Shown: positions 1-64,000 of the stretch, piece by piece | Layout of the letters: every line of letters starts with the position of its first letter | Position numbering within the stretch: position 1 is the first letter of the stretch | NCBI RefSeq assembly: GCF_001904655.1 | Contig: NZ_MRCC01000013.1 | Span: 1 to 64,000 of the forward strand | DNA: 64,000 bases | Source of the DNA: Chroogloeocystis siderophila 5.2 s.c.1 | Lineage (GTDB): Bacteria; Cyanobacteriota; Cyanobacteriia; Cyanobacteriales; Chroococcidiopsidaceae | Direction of reading: 5' to 3' | Program-made: the position numbers and the translations under genes | The notes under the pieces: model-generated | What the model was told of the DNA's origin: nothing | The model's input: the letters and a program-made list of their open reading frames with translations, nothing else | The model's database searches: none

Positions 1-99
1 CATCTCTATATTTTACGCCGCACAGCGGCGGGGAATTTGACCCGCAGAGATTAAAAAATCAATACAAAAGTGATAGTAAATAGCCCAGGAGTGTCAGTG

Positions 100-762
100 A
101 TGGTCATTGCTGCACCAGAACCAAAAGCTGAATTGCAACCTGTTGGCGAACAACGGGTAGTATTGCGGGGGTTGTCCTGGGAGGCGTATCTACAAATCTT
201 AAATGCGCTGCCTCAGTCTCGTGGTTCTCGGTTGACTTATGACAATGAAGTGTTGGAAATTACGATACCGCTAGAAGATCATGAGTTTTCGGTTCGTTTA
301 ATAGAGTGTTTCCTGCGGACGCTGGTTGAACTGATGAGAATGCGAATTAAGACAATGGGTTCAACCACCATGAACTACCCTCGACTCAAGAAAGGCGCAG
401 AACCTGATAGTGCTTACTACATCCAAAATCAACCGCTGGTGAAAGGTCGGAATGTGGATTTTAGCCAAGATCCGCCACCGGATTTAGTGGTAGAGGTAGA
501 TATTACCCACACGGATATTGCCAAAAATCAATTCTATTCCAGTATTGGAGTACCAGAGTTTTGGCGGTTTAATGGCAAGATATGGCGGATTTACCAGCTT
601 CAAGAAGGGGTTTATGTGGAGTTTGAAGTCAGCCCGACGTTTCCACAAGTGCCGAAAGAACAATTGTATGCGTTTCTGAAGCAGGCGAAAGAAGATGAAA
701 TTGAAGCGGTAGAGTCTTTACGAACCTGGTGGTATAGCAGTATGATGGAAGCTACGATTTGA
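100..762 (+). CDS. Uma2 family endonuclease-like protein
   Basis: Uma2 (formerly DUF820) proteins have a PD-(D/E)XK nuclease-like fold and are hugely expanded in cyanobacteria; their biological role is unsettled. The core is visible: the acidic stretch around DLVVEVDITH in the middle with a hydrophobic beta strand, followed by a strand ending in PEFWRFNG. Length (about 220 aa) suits the family. The reading frame is open from a GTG at 70, but the ATG at 100 is the more natural start. It is alone and convergent with the AraC gene downstream. A second Uma2 gene, broken, lies at 57822-58427. Confidence 0.8.
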   Translation: MVIAAPEPKAELQPVGEQRVVLRGLSWEAYLQILNALPQSRGSRLTYDNEVLEITIPLEDHEFSVRLIECFLRTLVELMRMRIKTMGSTTMNYPRLKKGAEPDSAYYIQNQPLVKGRNVDFSQDPPPDLVVEVDITHTDIAKNQFYSSIGVPEFWRFNGKIWRIYQLQEGVYVEFEVSPTFPQVPKEQLYAFLKQAKEDEIEAVESLRTWWYSSMMEATI

Positions 763-828
763 GTGGATGAAAATAAAGTGATCGCCATATACTCAAGCAT
801 AGTGTTATAGCACTACGCATACAATGCG

Positions 829-845
829 GACCTTTTTAAAAGGTC
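829..845. terminator. Palindrome between convergent genes, possible bidirectional terminator
   Basis: GACCTTTT, one base, then AAAAGGTC: two perfect 8-base arms. It lies in the gap between the Uma2 gene (+) and the AraC gene (-), where both transcripts must end. The arms carry A/T runs, so each strand gives a short hairpin followed by few T residues. Terminator function is inferred from position and symmetry only. Confidence 0.4.
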
Positions 846-883
846 AACATCACTAAGCGTAAGGTTTTCACCTCCTGCCTCCC

Positions 884-1933
884 TCAAACAATCCTGCGGC
901 TAATTTGCCGTTGCCACACCTTGGGACTCATGCCAAACTGGCGGCTAAATGCGGCGGTAAAGCTACTATGACTTCGATAACCCACGGCGATCGCAACCTC
1001 TTCAACTGACATTTCAGTATCGCTCAACAATTGCCGTGCCAACTCCAACCGCTGTTCTCGAAGATAACCAAACGGTGTTGTTCCTACAACTTGACGAAAA
1101 CCTTGCTTGAGCTTGTAGTCATTTAACCCTATCTGTTGTGCTAGTTCCATAATTGATGGAGGACACATTAGGTTTTGTGCCAAAATTTCCTTGGCATTAT
1201 GTACTCGCTCAACGTCATCAGAGCGAAGCAAAAGCGTTGAATTATTTATTTGATCCTGTTCAAGCCACTGGGCAAATTGTAGCGAAAGTAGCTCTAAAGC
1301 TTGACCTTCTAAATAAAGCTGTTTGGTGAAACCCTGATAAGGACAATGCAACAATCGCTGCAACACCCGCTGCATTTCAGGAGTTGTTTTTCCCAGCGGA
1401 TGGTGAAAAAAAGGTCGCGTGTTGCCCTCTATAAATTGCTGTAATTCGGGTGTCAACGAAGCGATATGTTCTACACCAAGCCCTCTCAAACGCTTAGGCT
1501 GCAACCAAATCATCACAAAGTGCAAGCGCTCAGTCGCAAAATACGTTTCAATTTCTGCGGTATCAGGTAAACAATAAAGATAATTTTGACCTGTTTGCTC
1601 GACATATTCATCAGCAATTCCGCGCGTCTGCACCTGCGAACAACCTGCTAAATAAAACTTAGCCGTTATTGGAAATTCATCATCATGGTTTCGCTGCAAT
1701 GACCATTTAGAGTGATAACTTTCATCTCTGATTTCAATTCGCAGAGAGTCACTCAACCAAAGCGATCGCCGCTGTCCTTTTCCTAACCAAGATGGACACG
1801 ATTCAACATCCTCAATACAATCCCCATACTGCACAACATCACCACTGCGCGCGCTTTCTTGCCACCGTTGATCAAAGCTATCTGCTGTAAACGCTAACAC
1901 CATAATTTTCAGGTGAGTGATGCTACACTGCAT
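884..1933 (-). CDS. AraC family transcriptional regulator (PchR-like)
   Basis: DNA-binding regulator of the AraC/XylS family. The C-terminal ~100 residues hold the two helix-turn-helix units: a segment around IMELAQQIGLNDYKLKQGF and a second with VEEVAIAVGYRSHSSFTAAF, ending in the family signature FGMSPKVWQ. The N-terminal ~220 residues look like the ligand-sensing part of PchR-type regulators, which sense ferric siderophores and activate receptor genes. ATG codons at 1933 and 1903 are both possible starts. It is divergent from the TVP38 gene and near a TonB receptor, so a role in siderophore-responsive control is likely but inferred. Confidence 0.85.
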   Translation of the reverse strand: MQCSITHLKIMVLAFTADSFDQRWQESARSGDVVQYGDCIEDVESCPSWLGKGQRRSLWLSDSLRIEIRDESYHSKWSLQRNHDDEFPITAKFYLAGCSQVQTRGIADEYVEQTGQNYLYCLPDTAEIETYFATERLHFVMIWLQPKRLRGLGVEHIASLTPELQQFIEGNTRPFFHHPLGKTTPEMQRVLQRLLHCPYQGFTKQLYLEGQALELLSLQFAQWLEQDQINNSTLLLRSDDVERVHNAKEILAQNLMCPPSIMELAQQIGLNDYKLKQGFRQVVGTTPFGYLREQRLELARQLLSDTEMSVEEVAIAVGYRSHSSFTAAFSRQFGMSPKVWQRQISRRIV

Positions 1934-2063
1934 TAAGTTTAAGTATATTGAGAAGTTTTGTCAAAAACTTATCGAAAAGCAGAGTTGTTATCTTCATTCA
2001 TAGCTATCTTTCAGTTTATGCAAGGTAGTAGAAGTATTTTCAGGAAGTTGAAAAGCACTAATA

Positions 2064-2717
2064 ATGATGAAGCGCAATTTTATTAAAATCTTTCAATTGA
2101 GTTTAATTGTCTTACTCATTGCTGTAGGAATCTGGTTTGTCAATCGTGTTGGGATTGAACAAATAAGAGCAAATGTCGATCAGCTTGGTGTTTGGGCACC
2201 GTTAGCTGTTATATCCTTGCGGATGATCAGCGTTGTGATTCCAGCACTACCAAGCACCGCTTACTCGATTTTATCAGGCGTGCTGTTTGGTTTTGCTCAG
2301 GGAATTGTGGTGATTGCGATCGCTGATTTGATTGCGTGTAACCTGAATTTTTACATTGCCAAACGCTATGGGCGCAATCTTGTGCAAAAGTTTGTCGGGC
2401 AAAGGTTTATGAGTAGAGTTGATTCTCTTAGCCAAAAGTATTTAGAACGCAATATTTTTCTGGTTACGGGATTTTTGATGACAGGGTTGTTTGACTTTGT
2501 TGCTTATGCTGTTGGACTCACGCAGATGAAATGGCGTAGTTTTATACTAGCGCTGATTCTCGGCATTGCCATTTCTACGCCGCCAATCGTTGCGCTTGGT
2601 GCGGGTGTTTTTGAAGGCGGTAGAATTTTACTTGTGGGTGCGATGTTAGGAATCTTTGCGCTGGCAATGTTAACAGGATGGTTAAGTCGGAAGAAAGGAG
2701 TGAGGAGTGAGGGGTAA
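2064..2717 (+). CDS. TVP38/TMEM64 (DedA-like) membrane protein
   Basis: Integral membrane protein of the SNARE-associated/DedA superfamily. Visible are an N-terminal membrane helix, a central segment with RMISVVIPALPSTAYSILSG and a GVLFGF turn typical of the family's re-entrant loop, then NLNFYIAKRYGRNLV and two further helices. Length of 217 aa is normal. Family members are implicated in lipid or undecaprenyl-phosphate movement, but the function of this one is unknown. The last residues (RKKGVRSEG) are encoded by a GAGTGAGG-type intergenic repeat, so the native C-terminus was probably slightly shorter. It lies between two AraC genes. Confidence 0.8.
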   Translation: MMKRNFIKIFQLSLIVLLIAVGIWFVNRVGIEQIRANVDQLGVWAPLAVISLRMISVVIPALPSTAYSILSGVLFGFAQGIVVIAIADLIACNLNFYIAKRYGRNLVQKFVGQRFMSRVDSLSQKYLERNIFLVTGFLMTGLFDFVAYAVGLTQMKWRSFILALILGIAISTPPIVALGAGVFEGGRILLVGAMLGIFALAMLTGWLSRKKGVRSEG

Positions 2718-2861
2718 GTGGAAGTGTTGGCGAGTGGTAGAGATTGAGAAACTTAATTGCGATTTTTCCTTCCTACCCACCTACGGTACTACCCGCCTAG
2801 CCTGTTGAATTGTGCGATAATTTTAGGAATTATTTGCAATAGTTGATAGCGCCTCCATGCC

Positions 2862-3830
2862 ATGACAACCACTCTTTCAAAAGAAGCTTACTGGGAATTG
2901 TTTGAAGAAACAGCAACGAAGCAGGCGCACATCAACGATATCACTTATAAGTTTCCAACGCAGCTAGGGCAGGGCTATTGTCGTGAGATTGATCTACGCG
3001 AAGGATTAGAATTGGTGATCGCCCAGTATCAACTCTATGATGACATGATTTTAGAAATGCCTGAGCGATCGCATCCGATTGAATATATCTTCTTACTTTC
3101 GGGAACAGAACAATACGACGATCAATTCATAAATGCGGGAAATTATAGCCTGTGGAGTAGCGGCATCGCGCCGAAAGAGAAACCCAAATCTTGCGCTACT
3201 CAACCGATCTTTGCGATCAATGTTCACATCAAGCCAGAGTTGTTCACTGCATTTTGGCATAGCGAATCAGAAACTACATTATCAGCACAGCAGCTATTAA
3301 GAGGAAACCAAGAATATCAACTTTATTCGGGACGCACAACAACAATTGCAATGCAAACGGCTATTCAGCAAATTCTGCAATGTCCGTATCGAGGATTAAC
3401 CAAACGAATATATTTCGAAAGCAAAGTTTGGGAACTGATGGCGTTGCTGATTCACGATTTGGAACATCCACGCCATCTACCTTACAATTCACTTAAACCC
3501 GATGATATCGACCGGATTCATTACGCCAAAGAACTTTTACTACAACAGCTAGACAATCCACTGTCATTGGTTGATTTAGCGCGACAAGTTGGTTTAAACG
3601 ACTGTACACTCAAGCGCGGCTTTCGCTACTGTTTTGGTAAAACTGTGTTTGGCTACCTCCATGACTACCGCCTCGAACAAGCGCGTCAGCTACTCGAACA
3701 ACGTCGCCTGAATGTTTCTGAAGTTGCTCGCAGTGTTGGTTTTGCTAACCGCAGTTACTTTGCATCTGCCTTTAGAAAGAAATTTGGAGTAAATCCGAGA
3801 GATTATCTTACACAAAAAAATTCCGCCTAG
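2862..3830 (+). CDS. AraC family transcriptional regulator (PchR-like)
   Basis: Paralogue of the regulator at 884-1933, with the same layout: an N-terminal sensing domain of about 210 residues and a C-terminal double helix-turn-helix (LVDLARQVGLNDCTLKRGF, then VSEVARSVGFANRSYFASAF), ending FGVNPRDYL. The linker PYRGLTKRIYFESKVWEL is shared in kind with the first paralogue (PYQGFTKQLYLEGQALEL). It lies directly upstream of, and in the same direction as, the TonB-dependent receptor, the usual place for a PchR-type activator of siderophore uptake. Which siderophore is sensed cannot be told. Confidence 0.87.
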   Translation: MTTTLSKEAYWELFEETATKQAHINDITYKFPTQLGQGYCREIDLREGLELVIAQYQLYDDMILEMPERSHPIEYIFLLSGTEQYDDQFINAGNYSLWSSGIAPKEKPKSCATQPIFAINVHIKPELFTAFWHSESETTLSAQQLLRGNQEYQLYSGRTTTIAMQTAIQQILQCPYRGLTKRIYFESKVWELMALLIHDLEHPRHLPYNSLKPDDIDRIHYAKELLLQQLDNPLSLVDLARQVGLNDCTLKRGFRYCFGKTVFGYLHDYRLEQARQLLEQRRLNVSEVARSVGFANRSYFASAFRKKFGVNPRDYLTQKNSA

Positions 3831-3888
3831 CGTTCAAAAAATTCCCGCTAGTAGTCAAAGCGATCGCCAATAGCATCATAATTTCCCT

Positions 3889-3911
3889 TAAACTTCTTTT
3901 GAAAAAGTTTA
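3889..3911. promoter_or_regulatory. Inverted repeat in the leader of the TonB receptor gene
   Basis: TAAACTT and AAGTTTA form 7-base arms around a 9-base centre. The element lies 50-75 bases before the start of the receptor gene and after the stop of the AraC gene. It could be an operator for the neighbouring AraC regulators or Fur, or a weak terminator of the AraC transcript. It does not match the classical Fur box closely. Function is inferred from position. Confidence 0.3.
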
Positions 3912-3961
3912 GCAACAGAAAAAGTACTAGGGTATTGAGCCTAGTTCTCAGTCTTTAACTG

Positions 3962-6427
3962 GTGTGTAGAGTGATGCGGCATTATTGGCAATTGGCATTC
4001 TTAACAGGATCGTTACTAATTTCTTTTCCGGCTTGGGCACAAACCATTACAGGTGCAGCAACCGCTGTTGAACAGCAAAAGCAAATTGCGCAAACAGTCC
4101 CTCAAATTACTGGAGTGAGAATAGACACGGTACAGGGCATTGCGGTAGTTTTGGAAACAGCAGGAGTATTATCTCCAACGACTTATACGATCGATAATAC
4201 GTTAATTGCGGATATTCCCAACGCCGTGTTGGCATTACCTGAAGAATTTCAAGCCGTCAATCCCGCAGAAGGTATTGCCTTAGTGCGCGTGACGAACTTA
4301 CCTAACAATTAGGTGCGTGTCACTATTACCGGAATCAATGCACCGCCGACAGTCGAACTACAAATTGCAACTGAAGGATTAGTCTTCGCAGTCACACCCC
4401 CCACAGATGAAGAAATTCAAATTGTCGTGACCGGTAAGTTAGAAGCACAAGGCTATTCTGTACCCAATGCGACAACGGCAACACGTACAAATACAGAACT
4501 GCGCGATATCCCGCAATCGATTCAAGTTCTACCACAACGGGTTTTAGAAGACCAGCAAATCAATCGTCTGAGTGAAGCCTTACGCAACGTTAGCGGTGTC
4601 AGCGTCGGTGATAGCTTTGGCGACAGTCTCAACCGCATTAATATTCGCGGTTTTCAGTCCGATGTATTGCTTGAAGATGGGTTTCGTCGCGGTTCGTTTA
4701 GTTCCAGAGGTACTTCTGATATTGAACTGATTGAGCGTGTTGAAGTCCTCAAAGGACCTGCATCGGTGTTGTATGGTAATTTGGAACCAGGCGGGGTTGT
4801 CAATGTCGTCACCAGGCAACCACAGGCTGATCCAGCTTATACGATTGGCACTGTTGTTGGTAGTTTTGGATTAGTACGTCCGAGTATTGACTTTACAGGA
4901 TCGTTAGATGCTAACCAACGGTTGTTATATCGCTTCACCGCACTGTATGAAGCCGAAGATGGCTTTCGCGATTATGGTCAAGATGTGAATCGCTTTGTGC
5001 TAGCGCCATCACTGACATGGGATTTGAATGATCGCACCGCATTAACATTCAATTTTAGCTACGAAGATGCACAGCGCCCGTTTGATCGCGGTCTTCCAGC
5101 GATTGGTAACAGAGTTGCAGATGTACCGCGCGATCGCTTATTTCAAGATCCGAGTGCGATTATTGAAACCGAAGAATTGAGCGCCAGCTATCGCTTAACT
5201 CACAACTTTAACGACAATTGGCAACTCAGAAACGAGTTTCGCTATCTCTCAGTCGATACTTTCGATTTCCGTCTTGATAGCTGGATTATTGAAGACGATG
5301 GCACTCTCGATCGACGCTGGCGATCTAACGATGATTATTACGAATTCTACTCACTCCAAACGAACGTTGTGGGCGAATTTGCTACAGGTAGTGTTCAACA
5401 TACGCTTTTAGCCGGAATTGATTTCAACCGCAGTACCGCCCAAGGTGGTCAGCGCCGTTTACCAGGCGATCCGAGTTTCTTTCTTAATATCTTTACTCAA
5501 GAAGGCGATTTGATTTCGCGTCCTAATCTAGACGATCTCACATTGGTAGTGCGTAGTGACACCAGTCGAGAAAATAATGTGGGCTTGTATTTACAAGATC
5601 AAATTACGCTGAGTGAAAGTCTGAAAATTTTAGCAGGTGGACGATTTGACGTTTACGATTTGCAATCGTTAGATAGCTTATCAAATACCGAAGCCGAAGA
5701 TACTGTACAACGTTTCACTCCTCGCCTTGGTGTGGTGTATCAGCCTAGTCGCGAAGTTTCGCTTTATGGTAGCTATAGTCAAGCTTTTACACCTAACATT
5801 TTTGGTCGAACCGCTGATGGTTCTTTTCTCGATCCAGAACTTAGCGAACAATTTGAGATTGGTGTGCGCGGCGAGTTTGCGGATGGTCGATTAGTGACGA
5901 ACCTTGCAGCTTATAATCTGATTAAGCGGAATGTGGAAGGTCCCGACCCATTAAACCCAGATTTTGCGATTGCAGTGGGGAAAATCAGAAGTCGTGGAAT
6001 TGAACTTGATGTAGCCGGTGAAATTTTACCAGGGTGGAATGCGATCGCATCCTATGCGTATACCGATGCTGAAATCACAGAGGATAACTATTATCCTGCG
6101 GGAAATCGTCCTAATAATGTTCCTAGAAACAGCGCCAGCGTTTGGACTACGTATGAATTTCAAAATGGCAATTTACAGGGGCTAGGCTTTGGGTTAGGAC
6201 TATTCTTTGTTGGAGAACGCACGGGTGATTTTGATAACACCTATGAACTTCCTAGCTATGTTCGCACTGATGCTGCATTATATTACCGTCGCGATAACTG
6301 GCGGGCTGCATTAAACTTTCAAAATTTATTCGATGTCAACTATATTCGCAATAGTGAAGGATTCCGCGAAGCAAATGCACCTGGTGCGCCCTTTACGGTG
6401 ATCGGTTCCTTATCTATCACGTTTTAA
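3962..6427 (+). pseudogene. TonB-dependent siderophore receptor with N-terminal AMIN domain, split by an in-frame TAG
   Basis: Outer-membrane ferric-siderophore receptor. The frame starts at GTG 3962 or ATG 3974 with a signal peptide ending at AWAQ, then an AMIN domain up to about residue 115. A TAG at 4310-4312 interrupts it, and the same frame then continues without shift for 704 codons. The second part holds the plug (RDIPQSIQVLP, ... RVEVLKGPASVLYGNLEPGG) and the 22-strand barrel ending in a C-terminal Phe (SLSITF). Receptors of this cyanobacterial type normally run uninterrupted through the AMIN-plug junction (LPNN-x-VRV). The downstream part alone has no signal peptide, so it should not reach the outer membrane unless the TAG is read through. 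Sequencing error is the alternative. Confidence 0.88.
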
Positions 6428-6439
6428 GGTAATAGCAAA

Positions 6440-7408
6440 ATGCTTCATCGTATCTATCGTCGCATTCGCTTTGGCTTATTAACGATCTTGACGGTCTCGA
6501 TTGTGGCTTGCACAAGCAATGATCGTGTTGCAGTTAATGCTGATTGTTACACAGTACAACACATTGCTGGAGAAACTTGTGTACCGCGTCAGCCTCAGCG
6601 CGTTGTGGCGCTAGATAGTGTAACGCTCGAATATTTGTTGTCTTTAGGTATTCGTTCGATTGGTGCTGTCTCTAGTGCATTTGCAGCAGACTTGCAGCAA
6701 GACTTAACCGGAGTTGCAGATATCGGTAGCACAGGCGAACCTAATCTTGAAAAGATACTAGCACTCCAACCAGATCTCATCGTAGGTATAGACTACTATC
6801 AAACAATTTATACGCAATCTTCGCAAATTGCACCCACTATCCTTTATGAAGTTGAACACAGTGGAAAATGGAATGAGATCTTTCTAGATTTTGCCCAAAT
6901 GTTGCAAAAAGGCGAGGTTGCTCAACAGGTGATCAACAATTACTACACGCGCCTAGAGCAATTCAAACAACAGATGGGAGAACGTCTTAACACCACAGAA
7001 GTCTCTGTTGTTCGCATCTATCCAAACCAAATCAATCTTTACCTTAAAGATTCCTTCTGCGGCACTATTTTACAAGATGCAGGATTACCTCGTCCCCCAG
7101 CACAGGCGATCGCCGCCGATGACGCTCAAAGGCGATTTGGCAATCCAATTCAAACATCAATTAGCCCCGAATTGCTATCTCAAGCCGATGGTGATGTTAT
7201 GTTCGTTTGGACAGGTGAAAATACCGTCGAAGCCGATCAGCAAGCTCAACAAAAACTGGCACAATTAAAGTCCGATCCACTTTGGCAAAAATTGGAAGTG
7301 GTACAGCAAAACAAAATTTACCAAGTACCAAGTTACTGGATTGGAAGTGGTCCAATCGCTGCCAATTTAGTAGTTGATGACTTATTTAAGTATCTGATTA
7401 ATCGGTAA
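6440..7408 (+). CDS. Iron-siderophore ABC transporter substrate-binding lipoprotein
   Basis: Periplasmic binding protein of the FecB/FhuD (cluster A-II helical-hinge) type, which receives ferric siderophore from the TonB receptor and passes it to an ABC permease. A lipoprotein signal with lipobox SIVAC places the lipidated Cys at residue 24. The fold shows in PQRVVALDSVTLEYLLSLG, then EPNLEKILALQPDLIVG and the C-terminal LWQKLEVVQQNKIYQVPSYW. Length (322 aa) is normal. It starts 12 bases after the receptor stop, so the two are one transcription unit. No permease or ATPase gene follows in this window. Confidence 0.9.
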   Translation: MLHRIYRRIRFGLLTILTVSIVACTSNDRVAVNADCYTVQHIAGETCVPRQPQRVVALDSVTLEYLLSLGIRSIGAVSSAFAADLQQDLTGVADIGSTGEPNLEKILALQPDLIVGIDYYQTIYTQSSQIAPTILYEVEHSGKWNEIFLDFAQMLQKGEVAQQVINNYYTRLEQFKQQMGERLNTTEVSVVRIYPNQINLYLKDSFCGTILQDAGLPRPPAQAIAADDAQRRFGNPIQTSISPELLSQADGDVMFVWTGENTVEADQQAQQKLAQLKSDPLWQKLEVVQQNKIYQVPSYWIGSGPIAANLVVDDLFKYLINR

Positions 7409-7787
7409 GAACAAAGTAACTTTAGAAAAAATAAAAAAAATATAACCCTAATCACTAGATCTCCTGCGTGAAGAGAATCGCGTATAACGTATAAATTCGC
7501 TAGCTAAATAAAAGAAAGTCATCGACCTGGTATTACCCGTAAAAATTTTGTTTTAGTATACGAAGGTACACTTTGCTTGAGTAGCCCCAACTTTAGTCGG
7601 AGGGCGTCTGTGATTCATGCAGGATGTCTATCGAACACGCTAAGTTGACAGTTGACAAAGTCTTCCCACACTCTCTTCACTGTCAACTGACCTCTGATCC
7701 CTGACCCTACTGCTATGCCCGAATTCCTCCTGTGTCAGCAGTTCATTAGAAAAAAATCGCAGTAGAATTGACTTTCTTCTACAATCT
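7409..7787. other. Intergenic region with inverted repeat
   Basis: A 379-base gap between convergent genes. It holds one clear inverted repeat: AGTTGACAGT at 7643-7652 and ACTGTCAACT at 7679-7688, followed by the phrase TGACCTCTGATCCCTGACCC. That phrase recurs in other spacers of this window (about 24810, 26010). I see no ORF or RNA gene here. It is best read as a small dispersed repeat plus termination signals. Confidence 0.4.
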
Positions 7788-8207
7788 TTAATCATACTCC
7801 AAATATTTCTGCTGTAGTTCTGTGGGTACAGGAACCGGACGCCTTGTTGTCAAGTCAATAAAACAACCTGTTTGTTCCGCAGTTGCTGCAATAACACCAT
7901 CGACAGATATTTCAGCATTGACAAACCATTTCATCGTTTTTAGTTTACTAATCCACATTCTGCCTATGGGTTTATCGACTAAAGTAATCGATCTTTTGTA
8001 ATCAATTTGTGTTTGGATGAGCAATGGCACAACTCCGTCTTTAAGTTGTTCTTCCATCGGTAAATGATTGACCAAAATCTCACAGCGTAAATCTTCTAAC
8101 CAGCGAATGAATACAATATTACTCACAATGCCTGCAAAATCTATATCGTAAGTTCTGACAGATAACGGTAGGATAACTTCAAATGGTAAAATTTTTTCGT
8201 CTTCCAT
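7788..8207 (-). CDS. Acyl-CoA thioesterase, 4HBT (hotdog) family
   Basis: A single hotdog-fold domain of 139 aa. The family's catalytic Asp region is visible as VRTYDIDFAGIVSNIVFIRWLEDLR (YD-D-AGIV-N), as in YbgC/4-hydroxybenzoyl-CoA thioesterases. Substrates of the family are acyl-CoA or acyl-ACP thioesters. In cyanobacteria one member acts in phylloquinone synthesis (DHNA-CoA thioesterase), but nothing here shows which substrate is used. It stands alone, convergent with the siderophore-binding protein gene. Confidence 0.8.
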   Translation of the reverse strand: MEDEKILPFEVILPLSVRTYDIDFAGIVSNIVFIRWLEDLRCEILVNHLPMEEQLKDGVVPLLIQTQIDYKRSITLVDKPIGRMWISKLKTMKWFVNAEISVDGVIAATAEQTGCFIDLTTRRPVPVPTELQQKYLEYD

Positions 8208-8420
8208 AAAATCAATGTTGAATTTGTTACATTTAACCTAAAATTAACCAATTGCTGATAGGATAACTAGTATGCACAGACTCATAATTTGCCAGTTGAG
8301 CGGACTTTAAATCCTACTTAGAGGATATGTAATTGTACGTGAAATCATTAAATAAATATATTGTTTGTACTTTAATTAATAATATAAAAATTCTGTATAG
8401 CTTTATTTCTGGCAGCAGTA

Positions 8421-9029
8421 GTGAAAAGATATAAAATTGCTCCAAAAATTAAAAAGTTTAAGAGGCATTGGCAACAACAAATTCATCATTGGTTTTGGCG
8501 CATACTCAATCTCCGAGGTACTCCGCAATACATTGCACGGGGTTTAGCCGCAGGAATCTTTGCTGGACTTTTTCCACTGTTTGGGTTTCAAACACTAATC
8601 AGTATAGCCTTAGCAACTCTGTTCAAAGGTAACAAGCTGATGGCAGCAGCAGGAACTTGGATAAGCAATCCGCTGACTTACATACCTATTTTCCTGTTTA
8701 ATTTTCAAGTTGGTCGTCGGCTAGTAGGAAATCAAGATTTAGTTTTTACATCTGAAAGTGTTGCAAGTTGGCAGCAGTTTTTAGAAGTAGGAATCGAAAT
8801 TATATTTGTGCTATTTGTGGGTTGTTTTGTTGTGGGGTTAGTGTGTGCGATCGCGAGTTACTACATATGTATAATTCTCGTCCAGCATTTACGTCATCAT
8901 ACTATCAAACAACCTTATCAAACAAATTCACATCATAATGAAACACTATCTTATTGCTCAAAATACTACACAAAAAAGATTAAGAGTTCTGACTCAAGAA
9001 CTACGCACGAGGACGGTCAGTCGTTGTAA
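8421..9029 (+). CDS. DUF2062 membrane protein
   Basis: Conserved membrane protein with the DUF2062 core: TPQYIARGLAAGIFAGLFPLFGFQTLIS, then NKLMAAAGTWISNPLTYIPIF, then a long membrane helix near residues 120-150. Start is GTG at 8421; no better ATG lies upstream. The last ~45 residues (HHTIKQPYQTNSHH...) are hydrophilic and low in similarity to any family I know. No function is established for the family. Confidence 0.75.
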   Translation: MKRYKIAPKIKKFKRHWQQQIHHWFWRILNLRGTPQYIARGLAAGIFAGLFPLFGFQTLISIALATLFKGNKLMAAAGTWISNPLTYIPIFLFNFQVGRRLVGNQDLVFTSESVASWQQFLEVGIEIIFVLFVGCFVVGLVCAIASYYICIILVQHLRHHTIKQPYQTNSHHNETLSYCSKYYTKKIKSSDSRTTHEDGQSL

Positions 9030-9042
9030 TACTCAATAATTT

Positions 9043-9696
9043 TTAAGCAATTTCGTTAGAATACATCTTAAAAGCAAAGATTTCATCAATAATAGAAGCA
9101 ACCTTTATACCCAGTTTTAAATGCTCGCCTGCTTCAAGGTGAATTCCATCTAGATCGCTAGAATTAATAACTTCTGCTGTATCGAGAAAAGCACATCCAC
9201 AGCGCTGGGCAAATTGCATATACAGTTTGCCAAACTGTTTTGATTTAGGTTCTGCGCCTTTAAACGGTCCATTATCATTTGCTATTTTTCCGATTGGTGG
9301 TGGTGCCATCAACAAAACTTTTGGTGTGCTATTGTTAGGTCCTGTTTTACTTCGTTGTACAATATTCACTAAAATACCAGCACCTTTAGCAATATCGAAA
9401 GCAGAAAGACCAAAACGCTTTTTTAAATCATTAGTTCCTAGCATAATCGCGACTAAATTAATTGGCTTGTGCGAACTCAAGCAAGGAATTAAATACTCTT
9501 TGCCATTGGTATAACGTTCAAACAAATCTTTGCGCAGCGTCGTTCGTCCGCATAATCCTTCTTCAATAATGTAATATTCGTTACCAAGCTGCTGCTGTAA
9601 AACACCAGTCCACCTAACATCACGGGGAAAGCGTTGCTGTGTAGTAGGGTTCCATCCCCAAGTATTTGAATCACCAAAACACAAAATTGTCTTCAT
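9043..9696 (-). CDS. SGNH/GDSL family hydrolase (arylesterase-like)
   Basis: Lipase/esterase of the SGNH fold. Block I is at the N-terminus (ILCFGDSNTWGW; nucleophile Ser in GDSN). Block III is IMLGTNDLKKRF. Block V is near the C-terminus (DLDGIHLEAGEHLKLG; D and H of the triad). The order and ~217-aa length match bacterial arylesterases that act on short acyl esters. There is no signal peptide, so it is probably cytoplasmic. It is convergent with the DUF2062 gene. Confidence 0.88.
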   Translation of the reverse strand: MKTILCFGDSNTWGWNPTTQQRFPRDVRWTGVLQQQLGNEYYIIEEGLCGRTTLRKDLFERYTNGKEYLIPCLSSHKPINLVAIMLGTNDLKKRFGLSAFDIAKGAGILVNIVQRSKTGPNNSTPKVLLMAPPPIGKIANDNGPFKGAEPKSKQFGKLYMQFAQRCGCAFLDTAEVINSSDLDGIHLEAGEHLKLGIKVASIIDEIFAFKMYSNEIA

Positions 9697-10034
9697 CTTT
9701 TTGTTAAATTTTTAGCTCTTTTGAGTAGAGCCCACCTGGATAAAAAAGCTTTTACTTCAACTTACGAGTAATTCATGAGTGCCATGCTACACGCCAACAC
9801 AGCTTAAATTCCTGGTGTCTATACTTTCTACAAAAATTAGGTATGTAATTGCTCAAATATATAATCTTAGCAAACAATTCGTTGATATTTTCCCACCATT
9901 CACAGTCTTGTAAATCTGTCAAACTAGCAGCACAAAATTATAAATTCGCGTGCTAGATATTGAATATTGGCGAAAGTCAATCAAAAATGTCTGAAATTAT
10001 CGTCAATTTTCCTAGAAGTGGTTGAGGAGTGACT
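9697..10034. other. Intergenic region, no gene seen
   Basis: About 340 AT-rich bases between the divergent hydrolase and outer-membrane-protein genes, so it should contain both promoters. I see no repeat, RNA or ORF I can support. An AGGAG-like element (GTTGAGGAGTG) lies just before the ATG at 10035. Confidence 0.4.
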
Positions 10035-10790
10035 ATGAACGCGATTTTTACTCAACGTATTCCTTCCCTAGTCAAAGCAGTTGTGTTAGCACCGTTAATG
10101 GCAAGTTTAACTGTAGCTGTTCAAGCACAAACAGTGGATATCGTTCCAGCACCTGATGTTCAACTATCTGCACAACCGACAAATGATTTATTAGTAGAGA
10201 GGCTTCAAAATAAACAACCAGCTTCTTTAACATCAGAGGTACCAACTCCAGGAACAACCACAACAGCCTCTGCACCGCTGACACAAGCACCAGTTGTCCC
10301 CCCAGCAGTCGAAACATCAAGCGATCGCATTGCTCAAGTTCTCGTCGATCCTGGTCAACCAACAATCGGCGGCTCTAGCTATGTAGGTGTTGCGGGTAAC
10401 ATTGGTTTAAGCGACAATGGCAGCACTGCCCTAGGCGGTGGTAATTTTGCCATCATCAGCAAAATTGGCTTGACTAATACCCTATCAACACGTCCTTCAG
10501 CTGTATTAGGAGACAACGCGGTCATTCTGATTCCTGTTACCTACGATTTCTCTTTCCAACCTGTAGGCGCTTTTACCGATCCGTTGCCCATCGCGCCTTA
10601 CGTTGGCGGAGGTGTAGCGATTTCTACTGGTGAAGATAGCACCTTTGGAGCCGTGTTAACAGGTGGTGTAGATGTTCCTCTGACATCTCAATTCACAGCA
10701 ACAGCCGCGCTTAATGTTGCATTTGTCGATAGCACCGATATCGGAATACTCATCGGAGTCGGTTATAACTTCGGTGGATTTGGCTTATAA
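10035..10790 (+). CDS. Predicted outer-membrane beta-barrel protein
   Basis: An N-terminal signal peptide ends at AVQAQ. A Pro/Thr-rich linker (to about residue 95) follows, and then about 150 residues of alternating glycine-rich strands: YVGVAGNIGL, LGGGNFAIISKIGL, ITVAPYVGGG-like segments and a final GILIGVGYNFGGFGL. This is the pattern of a small 8-stranded barrel. I do not recognise a named family. GTG at 10029 is an alternative start two codons upstream. It stands alone. Confidence 0.65.
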   Translation: MNAIFTQRIPSLVKAVVLAPLMASLTVAVQAQTVDIVPAPDVQLSAQPTNDLLVERLQNKQPASLTSEVPTPGTTTTASAPLTQAPVVPPAVETSSDRIAQVLVDPGQPTIGGSSYVGVAGNIGLSDNGSTALGGGNFAIISKIGLTNTLSTRPSAVLGDNAVILIPVTYDFSFQPVGAFTDPLPIAPYVGGGVAISTGEDSTFGAVLTGGVDVPLTSQFTATAALNVAFVDSTDIGILIGVGYNFGGFGL

Positions 10791-10935
10791 AGAGAGCAGA
10801 GCAGCAGGGGTACTGAAGAGATGGGGAGACGAGGAGTTATGAGTGACAAATGTTGAGTTAAGAAAATTCTTTATAATTCAAAACCCACGCATCAAAACTC
10901 AAAACTAATGACTATTCCCTCGCTCCTCTCTAAAC

Positions 10936-12294
10936 TTACTTCGGGTTAACTTTGTCTATGACTGCTAATTTTCCATCATCATTAACCGTCCAAACGTCAT
11001 AAACACCGACAACATCACCGTTTTGATCGATATCGACATTACCACTCGCGCCTTGGTAATTGATATCCTGTCCCTCGCGGAGTAATCTCAACCCCTCACA
11101 AACGTCACTCACTTCGGTTCCTGGCGCATTTGAAACTTCACGAATTTTGCTCGCAATTCCTTCACCTGTGTTAGCTTGTGCTGCTTGTGCTGCTAGTACG
11201 AGGAGGGCGGTAGCATCCCACGCTTGAGGAACATACTCGCCAGGCGGTCCACCTTTTTTTGATTGCCACAATTGTGTCAGCGCCTGTAAAGCCTTGCCAT
11301 CAGCCCCTGGAACCGTGCCGATCGCACCCGATACAATGTATTTACCATCGCTTGATTTACCAACTTTGGTGGGAAAGCCTGCTGACTTCACGCCGTCGGT
11401 CAGCATAACTTGTACTCCCTGGCTCACGCCTTGCTGGTACGCTGATTTGAGGAGTAAACTACCCGTTTCTTCGTAAAGGACTGCGACGACAGCATCAGGA
11501 TCGCCATTGAAAGCGGCAGCAGCCTCTGTTTCAAAAGTTGTTGCCTTGGGGTCATAACGCGTTGGGTTCGCTTCATTCACCACAGTTCCACCGAGTTGCT
11601 TAAACGCTTGCACAAATGCGCGTTCAAAACCAACGCCGTAGTCATTGTTGATCACCACTGTCGAAACTCGCTTGAAACCTCTTTGGTTTGCCAATTGAGC
11701 TAAGGCGAGTGCTTGGTAAGTATCTGGAGGTGCAGTACGCGCCCAGTAGCCTTGAAACTCACCTTTGCTAGCGCGTTCGGTAAATACCGGACTGGTACTA
11801 CCAGGAGAAATCAGCATCACTTTGTTGCGCACGGCGATCGGGACAGCCGCACTCGAAACGCTACTCGCAAACGAACCAACGACACCTGCAACGCGATCAA
11901 CTTCAGCTAACTTGGTCATCGCCGCCGCACCAGCGCGCGGATCAGTTTGATCGTCTTGCGCAATCAGTGTAACAGGCTTGCCGTTTACTCCACCACAAGC
12001 ATTAACCGTTTCCACGACTAAAGGGACAGAATCTACCATCTGTTGTCCAATCGCAGCTAAATCGCCAGTTGATGGTAATAATGAACCAATTTTAAGTCCG
12101 TCGTTACTATTCGTTGCACTTGTGGTTGTCGCAGCGGGAGAAGCGCTATTTGCTCCTGTATTGCTGGCAGGAGGAGTATTTTCACAAGCCGCTAACAAAA
12201 GCGCACTACCCAACGTCGTTAGCGTAACTAAGGTACTACGCTTTACTTGCCGTTGAGGGAGATCTGGAGTCCTCACAGCATCAAGTCTTTTCAT
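10936..12294 (-). CDS. Branched-chain/neutral amino acid ABC transporter substrate-binding lipoprotein
   Basis: Periplasmic binding protein of the LivJ/NatB type (peripla_BP_6). The leader runs to LLAACENTP (lipobox LAAC), a Ser/Thr/Asn-rich linker follows, then GLKIGSLLPSTGDLAAIGQQM. The ligand-binding fold continues with LIAQDDQTDPRAGAAAMTKL and VVGSFASSVSSAAVPIA. In cyanobacteria NatB feeds neutral amino acids to the NatACDE transporter, but the permease and ATPase genes are not adjacent here and the ligand is not shown by sequence. Length of 452 aa is normal for the cyanobacterial group. Confidence 0.88.
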   Translation of the reverse strand: MKRLDAVRTPDLPQRQVKRSTLVTLTTLGSALLLAACENTPPASNTGANSASPAATTTSATNSNDGLKIGSLLPSTGDLAAIGQQMVDSVPLVVETVNACGGVNGKPVTLIAQDDQTDPRAGAAAMTKLAEVDRVAGVVGSFASSVSSAAVPIAVRNKVMLISPGSTSPVFTERASKGEFQGYWARTAPPDTYQALALAQLANQRGFKRVSTVVINNDYGVGFERAFVQAFKQLGGTVVNEANPTRYDPKATTFETEAAAAFNGDPDAVVAVLYEETGSLLLKSAYQQGVSQGVQVMLTDGVKSAGFPTKVGKSSDGKYIVSGAIGTVPGADGKALQALTQLWQSKKGGPPGEYVPQAWDATALLVLAAQAAQANTGEGIASKIREVSNAPGTEVSDVCEGLRLLREGQDINYQGASGNVDIDQNGDVVGVYDVWTVNDDGKLAVIDKVNPK

Positions 12295-12446
12295 ATGCTC
12301 GCTCCTGTGCTTATGCAGTCGTATCGATTTCTATACGATTAGGGAATGAGCTTGATTGTACGGCAACCAGTGAAATAATCAGCGTGAGAAATTGTTAATT
12401 CTTCACTCAAAATTCAGATTTTGATGACTTTGATGATTTAAACAAC

Positions 12447-12537
12447 GGAGAGGGAGGGATTCGAACCCTCGGTACAGCCTTACGTACTGTACAACGGATT
12501 AGCAATCCGCCGCTTTCGACCACTCAGCCACCTCTCC
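12447..12537 (-). tRNA. tRNA-Ser(GCT)
   Basis: Reading the minus strand, a 7-bp acceptor stem (GGAGAGG/CCTCTCC) closes a 91-nt cloverleaf. It contains a D arm (TGGCTGAGTGG), an anticodon loop with GCT in GGATTGCTAATCC, a long variable arm (TGTACAGTACGTAAGGCTGTAC) typical of type II tRNAs, and a T arm with GGTTCGAATCC. CCA is not encoded. The anticodon reads AGC/AGT serine codons. Confidence 0.97.
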
Positions 12538-12641
12538 ATGGTGACGAAACAATATACTATCATACCTAGAGGCAATAAGCAAAAGGTAAAAGTCAATTTT
12601 AAGCTAAACTTTTTTGACCCGTTGCGGCTCAATGCCTCTAG

Positions 12642-13574
12642 TTACAGCACCTGCGATCGCAACCACGCGATCGGCAATGTGCGTAATTTTCGCATCTGCG
12701 TGACATAAGCACGTTGGCGGAACACGTCGTAATCGTTACGCTCAATCACACTCAGAATTTGACTGTAATGCATTAAAGCTGCCCACACAGGCAGACGCGC
12801 ATCAGACGATAGATAACTAACTCCAGTTTCCGCTTGAGCATAAATCTGTCGCGTCCGTTCGATTTGGAAGCGCATCAGTTCGCGCCAGCGATCGTTTACG
12901 ACGCCTTGAAAGAGTTCTTCTTCAGAATAATCAAAGCGTTTGAGATCTTCTAGGGGTAAATAAATACGTCCCCGCCGCGCATCTTCACCGACATCACGCA
13001 GAATATTCGTGAGTTGTTTGGCAATTCCGAGCGCGATCGCTTCTGGAGTTGGATCGTGTGGTGTTTGATTTTGTTGCCATGCAGCAGTAGTCTTCGCAGT
13101 TTCAATACCCATAATCGCGGTTGACATTAAACCTACAGTTCCCGCAACTCGGTAACAGTAAAGATTTAATTGTTCAAACGTCTCATAGCGACTGCGATAC
13201 AGATCCATCCGTTGTCCGGCAATCATGTCGCGAAACGGTTGAATATCCAGATCGGGAAATTGCTGGATCGTGTCTACTAAGGCAACATCCATGTCATCAA
13301 CAGGATGACCCGCAAACACGGATTCTAACTGCTGTTCCCACAATTCTAATGTTTCTGGGGTTGTCATAGCAGCAGCCGGACCATCGACCAATTCATCAGT
13401 ACGGCGACACCAGGCATAGATTGCCCAGATTGCGCGACGTTTCTCCTCGCTCATCAGCAGTGTGGCAAGGTAAAAAGTCTTAGCATACTTTGCCATAATC
13501 TGACGACAAAGTTGGTATGCATCCTCCACAGATGCGAGCTTTTTCATGCACAGAGAATCAGGCAGTTGCAGCAT
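12642..13574 (-). CDS. crtB: Phytoene synthase
   Basis: Condenses two geranylgeranyl diphosphates to phytoene, the first committed step of carotenoid synthesis. Both Asp-rich Mg-binding motifs are visible: DELVD (in RRTDELVDGP) and the NILRDVGED motif, with GQRMDLYRSRYET between them. The frame is open to 13637, but the family N-terminus MLQLPDS starts at ATG 13574, giving about 310 aa, the usual length. The first 17 bases overlap the 3' end of the decayed crtP upstream, preserving the usual cyanobacterial crtP-crtB order. CrtB itself looks intact. Confidence 0.95.
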   Translation of the reverse strand: MLQLPDSLCMKKLASVEDAYQLCRQIMAKYAKTFYLATLLMSEEKRRAIWAIYAWCRRTDELVDGPAAAMTTPETLELWEQQLESVFAGHPVDDMDVALVDTIQQFPDLDIQPFRDMIAGQRMDLYRSRYETFEQLNLYCYRVAGTVGLMSTAIMGIETAKTTAAWQQNQTPHDPTPEAIALGIAKQLTNILRDVGEDARRGRIYLPLEDLKRFDYSEEELFQGVVNDRWRELMRFQIERTRQIYAQAETGVSYLSSDARLPVWAALMHYSQILSVIERNDYDVFRQRAYVTQMRKLRTLPIAWLRSQVL

Positions 13575-14220
13575 TCGTTGCAGGCTGGATGTTTTGCATT
13601 TGCAGGCTATAAGAATTTGCCGACTGATGGGCTGCATTAATTGCCTGCGCTGTCAGCTTACCAGAAAGTACGGCACCTTCCATGCTACCTAGATATGGTT
13701 GCATGGTGTCACTTCGATTGCGATAAAAATTATTGCGCATTTGCGGGCTAAAACGGTCATCTTGACGCGCTAATGTCGCTGTATCAAATGACCGTGGAGT
13801 TTTCACGACATAGTATTTCAATAACTTTAAAGTATTGTCGTTGCCAAAGTGCATTGAAATTGCGCTTTTTGCTAACTCAATTTTTTCACCCCAACTCAGC
13901 ATATCGTTATGACGGAGAATTACCACGATTTTATGTACGAGTGCGGGTAAATCGGAATTGACCGTGCTGTGCATGCCTAAATTATCAGGCTGATTGAAGA
14001 TCGTTGCGTGTTTTGTAAGTAACTGCAACTTCATCTTGGGGTATGTCCCAAAGAAAACCCGCAGTTTTTCATACCAGTCGCCCTTGTTGTCTTGCCAAAC
14101 TGCGATCAAACTCGCCGATACATCTTGGCTTTTCCAGACAATAGGCGTGTGACCAGCGTCTGTGAGATATTTCGTGCAGGAAAGCCCTGCTAAATCTGCC
14201 CCAGCGATCGCTACTCGCAT
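13558..14220 (-). pseudogene. crtP: Decayed phytoene desaturase (crtP/pds) with large internal deletion
   Basis: The N-terminal ~110 residues match cyanobacterial 15-cis-phytoene desaturase (FAD-binding start MRVAIAG, then YLTDAGHTPIV, GDWYE and FFGTYP). The last ~80 match its C-terminus (KLLKYYVVKTPRS, then YLGSMEGAVLSGKLTAQAI). About 260 central residues of the ~475-aa enzyme are missing, with the join near residue 128. The dinucleotide-binding GAGLAG has become GADLAG, the usual E-S-R after PIV is KSQ, and the LGGK motif is gone. The frame remains open, but no active oxidoreductase is expected. A working copy must lie elsewhere if the cell makes carotenoids by this route. Confidence 0.87.
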
Positions 14221-14438
14221 CTGTTGTGTGTCTGACCTTCAGTATTTTGACGTTTACTCGGTCTCATTATACTTTGCATTCCTTTACATTTGTAGCTGCT
14301 CAGCGAAGACGTAGGAGATCGCTACACTAAACATCTAGTATCAGAAACACGATGAAATCAACGCTATGACTAGCATTGCTATGTTTGTTAAAGCAACTTT
14401 TTTGGCTGAATCTACATGAGAAAAATGAGAACAGCGCT

Positions 14439-15414
14439 TTACATCACAAAAGTTTTAATCGTGCGCTCAAAGCGATCGCACTTCGAACAAGCAGCTTCAC
14501 TTTCCAACCAAGTCACCAAATCAGCCGCATCTGAAAAAAAATCTAACAACGCTTCGCCTAAATTTTCTAACTGCTCAATTGATAAATGACGAATTCTGGC
14601 TTCGACTTCTGGTGTAACCGTTCCCAAGCGACGCTTGAGTTGACGCGTAATCAATGCTACTTCTCCTTCTTGTCGCCCTTGTTCAATTCCTCGTTCCATC
14701 CAACTAGTGGCAATTTCCATAACTCTTTGCTGCTCAATTGGTTCAATGCTACCAAGCTCAATGAGCAATCTTTGTTCTTCTGCTGCGTTCAAAAGTAGGT
14801 GAGTGTCAACAAAGCCAGAAATCAATTTTGTTTTTGCTGGATTCAGCCTTAAGGTGGTCAACGATCGTAAACATTCGGCTTTCATTCTAGGACGTTCTTC
14901 TGGAACAATATTCATTTTTGCCATGAGCGCGCTAGCTACAGGATTTTGCTGATCGAGAAAATCTCGCCAGTTGAAGCGATTCAGCTGAATGACTCGAAAG
15001 TTGAAACATAAAACCTCAAACCTCAAAGTCAGGAAAAGCAACTTGATGGCAGTTTGACTCTAAACGTCGAGGTGCATCATAAGAAAACAAGGCAATAAGA
15101 TAAACTGGGAGAGCAAATTTTTCGTATAACCGAGCAAAATAGCGAAACATTCGTCTATCGAAATTGCTTTGTGCTGTGGCTTGATTTTCGATATGGATGA
15201 AAAAACATGATTTTTGCGCGCGAAATCGCACTTTGGCAATCAAATTAGCTTCATATTGCTTTCCTACGGTAACATCCGTAAAAACTTCTTTGTCTAAGAA
15301 GGTGAGCGATTCTGGTTCTACAGAAGTCACAACTTCTGGTAAAAATAAAGCTAAAAACTCGAAAAAGAAAGTTGATAGCAGTTCCTGGAAGAGGCGGTCG
15401 TCGTCAATCTTCAT
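14439..15414 (-). pseudogene. Rpn/DUF4351-type nuclease-transposase gene, frameshifted by a 7-bp tandem duplication
   Basis: Upstream fragment (15016-15414): PD-(D/E)XK-like Rpn domain with KVRFRAQKSCFFIHIENQ and FDRRMFRYFARLYEKF. Downstream fragment (14439-15041, next frame): FNFRVIQLNRFNWRDFL, a helical region, MERGIEQGRQEGEVALI and the DUF4351 end RRLGTVTPEVEARIRHLS. The junction is exact. On the minus strand GAGGTTT occurs twice in tandem (15011-15024). Deleting one copy restores one continuous frame reading DFEVLCFNFRV. The family is linked to recombination-promoting nucleases and is abundant in cyanobacteria. The gene is broken or length-switchable. Confidence 0.88.
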
Positions 15415-15545
15415 GAAAGTGTTTTACACCTTTTGCTTAAGCAAAGCGCGATCGCGCTTCGGTATCCCTCGCTAGCAAGATACAATTGATTCAGCAAAGG
15501 TTCTCAACAATAATTTATTAAAACGCGCGAGGAGAACATTCACGC

Positions 15546-17558
15546 ATGGGTAAAGTAGTCGGCATAGACCTTGGTACAACCAACTCAGTGGTAGCTGTCA
15601 TGGAGGGTGGCAAGCCGGTGGTAATTGCCAATGCCGAAGGAATGCGGACTACGCCCTCGGTGGTAAGCTTCAGCAAAGACGGCGAACGAGTTGTTGGCGA
15701 GATGGCGCGGCGACAAACCGTTCTCAACCCCCAAAATACCTTCTACGCCGTTAAGCGATTTATTGGTCGCAAATACAGCGAACTCAGTTCAGAATCCAAA
15801 CGAGTCCCCTATACGATTCGGCGAGACGAAGCCGGAAACGTCAAAATTAAGTGTCCGCGTTTAGACAAAGAATTTGCGCCAGAAGAAATCAGCGCGATGG
15901 TGCTACGCAAACTCGTAGAAGACGCCAGCCGCTACCTAGGCGAACCGATAACAGGAGCCGTGTTGACGGTCCCTGCATACTTTAACGATTCGCAACGACA
16001 AGCGACACGTGATGCTGGACGAATTGCAGGATTAGAAGTGTTGCGGATACTCAATGAACCAACGGCGGCATCTTTAGCATACGGCTTAGATAAGCGAGAA
16101 CACCAAACGATTTTGGTGTTTGATTTAGGTGGTGGCACTTTTGACGTATCTATTTTAGAAGTTGGTGATGGAGTATTCGAGGTCAAAGCCACAAGTGGCG
16201 ATACTCAGCTTGGTGGTAACGATTTCGATAAAAAAATCGTTGATTGGCTGGCGGATCAGTTTCTTGAAACCGAGGAAGTCGATTTAAGACGCGATCGCCA
16301 AGCGCTGCAACGCCTCACCGAAGCCGCAGAAAAAGCCAAAATTGAACTTTCGGGCGTAACAGTCACCGACATTAATTTACCCTTTATCACGGCGACAGCA
16401 GATGGTCCTAAACACCTCGAAACGCGCTTAACGCGATCGCAGTTTGAAGGTCTTTGCACTGACTTGGTGGCGCGACTGCGGACACCTGTAAAACGTGCGC
16501 TAGCGGATGCGAATCTCCGCCCATCAGATATTGAAGAAGTTGTTCTTGTCGGCGGTGGCACGCGAATGCCAATGGTACAGCAACTCGTCCGCGCGATGAT
16601 CGGTCAAGAACCAAACCAAAATGTTAATCCTGACGAAGTTGTGGCGGTAGGTGCAGCGATTCAAGCCGGAATTCTCGGTGGCGAAGTTAAAGACATTCTG
16701 CTACTAGATGTGACGCCGCTGTCGTTAGGGTTAGAAACGAGTAACGGCGTGATGAAAAAACTCATTCCCCGTAACACGACAATTCCTGTGCGGCGATCGG
16801 ATATATTTTCCACTGCTAGTAATAATCAAACGTTGGTGGAAATCCACGTCGTGCAGGGCGAACGCGAAATGGCAGGTGATAATAAATCCTTAGGTAGGTT
16901 CAAGCTGACAGGAATTCCTCCCGCACCGCGAGGTGTACCGCAAATTCAAGTCGCATTTGATATCGATGCAAATGGCATTTTGTTAGTAACCGCAATGGAT
17001 CGCACTACAGGTCGCGAACAAAGTATCACAATTCAAGGTGCTTCGACACTAAGTGAAGCGGAAGTGCAGCGAATGCTTCAAGAAGCAGAACAATACGCGC
17101 AATCTGACCGCAAACGCAAAGAGAAAGTTGAAAAGCGCACGCGCGCTGAAGCTTTAATTTTACAAGCAGAACGCCAGTTGAAAGAAATTGGTTTAGACTT
17201 TGGTATGCAGTTCGCGCGTAGTCGCAGACAACGCATCGAAGCAATCAGTCGCGAATTACGCGGATATCTTGCGGAAGAAAATGACCGAGGAATTGACCAA
17301 GCTTACGCCGATCTCCAAGACGCGGTTTACGAACTTAATCGCGAAGTTCGACAATACTTTAGCGAGGACGAGGATGATGATTTGTTCGGGTCGATTCGTC
17401 GCATCTTCACCGGTGAAGATGATTGGGAACCACCTATCCGCGAGACGCGTTCCCCTTACTATAACGACAGACCAAGACCAACTTATAATGACAGGTCAAG
17501 TAGACCGCGTCCATCGTACCAAGATAACTGGGATGATAACGATGATAACTGGCTGTAA
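15546..17558 (+). CDS. dnaK: Molecular chaperone DnaK (Hsp70 paralogue with acidic tail)
   Basis: ATP-dependent Hsp70. The nucleotide-binding domain carries IDLGTTNS (residues 7-14), the phosphate-2 motif [12 protein letters not shown] and the adenosine motif [11 protein letters not shown]. The linker [13 protein letters not shown] leads to the substrate-binding domain. The C-terminus is unlike E. coli DnaK: a helical lid is followed by an acidic run ([14 protein letters not shown]), a DDWE segment and a Pro/Arg/Tyr/Asp-rich tail of about 50 residues. Cyanobacteria have several DnaKs. The linkage to dnaJ and this tail suggest a DnaK3/DnaK1-type paralogue rather than the general DnaK2, but I cannot assign it firmly. 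A GAGGAG ribosome site precedes the ATG. Confidence 0.93.
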
Positions 17559-17669
17559 CAATAGAGCAGTTAGCGTTGACTCGACTGCAATCGGTTGCGG
17601 CGATTAAACTAGTTTGAACAGACAACTTTGAAAGCTAATGGCTGAGGGCTGATAGCTAATCGCTAAACT

Positions 17670-18659
17670 ATGCAAAACGTGCAAAACTTTCGGAACTATT
17701 ACGAAATTTTAGGAGTCCCTAAAGACGCAACTAATGAGGAGATAAAGAAGGTTTTCCGACGGTTAGCGCGACAATACCATCCTGACTTAAATCCAGGAAA
17801 TAAAGAAGCCGAGGAAAAATTTAAAGATATCAACGAAGCTTACGAAATTCTTTCTGACCAAGCAAAGCGGGCGCAATATGATGAATACAGTAGTCACTGG
17901 AAAAAAGGATTTTGGGGAAAGCAAACAGCGCGCGCCAAATCGTGGAGTGATAATCGCCGTGGCGGTACAGGCGATGTTGATTACGATCAGTTTTCTGACT
18001 TTAATACCTTCATTGACCAAGTTTTAGGACGTCGTAAAGAAAGAAACGGCAAAAATACTCCGCCACCATCGTCAAGTAGCCCGCCGCGCGATCCTTTTCG
18101 CCCTGGAACAACGCGAACTGCTTACACGATTTCTTCGCGTTCGAGTCGTCGCGATGTGGAAGCAAAGCTCACTTTACCTCTAGAAAAAGCGTATCAAGGT
18201 GGAATTGAGCGTATTCGTTTGGAAGATGGGCGATCGCTGGAAATTGATATGCCTTCGGGAATGATAACAGGTCAAACAATCCGCCTGCGCGAGCAAGGTC
18301 TTGGTGGTGGTGACTTGTATCTGAAAATTACTGTGTCTCCCCACCCATTTTTTAAGCTCGAAGGTTACGATGTGGCGATTCAAGTACCCATTACTCCGAG
18401 TGAAGCGGCGTTGGGAATTCCTGTAGAAGTCCCGACTTTAGATGGTTGGGTGAAAATGAACATCCCCCCAGGCGTCAAATCAGGTCAGAGATTGCGTTTG
18501 GCAAATAAAGGCTACCCTGACGAACAAGGTAAACGCGGCGATCAATTAGTCGAAATTCAAATTGTCGTTCCCAAGAATTTGAGTTCCGAAGAACGGGAAC
18601 TCTACGAAAAACTACATCAAATTGAAACTTACAACCCCCGTGATGATTTGCCAGTGTAA
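17670..18659 (+). CDS. dnaJ: DnaJ-type co-chaperone without zinc finger (class B)
   Basis: J-domain at residues 8-75 with HPD at 37-39, which stimulates the ATPase of DnaK. A Gly/Ser/Pro-rich linker (to ~residue 150) follows, then two beta-barrel C-terminal domains ([16 protein letters not shown] ..., [20 protein letters not shown]) that bind clients. The CxxCxGxG zinc-finger repeats of class A DnaJ are absent, as in CbpA/DjlA-like class B proteins. It lies 111 bases downstream of dnaK on the same strand, so it is the likely partner of that DnaK. Confidence 0.92.
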
Positions 18660-19061
18660 TTAGAGATTGACCTTTAATAAGTCAAAGATGACTTTTTTAT
18701 ATCTTTTACGCAGCTTGAGAGATACCCAAATATCTCTTGAATAGTTTGAGCATCGCGTTCTTTACTACGTTCTCCGTAGTGAGTCACTACTACAGCTACA
18801 GCTATAGTAGCTTGCTACTGACTTGACCATTAATGCAAAATACTCCTAATTAACTAAAGAAAGTATTAAGTGTACTCATTGTCAATAGTTGATTAGCAAA
18901 TTGATACACAGTGTTTGCACTCACTTGTATTTAAATTTAGAAAACTTATCGTTAAACACTAGTAGTTTTGTCATCTTTTTGTCATTATTTTTGGCAATAG
19001 TTTTGGACAAATTTATTGAATAATTAAGAAGAAGTTGCAAGATTAAAAGCGAGGGGCAATA
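18660..19061. other. Intergenic region with a perfect 15-base dyad
   Basis: A 402-base gap before the iron-binding protein gene. GTAGTGA-G-TCACTAC at 18776-18790 is perfectly symmetric. The surrounding 18760-18820 stretch is rich in GTAG/CTAC words that could fold on themselves. No ORF or known RNA is seen. The region must hold the downstream gene's promoter. A GAGGGGCAATAATG context marks the start at 19062. Confidence 0.4.
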
Positions 19062-20132
19062 ATGAGACGTCGTAAGTTTGTCTATTTAGTAGGATTAGCA
19101 AGTGCGAGTGGAAGCATTGCAATCGCCTGCGCTGATAACCAGACAACTACCACAACAACATCGCCTGCTGCATCACCAGCGACACCTGCTTCTCCAGCAG
19201 CATTAGAAAACGAGTTAGTGATCTACTCAGGGCGTAACGAACAATTAATTGGTCCAATGATTGACCGATTTAGACAAGAAACCAACGCTAATGTCCAAGT
19301 TCGTTACGGAGACACAGCAGAACTTGCGGCAACGATTCTCGAAGAAGGTAACAATAGTCCAGCCGATATTTTCTTTGGACAAGACGCAGGGGCACTAGGT
19401 GCGCTACAACAAGAAGGAAGAACCACACAACTACCAGAAAACCTGTTAAGTCAAGTAGATAGCCGTTATCGTTCGCCCGAAGGTCAATGGATTGGCATCA
19501 CAGGTAGAGTCCGGACAGTTGATTACAACACCAATTTGGTACAAGCGGCAGAACTACCACAATCAATCTTTGGTTTCACCGAGCCGACTTGGAGAGATAG
19601 AATTGGGTGGGCACCCACTAATGGCTCATTTCAAGCTTTCGTTACAGCTTTACGTGTTTCTCAGGGAGAAGACCAAGCTAGAAAATGGCTAGAAGGTATT
19701 CGTGCTAACAACCCTAGAGTTTTCCCAAATAACACTTCTATTTTAGAAGGTTTGACTCGTGGAGAAGTAGGCGTAGGCTTTGTCAACCACTACTACTTGG
19801 AACGAATCAAGCGAGAAAATCCGCAAGTTCCAGTAGAACACCATTTTACAAACGACGTTGGTTCATTAGTTAACGTTGCCGGTGTTGCCATTCTCAACTC
19901 AGCAAGACATCCTAACATTGCTCAGCGGTTTGTAGAATACTTGTTGAGTACTGATGCCCAGAATTACTTTGCGACCGAAACAAGAGAGTATCCTCTCGCC
20001 TCCGGAGTCACACCAGAAGGCGATTTGAGACCCCTTAGCCAGATTGAAAGTCAAACTCCGGAAATAAATCTGAGTGACTTGAGAGACTTGGAAGGAACAT
20101 TGCAGCTGTTGCAGCAAACGCAAGTCTTGTAA
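19062..20132 (+). CDS. futA: Fe(3+) ABC transporter substrate-binding lipoprotein
   Basis: Periplasmic iron-binding protein of the FutA/FbpA (class I, transferrin-like) family. The N-terminus is a twin-Arg-like lipoprotein leader (MRRRKF ... IAIACAD), then a Thr/Pro/Ala linker. The binding domain begins ELVIYSGRNEQLIGPMIDRF and shows PADIFFGQDAGALGAL, YNTNLV and VGVGFVNHYYLER. The family uses Tyr side chains to hold iron, and the paired Tyr (NHYYLER) is present. No permease gene is adjacent. I cannot separate FutA1 and FutA2 types from this sequence alone. Confidence 0.85.
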   Translation: MRRRKFVYLVGLASASGSIAIACADNQTTTTTTSPAASPATPASPAALENELVIYSGRNEQLIGPMIDRFRQETNANVQVRYGDTAELAATILEEGNNSPADIFFGQDAGALGALQQEGRTTQLPENLLSQVDSRYRSPEGQWIGITGRVRTVDYNTNLVQAAELPQSIFGFTEPTWRDRIGWAPTNGSFQAFVTALRVSQGEDQARKWLEGIRANNPRVFPNNTSILEGLTRGEVGVGFVNHYYLERIKRENPQVPVEHHFTNDVGSLVNVAGVAILNSARHPNIAQRFVEYLLSTDAQNYFATETREYPLASGVTPEGDLRPLSQIESQTPEINLSDLRDLEGTLQLLQQTQVL

Positions 20133-20213
20133 CCATCGGATTTTCATAGAGTTTTGGGTCACCTTATCTGCTGACCTGACTAACTCCTGACTAACTATAG
20201 AAGTAAGGGAATC

Positions 20214-23200
20214 TCAATCAAGTTGGATTGCTGCCAAAATTTGTCCAACTGTGACTGTTTGTCCTGGTTGACAGAATACGTCGGTAATTGTACCGCTACT
20301 ATCTGCAAGCACCGCAATTTCCATTTTCATTGCTTCTAAGATAACGAGGCGATCGCCAGACGCAACGCGATCGCCAACTTTAACAAGTACTTGCCAGACA
20401 TTTGCCGAAACGTGTGCAACGATCGCTTCCAAATCGTCAGGAAGCACGATTTCTGGGGTAGGTGACTCGTCGGATTGTTGGAGACTTTCTTGACGGGTGA
20501 ATTCTCCCGCCGCAACCCAGCGATCGCGTTCCGCAGCAAATGCCGCCTGTTGTTTAGCTTTAAAAGCAGCAATACTCGACGCATTCGCCTGCAAAAACTC
20601 GCAATACTGCCTGAGACTAAAAGTTTCTTCCTCAATCTTCAGCTTCACCTTACCCTGAATCACATCTTCGCGGTAGCGCAGCAATTCTGCTGGCGACACG
20701 GGGAAAAAGCGAATTTGGTCGAAAAAGCGCAGCAGCCAAGGTTGCGAAAAATCCTCAGTTTGTTTGTAGCGATTCCACACAGGAACAGTGCGCCCCACAA
20801 ACTGATAGCCGCCTGGACCTTCCATACCATAAATACACATATACGCACCGCCAATCCCGACTGCATTTTCCGGCGTCCAAGTGCGTGCAGGATTATATTT
20901 AGTTGTTACTAGACGATGACGCGGATCAAGCGGTGTGGCAACCGGTGCGCCCAAGTAGACATCTCCCAAACCCATCACTAAGTAGCTGGCGTTGAAGACA
21001 ATTTCGCGTACTTGCTCAATGCTTTCTAACCCATTAATTCGGCGAATGAATTCAATATTACTCGGACACCAAGGCGCATCCGCACGTACTGACTGCATAT
21101 ATTTCTGAATCGCAAGTTGCGTCGATTCGTCATCCCACGAAAGTGGCAGATGTACCACCCGCGTTGAAACTTCCATATCATCAACTGGTGGGAGTTGCGA
21201 CTCTGCAATAGCAAGCACATCGAGCAGTTCTTGAACGGGGAGAACTCGGCTATCGTAATGCACTTGTAGCGAGCGAATTCCTGGAGTGAGATCGATTATT
21301 CCCTCTAAGTAATTTGCTGTGAGCCACTCCATCAGCGCGTGTACTCGAAAGCGCAGATTGAGATCGAGGACGAGTGGACCATATTCGATGAGTAAATATT
21401 TATCACCCGCTTGGCGATAGGTGACAGCGATTTGCGTTGGTGACGGAGGAATCTCGTCTAAAATCGGTGAAAGCGAATTGGTGACATCAGTTAATTGGGT
21501 TGGCGTTGCGGCGATCGCCAATGTGGCAATTTGACGATCTTGCTCTAATTCGCGCTGTCGCGCCTCAGCCGCAGTTAGACGATAAAAGCGCACCGTGTCT
21601 CCTGGTTTGAGTTGTCCAATTTTCCAAAGTTCCGATTGGACGATCGTTGCTGGACAAACAAATCCACCCAGACTCGGACCATCGTGTGCCAAGATAATCG
21701 GCATATCACCTGTAAAATCAATCGTGCCGATCGCATAAGCGTTGTCGTGAATATTCGATGGATGCAACCCCGCCTCACCACCGTCAGTCCGCGCCCAACG
21801 CGGTTTAGGACCAATCAGACGAATTCCTGTGCGCGCCGAGTTGTGATGAATTGTCCACCGAGTGGCAAAAAACATTTCAATGTCTTCTGCGGTGAAGAAA
21901 TCGGGCGCGCCGTGCGGACCATAAAGAACGCCAATTTCCCACGCATTTGTATATTCAGGAATTAATTCACTGGGTAACGATGCGATCGCGTTAGGTTTCC
22001 CTTGTTCTAATCGCAAAACATCTCCCGCACGCAGTGTGCGTCCCGCGTGTCCGCCGAATTGACCTAGAGTAAACGTTGCTTTGCTGCCCAAGTATTCGGG
22101 TACATCAAATCCGTGTTGAACCGCAACATAAGTGCGATAGCCATGTCCCTGAATTGTTTTCAATTTCAGTGTACTGCCTGCACTCACAGAAATCGCGGTC
22201 CAAAATGGTACGGGTTCGCCATCCAGCGTGGCTTTCATCGTTGCACCCGTTAAGCAAATAACAGTATCGCAATGGAAGCGCAACGTTGGACCCATAACGG
22301 TACATTCCAACCCAGGTGCTGATTCAGCATTGCCCAAAATTCGGTTTCCTAACCGAAATGCTAGATGATCCAGTGGTCCTGATGGCGGTACGCCAATGTT
22401 CCAATAGCCAATGCGTCCTGGGTAATCTTGAATCGTTGTGTAAGTGCCACCATCTAGAACATCAATCGTGCGCGGCTGATATGAAAATGTGTTGAGATAG
22501 CGCGTGCTAACACTTCCCTCCATAAACGCCGGACTCGCAATGACCTGGCGTAAATAGTCGAGATTCGTTTCTATTCCCGCGATTTCTGATTCATTCAGCA
22601 CCGTTTGCAGTTGAGCGATCGCACCTGCGCGGTCTTCTTCATGAATAATAAGTTTTGCAAGCAGCGGGTCGTAAAACGGCGTGACTTCGGTTCCGGTTTC
22701 AATCCAAGCGTCACAGCGGAGGTTTTGGGGAAAGCGAACCGCGCTCAGTAACCCCGAACTCGGCTGAAAATTCTTGTGCGGATCTTCGGCATAAATTCGG
22801 ACTTGAATCGAATGACCTTGAGGTTGATAAGTATAATTTTCTAAAAACGTCGCATCACCTGCGGCAAGTCGCACCATCCACTCTACTAAGTCAATTCCGC
22901 TCACCATTTCGGTGACACCGTGTTCTACCTGTAGGCGCGTGTTTACTTCCAGAAAGTAAAATTGTTGCGTTGCAACATCGAAGACAAATTCAACAGTTCC
23001 CGCCGATTGATAATTCACAGCTTGTCCCAAGCGCACCGCACAGTCATACAATTGCTGCCGTAGCGCGTCACTGATTCCTGGGGCTGGAGTTTCTTCAATG
23101 ACTTTCTGATTGCGACGCTGCGTCGAACAGTCGCGTTCTCCAAGGGCAATCACTCGACCACAACCATCACCAAAGATTTGCACTTCGATATGGCGTGCGG

Positions 23201-23816
23201 TTTGAATGTATTTTTCTAAAAAGACACCGCTTTGCTTAAAGTTTGCTTGGCTCAAGCGCTGCACTTTCTCAAAAGCATCTGCTAATTCGGTATCATTAGC
23301 ACACACTTGCATTCCAATTCCCCCACCACCTGCGGTACTTTTGAGCATTACCGGATAGGCGATCGCGGCGGCGGCGTGTTGTGCGTCTGTTAGACTCTCT
23401 AATAACCCAGTTCCTGGCACTAACGGTACTTGATTTTGTTCGGCTAACTCGCGCGCCGTATGCTTTAATCCAAAGCAGCGAATCTGTTCGGGCGTCGGAC
23501 CAATAAAGACAATTCCGGCGGCGATGCACGCTTGGGCAAATTCGATGTTCTCACTCAAAAAGCCATAGCCTGGGTGAATTGCCTGCGCGCCAGTTTGTTC
23601 TGCGACTTCGAGAATGCGATCGTACCGAAGATAGCTTTCTGCAACCGGTGCAGCCCCAATACACGCCGCTTCAGTTGCCATAGAAACGTGCGGTGCGTGC
23701 GCATCTGCTTGTGAATAAACCGCAACTGAAGCAATCCCTAAGCGATCAAGTGTCCGAATTACGCGACAAGCAATTTCACCGCGATTGGCAATCAAAACTT
23801 TATTGAACATGAACAT
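20214..23816 (-). CDS. Biotin-dependent guanidine carboxylase (urea carboxylase family)
   Basis: A multidomain enzyme of about 1200 aa. It has an N-terminal biotin carboxylase (FNKVLIANRGEIACRVIRT; ATP-grasp KSTAGGGGIGM; FLEVNTRLQVEHGVTE). A KipA/KipI-like carboxyltransferase pair (~470-1010) follows. The C-terminal biotinyl domain carries the biotinylated Lys in EAMKMEI. Start is set at ATG 23816 (a second ATG at 23810); the open frame to 23858 is not family sequence. The family is annotated as urea carboxylase. Members in operons with two urea-carboxylase-associated genes under a guanidine-I riboswitch are known to carboxylate guanidine, which is the situation here. It lacks the fused allophanate hydrolase of urea amidolyase, and no such gene adjoins it. 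Confidence 0.92.
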   Translation of the reverse strand: MFMFNKVLIANRGEIACRVIRTLDRLGIASVAVYSQADAHAPHVSMATEAACIGAAPVAESYLRYDRILEVAEQTGAQAIHPGYGFLSENIEFAQACIAAGIVFIGPTPEQIRCFGLKHTARELAEQNQVPLVPGTGLLESLTDAQHAAAAIAYPVMLKSTAGGGGIGMQVCANDTELADAFEKVQRLSQANFKQSGVFLEKYIQTARHIEVQIFGDGCGRVIALGERDCSTQRRNQKVIEETPAPGISDALRQQLYDCAVRLGQAVNYQSAGTVEFVFDVATQQFYFLEVNTRLQVEHGVTEMVSGIDLVEWMVRLAAGDATFLENYTYQPQGHSIQVRIYAEDPHKNFQPSSGLLSAVRFPQNLRCDAWIETGTEVTPFYDPLLAKLIIHEEDRAGAIAQLQTVLNESEIAGIETNLDYLRQVIASPAFMEGSVSTRYLNTFSYQPRTIDVLDGGTYTTIQDYPGRIGYWNIGVPPSGPLDHLAFRLGNRILGNAESAPGLECTVMGPTLRFHCDTVICLTGATMKATLDGEPVPFWTAISVSAGSTLKLKTIQGHGYRTYVAVQHGFDVPEYLGSKATFTLGQFGGHAGRTLRAGDVLRLEQGKPNAIASLPSELIPEYTNAWEIGVLYGPHGAPDFFTAEDIEMFFATRWTIHHNSARTGIRLIGPKPRWARTDGGEAGLHPSNIHDNAYAIGTIDFTGDMPIILAHDGPSLGGFVCPATIVQSELWKIGQLKPGDTVRFYRLTAAEARQRELEQDRQIATLAIAATPTQLTDVTNSLSPILDEIPPSPTQIAVTYRQAGDKYLLIEYGPLVLDLNLRFRVHALMEWLTANYLEGIIDLTPGIRSLQVHYDSRVLPVQELLDVLAIAESQLPPVDDMEVSTRVVHLPLSWDDESTQLAIQKYMQSVRADAPWCPSNIEFIRRINGLESIEQVREIVFNASYLVMGLGDVYLGAPVATPLDPRHRLVTTKYNPARTWTPENAVGIGGAYMCIYGMEGPGGYQFVGRTVPVWNRYKQTEDFSQPWLLRFFDQIRFFPVSPAELLRYREDVIQGKVKLKIEEETFSLRQYCEFLQANASSIAAFKAKQQAAFAAERDRWVAAGEFTRQESLQQSDESPTPEIVLPDDLEAIVAHVSANVWQVLVKVGDRVASGDRLVILEAMKMEIAVLADSSGTITDVFCQPGQTVTVGQILAAIQLD

Positions 23817-23858
23817 TCCACTAACCGCTGAATGAGTGCCAAAAACCACATTTAACAA

Positions 23859-24084
23859 AATTAGGGAGCAGGGTATTTCCCACTCCCTACGCTATTAACT
23901 AGCCTTCTAAATCCACGCTATTTGCTTCAACGGGGGATACGCCCGCACCGCAGTGGTTCTCCATTTGTGGGGACTTTGAGGAGTCTAGAAGCTCCTCAAT
24001 ATTGGGGGGTTGGGGGCAAATTCAGAATTTTGAGGTTGATACTGATACAACTGTAGCTCGCTATGAATCTAACTTACGATTCGC
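23859..24084 (-). other. Spacer inside the guanidine operon with two hairpins
   Basis: A 226-base gap separates the carboxylase gene from the associated gene upstream. It holds two stem-loops: AGGGAG...CTCCCT at 23863-23888, and TGAGGAG/CTCCTCA (7-bp stem, 8-base loop) at 23977-23998. Neither has a convincing T run on the minus strand. They could act in mRNA processing or attenuation between the small genes and the large carboxylase gene, or be repeat remnants. Confidence 0.35.
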
Positions 24085-24726
24085 TTACGCTGCGTCCCAC
24101 ACAATCAATCGAATCGGTGTTGGATTATAAGCATTACAAGGATTATTAATTTGCGGACAGTTAGAAATTAACACCATCACATCCATTTCCGCACGCAGAT
24201 CGACTCTTTTGCCTGCTTCCGAAATGCCGTCAACGATTTCTAGTGTACCGTCTTCACTCACGGGAACGTTCATGTAGAAATTTACATTGCTCACCAAGTC
24301 GCGTTTGTTCATTTCATACTTACTGAGTTCTAGCAAGTAATTTTCGACACAGGCATGAAGATGCTTCTTGTGCAACCCATAACGCACCGAGTTGCTTTCC
24401 ATGCTGCATGCACCACCCAGCGTATCGTGCTTGCCACAATCATCATAGATGACAGTCATCATCACGTTTCCTTCGTTGGAAATGAGTTGTGTGCCGGTAG
24501 TGATGAAAATATTACCTTGGCGAACAACTGTGTCGGGTGCGCTGTATCGCTCGGAAGGGTCATGCGCATTGTAAAATAGCGTATCAACCGCTTGATTTGC
24601 TTGTAGGTCAATAATGCGCAAAATTTGCCCTTTTTTGATCACCCGCGACCAAGGTTGACGCGCAGGCAAGACCTCATCATAAATCGCTGTGGATGGATCT
24701 AGTTCGGTTGGTAGTGTGGCAACCAT
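24085..24726 (-). CDS. Urea-carboxylase-associated protein 2-like (carboxyguanidine deiminase subunit)
   Basis: DUF1989/UAAP family. Visible blocks are RIIDLQANQAVDTLFYNAHDPSERYSA, IYDDCGKHDTLGGACS (Cys and His ligands), NVNFYMNVPV, and the C-terminal RAEMDVMVLISNCPQINNPCNAYNPTPI. Proteins of this pair form the carboxyguanidine deiminase (CgdAB) that converts carboxyguanidine to allophanate in the guanidine pathway. Which subunit this is cannot be read with certainty. A GAGGAG site lies just before the ATG. It shares ancestry with the next gene (24845-25576). Confidence 0.9.
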   Translation of the reverse strand: MVATLPTELDPSTAIYDEVLPARQPWSRVIKKGQILRIIDLQANQAVDTLFYNAHDPSERYSAPDTVVRQGNIFITTGTQLISNEGNVMMTVIYDDCGKHDTLGGACSMESNSVRYGLHKKHLHACVENYLLELSKYEMNKRDLVSNVNFYMNVPVSEDGTLEIVDGISEAGKRVDLRAEMDVMVLISNCPQINNPCNAYNPTPIRLIVWDAA

Positions 24727-24844
24727 TGTTTTTCTCCTCTAAAAAGCTGTGAACTATCCTGATATCGCAATAGTCAATTAGGACACGATGGAAGATCAAT
24801 TTTAATTCTGACCTCTGATTCCTGACTCCTGACCTCTGCTATAA

Positions 24845-25576
24845 CTACATCTGAGCGAACAGCGCATCAGTGTTGATAAAACCGCGAATCGCTTCTTCGT
24901 TCGCAGTGCGACATAAATCGTCGGGTGCCGGCGCAGGCGATCGCCAAACTGTCAGCTGAATCGGCTTGGGCTTGTAAACAGTATCAGGATGCAACACGTG
25001 CGGACAGTTAGAAATGACAACTAACACATTCATCTCCGCCCGCAGGTCAACAAAACTACCAGGTTTCTCACAGCCGGTGATGTATTCTAGATCGCCGTTG
25101 GGATGCACTGCTACACGACTGAATAGATTAATATTGGGCATCAGATCTTTGCGCGTTAAGCCACGTTTACCCAATGCTTTGAGGAAGTTGTTCCGCGAGT
25201 TGTTGTAATCGCTTTCGCCGTATTTTGCCGCGTTGCTAGCAGCATTGCTACATCCGCAGATCAAATCGTGATATCCAGAGGTATCTTCTGTAATGGAAAA
25301 CAGAATCCGTCCCATGTCAGAGTAGATCACCATGCCCTTTTTCAAAAAGGCATTGAACTGAATTTTGGCAGTATCAGCAACATTCAGTCGCTCAATTGGA
25401 TTGTCCGCGTTGTAGCAAATGAGCGAAACACCTTGCGAACCTTCCAAGTCAGTCACACGTAGGGTATTTCCCCGCTTGATGACATTATGCCAGTACGCGC
25501 CACCAGGCAGTTTTTCATCGAGTAAAATCAGGCTGGGTTCTATCGCTGCTGATGGTAGAACAGATGTTTGCACCAT
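24845..25576 (-). CDS. Urea-carboxylase-associated protein 1-like (carboxyguanidine deiminase subunit)
   Basis: Same DUF1989 family as the gene downstream and first in the operon. Blocks: VTDLEGSQGVSLICYNADNPIERLNVADT, ITEDTSGYHDLICGCSNAASNAAKYGE, INLFSRVAVHPNGDLEY and RAEMNVLVVISNCPHVLHPD. The HD-x(3)-CGC block carries the likely metal ligands. It starts about 95 bases downstream of the guanidine-I aptamer, with AGGAGA before the ATG. Together with its paralogue it should supply carboxyguanidine deiminase. Gene-neighbour logic, not residue-level evidence, supports the exact reaction. Confidence 0.9.
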   Translation of the reverse strand: MVQTSVLPSAAIEPSLILLDEKLPGGAYWHNVIKRGNTLRVTDLEGSQGVSLICYNADNPIERLNVADTAKIQFNAFLKKGMVIYSDMGRILFSITEDTSGYHDLICGCSNAASNAAKYGESDYNNSRNNFLKALGKRGLTRKDLMPNINLFSRVAVHPNGDLEYITGCEKPGSFVDLRAEMNVLVVISNCPHVLHPDTVYKPKPIQLTVWRSPAPAPDDLCRTANEEAIRGFINTDALFAQM

Positions 25577-25634
25577 GAAAGTCTCCTGTTACGGTTAGAT
25601 GAGATGTTAGAAATTTGACATTCTCAAATGGCAA

Positions 25635-25681
25635 AGCCCAGGAGTCACCAACACTTCAATCCTGTGTGGCTCTCCCGGGCT
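25635..25681 (-). promoter_or_regulatory. Riboswitch expression platform: alternative terminator-like hairpin
   Basis: The 3' strand of the aptamer (AGCCCGGGAG, minus strand of 25672-25681) is complementary over 10 positions, one of them G-U, to CTCCTGGGCT further downstream (25635-25644). A short T run (GGGCTTTGCC) follows. Pairing these would disrupt the aptamer, so ligand binding and hairpin formation exclude each other. This fits an ON switch working by anti-termination. The T tract is weak, so control could also be partial. Confidence 0.65.
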
Positions 25682-25790
25682 TTTTTCCCGCCGTGTGACC
25701 AACTCGTATCCGGCACTCAGAATCTCAAGCTGGCTGCTTCTCTTGGACCAGCCACTCGGTTGTTAATTTACCGAATCGGAACCCTAGAAG
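25670..25790 (-). ncRNA. Guanidine-I (ykkC) riboswitch aptamer
   Basis: On the minus strand the conserved words of the guanidine-I class occur in order: CTAGGGTTCCG (25787-25777), then GGTCCAAGAG with a GCAGCCAGC arm, then ACACGGCGGGA, A-rich bases and GCCCGGGAGA (ending near 25671). The A/G-rich join and the CGGCGGGA...GCCCGGGAG pair are hallmarks of the class. It lies in the leader of the two UAAP genes and the carboxylase. Known members of this class bind guanidinium and turn expression on. Exact aptamer ends are approximate. Confidence 0.93.
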
Positions 25791-26043
25791 CACATTCCTG
25801 TTTAATTACTATTTGAATTTTTGTGTCAAGTATTTTTTACTATAATACTCAATATTGCCAAAAATGCAATCCCCCTCCCAGGGATATAGCATAGATTAGA
25901 GTGAAAACAGTGGCAAGGTAATACTTCACCGGCAATGAGAAGAATGATTCTGAGCCTCTATCGTGTTCCAATCATAGAAACTCAGAACCGTTACTCTAAC
26001 TTTTATCCCTAACCCCTGACCTCTGCTATATTCTGTATACAAC

Positions 26044-26853
26044 GTGCCTTTAGATCCATTTTCGAGCGCTGGCTTTGGTTCAAGTTGTTTACCCTCGTGG
26101 TTGCATTGGGTGGAAAGTTGCTCTAGTACAAATACTTGGGCTATGCAAGCAGATAGTTTGCATCACGGGGAAGTTGTGTTCACGCGGCAGCAAACGGCAG
26201 GGCGCGGTCAACATGGGCGAACTTGGTATGCCCCCCCTGGGGTATTGACAGCTAGTTTTGTTCTTGATCGTCTACATAGTTCGCAATTACCAGGACTGAG
26301 TTTAGCCGCAGGTTTAGCAGTGATTTATGCTGTGGAAGATTTACTTCCTGATTTGTCTTCAAAGCTGTGGCTGAAGTGGTCGAATGATGTATTGATTGAA
26401 GAGCGCAAGTTAGCAGGAATTTTGTGTGAAGCTGCGAGTCGCGGATCTCATACTCGTGTCGTTGTTGGCATTGGACTCAACCGCTGTGCTGATTTCACTC
26501 AAGCTGGTTTAGATCCTGATTTAGTCAATAGCGCCGTCAGTTTATATCAAGTTTCGGAAAGTGTGCCAGAGGAATTAGCACTGTTAGAAAGATTGCGACA
26601 CTATTTACTGCAAGTTAGTGACATTTGTCAACGCGATGGAATCGCAGCCTTAATTTCACAGTTGCGCGATCGCGATTTTCTCTATGGTCGTCCCGTGACG
26701 ATAGAATTGGCAGGCGAGCAATTGTCTGGTCAAGCTGTTGGAATTGATACGAGTGGTCGCTTGTTATTGCAGCTACAAGCAGAAGTTAAGGCTTTGGTGT
26801 CAGGACGAGTTGTGTGGTGGAAAGACAAGACGGTCAGTTCGGTTACTGACTGA
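26044..26853 (+). CDS. birA: Biotin--[biotin carboxyl-carrier protein] ligase
   Basis: Attaches biotin to carboxylases through biotinyl-5'-AMP. The nucleotide/biotin loop GRGQHGRTW is at residues 53-61, followed by LAAGLAVIYAVEDL, KWSNDVLIEERKLAGILCE (KWPND-type motif, here KWSND) and VVVGIGLNRC. There is no N-terminal helix-turn-helix, so it is the monofunctional class I enzyme. The start is GTG at 26044. It is divergent from the guanidine operon, whose carboxylase is a biotin enzyme. That adjacency may be chance, since the enzyme also serves acetyl-CoA carboxylase. Confidence 0.93.
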   Translation: MPLDPFSSAGFGSSCLPSWLHWVESCSSTNTWAMQADSLHHGEVVFTRQQTAGRGQHGRTWYAPPGVLTASFVLDRLHSSQLPGLSLAAGLAVIYAVEDLLPDLSSKLWLKWSNDVLIEERKLAGILCEAASRGSHTRVVVGIGLNRCADFTQAGLDPDLVNSAVSLYQVSESVPEELALLERLRHYLLQVSDICQRDGIAALISQLRDRDFLYGRPVTIELAGEQLSGQAVGIDTSGRLLLQLQAEVKALVSGRVVWWKDKTVSSVTD

Positions 26854-26895
26854 TAGGATCAAAATAACGATCAATAACGTTTTAGTACAGCAATT

Positions 26896-27372
26896 ATGGC
26901 ATTGAGTAATGTGCGCGATCTGTATCAACAGGTCATTTTAGAACACTATAAAAAACCCCGACACAAAGGTAAAACGCATCCGGTGCATCGCCAGCAACGC
27001 GGACATAATCCTTCCTGCGGCGACATGATTGAACTCACCGTACAGCTAAATGATGCAGGTGACACAATTGAAGATGTGAAATTTGAAGGCGAAGGATGTG
27101 CGATCGCGATGGCATCAGCCGACTTAATGGCAGATGCATTGCGTGGTAAGCAAGTTACTGAAGCATTATCGATGGTGCAGCGTTTTCAAAAGATGATGAA
27201 AGGCGAAGATGAGTTTCCTAAAGAACTCCGCAAACTTAATGTGATGCAAGGCGTATCGCAGTTTCCTGTACGAATTAAATGCGCAAACCTCACCTGGTAT
27301 ACGTTAAAAGCTGCCTTGGAATCAACTCATAATACTGCTAGTGCTGGATTTGTCAGTAACGAAGACACGTAA
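26896..27372 (+). CDS. sufU: SufU-type iron-sulfur cluster assembly scaffold
   Basis: IscU/SufU family. Three conserved Cys contexts are present: NPSCGD (about residue 41), GCAIAMAS (about 68) and RIKCANL (about 131). The ~18-20 residue insertion between the second and third Cys regions (RFQKMMKGEDEFPKEL) distinguishes SufU from IscU. SufU accepts sulfur from SufS, often through a zinc-bound Cys. It is 42 bases downstream of birA and probably cotranscribed. Length of 158 aa is normal. Confidence 0.9.
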   Translation: MALSNVRDLYQQVILEHYKKPRHKGKTHPVHRQQRGHNPSCGDMIELTVQLNDAGDTIEDVKFEGEGCAIAMASADLMADALRGKQVTEALSMVQRFQKMMKGEDEFPKELRKLNVMQGVSQFPVRIKCANLTWYTLKAALESTHNTASAGFVSNEDT

Positions 27373-27608
27373 AATATGATACGTTTGACCTTTAAACATC
27401 TTCTTCATCCGCAGGATCTAGCTTACAGCTAATTACCAAGTAGATGGACATAATTAAATATCACACGTGTTGACATCGGGTAATCGGTAATGGGAAGTTG
27501 AGCAATATTCTTACCAATTACCAGTTACAATGACCAACCCTTTTTAGGTACGTTGATTTTCACCCACTTAATATAGCTAACTGCCTTGTATTACACTTCA
27601 TCAATGTC

Positions 27609-28127
27609 ATGCTCACAACAGCTGAATTTTTTCAACTTACGCAATGGGCGGGTATCACGACACTGGTTGTCGCGATCTTAGCGATCGCAGGCTTTATCTT
27701 TAAATGGGGCGTTCGGTTTCAATTGGTGGGAGTTACAGGCTTCATGGCGGTACTCACAGGCGGTTTATTTGCGTTGAGTTTAGTTCCAATTGTGCGCACG
27801 GTAGTTCCTGGTGCGGTACGGTATTCCGTCGTTTACGACAATGGGGCAACGCAAGCCGTCATTTCGATACCGCCAACAATCACTGAAACAGAATTAGAAG
27901 CAACGCTACGGCAAGCAGCTAACGACTTATATTCCTATGGTCGCCTCGGTCGCGAACAAGATCAACTAAATATCCGCGCGCGAACCGTCATTCATCCTAA
28001 ACTTGGCGTTTCTCAACCGTTGTACTTAGGAGATGTTAGGCGATCGCTGCGTAATCGAGAAGACGAACAAATCCAAATTGAAATTTTTTCTGATAAATTC
28101 GCAAAATTACCAAAATCTTCAGCATAA
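27609..28127 (+). CDS. ycf51: Ycf51 family protein
   Basis: Conserved cyanobacterial/plastid protein of unknown function (DUF2518). Two N-terminal membrane helices (TLVVAILAIAGFIFKWGV and LVGVTGFMAVLTGGLFALSLVPI) are followed by a soluble domain of about 110 residues (RYSVVYDNGATQAVISIP ... DLYSYGRL ... YLGDVRRSL). The preceding 236 bases carry TAATGGG/CAATTACC repeat words seen also near 33600 but no gene. It is followed at 22 bases by the dehydrogenase gene. Confidence 0.88.
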   Translation: MLTTAEFFQLTQWAGITTLVVAILAIAGFIFKWGVRFQLVGVTGFMAVLTGGLFALSLVPIVRTVVPGAVRYSVVYDNGATQAVISIPPTITETELEATLRQAANDLYSYGRLGREQDQLNIRARTVIHPKLGVSQPLYLGDVRRSLRNREDEQIQIEIFSDKFAKLPKSSA

Positions 28128-28149
28128 TTTTCGGATAAACTAAGCATCG

Positions 28150-29355
28150 ATGAATCAAACGACACAAACTGCTACTAACGTCCTCACGCTTGCTGTTGCC
28201 CCCGCACGAGTGTTACGCGGGTCGCAAATTTTGTCGCAATCAGGAGAAGAAATCGCCAAACTCGGCAAGCGTCCGCTCATAGTTGGCGGCGATCGCACGC
28301 TGGCTGTCACCTTACCGCTACTGCAACCTGTATTAGAACAGCAGCAATTACAAGCTGCAACGGCTGATTATGGTTGTGATTCGAGTGAAGCAAGTTTAGT
28401 AATGCTTAAACAAGCAGTAGCCGCGCATCAAGCCGATTTGATCGTTGGTACAGGAGGTGGTAAAGCCCTCGATACTGCAAAACTACTCGCACATCAATGC
28501 AACTTACCTGTTGTGACAATTCCGACATCAGCAGCGACGTGTGCTGCTTGGACAGCACTTTCTAATATTTACACCGATCAAGGCGGCTTTCTCTACGATG
28601 TCAGTTTATCGCGGTGTCCCGATTTGGTACTACTCGATTATGACTTGATTCAGACAGCACCCCAGCGTACCTTAGTTGCTGGAATTGGCGATGCGCTAGC
28701 AAAGTGGTACGAAGCTTCGGTTAGTAGCGCCGCTTCTGAAGATACTCTAACTATCGCCGCTGTACAACAAGCGCGAGTCTTACGCGATATTCTGTTTCAA
28801 AAATCTGTCGCCGCACTGCAAGCACCAGGAAGCGCGGCATGGCGTGAAGTTGTCGATGCAACCATATTACTTGCTGGCGTCATTGGGGGACTTGGTGGCG
28901 CACAATGTCGGACTGTCGCCGCCCACGCGGTACATAATGGGTTGACGCATCTACATATTCACGAAGTCGAAGGAAGCCCCGTCGTTGTACGGCGGGGTCT
29001 CTCCGACCACAGCATTCATGGTGAAAAAGTTGCCTATGGGATTTTGGTACAACTGCGGCTAGAAGAAATGCTGCAAGGCAATCAACTCGCGGCTACCGCA
29101 CGGCAACAGCTGCTCAAATTTTATGACGAAATTGGATTGCCAAAAACGTTGAATGATTTGGGTATGGGAAGTATTACAATAGAAGACCTGCAAAGGTGTG
29201 TTGAAATAGCCTGCAATCCGCAGTCAGACATTCACCGATTACCCTTTAAAGTTGCACCCGAACAACTTATGGCGGCGATGGTTTCGACAACAGCACCGAT
29301 GAGTAATTCCCTCAATCCTTCTGTAAGGATGATTCCCGATGAGGTAACTGAATGA
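28150..29355 (+). CDS. Iron-containing alcohol dehydrogenase family (glycerol dehydrogenase-like)
   Basis: Group III metal-dependent dehydrogenase. The NAD(P) region shows LIVGTGGGKALDTAKLLA and VVTIPTSAATCAAWTALSNIY. The metal-binding region shows VAGIGDALAKWYEA (Asp) and the His residues in VAAHAVHNGLTH and HGEKVAYGILVQL. Substrate is not evident; glycerol and related polyols are typical of the nearest group. Its stop overlaps the start of the aminotransferase gene by ATGA, so the two are translationally coupled. Confidence 0.85.
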   Translation: MNQTTQTATNVLTLAVAPARVLRGSQILSQSGEEIAKLGKRPLIVGGDRTLAVTLPLLQPVLEQQQLQAATADYGCDSSEASLVMLKQAVAAHQADLIVGTGGGKALDTAKLLAHQCNLPVVTIPTSAATCAAWTALSNIYTDQGGFLYDVSLSRCPDLVLLDYDLIQTAPQRTLVAGIGDALAKWYEASVSSAASEDTLTIAAVQQARVLRDILFQKSVAALQAPGSAAWREVVDATILLAGVIGGLGGAQCRTVAAHAVHNGLTHLHIHEVEGSPVVVRRGLSDHSIHGEKVAYGILVQLRLEEMLQGNQLAATARQQLLKFYDEIGLPKTLNDLGMGSITIEDLQRCVEIACNPQSDIHRLPFKVAPEQLMAAMVSTTAPMSNSLNPSVRMIPDEVTE

Positions 29356-30611
29356 GTTTGAATTGGATTCCAGCCGATCGCATCCAAAAATTACCCCCGT
29401 ATGTGTTTGCCCGCTTAGACGAACTCAAAGCCAAAGCGCGGGAACAAGGGCTGGATTTAATAGATTTGGGAATGGGAAACCCCGATGGTGCGACACCGCA
29501 ACCTGTCGTAGAAGCCGCGATCGCCGCCTTACAAAACTCAAAAAATCACGGTTATCCTCCCTTTGAAGGAACCGCAAGTTTCCGACGGGCAATTACCGAT
29601 TGGTATCATCGTCGTTATGCAGTGAAACTCGATCCTGATAGCGAAGCATTACCATTACTCGGTTCCAAAGAAGGATTAGGACATTTAGCGATCGCCTATA
29701 TTAACCCTGGTGATGTTGTTTTAGTGCCTTCTCCTGCGTATCCCGCACATTTTCGCGCCCCAGTCATCGCGGGTGGTGAAGTTTATAGCTTAAATTTGTC
29801 ACCCGAAAACGATTGGTTAATTGATTTATCAAAAATTCCCGAAGCTGTTGCCCAAAAAGCCAAAATTTTATACTTCAACTATCCGAGTAACCCTACTGGT
29901 GCGACTGCACCCAGAGAATTTTTTACCGAAATTGTCGCCTTCGCGCGCAAATACGAAATTTTATTAGTCCACGATTTATGCTACGCCGAACTTGCCTTTG
30001 ATGGTTATCAACCCACCAGTTTACTCGAAATTCCTGGTGCGAAAGAAATCGGCGTTGAATTTCATACACTTTCTAAAACCTACAACATGGCAGGCTGGCG
30101 CGTTGGCTTTGTTGTCGGAAATCGCCACATCATTCAAGGGTTACGCACGCTCAAAACAAACTTAGACTACGGAATCTTCGCCGCCCTGCAAACTGCCGCC
30201 GAAACCGCACTTCAACTCCCCGACGTCTACTTACAAGAAGTCCAACAACGCTATCAACAACGCCGCGATTTCCTGATTAAAGGATTAGCTGAACTCGGCT
30301 GGGATATTCCCAAAACCAAAGCCACTATGTACCTATGGGTACCTTGTCCTAAAGACACAACTTCGACAAACTTCGCGCTTGATGTCTTACAGCAAACCGG
30401 AGTTGTCGTCACCCCAGGAAACGCCTTTGGCGCTGCGGGTGAAGGCTACGTGCGGATTAGCTTAATAGCAGAATGCGATCGCCTCCAAGAAGTGCTGAAT
30501 CGCTTCAAACAAGCAGGAATTGGCTATAGCAAAGAGGTCAGGGGACGCGCCGCAGACCTACCGGTTCAGGGAGCAGAGGTCAGGGTAGGATTAGCGAAGG
30601 GGTCAGGGTAG
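29352..30611 (+). CDS. Class I/II aminotransferase (aspartate / LL-diaminopimelate aminotransferase-like), repeat-extended C-terminus
   Basis: PLP-dependent transaminase of fold type I. It shows LIDLGMGNPDGATP, YPPFEGTASFRRAI, FNYPSNPTGA (substrate contacts), HDLCYAELAFDG and the PLP lysine in HTLSKTYNMAGWRVG, then a C-terminal Arg in EGYVRISLI. NCBI-style names for close relatives are LL-diaminopimelate or aspartate aminotransferase; the donor/acceptor pair is not decided by sequence. After RFKQAGIGYS the last ~26 residues are encoded by a dispersed repeat (30543-30570 and flanks), so the original stop was lost to a repeat insertion. Coupled by ATGA to the gene upstream. Confidence 0.88.
   Translation: MSLNWIPADRIQKLPPYVFARLDELKAKAREQGLDLIDLGMGNPDGATPQPVVEAAIAALQNSKNHGYPPFEGTASFRRAITDWYHRRYAVKLDPDSEALPLLGSKEGLGHLAIAYINPGDVVLVPSPAYPAHFRAPVIAGGEVYSLNLSPENDWLIDLSKIPEAVAQKAKILYFNYPSNPTGATAPREFFTEIVAFARKYEILLVHDLCYAELAFDGYQPTSLLEIPGAKEIGVEFHTLSKTYNMAGWRVGFVVGNRHIIQGLRTLKTNLDYGIFAALQTAAETALQLPDVYLQEVQQRYQQRRDFLIKGLAELGWDIPKTKATMYLWVPCPKDTTSTNFALDVLQQTGVVVTPGNAFGAAGEGYVRISLIAECDRLQEVLNRFKQAGIGYSKEVRGRAADLPVQGAEVRVGLAKGSG
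30543..30570 (+). repeat. Dispersed repeat copy in the aminotransferase 3' end
   Basis: Core GGACGCGCCGCAGACCTACC plus GGTTCAGG, flanked by AGAGGTCAGG words. A second copy, GGACGCGC-TTC-GCGCAGACC and so on, is inside the GNAT gene at 60389-60419. Here it forms the end of an ORF and is translated as part of KEVRGRAADLPVQG. Confidence 0.65.
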
Positions 30612-30666
30612 GATTAAGTTCTCTCTTAATTTTTATCCTCTGCGTTCTCTGTGCCTCTGTGGTTAT

Positions 30667-31596
30667 TTACAAATCTCCAACCTCTCGCACAACCTGCTGC
30701 GAAACGAACGGCAAAAGCTGCTGATTCTGACAGTGCGCCCTACCCTCAACAAACACCACCAAAAGAAAAGGTTGCTGACCAGGAATTTCAATATAAGCCG
30801 CATCATTACGCACCTGAGATGTCCACCCCGCTTTAGACCACAACTGTGCATTATCCGGCAAACCTGCACCCAAAAAACCCGTCACTTGATTTTCTTCCAC
30901 ATCCGTCGCTAAGTTCAAATCGCGTTGCAGTAAACTCATCATCGCCTGCGATCGCTCACTCGATACCGCCACACCCCCAACAATACTGTGCAACAACCGC
31001 GCCGTCGCATTCGTTGTCAGCATATTGCGATTTTGCATCATCTCGCCTAAGTACATTCGTTCGCGCCCATAGGGACCTTCACACCAAGTTTTTTGATTGA
31101 CATTAATCTTTTCGATTTCTTCCCAGCCCAACGACTGAAAGTAGCGGTTAACGATATTACGCTGCGATTTCCACGTCTCAAATGGTCCTGGTGGCAATTC
31201 GGGACCGCTTGTCGTTCCACTCAAAACATCGACAACTAAACTTGTGGCATCGTTACTCGAGTCGACCATCATATCGCGGATTGCGCGCTCTAATTCACCC
31301 GACGTCTGCACCAGACCATTTTCTAACCATTCGTGGATAGCGACGAGATAGAATAACTTGACGACGCTTGCTGGATAAATTCGTTCATCACCACGATAAC
31401 TGAATCCTCGTACTTGGTAATTCCAAAAGGCATTAGGACTTAAAGCCCCGCCAGTGTTTACCGGAACCGGAGAGTCGTAGACAATCCATGTCAAAGCCAA
31501 AGAATCTTGAGGCAATTGCGGAAATTTTGCCCAGGTTGCTTGTAGAATGCGATCGCCTTGGTTTTTAAGTTGTTCGTCTTGTAAGAAGAAAGTCAT
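30667..31596 (-). CDS. Serine hydrolase of the class A beta-lactamase/penicillin-recognising fold
   Basis: The active-site tetrad SVVK is at residues 77-80 (YPASVVKLF), the SDN-like motif is SSNDAT, and a KTG-like triad is KAGWTS near residue 258. There is no signal peptide, unlike secreted beta-lactamases, so it may be cytoplasmic. The reaction is uncertain: beta-lactamase, peptidase and esterase are all possible. Length (309 aa) suits the fold. A tandem repeat lies just before the start. Confidence 0.82.
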   Translation of the reverse strand: MTFFLQDEQLKNQGDRILQATWAKFPQLPQDSLALTWIVYDSPVPVNTGGALSPNAFWNYQVRGFSYRGDERIYPASVVKLFYLVAIHEWLENGLVQTSGELERAIRDMMVDSSNDATSLVVDVLSGTTSGPELPPGPFETWKSQRNIVNRYFQSLGWEEIEKINVNQKTWCEGPYGRERMYLGEMMQNRNMLTTNATARLLHSIVGGVAVSSERSQAMMSLLQRDLNLATDVEENQVTGFLGAGLPDNAQLWSKAGWTSQVRNDAAYIEIPGQQPFLLVVFVEGRAHCQNQQLLPFVSQQVVREVGDL

Positions 31597-31606
31597 AGGT
31601 TAAAGG

Positions 31607-31677
31607 GGCAAGGCAATGGCTTGCCCGTACAATGTCATCAATAAGGCAAGGCATTGCCCGTACAATGTCATCAATAA
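31607..31677. repeat. Two-copy tandem repeat upstream of divergent genes
   Basis: Unit 1 (31607-31644, 38 bases) and unit 2 (31645-31677, 33 bases) share GGCAAGGCA and then TTGCCCGTACAATGTCATCA and ATAA. Unit 1 has five extra bases (ATGGC-type) in the middle. Each unit has the GGCAAGGCA/TTGCC self-complementary part. It sits between the serine hydrolase and NlpC/P60 genes, where both promoters must lie. Confidence 0.6.
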
Positions 31678-31754
31678 GGATAATGTCCTAATTATATTGA
31701 TTGATGGTGAATTAAATTATTAGATTATAGGAATTGGGTCAGAAAGCAACAAAA

Positions 31755-32522
31755 ATGACAATGACCGTAAAAGAGTTACAAATAATTGAATATGTGTGTC
31801 AAACGCATTTGAATATTTATGATTCTCCTAAATGCGATCGCTTGGCAACGCAGGCAGCTAAAGGGCGAAATTTACGGGTAGTGTCGCAAGAAGATGCAGC
31901 GATCGCGGTGTGTTTGTGTGAAGACGATTATCCTGGCTGGCTGTTGCGCTCAGATGTTGGGAAATTGCAAGTTGCAACGCAGGCGTATCAAGCTCAGCTT
32001 GTGGCAGAAGCAGAAATTAGAACGTTCATACCGCAAGTCATTGCGTTTACTCAGGCGGCGATGCAGCAGCCAAATTATTACCTTTGGGGTGGTAGTGTAG
32101 GACCTAATTACGATTGTTCGGGTTTGATACAGGCGGCGTTTGCTTCTGTTGGGGTGTGGTTGCCTAGGGATGCGTATCAGCAAGAGGCGTTTGCACTAGC
32201 AATTACGGTAGAGGAAATGATACCAGGAGATTTGGTGTTTTTTGGGGTTGAGAAGGCGACTCATGTCGGGCTTTTTTTAGGAGATGGTTGTTATATTCAT
32301 AGTTCTGGCGAGAAAATGGGGCGCAATGGCATTGGGATTGATCGGTTATCGGAACAAGGGGATGCGGTGAGTCGGTCGTATTATCAGCAGCTAAGGGGTG
32401 CGGGAAGAGTTGTTGAGAGTTATACAGGAGCCAGGGGAGCCAGTAGTGCAGTGCGGGAGGTCGGTTGCGTGCGGAGGTGTCCTCCGTTGAGCAAACCGAC
32501 CGTGAGGTTCCCTCTGTTGTAG
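31755..32522 (+). CDS. NlpC/P60 peptidoglycan endopeptidase with N-terminal SH3b domain
   Basis: Cuts gamma-D-glutamyl-diamino acid bonds in peptidoglycan stem peptides. It shows an SH3b-like domain (~5-75; HLNIYDSPKCDRLATQAAKG, GWLLRSDVG) and an NlpC/P60 catalytic domain with Cys in YDCSGLIQ, His in ATHVGLFLG and a third polar residue in CYIHSSG. This is the layout of the Anabaena/Nostoc enzyme. ATG 31755 is preferred over the upstream TTG 31734. No signal peptide is present. The last ~30 residues (after VVESYTGARG) are coded by a spacer repeat, and the ORF overlaps the leader of the glycosyltransferase gene. Confidence 0.88.
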   Translation: MTMTVKELQIIEYVCQTHLNIYDSPKCDRLATQAAKGRNLRVVSQEDAAIAVCLCEDDYPGWLLRSDVGKLQVATQAYQAQLVAEAEIRTFIPQVIAFTQAAMQQPNYYLWGGSVGPNYDCSGLIQAAFASVGVWLPRDAYQQEAFALAITVEEMIPGDLVFFGVEKATHVGLFLGDGCYIHSSGEKMGRNGIGIDRLSEQGDAVSRSYYQQLRGAGRVVESYTGARGASSAVREVGCVRRCPPLSKPTVRFPLL

Positions 32523-32557
32523 CAACTGGCGTGAGCAGAGGAGTAGGCAATAGAACA

Positions 32558-33565
32558 ATGAAAAGTATTGTTGTGGCGGGGAATGTGGAGCAAAATGGGT
32601 TTTCAGTGGATTACCCTGATGTTTCAGTGGTGGTGCCGGTTTATAACGAGGTGGAAAGTCTTCCGCATTTGATTGAGGCGATCGCTGCGAGTTTGCAGCA
32701 GTCGCAGTACAGTTATGAAATTATTTGTGTCGATGATGGTTCGCATGATGGTTCGGCGGAGTGGTTGAAGCAGCAAGCTTTACTTCGTCCTGATTTGCGA
32801 TCAGTGTTGTTGCGGCGCAATTATGGACAAACGGCGGCGATGGCGGCGGGATTTAATTATGCTGCGGGTCGGGCGATCGTGACTTTGGATGGTGACTTGC
32901 AAAACGATCCGGCGGATATCCCGCTGCTACTTGCTAAGTTGGAGGAAGGTTATGACTTGGTGAGTGGTTGGCGTCACAAACGGCAGGATGCGGCTTTGAC
33001 ACGGTTGTTGCCTTCTAAGATTGCGAATTGGTTGATTGGGCGGGTGACTGGGGTGCAGTTGCATGACTATGGTTGTTCGCTCAAGGCATATAATGCGGAA
33101 CTTGTCAAGGACATGCATTTATATGGCGAGTTACACCGCTTTCTTCCGGCGTTGGCTTTTATTGAGGGGGCGCGAATTACGGAATTACGAGTACGTCACC
33201 ATGCGCGGCGGTTCGGTAAGAGTAAGTATGGCTTGTGGCGTACATTTCGTGTATTGATGGATTTGTTAACGATCTGGTTTATGAAAACGTTCCTGACGCG
33301 CCCGATGCACGTGTTTGGTTTGTTTGGGCTGGCTTCAATGCTATTGGGAACCGTGATCGGTTTGTACTTAACGTTTTTGAAGTTGGGTTTGGGGCAGAGT
33401 ATTGGCAATCGTCCGCTGTTGATTTTAGCGGTTGTGTTATTTATCGCTGGGGTGCAACTTTTTTGTTTTGGGTTGTTGGCAGAGTTGTTGATGCGTACTT
33501 ACCACGAATCGCAAGGACGACCTATCTATCGTGTGCGAGAGGTTTTGGGAAAAAATATTAAGTAA
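32558..33565 (+). CDS. Family 2 glycosyltransferase (polyprenyl-phosphate mannosyl/glucosyltransferase-like)
   Basis: GT2 fold with VSVVVPVYNEVESLP at the N-terminus, the metal/nucleotide DXD-like DGDLQNDP, and RRNYGQTAAMAAGF. Two C-terminal membrane helices are present (HVFGLFGLASMLLGTVIGLYL and LLILAVVLFIAGVQLFCFGLL), as in GtrB/DPM-type enzymes that charge undecaprenyl phosphate. The frame is open from 32465, but those 31 codons are spacer repeat. The ATG at 32558 with upstream GAGTAGG is the better start. Sugar and acceptor are unknown. Confidence 0.87.
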   Translation: MKSIVVAGNVEQNGFSVDYPDVSVVVPVYNEVESLPHLIEAIAASLQQSQYSYEIICVDDGSHDGSAEWLKQQALLRPDLRSVLLRRNYGQTAAMAAGFNYAAGRAIVTLDGDLQNDPADIPLLLAKLEEGYDLVSGWRHKRQDAALTRLLPSKIANWLIGRVTGVQLHDYGCSLKAYNAELVKDMHLYGELHRFLPALAFIEGARITELRVRHHARRFGKSKYGLWRTFRVLMDLLTIWFMKTFLTRPMHVFGLFGLASMLLGTVIGLYLTFLKLGLGQSIGNRPLLILAVVLFIAGVQLFCFGLLAELLMRTYHESQGRPIYRVREVLGKNIK

Positions 33566-33678
33566 AGTAACAATGGTATGTGGGTAATGGGTAATGGGAA
33601 ATTGTTGATAACTTTGCCAATGACCAATTACCAGTTACCAGTTTTACCTACTTAATAACGTTACCCATTAGCTGAACT

Positions 33679-34902
33679 TTGAACGTTTTTCAGACGCTTG
33701 ATCCTCAACCGCGCCGTAACTTGCAAATTCTCTTTGTTGCGGGTTTATTGTTTTGGTCGAGTTTGGCTTCGTTGTTGCCAACGTTACCACTTTATATCAG
33801 CGATATTGGTGGGACACCGCAGCAGATTGGCATTGTCATGGGAAGTTTTGCGATTGGGCTGTTAACTATGCGCCCCTGGTTGGCACAATTGGCAGACTTG
33901 CGCAGTCGCAAATTGGTGTTAATTATGGCGCTAAGTGCGGTTGCTTTAGCCCCGTTGGGTTACTTGATGGTGAAATCCTTATGGTTATTGACGATTATTC
34001 GGGCGTTTCACGGAATTAGTATTGCAGCTTATTCGAGTGGTTATACAACTTTAGTCGCGGATATCGCCCCAGCCAAAAGTCGCGGCGAAATTATCGGTTA
34101 CATGAGTTTGGTAAATCCGATAGGTATGGCGTTGGGACCTGCTTTAGGTGGTTATTTACAAGCGAGTATCGGTTACACGGCTTTATTTTTGTTATCGGCT
34201 GGCTTGGGAATATTGGGGATATTATTTGCATCTCAAGTTTCTAACCCAGTCGCTGATTTACACAAACTTCAAGCAACAGATAACCGCTTTTGGCAACTCT
34301 TGTGTAGTCCGCGAATTCGGACTTTGGCGCTGGTGTTGCTGTTAGTTGGGCTAGCATTTGGCACTTTGAGTACGTTTGTGCCTTTGTACATTAAATCTGT
34401 AGGTGCCGATTTTAATGTCGGTTTATTTTACACCGCAGCGGCGATCGCCAGTTTTATCATCCGCATTCCGACAGGCAGGGCAAGTGATCGCTACGGACGT
34501 GGTTTGTTTGTTACGATTAGCTTAATTTTTTACACCGTATCAATGTCGCTGTTGTGGCTAGCCAACGGCGCTACTGTGTTTTTAATCGCTGGCTTTGTGG
34601 AAGGATTGGGGGCTGGTATCTTAATTCCGATGGTGGCTACCGTAGTCGCTGATCGCACGTTACCACAAGAACGCGGACGAATGTTTGGTTTGTGTATGGT
34701 GGGGTTTGATGTCGGAATTGCGATCGCAGGGCCTGTTTTGGGGGCGATCGCGCAGCAAGTTGGTTATCGTCATCTTTTTGGCTTGGCGGCTAGCTTGACG
34801 GCGCTGGCGATCGTCGTTTTCCTCACGCAATCAAGTAAAGACATCCCACATTCCCTACGCTTTGCACTCGGTAAAGGTAGAGATGTTTATGCATTAAGGT
34901 AA
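33679..34902 (+). CDS. MFS transporter
   Basis: Twelve predicted membrane helices, with the MFS loop motif between helices 2 and 3 (MRPWLAQLADLRSRK) and its relic in the second half (GRASDRYGRG). The start appears to be TTG at 33679; the protein then begins NVFQTLDPQPRRNLQILFVAG, in line with family N-termini, and no ATG lies nearby. Substrate is unknown, and drug or metabolite export is typical of this subgroup. The spacer before it (33586-33660) holds inverted TAATGGGTAATGGG/CAATTACCAGTTACC words. Confidence 0.85.
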   Translation: MNVFQTLDPQPRRNLQILFVAGLLFWSSLASLLPTLPLYISDIGGTPQQIGIVMGSFAIGLLTMRPWLAQLADLRSRKLVLIMALSAVALAPLGYLMVKSLWLLTIIRAFHGISIAAYSSGYTTLVADIAPAKSRGEIIGYMSLVNPIGMALGPALGGYLQASIGYTALFLLSAGLGILGILFASQVSNPVADLHKLQATDNRFWQLLCSPRIRTLALVLLLVGLAFGTLSTFVPLYIKSVGADFNVGLFYTAAAIASFIIRIPTGRASDRYGRGLFVTISLIFYTVSMSLLWLANGATVFLIAGFVEGLGAGILIPMVATVVADRTLPQERGRMFGLCMVGFDVGIAIAGPVLGAIAQQVGYRHLFGLAASLTALAIVVFLTQSSKDIPHSLRFALGKGRDVYALR

Positions 34903-34909
34903 ATAAAAC

Positions 34910-34982
34910 GGGCGAGGAGGGATTCGAACCCCCGACACCGTGGTCCGTAGCCACGTGCTCTAGTCCACTGAGCTACACGCCC
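34910..34982 (-). tRNA. tRNA-Arg(ACG)
   Basis: The minus strand gives a 73-nt cloverleaf with acceptor GGGCGTG/CTCGCCC (one T-T mismatch, common in the cyanobacterial version), D arm AGCTCAGTGGACTAGAGC, anticodon stem-loop CGTGGCTACGGACCACG with anticodon ACG, and T arm GGGGTTCGAATCCC. The first anticodon base is normally deaminated to inosine to read CGT/CGC/CGA. CCA is not encoded. Confidence 0.97.
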
Positions 34983-35021
34983 TAACTCTTGCGAGTATCT
35001 ATACTATCACGAAAAAGTGAA

Positions 35022-35522
35022 ATGACACAAATTTCGCAAAATTCCTCTAACTTGACGCATTTGGATAACCAGGGACAAGCCCAAATGGTTGATGTTTCGC
35101 ACAAAACGGCGACTGTGCGCGAAGCTGTTGCGGCGGCGAGTGTGCGAATGTTGAGCGAAACTTTTGCCACAATTCAAGCAGGAAATGCCCCTAAAGGTGA
35201 TGTTTTGGGGACTGCAAGACTTGCGGGAATTATGGCGGCTAAACAGACATCAAATTTAATTCCGTTATGTCACCCTTTACCGTTACACAAAGTCAAAGTA
35301 CAGATTGAGCCAGATTCACACTTACCTGGTTATCAAATTACTGCGTTAGTTAAAACTAAAGCGGAAACGGGTGTAGAAATGGAAGCGTTAACAGCGGTGT
35401 CTGTTGCAGCATTAACTTTGTACGACATGGCAAAAGCTTTAGAAAAGTCGATTTCGATTGAAGCAATTCGCTTAGTGAGTAAATCCGGTGGTAAGTCTGG
35501 AGATTATCATCAAGCTGAGTAG
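35022..35522 (+). CDS. moaC: Cyclic pyranopterin monophosphate synthase MoaC
   Basis: Second enzyme step of molybdenum cofactor synthesis, forming cPMP from the MoaA product. Family blocks are [42 protein letters not shown] and [30 protein letters not shown] (catalytic Lys/His/Asp region), then KSGGKSGDY. The frame opens at TTG 34989, which would run into the tRNA; ATG 35022 is preferred. Its product would serve enzymes such as nitrate reductase. Confidence 0.95.
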
Positions 35523-35577
35523 CGTGAATACAAATATATTTGTACAAAAATCCGTTTTTTAGCTTGAGTAAGGCAAA

Positions 35578-36540
35578 ATGACGTTGTTCGATAAAGTCCA
35601 ACCGTTTTTAGTACTGCTATCGATTTTAATCGGGCTAGTACTAGCTCAGGCAGTATGGTTTAGTGATGTAGCCTCAACAATCATTGTACCGCTGCTGGGA
35701 ATCATGTTGTACGCAACGTTTTTGCCACTGCCTTTGCAACGATTCGGACGAGTGTTGCGCAACTTTAAGGTGACACTTGCAAGCTTACTCGTTAACTTTC
35801 TCTGGACACCTCTTTTTGCTTGGGGGTTGGGTGCTGTGTTTCTGCAAGGTAGCCCTGATTTACGAGTTGGGTTACTGATGCTAATGGTTACTCCTTGTAC
35901 AGATTGGTATATTGTTTTTACGGGAGTTGCAGGCGGAGATGTCGCTTTGGCAACTGCTTTATTACCATTAAACTTGATATTGCAAATCCTGCTACTTCCA
36001 GCTTATCTATTCGTTTTTGCAGAAACGTTGGTTGAGTTAAACCCTATCGACCTTTTAGAAAGTATGGTTTGGGTATTACTTATTCCTTTATTTTTAGCCA
36101 TTATTTCGCGACAATTTGTTTTCTGGTGGAAAGGCAATATTTGGTTTGAGCAAACAATTGCAAAAATTACAGTAGTGCAAGTTATTAGCCTTAATCTAGC
36201 GATTGTTGCTATTTTTGCATCTGAGGGAGGTACACTTTTACAGCGCCCAGAATTACTATTTTTGCTTTTTGTGCCTGTTTCTTTGTTTTTTGTGACAAAT
36301 TTTCTGCTGGCGCAATGGGTTGGACGTTGCTTGCGTTTTTCCTATGAAGAGTTAGCTTGTTTTAGCTGCACTACTTTAGCTCGTAACTCTCCGTTGTCTT
36401 TGGCGATCGCTGTTTCTACATTTCCCCATCGACCTTTAATTGCTCTAACATTAGTCATTGGTCCATTAATTGAGTTACCCATCATGGTTTTCATTTCTCA
36501 ATTACTGTTGCGAATTCGACGACGAGGACAATGGAAATGA
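35578..36540 (+). CDS. ACR3/bile acid:sodium symporter family transporter
   Basis: Ten hydrophobic helices in 320 aa. The fourth-helix region LLMLMVTPCTDWYIVFTGVAGGD carries the conserved Cys and charged residues of ACR3-type arsenite permeases, and the ninth-helix region shows LARNSPLSLAIAVSTFP. ACR3 exports arsenite. No arsR or arsC gene is adjacent, so the substrate is left open. It begins 56 bases after moaC, possibly in one unit. Confidence 0.8.
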   Translation: MTLFDKVQPFLVLLSILIGLVLAQAVWFSDVASTIIVPLLGIMLYATFLPLPLQRFGRVLRNFKVTLASLLVNFLWTPLFAWGLGAVFLQGSPDLRVGLLMLMVTPCTDWYIVFTGVAGGDVALATALLPLNLILQILLLPAYLFVFAETLVELNPIDLLESMVWVLLIPLFLAIISRQFVFWWKGNIWFEQTIAKITVVQVISLNLAIVAIFASEGGTLLQRPELLFLLFVPVSLFFVTNFLLAQWVGRCLRFSYEELACFSCTTLARNSPLSLAIAVSTFPHRPLIALTLVIGPLIELPIMVFISQLLLRIRRRGQWK

Positions 36541-36544
36541 TACC

Positions 36545-37294
36545 TTATTGCACTGCTGTATATCCACCGTCAATAACAAGGTTGTGTCCAGTAATAAATG
36601 AGGCTGCATCAGAACATAACCAAACTGCTGCTTGTGCAATATCGTTAGGTTCGCCAATTCGTTGTAGTGGAATGCCAGATGCTACTTGTTCAAGCATGCT
36701 TGGCGGTGCTTCTGCCCATAAATCTGTTTTTACAGCACCAGGACTTATCGTATTAATACGAATCTTTTGTTCAGCATATTCTGCTGCGGCTGCACGCGAG
36801 AGCGATATTACACCACCTTTAGCGGCTCCGTATGCAGAGTAGTTAGCAACACCAACTAGCGCCCCTTGTGAGGAAACATTAACAATCGCTCCAGTTCCTA
36901 ATTTCATCATTGCAGGAATCTGGTATTTCATACATAGCCAAATTGACTTAAGATTGACAGCTATTTCTGCTTCCCAGTCTTCTTCAGACATTTCAATTAA
37001 AGGAATCGCTTTACCGGAACCTGCATTGTTGAAGGCAAAATCAAGGCGAGTGTATGTCTCGATCGTGGTATTAACTAGGGCTTCTACTTTTTGTGCTTGC
37101 GTTACATCTGTTTTGACAAAAAGTCCTTCACCACCCGCTTGTTGAATTTGTAGAATTGTATCTTCGCCTTCTAAAGTGCGCCGCGCTGCAACAACTACTT
37201 TTGCACCTGCTTTAGCAAAGGCGATCGCTGTTGCTTTACCAATACCAGAACTACCACCTGTCACAATCGCAACTTTTCCATTCATGGAAGACAT
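36545..37294 (-). CDS. SDR family oxidoreductase
   Basis: Classical short-chain dehydrogenase. The cofactor motif TGGSSGIGKATA lies near residue 12, AARR at the end of beta-2 suggests NADPH preference, and FNNAGSG is the NAG motif. The catalytic Ser is in IVNVSSQGALVG and YSAYGAAKGG is the YxxxK (Y-G-A-A-K), followed by ISPGAVKTDLW. Length (249 aa) is standard. Substrate is unknown. It converges on the ACR3-like gene with a 4-base gap. Confidence 0.9.
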   Translation of the reverse strand: MSSMNGKVAIVTGGSSGIGKATAIAFAKAGAKVVVAARRTLEGEDTILQIQQAGGEGLFVKTDVTQAQKVEALVNTTIETYTRLDFAFNNAGSGKAIPLIEMSEEDWEAEIAVNLKSIWLCMKYQIPAMMKLGTGAIVNVSSQGALVGVANYSAYGAAKGGVISLSRAAAAEYAEQKIRINTISPGAVKTDLWAEAPPSMLEQVASGIPLQRIGEPNDIAQAAVWLCSDAASFITGHNLVIDGGYTAVQ

Positions 37295-37395
37295 CGGGTT
37301 TCCTCACTGAAATTCATACGATTGTTCTTAATTTACGCAATCGGATATTGAGGTTCATGAGCGATACTTGCGCCGTTTTATCAAAATCTTGCGGT

Positions 37396-37848
37396 TTACT
37401 CTTGCGAATATGGTTCGCCAGGGAAAAAGGAATCGCTCAATATTTCCTCTAAGGTATAAGTACACTCAACCGGAAAAGTTTTGTTAGGTAGATTGGTTTC
37501 TCCTACAGCTAGCTCGATGCCTTTTTGATATGCTTTGTGTAATGCTTCTTCAAGGTACGATTTCAGGCTAGGATTTTCCTGTAATATGTCGTTAAGATCC
37601 ATCCGCTGCACTCGGATTGTACTTAACCAACTACGAATGCGCTTTTGAGGCTGATATTCCCATTTAAGTAAATGTCCGATTAAAATACTCAATCGGTTTC
37701 GTAATTCCTGACGTTGTTGTTTTCCCAAACACTCAATTTCCTCAATTAAATTTGGCAAATCAAGTTCGTGCCATTGGCGATCGCGCAGTAACTTCGCTTG
37801 TTGTTGAGTCCAGGCATAAAAATCGATATCGTAGAGATTGTTGATCAT
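37396..37848 (-). CDS. DUF29 domain protein
   Basis: The cyanobacterial DUF29 family of unknown function. Signature regions are LYDIDFYAWTQQQAKLLRDRQWHELDLPNLIEEIE, LGKQQRQELRNRLSILIGHLLKWEYQP and the C-terminal YTLEEILSDSFFP. ATG 37848 gives the family start. The open frame to 37959 only shadows the AraC gene. It is 22 bases downstream of the AraC gene on the same strand. Confidence 0.87.
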   Translation of the reverse strand: MINNLYDIDFYAWTQQQAKLLRDRQWHELDLPNLIEEIECLGKQQRQELRNRLSILIGHLLKWEYQPQKRIRSWLSTIRVQRMDLNDILQENPSLKSYLEEALHKAYQKGIELAVGETNLPNKTFPVECTYTLEEILSDSFFPGEPYSQE

Positions 37849-37870
37849 TGGAGTGGTAATTGGTAATTGG

Positions 37871-38746
37871 TTATAAACAGTCGCGATATTGTTTTGGTGT
37901 AACTCCAGTGAGTTTGCGAAATTGTGCAGTGAAGTGACTTTGGTTATAGAAACCAACACGATAGGCTACTTCTGCAATCGCCAGCCGCGTTACAGATAGC
38001 AGAACTTTAGCGCGTTCGATACGTCTTTGTGTTAAATAACGATGGGGTGATTCTCCGGTTGCAGTTTTAAAAGCACGGGCAAAATGAAATTGACTAATAT
38101 GAACAACAGCCGCCATATCAGCAATTGTGATATTTTCTGCCAATTTTTCTTCAATAAAATCTTTAACTTGCTTGAGTTTGATTGTATCTAGTAGTTTATT
38201 TCCTGATTGAGGTTTTACCCACACGCGATTGTAGTTGCGTAGTAGATGGATCATCAACAAATTTCTGAGTGACTCAGTGTAAATTTTTCCAGCTAATCCT
38301 TCATTGAAAATTTCTGCTTTGAGTAATTGCGCTATATAAAGAATAGTATTGTCAGGAAAAATGACGCGGTGTTCAATCTCAACAGGAGTGGATACACCAT
38401 TTTCTACGGCAACTTGATTAAGTAATTGTTGATCAAGTGTGATGTTGATGTATTCACTAATTTGTTCTCGATAGTGCCAAACAAAATCATGTTCACAATA
38501 GAGAAACACACTGCCTGGTGGTAAAGCTGTAGTTTGAGTTGAAGCACCATCAACTGACCAAGTGACGCGATTGTGTGGTACAAACGCAACACTAATTGTG
38601 TTCTTAGGCATGGCAAAATCAAATTCACCAATCGCATTCATGCAACTATATTCAACGGTGATACCTTCCCATTGTTGAGTCAGCGTTGATAAAGGTGGCA
38701 AGTTATGTATACTTGGTAGCGATCGTACATTATTTTTCATAACCAA
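37871..38746 (-). CDS. AraC family transcriptional regulator
   Basis: C-terminal double helix-turn-helix: NITIADMAAVVHISQFHFARAF, then RLAIAEVAYRVGFYNQSHFTAQF with the closing signature LTGVTPKQYR. The N-terminal ~170 residues form a cupin-like sensing domain of a different type from the two PchR-like regulators at the left end. Target and inducer are unknown. The SDR gene downstream of DUF29 could be under its control, judged by position only. Confidence 0.87.
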   Translation of the reverse strand: MVMKNNVRSLPSIHNLPPLSTLTQQWEGITVEYSCMNAIGEFDFAMPKNTISVAFVPHNRVTWSVDGASTQTTALPPGSVFLYCEHDFVWHYREQISEYINITLDQQLLNQVAVENGVSTPVEIEHRVIFPDNTILYIAQLLKAEIFNEGLAGKIYTESLRNLLMIHLLRNYNRVWVKPQSGNKLLDTIKLKQVKDFIEEKLAENITIADMAAVVHISQFHFARAFKTATGESPHRYLTQRRIERAKVLLSVTRLAIAEVAYRVGFYNQSHFTAQFRKLTGVTPKQYRDCL

Positions 38747-39039
38747 CTACCATAAATCAATAATTTATTAAAATATAGCTTTATTCAAGAAAAGTAGAAG
38801 ATCGTCATATTCTAGAAAATAACTCCTTGTACCTTAAAGTTCAACTTTATTGCTGATAAAACCCCTTTTCTTTGTGTCCTAAGAAAGCGGGAAGGCTACG
38901 CCTATGTGGTTCGTCAAAAAAGATGCTACAAAAAATTATTATCCTCTCACTTTTATCAAAGCTTTAATACTGTTAGCGATCGCGTCCCTTATCTGTAGCT
39001 AAAATAATCATAAGACGTGCATCAAGTCCGGCTAGGTAA

Positions 39040-39729
39040 ATGAATAATATCTTCAGTAATAAATCCTATTTTGCTAAGCAAATATTCCTACTAAGCCTTG
39101 CAGTAGCTAATATCTCTATTGTTGGTATTGTACCTAGTCGAATAACACAAGCTGCCCAAGAGGTTCCTGTTGTGAGTTCCGCAGCTTTGGGGCAAAATAT
39201 GGATGTTCCCTGGTCGCGTCCTGTCAGAATTAACGATCCATTTGAAGGAAGTTATTTAGGAGTTTTTGATCGCAACTACTTTTATCGCAGGTTTTTGAAT
39301 AACAACGTCAGGTTTGAAATATTAAGTCTTTGGAGTCCGAATTCAGTTCGTTTTCTGTTAGCTTCGAGAGAACGTAATTGTGCGTACTCAAGGAGATTCT
39401 CATATAACCGCTTGTTAGCACCCCGCATTCTTGCTTATCGAGGTCATAAATACTTATACACAGGATTTCCTTACGCTAGCTTTCCAGTTTCAAGATGTGA
39501 GATCGCAAGTAATACTCAAAATGCTGTGAGACTGTTAATCCGAACTGACGAACAAGTTTATCAACTTGATGGTAGAAACAGTGCATTTGCGATTACTCCT
39601 GATGTTGCCAATGCTTTAAGAACAACTCCGGTTGAAAATGTCCAGATTAGGTTAGTCACAGAAAGCGGCGAAACTATTGATAGTGAAATTGGGAGGGGAA
39701 CTGTTGAAGCTTGGAGAAATATCTATTAG
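39040..39729 (+). CDS. Secreted hypothetical protein
   Basis: I do not recognise this gene. It has an N-terminal signal sequence (hydrophobic core IFLLSLAVANISIVGIV, likely cleavage after TQA). The mature part of about 190 residues is rich in Arg, Asn, Tyr and Phe, with two Cys (RERNCAYSR and VSRCEIAS) that could form a disulfide. The C-terminus resembles a small beta domain (VENVQIRLVTESGETIDSEIGRGTVEAWRNIY). The 293-base upstream gap holds a GGGAAGGCTACGCC word common in cyanobacterial repeats and no other gene. Confidence 0.6.
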   Translation: MNNIFSNKSYFAKQIFLLSLAVANISIVGIVPSRITQAAQEVPVVSSAALGQNMDVPWSRPVRINDPFEGSYLGVFDRNYFYRRFLNNNVRFEILSLWSPNSVRFLLASRERNCAYSRRFSYNRLLAPRILAYRGHKYLYTGFPYASFPVSRCEIASNTQNAVRLLIRTDEQVYQLDGRNSAFAITPDVANALRTTPVENVQIRLVTESGETIDSEIGRGTVEAWRNIY

Positions 39730-39863
39730 TCATACTGTTTTTACATGATTTTCACAGATAAGGTGAGACTTTGTGGCATAATCCTGCTTCAACTAGCTAC
39801 AAATCGTGAGAAAATCCTAAAATAAGTTAGTATCTCACTCATACACTTACAGATTAACGATAT

Positions 39864-40124
39864 ATGCCTCCTCGTTGGCCGCGTAAACCTGATCGCCGCG
39901 ATCCAGCGTATCGTCGCTTGGACGATCGCATGAATTTTGCAATGCACGTCGCGATTTTTGCTGTAACAAATTCTGGATTGTGGTTCTTCTACAACCTTAA
40001 GTCTATTACTTGGACTTGGCTACCTTGGTTAACAGCAAGTTGGTTAGTAGTATTACTGGTGCATTTAATTTATATTTCGGCGATCGCAGATTATTCTGAG
40101 TCAAAAACACAAAAGTCTACTTAA
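39864..40124 (+). CDS. 2TM domain protein
   Basis: An 86-aa protein with a charged N-terminus (RWPRKPDRRDPAYRRLDDRMNF) and two membrane helices (AMHVAIFAVTNSGLWFFYNL and WLPWLTASWLVVLLVHLIYI). This matches the bacterial 2TM domain, which often occurs alone in cyanobacteria. Function is unknown. Confidence 0.75.
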   Translation: MPPRWPRKPDRRDPAYRRLDDRMNFAMHVAIFAVTNSGLWFFYNLKSITWTWLPWLTASWLVVLLVHLIYISAIADYSESKTQKST

Positions 40125-40192
40125 AGATAGATGAAAATTTCTGATTAATTAGAAACTGTGGCAGTGAAGTATTACAAATTAAATCAAAAATT

Positions 40193-40501
40193 ATGGCTAA
40201 CCAAAGTACGACAGAAATCCTCGAAGCGCTAGCATCAGAAATTGGCGAAAATGTCTATATTGATGTTGCTAAATGGCATCTCTACCTTTCTGATGCCAAG
40301 TTGCACAAAGTATTAGCAGAAAAGTTTTATCCGCTACTTTCGGCTAATTCTGTTAATGAAGACGAAGTTTTAGACATATTAAAAAATATGTCAATTAAGA
40401 TTGGTGGAGGGAGAAGAGAAATTCCTTTAATCGATTTATTACCGATGCAATGTCAAGTTAACTTAATTGATATTGTGGAGAAGTATCAAAGTCGATTTTA
40501 A
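40193..40501 (+). CDS. DUF3181 family protein
   Basis: Small soluble cyanobacterial protein of 102 aa with the family sequence SEIGENVYIDVAKWHLYLSDAKLHKVLAEKFYPLL and IKIGGGRREIPLIDLLP. Function is unknown. Its stop is 3 bases from the convergent murJ end. Confidence 0.85.
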   Translation: MANQSTTEILEALASEIGENVYIDVAKWHLYLSDAKLHKVLAEKFYPLLSANSVNEDEVLDILKNMSIKIGGGRREIPLIDLLPMQCQVNLIDIVEKYQSRF

Positions 40502-40503
40502 TA

Positions 40504-42096
40504 TTATCTCACAAAGCGTTGGCGCAGGCGTGAGATTACCAAATCAACTTCAGGTAACTTCATTTGCAAAGCGATCGCCGCAAACACTCCAAGTCCGACT
40601 AAACCAGATACAGTAAGTTGCAACAGTTGAACAATTAAACCTTCACTACCGAGTAGGCGTTGAGTAGCCCATAGTGTTGCCCAACTCGCAGTTCCAGCAA
40701 CAAAACTGCTAGCGGTTAAACCTAATATAGGTATACTCCAATCGCGTAGCGGTAAACCATTAAGCCGACGGTTGAGGATGAAAAGGAACATAATCGTTGA
40801 AGCAAAATTTACTCCTACTGTTGCTAATGTAATACCTGGAGCGCCAAAAGGTTTGACTAGGATGTAGTCAAGTCCTGCATTAAGCATAATATTGAGTAAA
40901 CTAACGCGAAATGGAGTTGTGCCATCACCTAACGCATAAAATACTCTAACAAGGACATCACGCGCTAAGTAGACAAACATACCAATACCATATGCTATGA
41001 GTACCGATGCAACTAACTGCGAACCTTCTTGTTCAAAAGCGCCGCGTTCGTAAACTACGCGAACAATGGGAACTGCTAAAGCAACAAATAACGCACCTAA
41101 TGGCAGCATCGTCACTGCTGTAACAAGTAAGCCTTGACGAATACGCAGCTTGAGATTTACCCAATCTTCCGGTGCGGCTAACTGCGAAAGCATTGGCAGT
41201 AAGGGCAACAAAATCACGTTTGAGATAATACCCAAGGGTGTTTGCACAAGTAAACCAGCATAGCTAAATGCTGCTGCTGCACCCGCAATTCCTGAAGCAA
41301 AAAATAAATCGGTATAGAGATTAATTTGCATCATTCCTGAAGAAAACGTTGCGGGAGCCATAATATTAATGACTTCGCGGACTCCAGGAAAACGAAAATC
41401 AAATCTCAAGCGTAGAGTACCTAGTCCTAACCGCCACTGTGTAATGAGTTGGGCAAGCCATTGTAAAATTGCACCAGCAAGCGTTCCCCAAGCTAAAACT
41501 TGTCCGCCTAGTAAAGCGTACCGTGGTAAAACAATATCATCTCCCAGTTGAAAGGCTAAGATTCCCAGTCCAATAATGATTGTGATGCTAGAAAGTACTG
41601 GACTAATTGAAAGTAACCAATACTGATTTGCAGTGTTTAACGTACCAAAGCCAATACCTACTAAACCCGCAAGTAATGCCATTGGTGCCATAATTTGCAG
41701 TTGCACAGTGGCGATCGCCTGCGTTTGTGAACTCAGTTGCGGACCTAGTAAGCTAATAAAAAAGTCGGCAAAGACGACTAAAATTACAGTAATCAGAATA
41801 AGTAAGCCACTCACCAGTGTGGTTGTTGTTTCGACTAACTGCGCAGATTCTTGTTTGCTGCGTTTGGATAAGACACTGACTATGGCACTATGAATTGGTC
41901 CATTGACACCACCGAGTAGCACCCAGAAGAAGCTAGGAACAACGTAGGCATAGCTATAAGCATTCGCCACCACACCAACACCAAACGCCGCCGCGATCGC
42001 TTGTTGACGCACGAGGGCTACAAGTTTACTTAGCAAAGTTGCAACTGCAACGATTCCAGCAATTCCAGCTAACGAACGAGAAGGTTTTTCAGACAC
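40504..42096 (-). CDS. murJ: Lipid II flippase MurJ
   Basis: Moves lipid II across the inner membrane for peptidoglycan synthesis. The MOP-superfamily protein has about 14 helices in 530 aa. Family sequence includes GIVAVATLLSKLVALVRQQAIAAAFG at the N-terminus, FFWVLLGGVNGPIHSAIVSVLS, RVVYERGAFEQEGSQLVASVLIAYGIGM and ARDVLVRVFYALGDGTTPF. The start is ATG 42096. It looks intact and stands alone. Confidence 0.94.
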   Translation of the reverse strand: MSEKPSRSLAGIAGIVAVATLLSKLVALVRQQAIAAAFGVGVVANAYSYAYVVPSFFWVLLGGVNGPIHSAIVSVLSKRSKQESAQLVETTTTLVSGLLILITVILVVFADFFISLLGPQLSSQTQAIATVQLQIMAPMALLAGLVGIGFGTLNTANQYWLLSISPVLSSITIIIGLGILAFQLGDDIVLPRYALLGGQVLAWGTLAGAILQWLAQLITQWRLGLGTLRLRFDFRFPGVREVINIMAPATFSSGMMQINLYTDLFFASGIAGAAAAFSYAGLLVQTPLGIISNVILLPLLPMLSQLAAPEDWVNLKLRIRQGLLVTAVTMLPLGALFVALAVPIVRVVYERGAFEQEGSQLVASVLIAYGIGMFVYLARDVLVRVFYALGDGTTPFRVSLLNIMLNAGLDYILVKPFGAPGITLATVGVNFASTIMFLFILNRRLNGLPLRDWSIPILGLTASSFVAGTASWATLWATQRLLGSEGLIVQLLQLTVSGLVGLGVFAAIALQMKLPEVDLVISRLRQRFVR

Positions 42097-42128
42097 AAAG
42101 CATTACTACTATCTCAACCTCATAACAT

Positions 42129-42446
42129 TTAACCGCGAATTGCGATTTTAGTGATTGAGCTTTGGCGGTTGGCTGCAATGATTTTTTGTTCTGTGCTGTG
42201 GGATCGCTTTTTCAACAAGCCTTCAATTTCTTCATCCGTTAATCCGAACTGTCTAAAAATTCGCAATACATAAGCAGGAGACATTTCTTTTGCTCCCATG
42301 TCAATTGGGACTACTCGTGTTTTACCTTCAACAACACGGGTATAAAGACTATGATCTCCGTTACCCTCTCGGTAAAAGGTGCAACCTACCTTTTCTAAAA
42401 GTTTAATTAATTGCTTTGGCTTGAGTGAGGGAATATTTTTAGGCAT
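42129..42446 (-). CDS. hicA: HicA-type mRNA interferase toxin with C-terminal extension
   Basis: Double-stranded-RNA-binding-like fold with the catalytic His in GNGDHSLYTR and the preceding KLLEKVGCTFYREG; MSPAYVLRIFRQFGLTDEEIE closes the core. HicA toxins are usually 60-85 aa. This one has an added basic tail of about 25 residues (KKRSHSTEQKIIAANRQ...). The start is ATG 42446; the frame open to 42494 overlaps the antitoxin gene. It is the second gene of the pair, overlapping the first by 8 bases. Confidence 0.8.
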   Translation of the reverse strand: MPKNIPSLKPKQLIKLLEKVGCTFYREGNGDHSLYTRVVEGKTRVVPIDMGAKEMSPAYVLRIFRQFGLTDEEIEGLLKKRSHSTEQKIIAANRQSSITKIAIRG

Positions 42447-42705
42447 AAACTGCCCTAAATTCGTATACTTGTGATACTGGCTCCTTTGACTCAACAGTCA
42501 AAAACTCATGCAATTCCTTTATTGGAACGGGAGCGCAATAAACATCAGATTTAGACTCGTAAACATCTTGAAAAGACTCAATTGCCTCTTTTAATTTTTC
42601 GATGGTGCTATCCTGCGTTTCGCCTTGACTGACAATTCCATTTTCTAGACATAAGGCAACCCAATAACCGGCACTTTGTCGCAGAATAACGGTGTAAAAA
42701 TCCAT
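42439..42705 (-). CDS. hicB: HicB-like antitoxin
   Basis: Short (88 aa) HicB fold: FYTVILRQSAGYWVALCLENGIVSQGETQDSTIEKLKEAIE. This is the partial RNase H-like domain that blocks HicA. No separate DNA-binding domain follows. Antitoxin-first order (hicBA) and an 8-base overlap with the toxin gene imply coupled translation. Confidence 0.8.
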   Translation of the reverse strand: MDFYTVILRQSAGYWVALCLENGIVSQGETQDSTIEKLKEAIESFQDVYESKSDVYCAPVPIKELHEFLTVESKEPVSQVYEFRAVYA

Positions 42706-42737
42706 ACTTCTGTTGAAATAACCTTGTGTTGTTAATT

Positions 42738-43310
42738 TTAGTCCAATACTATATTTTGCGCGTTACCCACATAGCTTAGCCTTGTTAAGGTTCGCTGCGA
42801 ATTGCTGGAGGCTGTACCGAATCTTGAGGAGATACGTATGAACTCCAGAGGTTTCGTAGCGAGGAAAGAGCAAGGACTAAAAAGGCAATGGCACAAGCTC
42901 AGTAAGTTAAATTTGTCCAACATCTTGGCGATCGCTGCAACTTGTGGATTTGTGATTGATAGCAAAATACCAGAAAGCAAAGCATTTTTACTGTGAGTGT
43001 TTGTTCGATCGAGCTTGATACTGACTTCTTTATTTGCCTCTTGCCATGTATCTCGAGCTAGCCAAAGTAGATAGAGTACGCCAGCAATCCCAATTGGTAG
43101 ACGTAATAAGTCCCATTGCAGAAGTAAGCCAACGCCTGCCAAACCTAGTACAGCCGAAAGCGCATCTCCTACAAGCGAACCAATTTGAACAGCTAATGCA
43201 CCTTTGAACCCACCTCTGATTCCCTGTCGAATAGTCTCTGCAAAAACTGCTCCAGGTGCAGCATTAAAGATGAATCCTAAAAGTAATGCAGTAAAGAAAA
43301 GTGCGAACAT
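42738..43310 (-). pseudogene. LysE/RhtB-family exporter, truncated by deletion and frameshift
   Basis: The first ~125 codons are a good LysE-family amino acid exporter: LGFIFNAAPGAVFAETIRQGIRGGFKGALAVQIGSLVGD, then ALLSGILLSITNPQ. After NPQ the family's 60-70 residue middle is missing and the frame runs into non-family sequence (MLDKFNLLSLCHCLF). In another frame of the same stretch, a remnant of the last helix is readable (ACAIAFLVLALSSLRNLWSSY, stop near 42785). So the gene lost an internal segment and its frame. The protein would lack its last helices. Confidence 0.72.
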
Positions 43311-43649
43311 TAAGTTTCCTCTATTGCAGTCACTTCATTAAGTGTGCGATGAGATATAAGAATAAGGATAGTTGTTATTGCTTATTTCAATAATTTAGAG
43401 TATATTTGAAATAGTAGGGTTATTTCTGAAATTTTTAATTTTGGATATATTCCCATTATGAAGAAAATCATTTACTAACTTAGATATTAACAGAAAGTAA
43501 CCCCAAAAATAAAGCGATTTTTTGCTGAATTTATCAAAAATAAATAATTCCTAGCTGTGCTAAAGAAACAGTGTAAAAGTATCTTGATAGATGCGATCGC
43601 TACACAATACTGGGTTAAAATGTAGCATAAAGACTACGTATAAACCCAG
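43311..43649. other. Intergenic region left of the Dnd island
   Basis: A 339-base AT-rich gap between the decayed lysE and the first small ORF of the Dnd island. I see no RNA gene or clear repeat. It should hold the promoter of the 43650 operon. It marks the left edge of the island. Confidence 0.4.
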
Positions 43650-43823
43650 ATGCATCCAGAGGATAGTACAGCTGACGTACAAGAGCCAATCGATAAAGCA
43701 CCAGCAGAAGTTAGGCAAATCATTGAACAGGTATGGAAGTTAGAAAAGAGCAGACTTGATAAAAAAAGTAACAGCCATATCAACGATGATATTTTGCGGA
43801 TTGTCAAGGAAGCGGTGCGATGA
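43650..43823 (+). CDS. 57-residue hypothetical protein coupled to the DndD-like ATPase
   Basis: A reading frame of 57 codons: ATG 43650 through TGA 43821-43823. It encodes MHPEDSTADVQEP, then a predicted amphipathic helix (APAEVRQIIEQVWKLEKSRL), then KKSNSHINDDILRIVKEAVR. Its TGA overlaps the ATG of the ATPase gene (ATGA), the classic sign of translational coupling. The charged, helix-forming composition is coding-like. I do not recognise a family. It could be a small partner or regulator of the ATPase. Confidence 0.65.
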   Translation: MHPEDSTADVQEPIDKAPAEVRQIIEQVWKLEKSRLDKKSNSHINDDILRIVKEAVR

Positions 43824-45889
43824 AGTTAACTTCAATTCGGCTGTGTAACTTTCGTTCGTTTTATGGCAAAACACCGGAAATTGTACTTGCAGGCGGAACA
43901 AATCGCAATACGACAATTGTTCACGGTAACAATGGTGCGGGGAAAACAAGCTTCTTAAATGCCTTTACGTGGGTACTATACGAGAAGTTTAGTGCGGCGT
44001 TTGCATCAGCTGAACAACTTGTCAATAAACGGGCGATCGCTGAAGCAAATATCGGAGAAGCAATCGAATGCTGGGTAGAAATATTTTGGGAACATGACAA
44101 CAAACGCTACCGCGTTAAACGCGAGTGTCGCGTGTATAAAAATGACACCAACTTTGACGCGGGTAAAACCCAGTTGTTTATGCAAATAGCTGGCGATGAT
44201 GGACGATGGTATCCTTCACAACAGCATCCAGAAGATGTAATCAATCAGATTCTACCAGGCAGCCTACATCAATACTTTTTTTTCGATGGCGAACGAATTG
44301 AACAAATTGTGCGATCGGATAAGAAAGCAGAAATTGCTGAAGCAACCAAAATCTTTCTAGGCGTAAAAGTCATAGATAACTCAATTAAGCACCTAAGCGA
44401 AGCCAAAAAAACGCTAGAAAATGAATTAAAAGCGATTGGTGATGTCCAAACCAAACAACTTTTGAGAGAACGGCAAAAAATAGAAATTGAGATTGAACAA
44501 ATTACACAGCGACAAAGTGAGATTACTCAAGAGTTAGAACATCAAAACACTTTTAAAAAAGAAACAAGTCACCGTCTACGCGAACTTGCTGCGGCGCAAG
44601 AATTACAGGAAAGACGGCAAAATTTAGAAAACCAGAAAACAACAAATCAAGAAGAACTACGAAAAAGTAAAGAAACTCTCAAGAAAACTATTTCTACACA
44701 CGGTTACAGTGTACTACTAGCGTCAACAACAAATCTATTTCGAGAAATTATTGCAGAATTAAAGCAGCGCGGCGAGTTAACCGCAGGAATTTCGCAAGAA
44801 TTTGTGCAAGAAATACTGCGCGATCGCCGTTGTATTTGTGGTACGCAACTAGACGATGGAAGTGATGCGCGTCAAAAGGTCAGCAACTTGTTAAATCAAG
44901 CTGGTTCTTCTGCTGTCCAAGAAACTGTGATTCGGACAATTGCCCAAGTTGACGAAATTGACAAACAAGCGATCGCTTTTTGGGAAGATGTTGATCGCGA
45001 ACAATTACGTATTGGTCAATTAAGAGAAAGTATATCGCAAATTGAAGCTGAGTTAGATAATATTCAAGAACGTTTGCGTAAAGATCCCAGCGAAAAAATT
45101 CGCAATTTGCAACTTCGATTGGATGATATTGATAGAAACATAACTGAATTAAATATTGAACGCGGTGAAAAGAATCAGCGTTTTGATAGTTTAAAAACTG
45201 AAGCTGCTGAATTAGATAAGCAAATTGCAAAACAAAAATTTAATGAAGAAAGACAAGCACTAGCGCAACGACGTATTGCTGCAACTTTAGATGCAATTGA
45301 ACGATTAAACGAAGTTAAACAACGCCAAGAGAAGCAGTTTCGTTTGCAATTAGAAAAACGCATTCAAGAAATATTTAATAAAATTTCTATTACGCCCTAT
45401 ATTCCTAAAATTAGTGAAAAATATGAACTTACATTAATAGAAAATACTTCTGGAGTAGAAGCACCTGTTGCGGCTTCTACAGGTGAAAATCAAATACTTA
45501 GTTTATCATTTATTGGTAGCATCATCAACAAAGTGCGCGAGTGGAGTGAAAGAAAAATGTTGATGGTGGCTGATGGTAGTACATTTCCCATAGTGATGGA
45601 CTCGCCGTTTGGAAGTTTAGATGAAACTTATCGGCGACAAATTGCCAAGATTATTCCACAATTAGCCAATCAGTTGATTGTATTAGTAAGTAATACCCAG
45701 TGGCGTGGAGAAGTCGAAACAGAAATGACTTCAAGAATTGGTAGGGAATATGTCCTAACTTACTATTCTTCTAAACCAGATTGTGAAGAGGATACGATTG
45801 AAATTACAGGACAAGAGTATCCTTTAGTTAGACAAAGTCCTAATGAGTTTGAGTATACTGAAATTCTTGAGGTAAATCGCAATGGTTGA
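43820..45889 (+). CDS. SMC/Rad50-like ATPase, DndD-related
   Basis: Walker A GNNGAGKTS is at residues 36-44 after a RecF/SMC-type start (KLTSIRLCNFRSFYGKTPEI). FFFDGERIEQI corresponds to the FLFDGEQV motif of DndD. A long coiled coil (about 190-500) is broken by a CxC hook-like loop (RRCICGTQLDDG). The C-terminal head has a signature-like STGENQILSLSFIG and Walker B MVADGSTFPIVMDSPFGSLDE. It is distinct from the dndD at 53789. By position with the next gene it belongs to the phosphorothioation island. It might be an effector ATPase; this is inference. Confidence 0.8.
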   Translation: MKLTSIRLCNFRSFYGKTPEIVLAGGTNRNTTIVHGNNGAGKTSFLNAFTWVLYEKFSAAFASAEQLVNKRAIAEANIGEAIECWVEIFWEHDNKRYRVKRECRVYKNDTNFDAGKTQLFMQIAGDDGRWYPSQQHPEDVINQILPGSLHQYFFFDGERIEQIVRSDKKAEIAEATKIFLGVKVIDNSIKHLSEAKKTLENELKAIGDVQTKQLLRERQKIEIEIEQITQRQSEITQELEHQNTFKKETSHRLRELAAAQELQERRQNLENQKTTNQEELRKSKETLKKTISTHGYSVLLASTTNLFREIIAELKQRGELTAGISQEFVQEILRDRRCICGTQLDDGSDARQKVSNLLNQAGSSAVQETVIRTIAQVDEIDKQAIAFWEDVDREQLRIGQLRESISQIEAELDNIQERLRKDPSEKIRNLQLRLDDIDRNITELNIERGEKNQRFDSLKTEAAELDKQIAKQKFNEERQALAQRRIAATLDAIERLNEVKQRQEKQFRLQLEKRIQEIFNKISITPYIPKISEKYELTLIENTSGVEAPVAASTGENQILSLSFIGSIINKVREWSERKMLMVADGSTFPIVMDSPFGSLDETYRRQIAKIIPQLANQLIVLVSNTQWRGEVETEMTSRIGREYVLTYYSSKPDCEEDTIEITGQEYPLVRQSPNEFEYTEILEVNRNG

Positions 45890-45932
45890 ATGCAACTACT
45901 GCGCTACAAATTATTAAAAAGCTTTAAAAAAA

Positions 45933-46403
45933 ATGGTAGAAACTGGCAGAATCAGAGTAGCAAAAGACAAAGCTGACTTAGTTAAATTTTTAATATCCAC
46001 TGATGGTAGAACAGGTCCTTTTCAGACTTATGTTGATATAATTGTCTTTGCTGCTGCTTTGGGTGCAAAGCACAACAAACGAGTACCTTTAGGAGAGATT
46101 TCCAAAAGAGAACCGTCTCCTATTCCACAAGAACAGTTTATTGTTCGCGGATATGACACAGTCATTAATCTTATAGCAATTACTGAAACCAAAAATTTAA
46201 GCGTTTTATCTTTTAGTGAAAATCAAAGTCGTGAAAAACGTAATTATATTTTTGAAGAATATGCCAATGGAGGACTAGAAATATTACAATCAGAGTTTCG
46301 AGGTGCGGTTGACTATTCAGAACGAATTTTACTGATTCTCAGTTCAGAACGAGTCGAACATAAGAAAGATAGTGAATTTGATCTGAGTAGATTTTTATCT
46401 TGA
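45933..46403 (+). CDS. Dnd system-associated protein 4-like
   Basis: A 156-aa protein starting RIRVAKDKADLVKFLISTDGRTGPFQTYVDIIVFAAALGAKH, with VPLGEISKREPSPIPQEQF and YEERL-like ends (FEEYANGGLEILQSEF). This agrees with what I recall of the family found only beside dnd genes and called DNA phosphorothioation-associated protein 4. No catalytic motif is evident. It follows the ATPase by 43 bases on the same strand and converges on dndB. Function is unknown. Confidence 0.7.
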   Translation: MVETGRIRVAKDKADLVKFLISTDGRTGPFQTYVDIIVFAAALGAKHNKRVPLGEISKREPSPIPQEQFIVRGYDTVINLIAITETKNLSVLSFSENQSREKRNYIFEEYANGGLEILQSEFRGAVDYSERILLILSSERVEHKKDSEFDLSRFLS

Positions 46404-46414
46404 ATTAAATATTA

Positions 46415-47599
46415 TTAATTATTAATAAACTTTATCCATCCCAGCTTGACTTTTACAGTGTTAACTGCGGCGGCGATCGCACTTCCACCAAAAGATACTT
46501 TATAAGGTTTTGCTGGATTTTTGGGTTTAAGATCTATCCTAACTATATTATCTCGCCAAAGTTCATTTTCTCTTGACCAATCTAGCTGTGCTAGTTGCGA
46601 AATTTTTGTTTGATTAAAATAATTATCTTCTTGAGCGTAAGTATGATAAAGCAATCTTCCTAAAACTTCTAAACCAGCACTTACACCAAGTAGACATTCT
46701 TCCTTAAATCTACTTATATCATCAACAGTTAAATTCTGATGAGCTTTTTCAACAATATACCGCGTGTGGTGACACTCCAAGAAAAATTGATTAAGACACT
46801 CAGCTAGAGATCCGCTTACTGCTTCTACCTCGTAATTTTTCAATTCATCGGCTGGATCGTTAGCAAAAACACAACTGACAAATCTAGCAACGTAATTTGT
46901 GGTGTAAATTAGCTTACTTTTAGTTGCAGGATTTGATTTAATTTTCTCTGTCTTGTCTTGAAACATTGAAACTCTGTTAATTAATTCTTTGGTAATACCA
47001 ACTCGACCAGAGTATTCACCAAATGACAATAACAAAGATTTATTTAGCGGTCTCGTTTGTGCCATATCTTTGAAGTCGATTTGACACTGATGCTTATCCG
47101 CCTCTAAAATTAAAGTAATCGGAAAATCATCATCACCAATCAAGTGGCTTTCATTACCTAAAACTAGTTCTTGAATTGCACTTTTACGATGTTGTCCATC
47201 GGTAATATCTAATTTAACTTTATTAGGAATAACGACGATACAAAGTCCTCTACCTAATTCATGGACTATAATATTGTGTTCATCAACATTGGTGGTAATT
47301 GTTCCTAAAACCCAAGGTCGATTTGCTTTAGTGCGTTCGACAACATATGTTTTGATTTCCTCCGCATGACCTTTAACTTCTGGGCGATTTTTACCCGAAT
47401 CAGGATCGTTGTCAGTAGATGGCATCGCTTGGAGAAGAATAGGCAAATCTCTGGCTGGAACATTGATTTGCACCATTTTTCGCTTTCCTTGCTGAAAAAT
47501 TAACCCAGGATAGCACCGTTCGCGATGATACTTTGAAAAATAAGGCTCAAGTAGCAAATCAAGTCGCTGATGATTGATATCTTCTGGCGCTTCTACCAT
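46415..47599 (-). CDS. dndB: DndB-like DGQHR-domain protein
   Basis: 394 aa with the defining DGQHR motif in KLDITDGQHRKSAIQEL near residue 135. DndB proteins bind DNA, repress dnd transcription and limit phosphorothioation; they are not needed for the sulfur chemistry. A second DGQHR protein lies upstream (48661-50229), separated by an IS element, and both point the same way. The longer one may be the regulator and this one a paralogue, or the reverse. The sequence does not decide this. Confidence 0.8.
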   Translation of the reverse strand: MVEAPEDINHQRLDLLLEPYFSKYHRERCYPGLIFQQGKRKMVQINVPARDLPILLQAMPSTDNDPDSGKNRPEVKGHAEEIKTYVVERTKANRPWVLGTITTNVDEHNIIVHELGRGLCIVVIPNKVKLDITDGQHRKSAIQELVLGNESHLIGDDDFPITLILEADKHQCQIDFKDMAQTRPLNKSLLLSFGEYSGRVGITKELINRVSMFQDKTEKIKSNPATKSKLIYTTNYVARFVSCVFANDPADELKNYEVEAVSGSLAECLNQFFLECHHTRYIVEKAHQNLTVDDISRFKEECLLGVSAGLEVLGRLLYHTYAQEDNYFNQTKISQLAQLDWSRENELWRDNIVRIDLKPKNPAKPYKVSFGGSAIAAAVNTVKVKLGWIKFINN

Positions 47600-47703
47600 A
47601 GAAAAGTTTATCTAAGTTAGTAAAGATTAGCCTACATGATAAGTAGTATTTATACATTATGACATCAGTAAAAGCCACAAGAGAAAACGCTTTGCGAATG
47701 CTA

Positions 47704-48657
47704 CAGCAAGCCGCAGATAGATTAAGACGTTTGAGCGAAGGCTTGATCCACAACCTGTCGAAAGGGCAGACCGGACTGAATCTGTTTTCGCATTCGATTT
47801 TTCAAAACAAACCATTGATGCTCAATCGGATTCAAATCGGGCGAGTAAGGGGAGAGGTAGAGCAGGTGGCAACCGGCTTGCTGAATGAGCGTCTCGATGC
47901 GGCCGCCTTTGTGGAATGAAGCATTGTCGCAGATGAGGACACTGCCAGGGGACAAAACCGGCAACAAGGACTGCTCCAACCAGGCTTCAAACACGGCTCG
48001 ATTACAGTATCCCTCATAGGTCATGGGGGAGATTAGGGTGTGCTCATGCCAAGCTGCGATGAAACTGACCCGCTCAGTGCGCGTCCCTCGACGCTCAGCT
48101 TGGAAGCGTTCCCCCCGAGGGCACCAACCGTATCCATAATCTTCGGTATCATCAATACCGGCCTCCTCAAGATAGACCCGTTGAGATTTGTCGAACGCGG
48201 CCAGTTGAGTCAGGAACGCTTGGCGTTTGGCTGCATCCCGTTCCTGGTAGGCATAGGTCTTTTTTTTCGCGTGAATCCGATGCGTTTAAGGGCTCGACCA
48301 ATGGTGTCTTCGCTGATTTCATCCGGCCAAAGCTGGGCCATCTCGGCCTGAGTTTTTTCCCCATTCGCTTCAGCAAACTTGCGGAAGGCTTGCCAGTCGG
48401 TAATTTTATGACTATGACCGCGTTGATAGCCTTGTTTGGCTGCAATCTCACCACTTTCCCGATAGCGTTTCTTCCACTCGCTCAAAGAACTTCGGCTAAT
48501 GCCAAACATAGTCTTGACCGCGGCAATTGAATGCCCCGATGCGATTGCCGCTAAAGCTTTCTCTCGCAAGTCAGCACTGTAAGGAGAGGCCATCAGATAA
48601 TCCTCAAGGAACACTCAGTGCTCATTCTATCTGATTTGACCTCACTGCGGATTGCTA
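47704..48657 (-). mobile_element. IS630-family insertion sequence
   Basis: A 954-bp element carries an IS630-type transposase in two frames. The ends are inverted repeats: inward from the left CAGCAAGCCGCAG, inward from the right TAGCAATCCGCAG, with TA just outside on both sides (47702-47703 and 48658-48659). This is the TA target duplication of the family. It lies directly after the stop of the 522-aa DGQHR gene and upstream of dndB, in the same orientation. Confidence 0.85.
47722..48593 (-). CDS. IS630-family transposase, made by -1 frameshift
   Basis: The first frame (from ATG 48593) encodes an N-terminal helix-turn-helix domain (MASPYSADLREKALAAIASGH, then MFGISRSSLSEWKKRY). At a run of eight A residues followed by G (minus strand of 48260-48267, containing A-AAA-AAG), a -1 shift joins it to the DDE domain: RVYLEEAGID, VLICDNASFHKGG, SPYSPDLNPIEHQW. 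The first acidic position reads EE where DE is more usual for the family, so activity is uncertain. The C-terminus ends at 47722 close to the left repeat. Confidence 0.83.
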
Positions 48658-48660
48658 TAA

Positions 48661-50229
48661 TTATAAAATTGGTGGTAATCCCACTGCTTTTGGTTCTACA
48701 AACTGACCATCAAAACTGATCGCCTGTGTTTCGACAGTCCTTGCATCTGCTATAGCTTTGCGGAGTTGGGCGCGTTCCATCGGTTCTTGGATGCCGCCGA
48801 GAATGTAAACGATTAACTTTGCTGCTAAATCACGACCTGCAACTTGTATACGCTTTTTATTTGGGTCGTACAAAACACCGTACCAAAGCGATCGCGGATA
48901 TTCCATTCCACTAAAACCGCCTTCTAAGTCAAACTTGTGGAGTTTCTTAAAGATGTCTTTGAGTGAGAAACCTTTTTTGAAGACTAAAATTCCCAAAGCT
49001 TGCGCTAAAGCAACTTGTCCAACAGGGCGAAACAGCATATTTCCTTCACCGCCATCCTTCTCGAAACTAAAGCGTCGTAGTAACGGTGTTTCTTCCGCTT
49101 CGAGTACCCGATAACTTGGTAGAGTCGCTAAATAATCAAATAACTTTTGAAACTCTATCATTCCCGCCTCAAGTTCTTTATCGTGTGGGCGTATCGGAAT
49201 TAACTTTTTATCTAGCGGTTTCCAATGTAAAAACTTTTGTCCAAGATATCTCTCTGACATCTCTTTTAGTGCTTGTAGCGTTGTCAAAACTGTAGACTTA
49301 GTAGCAACTGTGGCGCTATTCCAATTAACACGTGGTTTTCGCGTGCTTCTTTGTTCTAACAATGGATGCTTCGTCGCAATTTTCCTGGCAACAATCGAAA
49401 ACCCATCATCTTCGTTTAACTGCGCTAATTGACCTTTTGTTAAAGGGACAGCCATTAAGTTGACATGAACAAAAATCGATCTTACTCGTCGTCTTGCTTG
49501 TTCGCGAGTTTCGCCTTTCTCGACTGCACAGATAAACTCAATTCCTATTTTTTCTTGAGGTAAACTTTCCAAATAATCAACATCTACTTGATAATGCTCA
49601 ATTAAATCATTTAAAGTAATGACACTACCATCAGGAGTTTTGTCTTTGCGATAACGCTGAAGTTGATGCGTCTCAATTAACTCCATCAATCCTTGTACTC
49701 CCATCAAGCGGTGTTGACCGTCAAGTGCATAGATAGTGTTTTCTGGTGCAAAATTCAGTAAACCTACGCTTCCATCACGGTCTAAAGGTCTAAAATCAAT
49801 AGTAGATTTTAAGGCACGTCCTTCACGATCCCATTGTGCTGCTTCAGGATTATCTACCCAAGATTGATTGATGACAACAAGTACTGGCGGAAACTTGTGG
49901 TTTTTCCATGCGGCTAAATATTGTACGAGTGGTATCTGACGCGACCAATCAAGCGGACGCTGGTGAATTTCTGAGATAGTATCCGCATCGACTTCCACAT
50001 TGCCTGTTGTAGGATTATGTTTAGGCTGAAGTAGCGGTAAACACGATGCAAAGTACACTTGCTGCGCAAACCACTCCAAGGTAACTGACCCTAAGTAAGC
50101 TTGAGTACGACCCATCATTGTTGTTTGCACGAAGATTTGATCTAAATGCTGCGCTAATAACGAAGCCAATTCTGCTGGTGTGTTCTCTGGGCGATATTTA
50201 CCAGTAGTATCAGCTACTTTCTTACTCAT
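48661..50229 (-). CDS. DGQHR-domain protein of the Dnd island (DndB-related)
   Basis: 522 aa with the motif YALDGQHRLMGVQGLMEL near residue 173, after APENTI, and a C-terminal region with AKLIVYILGGI. This longer DGQHR type occurs beside dnd genes and is divergent here from dndC with a 161-base intergenic region. A regulatory role like DndB is likely. The IS630 element begins 3 bases after its stop, so the gene itself is not interrupted. Confidence 0.8.
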   Translation of the reverse strand: MSKKVADTTGKYRPENTPAELASLLAQHLDQIFVQTTMMGRTQAYLGSVTLEWFAQQVYFASCLPLLQPKHNPTTGNVEVDADTISEIHQRPLDWSRQIPLVQYLAAWKNHKFPPVLVVINQSWVDNPEAAQWDREGRALKSTIDFRPLDRDGSVGLLNFAPENTIYALDGQHRLMGVQGLMELIETHQLQRYRKDKTPDGSVITLNDLIEHYQVDVDYLESLPQEKIGIEFICAVEKGETREQARRRVRSIFVHVNLMAVPLTKGQLAQLNEDDGFSIVARKIATKHPLLEQRSTRKPRVNWNSATVATKSTVLTTLQALKEMSERYLGQKFLHWKPLDKKLIPIRPHDKELEAGMIEFQKLFDYLATLPSYRVLEAEETPLLRRFSFEKDGGEGNMLFRPVGQVALAQALGILVFKKGFSLKDIFKKLHKFDLEGGFSGMEYPRSLWYGVLYDPNKKRIQVAGRDLAAKLIVYILGGIQEPMERAQLRKAIADARTVETQAISFDGQFVEPKAVGLPPIL

Positions 50230-50288
50230 AATTTCTGAAACTAGAAGTTCTCATAAAGCTTAAGCTACCCAGAAATTGATCGTTGAAA

Positions 50289-50344
50289 GTTTTTAAAAAC
50301 CTTTAAACTTGACAATACAGCAGTTACCTTAAAAATATTTAAGG
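50289..50344. promoter_or_regulatory. Candidate promoter/operator region between divergent dnd genes
   Basis: Three symmetric elements occur in 60 bases: GTTTTTAAAAAC (perfect, 50289-50300) lying inside AAGTTT...AAACTT (50287-50310), and CCTTAAA-AATA-TTTAAGG (50327-50344). A TTGACA box at 50309-50314 points toward dndC, and the AT-rich second dyad lies where the -10 would be. DndB proteins are known to repress dnd operons by binding inverted repeats, so these are candidate operators. Binding is inferred. Confidence 0.5.
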
Positions 50345-50390
50345 TTTATGTAACCACGCAGTCGCATGAGTTCAGTAGAGAAGGATAAAA

Positions 50391-52043
50391 ATGTCTACAC
50401 CACAACAGAAACCAAAAGAAGCGGAAACTTCGCGTCTACAGCCCTTTGGGCATCCTGCGGCGGGCGGCGTCCGTCACGATGCGAAAGTTTTCAAGACAGG
50501 CGATCAAGCACGGACTGTGGCAGACTTGGTGGCAGATATTCAAGCTCTCACCGCTGAAATTCAAGAATTATACTGTTTAGACGAGATACCTTGGTGTATA
50601 GGCTATAGTGGTGGAAAAGACAGCACGGCGACTTTACAACTCGTGTGGAATGCGATCGCCTCTCTCCCGCCTGAAAAGCGAACTAAAACAATTCACGTTA
50701 TCACGACAGATACGTTAGTAGAAAATCCAATTGTTGCAGCTTGGGTTAGTCGTTCACTTCAACACATGAAACAAGCAGCACAACAACAAGGAATGCCGGT
50801 TGAACCACATTTACTTTATCCCGCAATTAAAGAGACATTTTGGGTCAATTTAATTGGTAAAGGTTATCCTGCGCCGCGTAACCGATTTAGATGGTGTACT
50901 GAACGGTTAAAGATTCAACCCTCGGATAACTTTATTCGGGCAATGATTCGCGCAAGTGGAGAAGTCGTACTTGTACTGGGTACGCGCAAAAGCGAAAGTG
51001 TAAAACGCGCAACCAATATGGCAAAACATCGTGAGTGGCGAATACGCGATCGCCTCAACACAAATCCCAACCGACCTAACTCACTTATTTATCTCCCAAT
51101 TGAAGATTGGCATACCGATGAAGTTTGGATCTATCTCAACCAATGGCAAAATCCTTGGGGATATAGCAACAAAGATTTATTTACTATGTATCGCGGCGCA
51201 ACCGCAGACAATGAGTGCCCGCTTGTTGTTGATACTTCTACTCCTAGCTGTGGCGATTCGCGGTTTGGCTGCTGGGTTTGCACAATGGTGAGTAAAGATA
51301 AATCGATGGAGGCGATGATCCAAAACGATGAAGAGAAAGAATGGATGCAGCCGTTACTCGATATCCGTAATGAACTTGATGTCAAAGACGATCGCGACAA
51401 ACGAGACTTTCGCCGGATTTGGGGGCAAGTACAACTTTTTGAACGCAATGTCGATGGTGAAGTTTCTGTAGAACCGATTCCAGGTCCTTATACCAAATAC
51501 TGGCGCGAGTATTGGCTAAAGAAAGTGCTACAAGCACAAACACAAATTCGCCACACTGCGCCAGAAAGTATGCGTGATATTACTTTAATTACACCAGAAG
51601 AACTCAGTGAAATTCGTCGGATTTGGTTAGAAGACAAGCACGAATTTGACGATAGCTTACCGCGAATTTATCAAGAGGTGACGGGTGAACCTTTTCGCGA
51701 TCCACGCCCAGGAAGCGATCGCACTTTACTTGGTAGCGATGAATGGGCTGTATTAGAAGAAATCTGTGATGATGACGCAATGCATCTCGAACTAATGGCA
51801 AAGCTTCTCGATACCGAACGCCAGTATCGCACAATGGCGCGTCGTAATGGCATTTTTGAAGCATTAGAAAAGTGCTTTGAAACAAGTTCGCGTTCTAAAG
51901 AAGAAGCGATCGCCAACGCCCACTACAAACGCGACTTGAAAAACGCTGCTGAACAAGGCAATATCGAAACCGTCAAGCAGTTAACCTGGGCTAGCTTAAA
52001 ATTCCAAGCTACAGCCGGAGATGAAAAGTTACTAAGTGATTAA
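50391..52043 (+). CDS. dndC: DNA phosphorothioation sulfurtransferase DndC, with inserted repeat peptide
   Basis: PAPS-reductase-like enzyme that activates and transfers sulfur to the DNA backbone. The PP-loop SGGKDS is at residues 73-78. Cys residues for the Fe-S cluster are in RWCTERLK and CGDSRFGCWVC. The C-terminal helical half matches DndC. Residues ~10-36 (AETSRLQPFG, then HPAAGGVRHD and AKVFKT) come from an 80-bp repeat and are foreign to the family; family sequence resumes at TVADLVADIQ. Because the insert is N-terminal, before the catalytic domain, activity may be kept. RBS AGAAGGA precedes ATG 50391. Confidence 0.93.
   Translation: MSTPQQKPKEAETSRLQPFGHPAAGGVRHDAKVFKTGDQARTVADLVADIQALTAEIQELYCLDEIPWCIGYSGGKDSTATLQLVWNAIASLPPEKRTKTIHVITTDTLVENPIVAAWVSRSLQHMKQAAQQQGMPVEPHLLYPAIKETFWVNLIGKGYPAPRNRFRWCTERLKIQPSDNFIRAMIRASGEVVLVLGTRKSESVKRATNMAKHREWRIRDRLNTNPNRPNSLIYLPIEDWHTDEVWIYLNQWQNPWGYSNKDLFTMYRGATADNECPLVVDTSTPSCGDSRFGCWVCTMVSKDKSMEAMIQNDEEKEWMQPLLDIRNELDVKDDRDKRDFRRIWGQVQLFERNVDGEVSVEPIPGPYTKYWREYWLKKVLQAQTQIRHTAPESMRDITLITPEELSEIRRIWLEDKHEFDDSLPRIYQEVTGEPFRDPRPGSDRTLLGSDEWAVLEEICDDDAMHLELMAKLLDTERQYRTMARRNGIFEALEKCFETSSRSKEEAIANAHYKRDLKNAAEQGNIETVKQLTWASLKFQATAGDEKLLSD
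50420..50499 (+). repeat. 80-bp palindromic protein-coding repeat, copy 1 (in dndC)
   Basis: An 80-base segment matching 56939-57018 at 78 positions. The ends form an imperfect inverted repeat (GGAAACTTCGCGTC against GATGCGAAAGTTTTC), and an inner hairpin GCCC-TTT-GGGC is present. Both copies are read in the same frame as AETSRLQPFG and so on. Confidence 0.9.
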
Positions 52044-52124
52044 AATCACTGCATATGATTATAATTTTGATACAGTTCAGATAAGGCTGAACTGTATACG
52101 ACAACTAAGATCGATAGCGACTAC

Positions 52125-52637
52125 TTACCAAAGAGCACGAACGCCTTCACCAGCAGGTTGGGTGCTTCCAGCAGCGCCATTATCGTCATTGTTATCCGTG
52201 TCTGTATCGGTTGGTGCTCCTACTCCAGGGGTAGTTGTATCAGGAGTTGTTGCGTCTGGTGTTGTCGTTCCTGGGACAGTAGGATCAGTCCCTAAACCAG
52301 GAGTTGTTGCATCTGGAGTGGTTGTTCCTGGTGCAGTCGGGTCGGTCGGTTGTCCTACACCTGGAGTGGTTGTTCCTGGTGCAGTCGGGTCGGTCGGTTG
52401 TCCTACACCTGGAGTGGTTGTTCCTGGTGCAGTCGGGTCGGTCGGTTGTCCTACACCTGGAGTGGTTGTTCCTGGTGCAGTCGGGTCGGTCGGTTGTCCT
52501 ACGCCTGGAGTGGTTTGTGCAACAACGCTTTGAATGAAATTAGTTTGATTTAAAGCGGGGACAGCAAGGATTGCAGCGCCAGCAAATCCTAAAAAACCTG
52601 TAAGCTTGAGCAGCATTTGGCGTTTCCGTGTTTGCAT
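52125..52637 (-). CDS. Secreted Pro/Thr-rich repeat protein
   Basis: From ATG 52637 (M8 of a longer frame) there is a basic start (MQTRKRQMLLKL), a membrane/signal helix (GFLGFAGAAILAVPAL) and a cleavage-like VVAQ. Then four exact 16-residue units of GVGQPTDPTAPGTTTP lead into degenerate DATTPG repeats and an acidic tail (TDTDTDNNDDNG). It is a low-complexity secreted protein. I know no function. It lies inside the Dnd island but is unlike any dnd gene. Confidence 0.55.
   Translation of the reverse strand: MQTRKRQMLLKLTGFLGFAGAAILAVPALNQTNFIQSVVAQTTPGVGQPTDPTAPGTTTPGVGQPTDPTAPGTTTPGVGQPTDPTAPGTTTPGVGQPTDPTAPGTTTPDATTPGLGTDPTVPGTTTPDATTPDTTTPGVGAPTDTDTDNNDDNGAAGSTQPAGEGVRALW
52315..52506 (-). 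repeat. Four-unit 48-bp minisatellite
   Basis: Four tandem, almost identical 48-base units, each encoding GVGQPTDPTAPGTTTP on the minus strand. A partial fifth begins at 52507. Unit number may vary between strains by slippage or recombination, always in frame because 48 is a multiple of three. Confidence 0.9.
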
Positions 52638-52932
52638 TGATTTCTCCTCAAAATACACACTAAGAACAAGGCGAACTATCGAATAAATGTCATTAAGTTT
52701 CGCCTGAGGTAGGTTCGTAAAAGTAGAACCAAGAATTTTTACTCAGTTTAGGGAGATGTGTTAAAAATTTTCTCTTCCTTGAGTCGTAGTTTGTGCTTTT
52801 GATACGTTTTGTTTATCAAAACTAATCCGTGTGTAATTCGATTATTTTTTGACTTGTAAAGCTCAAGTTGAATGACAAATACAAGTAGTTGTTTATACAC
52901 TCAAAGCAGCGAGGAATTATGTGATGATTGAG

Positions 52933-53484
52933 CTATTCCACAACTGTGACAAGAGTGCCTAATTTCACTTGACTGAATAACTCTTCAACATCTTCGTTGT
53001 ACATCCGAATACAACCGTGAGAAGCTGCTGTACCTACAGATTCAGAATTAGGAGTACCATGAAAACCGATTGAATTTCTGCCATCACTCCAGAACCCAAT
53101 CCAATACGACCCCAGAGGATTTTCGGGATGTCCGCCTGGAATTCTCTCATCCGTTAAGGGACTAATCCAAGTAGGATTTTTTAACATTTGACCTACGCGA
53201 AAATTACCAGTCGGAGTTTCCCAGCCAGGACGACCTACTGCAATAGGATAGCTTTTAATCGGTGTTTCTCCCTGATACAGAGTAACCTTACGGCTATTTA
53301 GCTGAATCTTTAACCTTAAAGGCGGAGTCACGCGATTGACTGGCTGATTAGTGGGGGGTTGAGGGATCGCCGCTTGGGTGACAGTCGGCTGCGATTCTGA
53401 TAAATTTTGCTGATGAGCAATCTGGTGAGTAGCGACATTGATTGCTACTACTACACCCGCCACTGCAAATAGTTGCTTGATCAT
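52933..53484 (-). CDS. L,D-transpeptidase (YkuD) protein
   Basis: Peptidoglycan cross-linking or protein-attaching enzyme. The YkuD domain runs from about residue 57 (LRLKIQLNSRKVTLYQGE). Its catalytic block is IGFHGTPNSESVGTAASHGCIRMYNEDVEEL (His, then SHGC with the nucleophile Cys). An N-terminal hydrophobic helix anchors or exports it. Length of 183 aa is normal for small cyanobacterial LDTs. It sits between dndC and dndD on the opposite strand. Confidence 0.9.
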   Translation of the reverse strand: MIKQLFAVAGVVVAINVATHQIAHQQNLSESQPTVTQAAIPQPPTNQPVNRVTPPLRLKIQLNSRKVTLYQGETPIKSYPIAVGRPGWETPTGNFRVGQMLKNPTWISPLTDERIPGGHPENPLGSYWIGFWSDGRNSIGFHGTPNSESVGTAASHGCIRMYNEDVEELFSQVKLGTLVTVVE

Positions 53485-53788
53485 CTGAAAAATTTAGTTT
53501 CTGGGTAAAAACAACTATTTTATCTAGAAAGCAGCAAGCTTAGCCATAAAACATCTGACGTAGGTTAGAAAATCAAGGCGATTATTTGTTAAAATGACTT
53601 TCTTACAAGTACTTTACTCGATCGTTAAAAACAGGTATATTGCACCAAATTTTAATAATATTAATTAGGGTTATTATTATTTTTTACAGTGTTAAAATCA
53701 TTAAATATGAGATGAATATTAAATTCTGACAATCAGTTATCAACTATTAAATTCTAGCTTTACAATTATAATATTCAAGATAAAAAAA
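53485..53788. other. Intergenic region upstream of dndD
   Basis: About 300 very AT-rich bases between the L,D-transpeptidase and dndD, divergent. It contains AATAAT/TTATTATT symmetry near 53650-53690 but no ORF or RNA I can support. It must hold the dndD promoter. Confidence 0.35.
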
Positions 53789-55768
53789 GTGATATTTATT
53801 GAACTTGTATTACAAAATTTTGGTCCTTACCTAGGACGACAAGTTATTAACTTGCGTCCCAAAGAAGATGAGCGGTTTTGCCCGATTATTTTATTTGGTG
53901 GGATGAATGGTGGCGGAAAAACTACGCTTATGGATGCAATTCGTCTTGCTTTATACGGACAGCGCGCTCAATGTTCTACACGGGGTAACTTGAGTTATCC
54001 TGACTTTTTAACACAATCAGTTAACCGTTACACTGCCATTGGCGAACAAACTGCAATTGAATTAGCTTTTGAAAGTATTTTAGATAATGTCCAAGTTGAA
54101 TTTCGGATTAAACGCAGTTGGACTAAAAACCCTCGTAATGGTAAAGATACATTAGGTATTTTAGTTGATGATTGGCCTGATAGTGCCTTGGCTCAAATTT
54201 GGGATGAACGAATTGAAGATTTACTTCCTTTAGGAATTTCAAATTTATTTTTATTCGATGGCGAACAAGTTAAAGAGTTAGCCGAACAAGATGTACCTAC
54301 TCCAATGGTTGTTGAAGCAATTCGCTCTTTGCTTGGGTTAGAATTAGCTGAACGATTGGCCACAGATATAGAAATTTTAGTGAATCGGCGACGCAAACTT
54401 ATTGCCAATAGTCAAGCACTCATAACTTTAGAAGATATTGAACAAAAACTGAATCATCAGCAAAAAGAATATCAAATTGCCAAAGACCATTTAGCAACAA
54501 TTCAAGATAAATTAACTTATGCGCAAAAGCAACAGCAAGAAGCTTCAGATAAATTTATTCTAGAAGGTGGTAAAATTGCGGCTGAACGCAGTCAACTAGA
54601 AATTCAGTTATGTTATCAGCAAAAAGCAGTCACACGCCACCGTGATGCGCTTACTGAATTAGCTAGTGGAATTTTACCCTTGAGTTTGATATCACCGCTA
54701 CTCGTTCAAGCGCATACTCAAGTACAACAAGAATACCGACAACAGCAAGCACAAGTGAGTAAAGATGTATTATCTGAGCAAGAGCAAAAATTTTTGCAAT
54801 ACGTTACTCAAATAGGATTAGACAGCGAGCAATTTGAAAAAATTAAATTATTTTTCAAGCAAGAAATTGAAACTTTAAAACAAGATATTCAATTGCAAGA
54901 ATTATGGTTATTAGCTGATGAAGAAAGTATTTTTCAACTTAATCAAATCCTTACCCGTGATTTAGCAGATTCGCAGTCTTTAGCAAAAAAACAACTTAAT
55001 AATCTCAAAATTCAAGAAGAAAATTTAGCAGCAATTGAAAGTCAACTAGCTGTCGCGCCTGCACCAGAAGTTTATGAACAATTAGGTGATGCAGTTAAAT
55101 TTGCTCAAAGTGAACTTGCTAACGTTAAAGCAGCTTACGAGTTAGCAAGAAGACGATGTGACGAATTAGCAACAGTTATTGAAAATACGAAAAAAGAGTT
55201 AGCACAATATAGCGAGGAAAATATTGATAGAAAAAATGACGAACATATTATTACCGCATCAACTAAAGTACAAGCAACACTGAAACTATTTCGAGAAAAA
55301 CTGACGTTGCGCAAACTAAATCAATTAGAGTCTGTGATTACAGAGTGTTTTTTATATTTGCTGCATAAGTCGGATTTGGTGCATCGAGTTGCAATTGATA
55401 CGGATACTTTTAGTCTTTCGCTTTATGATTTTCAAGGACAATTAGTACCAAAACATCGTCTTTCTGCAGGAGAAAAGCAATTACTCGCGATCGCGCTATT
55501 GTGGGGACTCGCGCGTGTCTCAGGGCGCAACCTCCCAATTGCGATTGATACACCATTAGGGCGACTGGATTCTTCGCACCGCAATAACTTAGTTGAACGT
55601 TACTTTCCTTTTGCAAGTCACCAAGTCATGCTGTTTTCCACAGATACTGAAATCGGTAAAAATGAAGTTGAACAACTCCGTGCCAACAATGCGATCGCCC
55701 GTGAATATCTTCTAAAATACGATTCAGCAAAACGTTGCACCACCATCGAACCTGGTTATTTCTGGTAA
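53789..55768 (+). CDS. dndD: DNA sulfur modification ATPase DndD
   Basis: SMC-like ATPase required for phosphorothioation with DndC and DndE. Walker A GGMNGGGKTT is at residues 37-46, then LYGQRAQCSTRGNLSYPDFL and FLFDGEQVKELAEQDVPTPM (a DndD hallmark). A long coiled coil follows. The C-terminal head has signature LSAGEKQLLAIALLWGLARVSGRNLPIAIDTPLGRLDSSHR. The start is GTG 53789. Length of 659 aa is normal. dndE follows within 60 bases. Confidence 0.94.
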   Translation: MIFIELVLQNFGPYLGRQVINLRPKEDERFCPIILFGGMNGGGKTTLMDAIRLALYGQRAQCSTRGNLSYPDFLTQSVNRYTAIGEQTAIELAFESILDNVQVEFRIKRSWTKNPRNGKDTLGILVDDWPDSALAQIWDERIEDLLPLGISNLFLFDGEQVKELAEQDVPTPMVVEAIRSLLGLELAERLATDIEILVNRRRKLIANSQALITLEDIEQKLNHQQKEYQIAKDHLATIQDKLTYAQKQQQEASDKFILEGGKIAAERSQLEIQLCYQQKAVTRHRDALTELASGILPLSLISPLLVQAHTQVQQEYRQQQAQVSKDVLSEQEQKFLQYVTQIGLDSEQFEKIKLFFKQEIETLKQDIQLQELWLLADEESIFQLNQILTRDLADSQSLAKKQLNNLKIQEENLAAIESQLAVAPAPEVYEQLGDAVKFAQSELANVKAAYELARRRCDELATVIENTKKELAQYSEENIDRKNDEHIITASTKVQATLKLFREKLTLRKLNQLESVITECFLYLLHKSDLVHRVAIDTDTFSLSLYDFQGQLVPKHRLSAGEKQLLAIALLWGLARVSGRNLPIAIDTPLGRLDSSHRNNLVERYFPFASHQVMLFSTDTEIGKNEVEQLRANNAIAREYLLKYDSAKRCTTIEPGYFW

Positions 55769-55826
55769 CTAGTAATTAGTTTTGAATTTTGAATTACAAA
55801 GAATTTTCTTAACTCACCCCTCTCTG

Positions 55827-56213
55827 ATGGAACCACCACTTGATCGCATTCATTTATCACAAACGGCAAAAGACCAATTAACTAAACTTAAACGTATCAC
55901 TAAAATTGACCAGTGGAATATTTTGTGTCGCTGGGGATTTTGTCGGTCGCTGGCGGAACCTGCTATTCCGTCACCAGTACCAATTCCTGCGGATAGTAAC
56001 GTAGAGATGACGTGGCGCGTGTTTGGTGGAGAACTATCAGATATCCTAGCGATCGCTTTGAAACAACGCTGTCACAATGATGGCTTGGGTACTGATAAGG
56101 AAACGTTAGCAACACAGTTTCGCCTACACTTGCATCGCGGGATTGGTTATCTAGCAGGCGATCTGAATATCAAGAAAATCGAGGATTTAATCGAATTAGC
56201 TTTGTCGAAATGA
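55827..56213 (+). CDS. dndE: DNA sulfur modification protein DndE
   Basis: Small (~128 aa) helical protein: LDRIHLSQTAKDQLTKLKRITKIDQWNILCRWGFCRSLAEPAIPSP, then WRVFGGELSDILAIALKQRC and LHRGIGYLAGD. DndE binds nicked DNA and completes the DndCDE complex. ATG 55827 gives the family start; the frame open from 55782 adds 15 non-family codons. It lies between dndD and the methyltransferase gene on one strand. Confidence 0.92.
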   Translation: MEPPLDRIHLSQTAKDQLTKLKRITKIDQWNILCRWGFCRSLAEPAIPSPVPIPADSNVEMTWRVFGGELSDILAIALKQRCHNDGLGTDKETLATQFRLHLHRGIGYLAGDLNIKKIEDLIELALSK

Positions 56214-56267
56214 AGCTTTCATTGATCAAATTTGCTTCTATAATTAAACACAAAAGTTTGATTTGTC

Positions 56268-57788
56268 ATGGAAGCTCTGGAAATTGAACGTCATAGAGCA
56301 GCGATCGCGCGTACTGATTTATCACGTCCGGTGCGATTAGCTATAGAATGGGCGATTATAAATAACGATACCACGTTCTTTGATTACGGTTGCGGCTACG
56401 GTGGTGATGTTGAGCGCTTAGCAGCACGTCATTATACCTGTGCGGGGTGGGACCCGTACTACCGCCCTGATACGCCGCGTACGCCTGCGGATATTGTTAA
56501 TTTGGGCTATGTTCTCAACGTCATTGAAGATCCCGAAGAACGCCGCGAAGCGCTGTGTCAAGCTTGGAACCTGACACAGAAAGTTTTAATTGTTGCTGCC
56601 CAAGTTTTAATTCATGACCGCAGCAATGCCAAAATTGCTTATGGTGATGGCATTGTGACTCGCCGCAATACGTTTCAGAAATATTACGAGCAAGAAGAGT
56701 TAAAATTATACATTGATGAAGTTCTGCAAGTTGATGCTGTCCCTGTCGCGTTAGGAATTTACTTTGTCTTTCGCGATGACACTGAAAAAGAAAGCTTCCG
56801 GGCTTTACGCTTTCGTTCGCAGAGTTTGACACCGCGCGTCCGCACGCCGAGTAAGCGGTTTGAAGATTATCAAGAACTCTTAACGCCACTGATTGATTTT
56901 GTTACCGAGCGCGGCAGATTACCTGTTAAAGGTGAATTAGCGGAAACTTCGCGTCTACAGCCCTTTGGGCATCCTGCGGCGGGCGGCGTCTGTCACGATG
57001 CGAAAGTTTCCAAGACAGCAGCACAAAGCGAGATATTACTCGAATTTGGGACTTTTCGCCGCGCTTATAATGTGATTTTGCAAGCGACCGATGAAGCCGA
57101 ATGGGATGCGATCGCCTACCGTCGTTCACTGGATATTTTGGTATATCTTGCCTTAACACAGTTTGGTAAACGTCCTGGATTTAACCAGCTTGCACCCGAA
57201 CTTCGTCAAGACATCAAAGCCTTTTTTGGTACGTATCAAGAAGCTTGCCAAGTTGCGGATAAAATGCTGTTCAGCTTAGGAAAACCTGGTGTTGTTGCCC
57301 AAACGTGCAAGCAAAGTAAAATTGGTAAACTCTTACCAACAGCATTATATGTCCATGTTTCGGCGTTATCCGAACTCGACCCATTACTGCGAATATATGA
57401 AGGTTGCGCTAGCCGCACGATTGGACGCATGGATAATGCAACATTAGTTAAATTTTATACTAATAAACCTAAAATATCGTATCTTTTCTATCCAGATTTT
57501 GATACAGAGGCGCATCCTGCATTACACACGAGTATGCAAATTGACTTACAAAACCTCAATGTGGTCTATCGCGAGTATGACACTGTGGCAAATCCGCCAA
57601 TTCTACATCGCAAAGAAACTTTGGTGACACCAAGTTATCCGCTGTACGAAAAATTTGCGAAATTGACACGGCGCGAAGAAAAGTTAGGGTTATTCAAGAA
57701 CACGCGCACAATTGGAACTCGTGATGGTTGGCAACAGTGGTTAGAAGAAAAGGGTGTAGAGATTAAAGGCGATCGCATTTCTAAATGA
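56268..57788 (+). CDS. DNA phosphorothioation-associated putative methyltransferase, with inserted repeat peptide
   Basis: The SAM-binding motif FFDYGCGYGGDVERLA is at residues 37-52, then AGWDPYYRP and DIVNLGYVLNVIEDPEERREAL. The rest matches the Dnd-associated methyltransferase type found next to dndCDE. Residues about 224-250 (AETSRLQPFG, HPAAGGVCHD, AKVSKT) are the product of the 80-bp repeat, placed between the N-terminal catalytic part and the C-terminal half (LEFGTFRRAYNVIL...). The target base and its link to the sulfur mark are unknown. It starts 54 bases after dndE. Confidence 0.85.
   Translation: MEALEIERHRAAIARTDLSRPVRLAIEWAIINNDTTFFDYGCGYGGDVERLAARHYTCAGWDPYYRPDTPRTPADIVNLGYVLNVIEDPEERREALCQAWNLTQKVLIVAAQVLIHDRSNAKIAYGDGIVTRRNTFQKYYEQEELKLYIDEVLQVDAVPVALGIYFVFRDDTEKESFRALRFRSQSLTPRVRTPSKRFEDYQELLTPLIDFVTERGRLPVKGELAETSRLQPFGHPAAGGVCHDAKVSKTAAQSEILLEFGTFRRAYNVILQATDEAEWDAIAYRRSLDILVYLALTQFGKRPGFNQLAPELRQDIKAFFGTYQEACQVADKMLFSLGKPGVVAQTCKQSKIGKLLPTALYVHVSALSELDPLLRIYEGCASRTIGRMDNATLVKFYTNKPKISYLFYPDFDTEAHPALHTSMQIDLQNLNVVYREYDTVANPPILHRKETLVTPSYPLYEKFAKLTRREEKLGLFKNTRTIGTRDGWQQWLEEKGVEIKGDRISK
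56939..57018 (+). repeat. 80-bp palindromic protein-coding repeat, copy 2 (in the methyltransferase gene)
   Basis: Matches 50420-50499 in 78 of 80 positions. The two differences change R to C and F to S in the peptide. It is inserted in the same frame as in dndC, with no stop and no shift of the host frame. Confidence 0.9.
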
Positions 57789-57821
57789 CGCCTATAGTTT
57801 ACTCATTAGTTAAAATGCTAA

Positions 57822-58427
57822 TCACGCCTCAAATCGTTCAACTTGTAGGGTAAACCCACGTAGCACATCTTCACCCGACAGTTGCGTAGGCAGCGATCGC
57901 GTTTCTTTAACTTGTCCTAATCGATAAATTTCTACTTGTTGATCTTGAGGATTAAATAGCCAGCCTAGACGCACACCGCTATCAAGGTATTCTTGCATCT
58001 TAGCCTGAAACATTTCCAGGGAATTGGTTGGAGAACGCAACTCTAAGACAAAATCTGGTACAATTGGCGGAAACTTTTGCCGTTGTTCTAGCGTGAGTGC
58101 TTCCCAGCGAGATAACTCGATCCAGGCTGCGTCAGGCGAGCGATCGCCACCACCAGGTAGCTTAAAAATTGTTGACGAACTAAAAACTTTTCCGAGTTGC
58201 GTTTGACGATTCTAAATTGCCAAATCAGTACCGAGTTCGAGTTCGCGGTTGCCACTGTTGCCGCCTACAGGTGGCATGGTAATTAAACTTCCACTGGCAT
58301 TGCGTTCGACTCGAAGCTTTGGATTCGAGATGCAGAGTTGATAAAACTGTTCATCAGTCAAATGAACTGATTGCAGGTTTAGAGTCAGAGGCAAAGTGAG
58401 CATACAAGTCATTTTGCCGAACTGCAA
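57822..58427 (-). pseudogene. Uma2 family gene split by an in-frame TAG
   Basis: One continuous minus-strand frame runs MLTLPLTLNLQSVHLTDEQFYQL...GNRELELGTDLAI, stop, NRQTQLGKVF...SPDAAWIELSRWEALTLEQRQKFPPIVPDFVLELRSPTN...GFTLQVERFEA. The TAG is at 58212-58214 where relatives usually have Trp (x-WNRQTQ). The nuclease core PDFVLELRSPTN lies after the stop, so the fragment before it is inert. A single base change would restore it. A sequencing error is possible. Confidence 0.87.
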
Positions 58428-58594
58428 CTATTTGCGATAAAGTCGTGTACTTGAATTTAGCATATCGCGTCTGTAATTGAGATTAAGGACTTCTTGTGCA
58501 AAGAAGCAATTTCATTCCCAATAGTGAAATTAGTTAAACTACTTGCGATAACATTTGTTCTCAATCCAAAATCTAAAATCCAAAGTTATACAAG

Positions 58595-59860
58595 GTGGAA
58601 AGCGTGGCTAATCGATCGCTACTGCAAGTCTTTCAAAGCCGCAAGATGGTGGCTTTACTACTACTGGGGGTTTCATCGGGTTTGCCGTTGCTACTCACAA
58701 GTAAAACACTGCAAGCGTGGATGACTGTCGAAGGAGTCGATTTAAAATCGATTGGGTTGTTTAGTTTGGTCGCTTTACCGTATTCTCTCAAATTTCTCTG
58801 GGCACCTATACTTGATCGCTTTGCGTTGCCATTTTTGGGGCGACGGCGCGGCTGGTTAATTGCACTGCAAATTGGGTTGATTTTAGCGATCGCCTTCATG
58901 GGATTTCAACAACCCGCGCAAGCGTTGCAACTACTCGCGATTAATGCCTTATTTGTCGCTTTTTTCAGTGCTACACAAGATATCGCTGGCGATGCTTACC
59001 GCGCAGATATTCTAGCCGAAAAAGAAATGGGCGCAGGTGCAGCTGTCTTTGTCCTAGGTTATCGCGTCGCCTTACTGATTACAGGTTCTTTGGCACTCAT
59101 CTTAGCAGATCGCATTTCTTGGACAAGTGTTTATCTGCTCATCGCATCGGTGATGATCGTCGGTGTGATTGGTACTCTCATTGCACCCGAACCCGAAGGA
59201 CACATTCAACTTCCCGCCTCGCTATCCGAAGCAGTATTGTTACCTTTCGGCGAATTTTTTCAACGCTTGGGCGCACTAACGGGATTCTTCATTTTATGTT
59301 TTATCGTCCTCTATAAACTCGGTGATGCCTTAGTCAATAATATGTCTACGCCCTTTTTACTACAAATTGGGTTTACACAAACCGATATTGGCGCGATTCA
59401 AGGAGGAATGGGATTAATAGCCACAATCGTTGGGGCGCTGGTAGGGGGGGCAATTTTAAGTAAAATTGGGATTAATCGCTCGTTGTGGCTCTTTGGTGGC
59501 TTGCAAGCTATTAGTAACCTCGCGTATTTTATGCAAGCGCAACTAGGAAGAAACTACCCCTTCATGGTACTAACCATTAATATTGAAAACTTTTGTGCAG
59601 GCTTGGGAACTGCTGCATTTGTTGCTTTTTTAATGAGTTTGTGCAATCAAAGATTTTCGGCAACGCAGTATGCATTACTCTCTAGTTTGATGGCTGTTAG
59701 TCGTGATATTCTGGTCGCCCCCGCTGGTGCCTTGGCAGAAGCCACCGGATGGTCTTTGTTTTTTATTATTAGTATCGTCGCTGCAATTCCAGGATTGTTA
59801 TTACTTCCAGTGTTTGCACCGTGGAACCCGAAACCTGTAACTGTCCCCAAACCAAGATGA
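58595..59860 (+). CDS. ampG: AmpG-like MFS muropeptide permease
   Basis: Twelve membrane helices with the AmpG hallmarks LLLLGVSSGLPLLLTSKTLQAWMTVEGVDLKSIGLFSLVALPYSLKFLWAPILDRFALPFLGRRRGW and FFSATQDIAGDAYR. AmpG imports GlcNAc-anhydroMurNAc peptides for wall recycling. Start is GTG 58595, or GTG 58604 (giving MANRSLL). It stands alone, downstream of and divergent from the Uma2 pseudogene. Confidence 0.9.
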   Translation: MESVANRSLLQVFQSRKMVALLLLGVSSGLPLLLTSKTLQAWMTVEGVDLKSIGLFSLVALPYSLKFLWAPILDRFALPFLGRRRGWLIALQIGLILAIAFMGFQQPAQALQLLAINALFVAFFSATQDIAGDAYRADILAEKEMGAGAAVFVLGYRVALLITGSLALILADRISWTSVYLLIASVMIVGVIGTLIAPEPEGHIQLPASLSEAVLLPFGEFFQRLGALTGFFILCFIVLYKLGDALVNNMSTPFLLQIGFTQTDIGAIQGGMGLIATIVGALVGGAILSKIGINRSLWLFGGLQAISNLAYFMQAQLGRNYPFMVLTINIENFCAGLGTAAFVAFLMSLCNQRFSATQYALLSSLMAVSRDILVAPAGALAEATGWSLFFIISIVAAIPGLLLLPVFAPWNPKPVTVPKPR

Positions 59861-59983
59861 GAAGAATAACGAAATAATTCAGTTGTAGGATGGAAGAAGA
59901 AAAGTGTCATGACTAGCTGCAACGAAAATTAGCGCTGCGCGGAGTTATTAATAATGAATAAAGTTAACTCAAAAGTTTGAAAT

Positions 59984-60202
59984 ATGAAAATCTTACGCGA
60001 ATATATAGCTCCAGTCCTTGCAGTTATAGGATTTTTAATTGCCTTGATTGCAGTTAGCGCCCGTATCTTTTTACCCAGCGATATGGCTGCGCCTGCACCG
60101 ATTGAAGAACCTACGGCGATACCTAAACAAGCACAGTTATTCAAGGTGAATAGCGCGATCGCCGAAAATCCCTTGCAACATATCTCAAGTTCTCGTGTCT
60201 GA
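59984..60202 (+). CDS. Small single-pass membrane protein
   Basis: 72 aa with one membrane helix (IAPVLAVIGFLIALIAVSARIFL), then a Pro/Ala-rich hydrophilic tail. Its 3' end overlaps the GTG start of the GNAT gene by 8 bases, suggesting coupling. I do not recognise a family. Confidence 0.55.
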   Translation: MKILREYIAPVLAVIGFLIALIAVSARIFLPSDMAAPAPIEEPTAIPKQAQLFKVNSAIAENPLQHISSSRV

Positions 60203-60731
60203 ACTCATACCTGGATATACAATTCGTGCTGGTGGTGTTGATCGCGCGTTGTTACTAAAATTTATGCAACGCACGTACAAGGAACTTTTTCCCGAACAAG
60301 ACTTTTCGCACCTCGCCCGTACTGTTGAACAATACTACTCGAAAGAAACTCCCTTGTGGTGGGTAGATTCAAGAGATCAGGGTTCAGAGGACGCGCTTCG
60401 CGCAGACCTACGGTTCAGGCGTCAGGGATTGGAAACTTCTGGCGACTATTTCTCGACGACTCCAGTCGCTTGTCTTTGGGCGGGAAATGCTATCGATCAA
60501 GTCAGGGGCGATCGCTATACGCACATCTTTCTACTTTATGTCGTACCCGAACACCGACGGCGCGGAATAGGCACAGCTTTGATGCAGTATGCCGAAACCT
60601 GGGCAAAAAAAAGAGGCGATCGCCAAATCGGTTTACAAGTGTTTCAGTGCAACCAACCAGCATTAAATCTTTATAACCACTTGGGCTACCAATCTGCATC
60701 AATATGGATGGTGAAAGCGTTTGATCCTTGA
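60195..60731 (+). CDS. GNAT family N-acetyltransferase with inserted repeat peptide
   Basis: GNAT fold. THIFLLYVVPEHRRRGIGTALMQYAETWAKKRG carries the acetyl-CoA motif (R-R-x-G-I-G), then IGLQVFQCNQPALNLYNHLGYQ. The start is GTG 60195. Between LWWVDS and TPVACLWAGN an extra ~27-residue segment (RDQGSEDALRADLRFRRQG...) is encoded by a dispersed repeat (60389-60419) and its flanks, as in the aminotransferase tail. Substrate is unknown (protein N-termini, amino acids or antibiotics are all possible). Confidence 0.83.
   Translation: MSELIPGYTIRAGGVDRALLLKFMQRTYKELFPEQDFSHLARTVEQYYSKETPLWWVDSRDQGSEDALRADLRFRRQGLETSGDYFSTTPVACLWAGNAIDQVRGDRYTHIFLLYVVPEHRRRGIGTALMQYAETWAKKRGDRQIGLQVFQCNQPALNLYNHLGYQSASIWMVKAFDP
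60389..60419 (+). repeat. Dispersed repeat copy inside the GNAT gene
   Basis: GGACGCGC-TTC-GCGCAGACC then TACGGTTCAGG: same family as 30543-30570, here with a GCGC-TTC-GCGC hairpin and one C fewer. It keeps the GNAT reading frame. Confidence 0.65.
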
Positions 60732-60939
60732 AGCCCCGTAGCCACGTAAAATAAATAAAGCAGTTTTCACTGCTATTCGTAAGCACTCGGATTGATGCAA
60801 GAATAAACCACAATGCTTGGTGATTGGTCAAAGGTCATCAGTGCTTTTGTCAAGCCAATTACGCATTACCCATTACCGTTTACCATCATCAAGAAACACC
60901 CCCTGTTAGATTGGCGGTAGGATACGATACTGTAGCAGT

Positions 60940-61701
60940 ATGTACGATGAAGACGACATAAACAGTGTGCTTGACCAGGAGATTGAGCTAGAAAGTCCCT
61001 TAGACCATCTAGGGTCGCTTAGTGCTGAGTCAGAGACACCAAAATTCGATCCTGAAGCGATGTTAGTGCTGCTGGATCATCCGCAAACACAACAGCGGAT
61101 GTTGGCAGCGCGCGCCTTTTCGGATATTGAAGATCGCCGCGCTATTCCGCATTTGATTCGTTTATTGCGCGATCCTTGTCCTTTGGTGCGAGTCGGTGCC
61201 GCATACGGTATTGGGCGCAACCCTAGTCCTGATGCTGTCGAACCACTAATCGAACAACTCAATCAGGATTGGAATGGTTATGTGCGTAAAGGTGTTGTTT
61301 GGGCTTTGGGAAATTGCCGCGATCGCCGCACTTTAGCACCGCTGGCGGATGCTTTACGCACCGATATTTCTGCTGTTCGACTGTGGGCAGCAAGTGCTTT
61401 AGCACAAATGTCACAAGTAGGTTACGATGCGGTCGTTGGCGCAATACCACCCCTTATTGAAGCCTTAGTACAAGATCCCGTTGCTGCGATTCGTAGTAAT
61501 TGTGCGTGGGCGATCGGTCAATTGTGCCGCGAATTGCCTTCTAATGTTGTCTATGCAACGGCGGTTGATGCTTTGATTCAAGCTTTTGCTGAAGATGAAG
61601 ATTTAGGAGTTCGCGAAGACGCTAAAGCTTCGTTGTTAGGAGTCGGCGATCCGCGCGGTTTACAACTTATCGAAACGTTAGAACAAGAAGGATGGTTTTA
61701 G
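60940..61701 (+). CDS. HEAT-repeat protein
   Basis: After an acidic N-terminus (~35 residues) there are at least five HEAT/PBS-lyase-type repeats: RRAIPHLIRLLRDPCPLVRVGAAYGIG, DAVEPLIEQLNQDWNGYVRKGVVWALG, RRTLAPLADALRTDISAVRLWAASALAQM, and so on to GDPRGLQLIETLE. Such proteins act as scaffolds, and some bind phycobilins or phycobiliproteins, but nothing here shows lyase activity. It stands alone. Confidence 0.82.
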   Translation: MYDEDDINSVLDQEIELESPLDHLGSLSAESETPKFDPEAMLVLLDHPQTQQRMLAARAFSDIEDRRAIPHLIRLLRDPCPLVRVGAAYGIGRNPSPDAVEPLIEQLNQDWNGYVRKGVVWALGNCRDRRTLAPLADALRTDISAVRLWAASALAQMSQVGYDAVVGAIPPLIEALVQDPVAAIRSNCAWAIGQLCRELPSNVVYATAVDALIQAFAEDEDLGVREDAKASLLGVGDPRGLQLIETLEQEGWF

Positions 61702-61741
61702 AGGTCAGATGTCAGAGGGGCACGGCAGTGTCCTATACTCA

Positions 61742-62191
61742 TTAGAGTAAATGAAATTCTTGCAGCGCGGGAACAAAGTTTTTGTTTTCGTGGCTAGGGC
61801 GACTTAGCTTAATTAATGCAAAACGCTGTAAAGGAGTTAGCGATCGCCACTGCTGCAATGTCATTGTCACACCAACTTCTTGGGCTTTTAGTTGTAAGTC
61901 GCTGGGTATTTCTGTATCGTTTAACCATGCTGGATGCGATTCTATCGGAAGTTCTCCTGCTGCAACCCCTGTATGTTGCTGTACTAACTGCTGTAAAAAG
62001 TCTCGGTAGGCAATCACTTGTTCACCGCTACAAGGTTTTTCGACTAACGCTTGGCGTTCAGCAGCACTAAATTGCGTCCAATGCGATAACTTTAGTTTTA
62101 TGCCACAAGTATCCAGCTTATAGCGTACTTGCATCGGAATGCAACGTAAACTATCAACAAAATCAGCTTCAAATCGAAAAAACTCATTCAT
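61742..62191 (-). CDS. Nitrate reductase associated protein (NarM-like)
   Basis: 149 aa: FFRFEADFVDSLRCIPMQVRYKLDTCGIKLKLSHWTQFSAAERQALV, then PIESHPAWLNDTEIPSDLQLKAQEVGVTMTLQQWRSLTPLQRFALIKLSRPSHENKNF. This matches the small cyanobacterial protein needed for nitrate reductase activity (NarM) and its relatives. It is 2 bases downstream of the psiE-like gene's stop on the same strand. No narB is in the window. Confidence 0.85.
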   Translation of the reverse strand: MNEFFRFEADFVDSLRCIPMQVRYKLDTCGIKLKLSHWTQFSAAERQALVEKPCSGEQVIAYRDFLQQLVQQHTGVAAGELPIESHPAWLNDTEIPSDLQLKAQEVGVTMTLQQWRSLTPLQRFALIKLSRPSHENKNFVPALQEFHLL

Positions 62192-62193
62192 AG

Positions 62194-62661
62194 TTAATGC
62201 GGTTGCCGAGGTTGGGCATTACGAATAATCCAGTAACTGATTGACAAACCTAGAATAGCAATTCCCAGTCCAATTAAATCAAGTCCTCTCGTTTTTTGTA
62301 AATCTAAAATAATGAATTTTCTGGCAACAGCAATAAGTGAAGTTACAATAACTAATTCAACTTGAATGACGTGCTTTCGGAGATATGCTGTAATATTTTC
62401 TAGTAACTCAAGTGCGATTAAAATGTTCAGAAATAAACCAAAAACCTCGAACAAAGTTCTGGTGAAAAAACCAACAGGCGCGTTAACAATGTCTTGGAGT
62501 AAAATGACAAATAAATCGTAAACAGCTACAAGAATGACAATCACCATCAATACAGATAGTAGCTTAGATATGAGTGTTTCTATGCTGCTAATTTTTTTTA
62601 AAAAGTTGTTGTCGCTAAAACTTGCGGCGACGCGCCGCGATAACCTTCTTAACCAAGACAT
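62194..62661 (-). CDS. PsiE-like membrane protein
   Basis: 155 aa with four membrane helices of the phosphate-starvation-inducible PsiE family: LLSVLMVIVILVAVYDLFVILL, FEVFGLFLNILIALELLENITAYLRKHVIQVELVIVTSLIAVARKFIILDL, and a last helix LIGLGIAILGLSISYWI. Function is unknown. It shares a transcript with the NarM-like gene, whose start is 3 bases beyond its stop. Confidence 0.85.
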   Translation of the reverse strand: MSWLRRLSRRVAASFSDNNFLKKISSIETLISKLLSVLMVIVILVAVYDLFVILLQDIVNAPVGFFTRTLFEVFGLFLNILIALELLENITAYLRKHVIQVELVIVTSLIAVARKFIILDLQKTRGLDLIGLGIAILGLSISYWIIRNAQPRQPH

Positions 62662-62864
62662 CTTTTGTGTAACAGCGAGTGTTAAATCATATGCACAGAG
62701 GATACTTGATTAAGGTCACTCAGCACAAGACTATACTAATAGGGTATGGGAGCGAGGAGTGAGGAATACTCCATCGGTAAGCAGAGGGGTTGAGCATCCC
62801 TACGCTGCAAAGCTAGTTTCTTTTCTCTTCCCCTCGCTCCTAACTTCAGTACTCACTGCGATCG

Positions 62865-64000
62865 CTACACTGCGTGAACGCTCCTCCCTTCTTGACTGAT
62901 ATCAAAATCGCGTGATCGCGGCGTTTGGATCAATGATAACTGCGTTGTTAATAGAAAACTTACAAAACTCGCGATGCCGATTACGGGTAAAATCGCAGTA
63001 TCAAAAAACACACTGAGAATTACACTTGTACTAATTGGCGTTTTCGTTACAGCAACATTTACCGCCGCCATCAAACAAACCATACAAATTGTCGGATGAA
63101 TTTGGGGAAAAGCTAACGCGATCGCCAATCCAATTGCAGCACCAATATAAAATAGCGGAAAGATAAATCCACTATCGCGAAAACCCGAATGCAACGTACA
63201 ACTAATCGCCAGCATTTTTGCTACAGCGATCGCAACTAACATCGTCACTCCAAATGTCACTCTAGTTTCGACAATCGTTTCAATTTCTTTTTCGCCAAAA
63301 AACAGCGTTTGGGGAAAGAAATAGGCAATTACACCAATCAATACACCCAAAGTAGCGAGTAACATGCTACGATTTGCAACGTACTCGCTGAGATGACCTA
63401 TAGCCCGAAATAGTAGAACAAATAATCAGGCAATTAATGCGCCAATTCCGCCCAATGAAGCGCCTTATACCAAATTTATCAACGAAAGTTTAGGAATTGC
63501 TGTAAAGTGATAAATTCCCCCGATTGTTAATTCTGTATTGAGACGAAAGACACAAAAACTTAAAATTGCCGAAAGTACCGCTGGAATTAGAGCTTCATAG
63601 TATTCTAGACCGCGACGAGGTGGAATTTCTAACGCAAACAATGCCTCTTTCAGCGTAGTACTCATGCCGCAAAAAGTTATTACGCGAATACCTTTCGCCG
63701 TTAGCTTGAGTTTTTGTCCCAGCCAACCAGTACTCATGGTGCTTCTGGACTTGCGCTTCCACCAAAAGCAATGGAAAATAAAGAAGCAACCAGCATTGCT
63801 GGCGTTTGACGAATCTCGATATGTCCAGGATCGTGAACTTTATCAACAACAAATGCAACTTCGCCAGGAAGTCCGAGAAAATACAAAGTCAAACCAACAA
63901 AAAAACCGCCAATTGTAGTAGCAAGCCAAACATAATTCTTTGCTAGAAAATCGCTGGTAAAGTTTAGTTTTATGAACTCTGGAACACTTTTCCAAACAAT
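62865..64000 (-). pseudogene. ClC-type chloride channel gene, multiply broken (partial, runs off the window)
   Basis: Three stretches of one ClC protein are readable. From 64000: VWLATTIGGFFVGLTLYFLGL ... SIAFGGSASPEAP and stop at 63734-63736 (frame lost). Then in another frame: WLGQKLKLTAKGIRVITFCGM ... ALFALEIPPRRGLEYYEALIPAVLS, with TAA at 63465-63467 and TGA at 63426-63428 in frame. Then VANRSMLLATLGVLIGVIAYFFPQTL to FISQEG. The filter motif GGSAGPEAP reads GGSASPEAP, and the segment after CGMS that holds the family's second filter loop is deleted. At least three lesions make it a true pseudogene. Confidence 0.88.

What the first reader, a model, noticed from the sequence alone, without database searches (positions are those of the whole stretch)
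50420..57018. Same 80-bp palindromic repeat inserted in frame in two genes of one Dnd island
Copies at 50420-50499 (dndC) and 56939-57018 (Dnd methyltransferase) agree in 78 of 80 bases, end in imperfect inverted repeats and are read in the same frame, giving AETSRLQPFG plus about 16 more shared residues. Neither host gene is shifted or stopped. This resembles the protein-coding palindromic elements of Rickettsia (RPE), where a mobile repeat survives inside proteins. Having two copies in functionally linked genes is striking. It may be a transposing element that tolerates translation, or recent copying within the island.
Basis: partly seen in the sequence, partly recalled or inferred. Interest (0 to 1): 0.8.

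Follow-up and report, generated by a model that had tools for sequence, protein, structure and literature searches.

The report
Mobile hairpin repeat inside cyanobacterial proteins
A tiny hairpin-shaped repeat that appears to be mobile has been inserted, without breaking the reading frame, into two DNA-modification genes of this cyanobacterium, and relatives of the same repeat sit inside many unrelated proteins of other cyanobacteria, much like the "protein-coding palindromes" known from Rickettsia.

Summary
The two 80-bp copies (78/80 identical, same frame) belong to a dispersed family of imperfect hairpins, 5'-GCGRAAA...TTTYCAAGA-3', mostly 49-52 nt, up to 79 nt. No other near-identical copy exists in the genome, but diverged ones do. 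I curated 88 copies from a search of 19 family genomes. The stem varies while pairing is kept (7 of 12 pairs change on both sides among 46 aligned copies). At 13 sites, relatives' empty sites give net insertions of 45, 48, 51 or 78 nt, most with about 1 nt of ambiguity. Host ORFs include diaminopimelate epimerase, CobN, a macro domain, a pseudouridine synthase, an NRPS condensation domain, a GTPase, photolyase, inteins and TnpB. The methyltransferase insertion is older (two genera, one with a 24-nt-shorter in-frame form); the dndC insertion is younger. Both host genes stay under purifying selection (dN/dS 0.05 and 0.08). In-frame copies also lie in dndC (same position) and dndD of some Nostocaceae. 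Anabaena sp. 4-3 carries nine identical copies in heptamer-like arrays. It works like a Rickettsia RPE but is shorter and occurs in all six frames; relatedness was not tested. The mobilising enzyme is unknown.

The parts
50421..50499 (+). 79-nt hairpin element, copy 1, in frame in the N-terminal segment of dndC (residues 11-36 AETSRLQPFGHPAAGGVRHDAKVFKT)
   Evidence: in 45 of 47 genomes with a DndC match the match starts at residue 31 or later, the other two being G000 and G002; N-termini read
50423..50436 (+). 5' stem arm of copy 1 (GGAAACTTCGCGTC)
50478..50492 (+). 3' stem arm of copy 1 (GATGCGAAAGTTTTC, one bulged A)
56940..57018 (+). 79-nt hairpin element, copy 2, in frame inside the Dnd-associated methyltransferase (net +78 nt, 26 residues)
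   Evidence: empty site in G004 = Gloeocapsopsis crepidinum
56942..56955 (+). 5' stem arm of copy 2
56997..57011 (+). 3' stem arm of copy 2
50391..52043 (+). dndC, host of copy 1; the Pfam PAPS-reductase match starts at residue 71, after the insert; dN/dS 0.05 against G002
56268..57788 (+). DNA phosphorothioation-associated putative methyltransferase, host of copy 2; dN/dS 0.08 against G002
53789..55768 (+). dndD (context; its orthologues in Desmonostoc and Nostoc sp. JL33 carry an in-frame copy of the same family)
55782..56213 (+). dndE (context)

Best explanation
The 80-bp repeat is a member of a family of very small, probably non-autonomous mobile hairpins of cyanobacteria (Chroococcidiopsidaceae and Nostocaceae above all) with fixed ends 5'-GCGRAAA...TTTYCAAGA-3' and a compensating, variable stem. 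Shown: dispersed copies, empty sites with little or no target duplication, a biased insertion point (A before the 5' end in 77% of 81 flanks), stem covariation, and nine identical copies at different places in one Anabaena. Inferred: it moves as a folded hairpin, served in trans by an enzyme not identified here. When it lands in a gene it persists only where the net length is a multiple of three, no stop is made and the protein region tolerates it; it is then translated as a neutral linker-like peptide. In this island a copy entered the methyltransferase gene first; a descendant or close sibling was later copied into dndC in the common ancestor of G000 and G002.
For: Empty sites: 14 of 16 host sites tested have a relative spanning the site (all but L152 and L167). 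Read by eye, 13 of these give net insertions of 45, 48, 51 or 78 nt; dndC is the 14th, with an ambiguous junction (query made, searched). 46 aligned copies: 7 of 12 stem pairs have two-sided compensatory changes, although the search pattern fixed only the ends. Pattern hits in the family: 95 in 17 of 19 genomes against 19 for the reversed-pattern control; the richest genome has 18 against 0. Of 30 host ORFs scanned with Pfam (out of 49 listed), 28 matched a family; the element lies inside the Pfam match of CobN, Macro, PseudoU_synth_2, Condensation, MMR_HSR1 GTPase and a LAGLIDADG intein. Length in phase: 30 of 33 deep-in-ORF copies, 6 of 10 near ORF edges, 20 of 43 outside ORFs (deep against outside, Fisher p 6e-5); after collapsing orthologous sites that I recognised, 25 of 28 against 19 of 39, p 6e-4. 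AA before the insertion: 32 of 81 against 10% background, p 3e-12. Nine 51-nt copies in G122 identical in sequence at separate places. Host genes under purifying selection while the methyltransferase insert itself is not (4 non-synonymous, 1 synonymous change).
Against: No transposition was observed and no autonomous partner found. Y1-transposase loci examined (30 of 67 matches) carry no such hairpin except one IS605-like locus in G006 that is itself a host. The control suggests roughly one chance pattern hit per genome; I removed 8, so some of the 88 kept are probably false. Requiring an open ORF by itself favours in-phase copies, and not every deep ORF was checked for a known family (L085, L089, L129 and L153 were not scanned). 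44% of copies with a shuffled middle still reach 9 of 12 stem pairs, so that filter is weak (observed mean 11.2 against 8.3). G004, in the same genus as G010, lacks the methyltransferase insertion, so its history is not a simple single gain. That host proteins are functional is inferred, not tested.
Confidence: 0.86

Rival explanations
1. It is simply one of the cyanobacterial small dispersed repeats or minitransposons already described in Nostoc (Elhai et al. 2008), so the family is known and only the protein-coding aspect is new.
For: Recalled from that abstract: very small mobile repeats, some sharing a secondary structure, often embedded in heptameric tandem repeats or minitransposons. PMC4390886 (passages seen) says SDR5 inserts precisely within HIP1.
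Against: SDR units are recalled as 21-27 nt, here mostly 48-79 nt; the empty sites read here are not HIP1. The paper is not held, so sequences could not be compared.
Confidence: 0.3
2. The copies are REP-like hairpins moved by a RAYT or IS200/IS605-type Y1 (HUH) transposase as single-stranded DNA.
For: Hairpin with an unpaired conserved foot, no clear target duplication, biased target side. Five TnpB genes carry copies, four of them near the C terminus. PMC6006769 (passages seen) reports REP insertions inside tnpA-REP genes of a subclass abundant in cyanobacteria.
Against: No GTAG or CGTC tag. 30 of 67 Y1 loci examined lack the hairpin except one. G016 and G018 have copies but no Y1 match, and G000 only a degenerate one (G016 and G018 assemblies are 88% and 65% complete).
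Confidence: 0.3
3. A structured RNA motif selected for function in mRNAs, spread with genes.
For: Strong stem covariation.
Against: 10 of 33 deep-in-ORF copies are antisense to the host gene, hosts are unrelated, many copies are outside ORFs; no Rfam match in 46000-60000 at gathering threshold; orthologues lack it.
Confidence: 0.04
4. Dnd genes are preferred targets, for example because phosphorothioation or nicking helps insertion.
For: dnd genes carry a copy at four sites: methyltransferase and dndC here, dndC in two Komarekiella at the same codon position, dndD in Desmonostoc and Nostoc sp. JL33. All 4 hits in 1.23 Mb of dnd loci are in dnd ORFs.
Against: The 80 loci were chosen for carrying a dnd gene; two independent events in a region that is largely dnd coding do not show a preference. 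The other hosts found are mostly unrelated to Dnd.
Confidence: 0.05
5. Ancestral family sequence, or chance resemblance, with no insertion.
For: None found.
Against: Empty sites in close relatives; the 80 methyltransferase homologues match over 474-479 codons, too short to hold the segment; 78/80 identity between unrelated genes.
Confidence: 0.01

Closest known systems
Rickettsia palindromic elements (RPE; Ogata 2000, 2002) and the Wolbachia counterpart
   Same: Imperfect palindrome, present both between genes and in frame inside unrelated conserved proteins, host gene apparently still functional (RPE facts from passages of PMC2229807 and PMC10969869).
   Different: Mostly 48-79 nt instead of 105-146 bp; free-living cyanobacteria; both orientations and all six frames used; stem sequence changes widely while pairing is kept. 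No sequence relation was tested.
Cyanobacterial small dispersed repeats SDR1-8 (Elhai 2008; paper not held, recalled)
   Same: Very small structured repeats in Nostocales, heptamer-array context.
   Different: About twice as long, other target, in-frame occurrence in many proteins; sequence identity could not be tested.
REP/REPIN with RAYT (TnpA-REP), incl. GTAG-15/16 repeats of cyanobacteria (PMC3733652, passages seen)
   Same: Hairpin with a short conserved foot; REP insertions inside tnpA-REP genes are reported (PMC6006769, passages seen).
   Different: No GTAG or CGTC foot, no linked Y1 gene found, intragenic in many host families.
MITEs and enterobacterial RU/ERIC repeats
   Same: Short, terminal inverted repeats, presumably moved in trans; intragenic RU copies are reported (PMC2759123, title and abstract start in a search listing).
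   Different: Shorter, no clear target-site duplication, no parent transposon found.

Membership tests
Rickettsia palindromic element (RPE) | Imperfect palindrome folding into a long stem-loop | tested here: met
Rickettsia palindromic element (RPE) | In-frame insertion in unrelated conserved proteins whose orthologues lack it | tested here: met
Rickettsia palindromic element (RPE) | Length about 105-146 bp | tested here: not met
   47-79 nt among copies outside and inside ORFs; RPE size from PMC2229807
Rickettsia palindromic element (RPE) | Sequence homology to an RPE family | not tested
   RPE sequences were not fetched
Rickettsia palindromic element (RPE) | Translated product stays functional | not testable with these tools
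   only indirect: dN/dS 0.05 and 0.08
Cyanobacterial SDR | 21-27 nt unit (recalled) | tested here: not met
   47-79 nt
Cyanobacterial SDR | Published consensus sequence | not testable with these tools
   PMC2527708 not held
REP of the GTAG/CGTC type | GTAG or CGTC tag at the hairpin foot | tested here: not met
   feet are GC and mostly CAAGASA, i.e. TSTCTTG on the other strand
REP with RAYT / IS200-IS605 derivative | Cognate Y1 transposase gene flanked by the hairpin | tested here: inconclusive
   30 of 67 Y1 matches in 19 genomes examined; only L204 (G006) has the pattern, and it is the copy that lies in tnpB
MITE | Target-site duplication | tested here: not met
   about 1 nt of ambiguity at most close empty sites; L104, L142 and L151 show 4, 2 and 2 nt
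MITE | Parent autonomous transposon with the same ends | tested here: inconclusive
   none seen; only Y1 loci and the flanks of copies were examined

The most novel reading that the evidence does not exclude
A family of protein-coding palindromes unrelated to the Rickettsiales ones, in free-living photosynthetic bacteria, still mobile, that repeatedly seeds 15-26-residue insertions into conserved enzymes in any of the six frames; element lineages themselves may have been shaped to be frame-neutral (net length a multiple of three, few stops in most frames).
Probability: 0.5. Interest if true: 0.8.

Novelty: new variant of a known kind. Interest (0 to 1): 0.64.

Why it matters
Palindromes that survive inside proteins are best known from Rickettsia and Wolbachia, obligate intracellular bacteria, and how they move is open. 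A counterpart in free-living cyanobacteria, with apparently fresh identical copies in one Anabaena and clean empty sites, would make the mobility question testable and would show that selfish DNA can add peptide segments to conserved enzymes such as DapF, CobN and PrmC.

Tried and rejected
Rfam scan of 46000-60000: no match at gathering threshold. Blastn of the 80 bases against phages and plasmids: no match. Plain BLAST and strict end patterns in 40 relatives found only a handful of copies; the covariance model R1 opened the family. Y1 transposase association: searched, not supported. Two copies 1.7 kb apart in G142 flank an ordinary radical-SAM-like gene, not a transposase (name by eye). In the rows shown for 80 genomes of the order (list cut off by the tool), hits outside f1, f23 and a few genomes of f10, f12 and f60 look by eye like chance, without a hairpin.

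Eight of the 96 deduplicated rows were dropped as chance by eye (L113, L114, L115, L117, L122, L135, L183, L190; 88 rows kept), for example an ABC-transporter Q-loop; two more (L146, L178) fell under the stem filter. Structure models are poor (mean pLDDT 60.9 and 50.9); in both the insert is coil and among the least confident stretches, which fits a tolerated loop but proves little. Stop-codon depletion outside ORFs is modest (mean 3.98 open frames against 3.48 with the middle shuffled), so frame-neutrality at element level remains a suggestion. Literature: in the listings of ten searches I saw no paper on in-frame hairpin repeats dispersed in cyanobacterial proteins; the library lacks most subscription journals and Elhai 2008, and I read only passages of six papers.
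Full report
OBSERVATION. The window carries a dnd operon (dndC, dndD, dndE and the TIGR04096 methyltransferase on +, two DndB-like genes on -). Two 80-base stretches, 50420-50499 in dndC and 56939-57018 in the methyltransferase gene, agree in 78 of 80 bases and are read in the same frame. BLAST of the 80 bases over the whole genome (5.0 Mb, 43 contigs) gives no third close copy. The + strand folds into a long stem with a bulge, -32 kcal/mol, z -2.4; the - strand does not stand out.

ANCESTRY OF THE TWO COPIES. In the same-genus genome G002 both copies are present (99% and 95% to copy 1); in G010 (another genus of the family) the methyltransferase has a copy in the same place that is 24 nt shorter, still in frame and still a hairpin, and its dndC has none. 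The 80 named methyltransferase loci fetched match over 474-479 codons, which leaves no room for the insert. dndC of G001, G004, G010 and G014 lacks the segment, and in 45 of 47 genomes with a DndC match the match begins at residue 31 or later. So the methyltransferase insertion is the older one and the dndC copy came later, in the G000/G002 ancestor. Absence in G004, a congener of G010, means a loss, a separate gain or transfer of the island; I cannot tell which. Between G000 and G002 dN/dS is 0.05 for dndC and 0.08 for the methyltransferase, whereas the methyltransferase insert has 4 non-synonymous and 1 synonymous change: the genes look functional and the insert looks neutral (inference from few changes).

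A DISPERSED FAMILY. A pattern of the two ends found a third, diverged 79-nt copy in an intergenic stretch of the same genome (context). A covariance model of 7 copies (R1, 5 of 23 pairs with two-sided changes) found shorter relatives in 13 of 19 family genomes at E<=0.1, some of them weak. The looser pattern TCTTGRAAAN{25,55}TTTYCGC gave 95 hits in 17 of 19 genomes against 19 for its reversed control. After fetching flanks and removing duplicates, 96 rows remained; I dropped 8 by eye and kept 88. In the window's own genome at least 11 copies stand after this curation: 8 from the pattern and three of 79 nt. Lengths cluster at 49, 50, 52, 64 and 79 nt. In 46 aligned copies of 48-55 nt, 7 of 12 stem pairs show changes on both sides, for example C-G 18, G-C 17, A-U 8 at one pair, although the search fixed only the terminal bases.

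IN-FRAME IN PROTEINS. Of 49 ORF rows of 180 residues or more holding a match I scanned 30 with Pfam; 28 matched a family (L096 and L165 did not). The element lies inside the Pfam match of CobN (L112), Macro (L142), a pseudouridine synthase (L146), an NRPS condensation domain (L101), a GTPase (L119) and a LAGLIDADG intein (L160), and within the span of an intein-splicing match (L168). In DAP epimerase (L108) it follows the CGNG motif (by eye), and it starts where the best stretch of an IS240-type transposase match ends (L132). It lies between, beside or after domains in photolyase, DUF2887, methyltransferase, histidine kinase and five TnpB ORFs, in the DnaX tail, and near the N termini of PrmC, LysR, M28 and DUF1611 proteins. 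Of 86 copies with at least 9 of 12 stem pairs, 33 lie deep in an ORF, 10 near its edge (both dndC rows among them) and 43 outside such ORFs. Length is in phase in 30 of 33, 6 of 10 and 20 of 43 (deep against outside, Fisher p 6e-5). With orthologous sites that I recognised collapsed it is 25 of 28 against 19 of 39, p 6e-4. Caveat: the open-ORF criterion itself favours in-phase copies. Frames of the 33: sense 14, 3 and 6, antisense 5, 2 and 3, so the shared frame of the two Dnd copies is not a family rule.

EMPTY SITES. Flanks of 75+75 nt from 14 hosts were joined and sought in the family; with dndC and the methyltransferase 16 sites were examined. 14 of 16 have a relative spanning the site; L152 and L167 have none. 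Read by eye, 13 sites give net insertions of 45, 48, 51 or 78 nt. Most show 1 nt more in the empty site than in the joined flanks; L142 and L151 show 2, L104 shows 4, L172 could be 45 or 48, L146 depends on the relative used (45 or 51), and the dndC junction is ambiguous because relatives are diverged there. Examples: CobN AAAAAA^GAAGG, methyltransferase-like TTCA^GCGCG, kinase GCTT^GTGG, photolyase GGGAA^ACAGAG. Of 81 distinct 5' flanks, 77% have A and none has C next to the element, and 32 end in AA (10% background, p 3e-12).

BEYOND THE FAMILY. A second model (R2, 46 copies) hit 23 of 242 class genomes at E<=0.01, most copies in family f1 and in f23. All 11 lie between ATTTT and ATTTTG, in AATTTTG-like heptamer arrays, in one orientation: the best sign of recent mobility. 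In 80 named dnd loci (1.23 Mb) the pattern occurs four times, each time in frame in a dnd gene. In dndC of Komarekiella atlantica and K. delphini-convector it is at the same position as in the window but with a different, 52-nt element; in dndD of Desmonostoc and Nostoc sp. JL33 it adds 17 residues after QCVNSK or QCVNNK, where the other 44 of 46 loci with the motif have none. Parallel insertion at a favoured target is my preferred reading for dndC; shared descent or transfer is not excluded. Because these loci were chosen for a dnd gene, this is no proof of Dnd targeting.

MECHANISM. Shown: fixed ends, covarying stem, precise insertion, biased target, in-frame survival. Inferred: movement as a folded hairpin by an enzyme acting in trans. 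Against the obvious candidate, the Y1 (HUH) transposases: 67 matches in 17 of 19 genomes; of 30 loci read, only L204 in G006 contains the hairpin, and that is the copy in its tnpB. Two near-identical duplicated segments in G007 (L109, L126) carry the element with the apical 14 nt inverted relative to the stem, which suggests that the stem is active in the cell as a cruciform or hairpin.

COMPARISON. The nearest known kind is the Rickettsia palindromic element, described in passages read of PMC2229807 and PMC10969869. The behaviour is the same; length, host phylum and use of both orientations and six frames differ; sequence relation was not tested. The cyanobacterial small dispersed repeats of Elhai 2008 share the heptamer context (recalled abstract), but that paper is not held. 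REPs of the GTAG/CGTC type differ in the foot (PMC3733652, passages). I therefore call it a new variant of a known kind, with the reservation that part of the family may already be described under another name.

Noticed in passing
L109 and L126 (G007 C1:25404 and C1:37951): Two near-identical duplicated segments carry the same hairpin, but the apical 14 nt are inverted relative to the stem in one of them.
   Followed up: partly
L095 (G015 C51, about 86550-86795) and L166 (G016 C10): The hairpin forms head-to-tail tandem arrays with periods of 49 and 48 nt; the array in L166 is open in one frame (16 codons per unit).
   Followed up: no
L009 (G011 C148:25034): The inner part of the 79-nt element (GGGCATCCTGCGGCGGG / CTACAGCCC) occurs split by another hairpin-like stretch of about 30 nt, a possible nested insertion.
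   Followed up: no
L086, L087, L143, L194: Four TnpB genes in four genomes carry the element close to the C terminus; G005 has two copies of one such stretch. Whether this is more than chance was not tested.
   Followed up: partly
L160 and L168: Two different intein-bearing ORFs each host an in-frame copy with nearly the same sequence but in different frames.
   Followed up: no
G007 C2 and C3, G015 several contigs (query 1501-1651): The photolyase-like host gene of L161 has several paralogues in these two genomes.
   Followed up: no
window 52262-52549: 48-bp tandem repeats in a proline- and threonine-rich ORF on the minus strand (52125-52658), between dndC and dndD.
   Followed up: no
window 47722-48614: What looks by eye like an IS630-type transposase split over two minus-strand ORFs lies between the two DndB-like genes.
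   Followed up: no
window 46415-47599 and 48661-50229: Two different DndB/DGQHR-type genes on the minus strand precede dndC.
   Followed up: no
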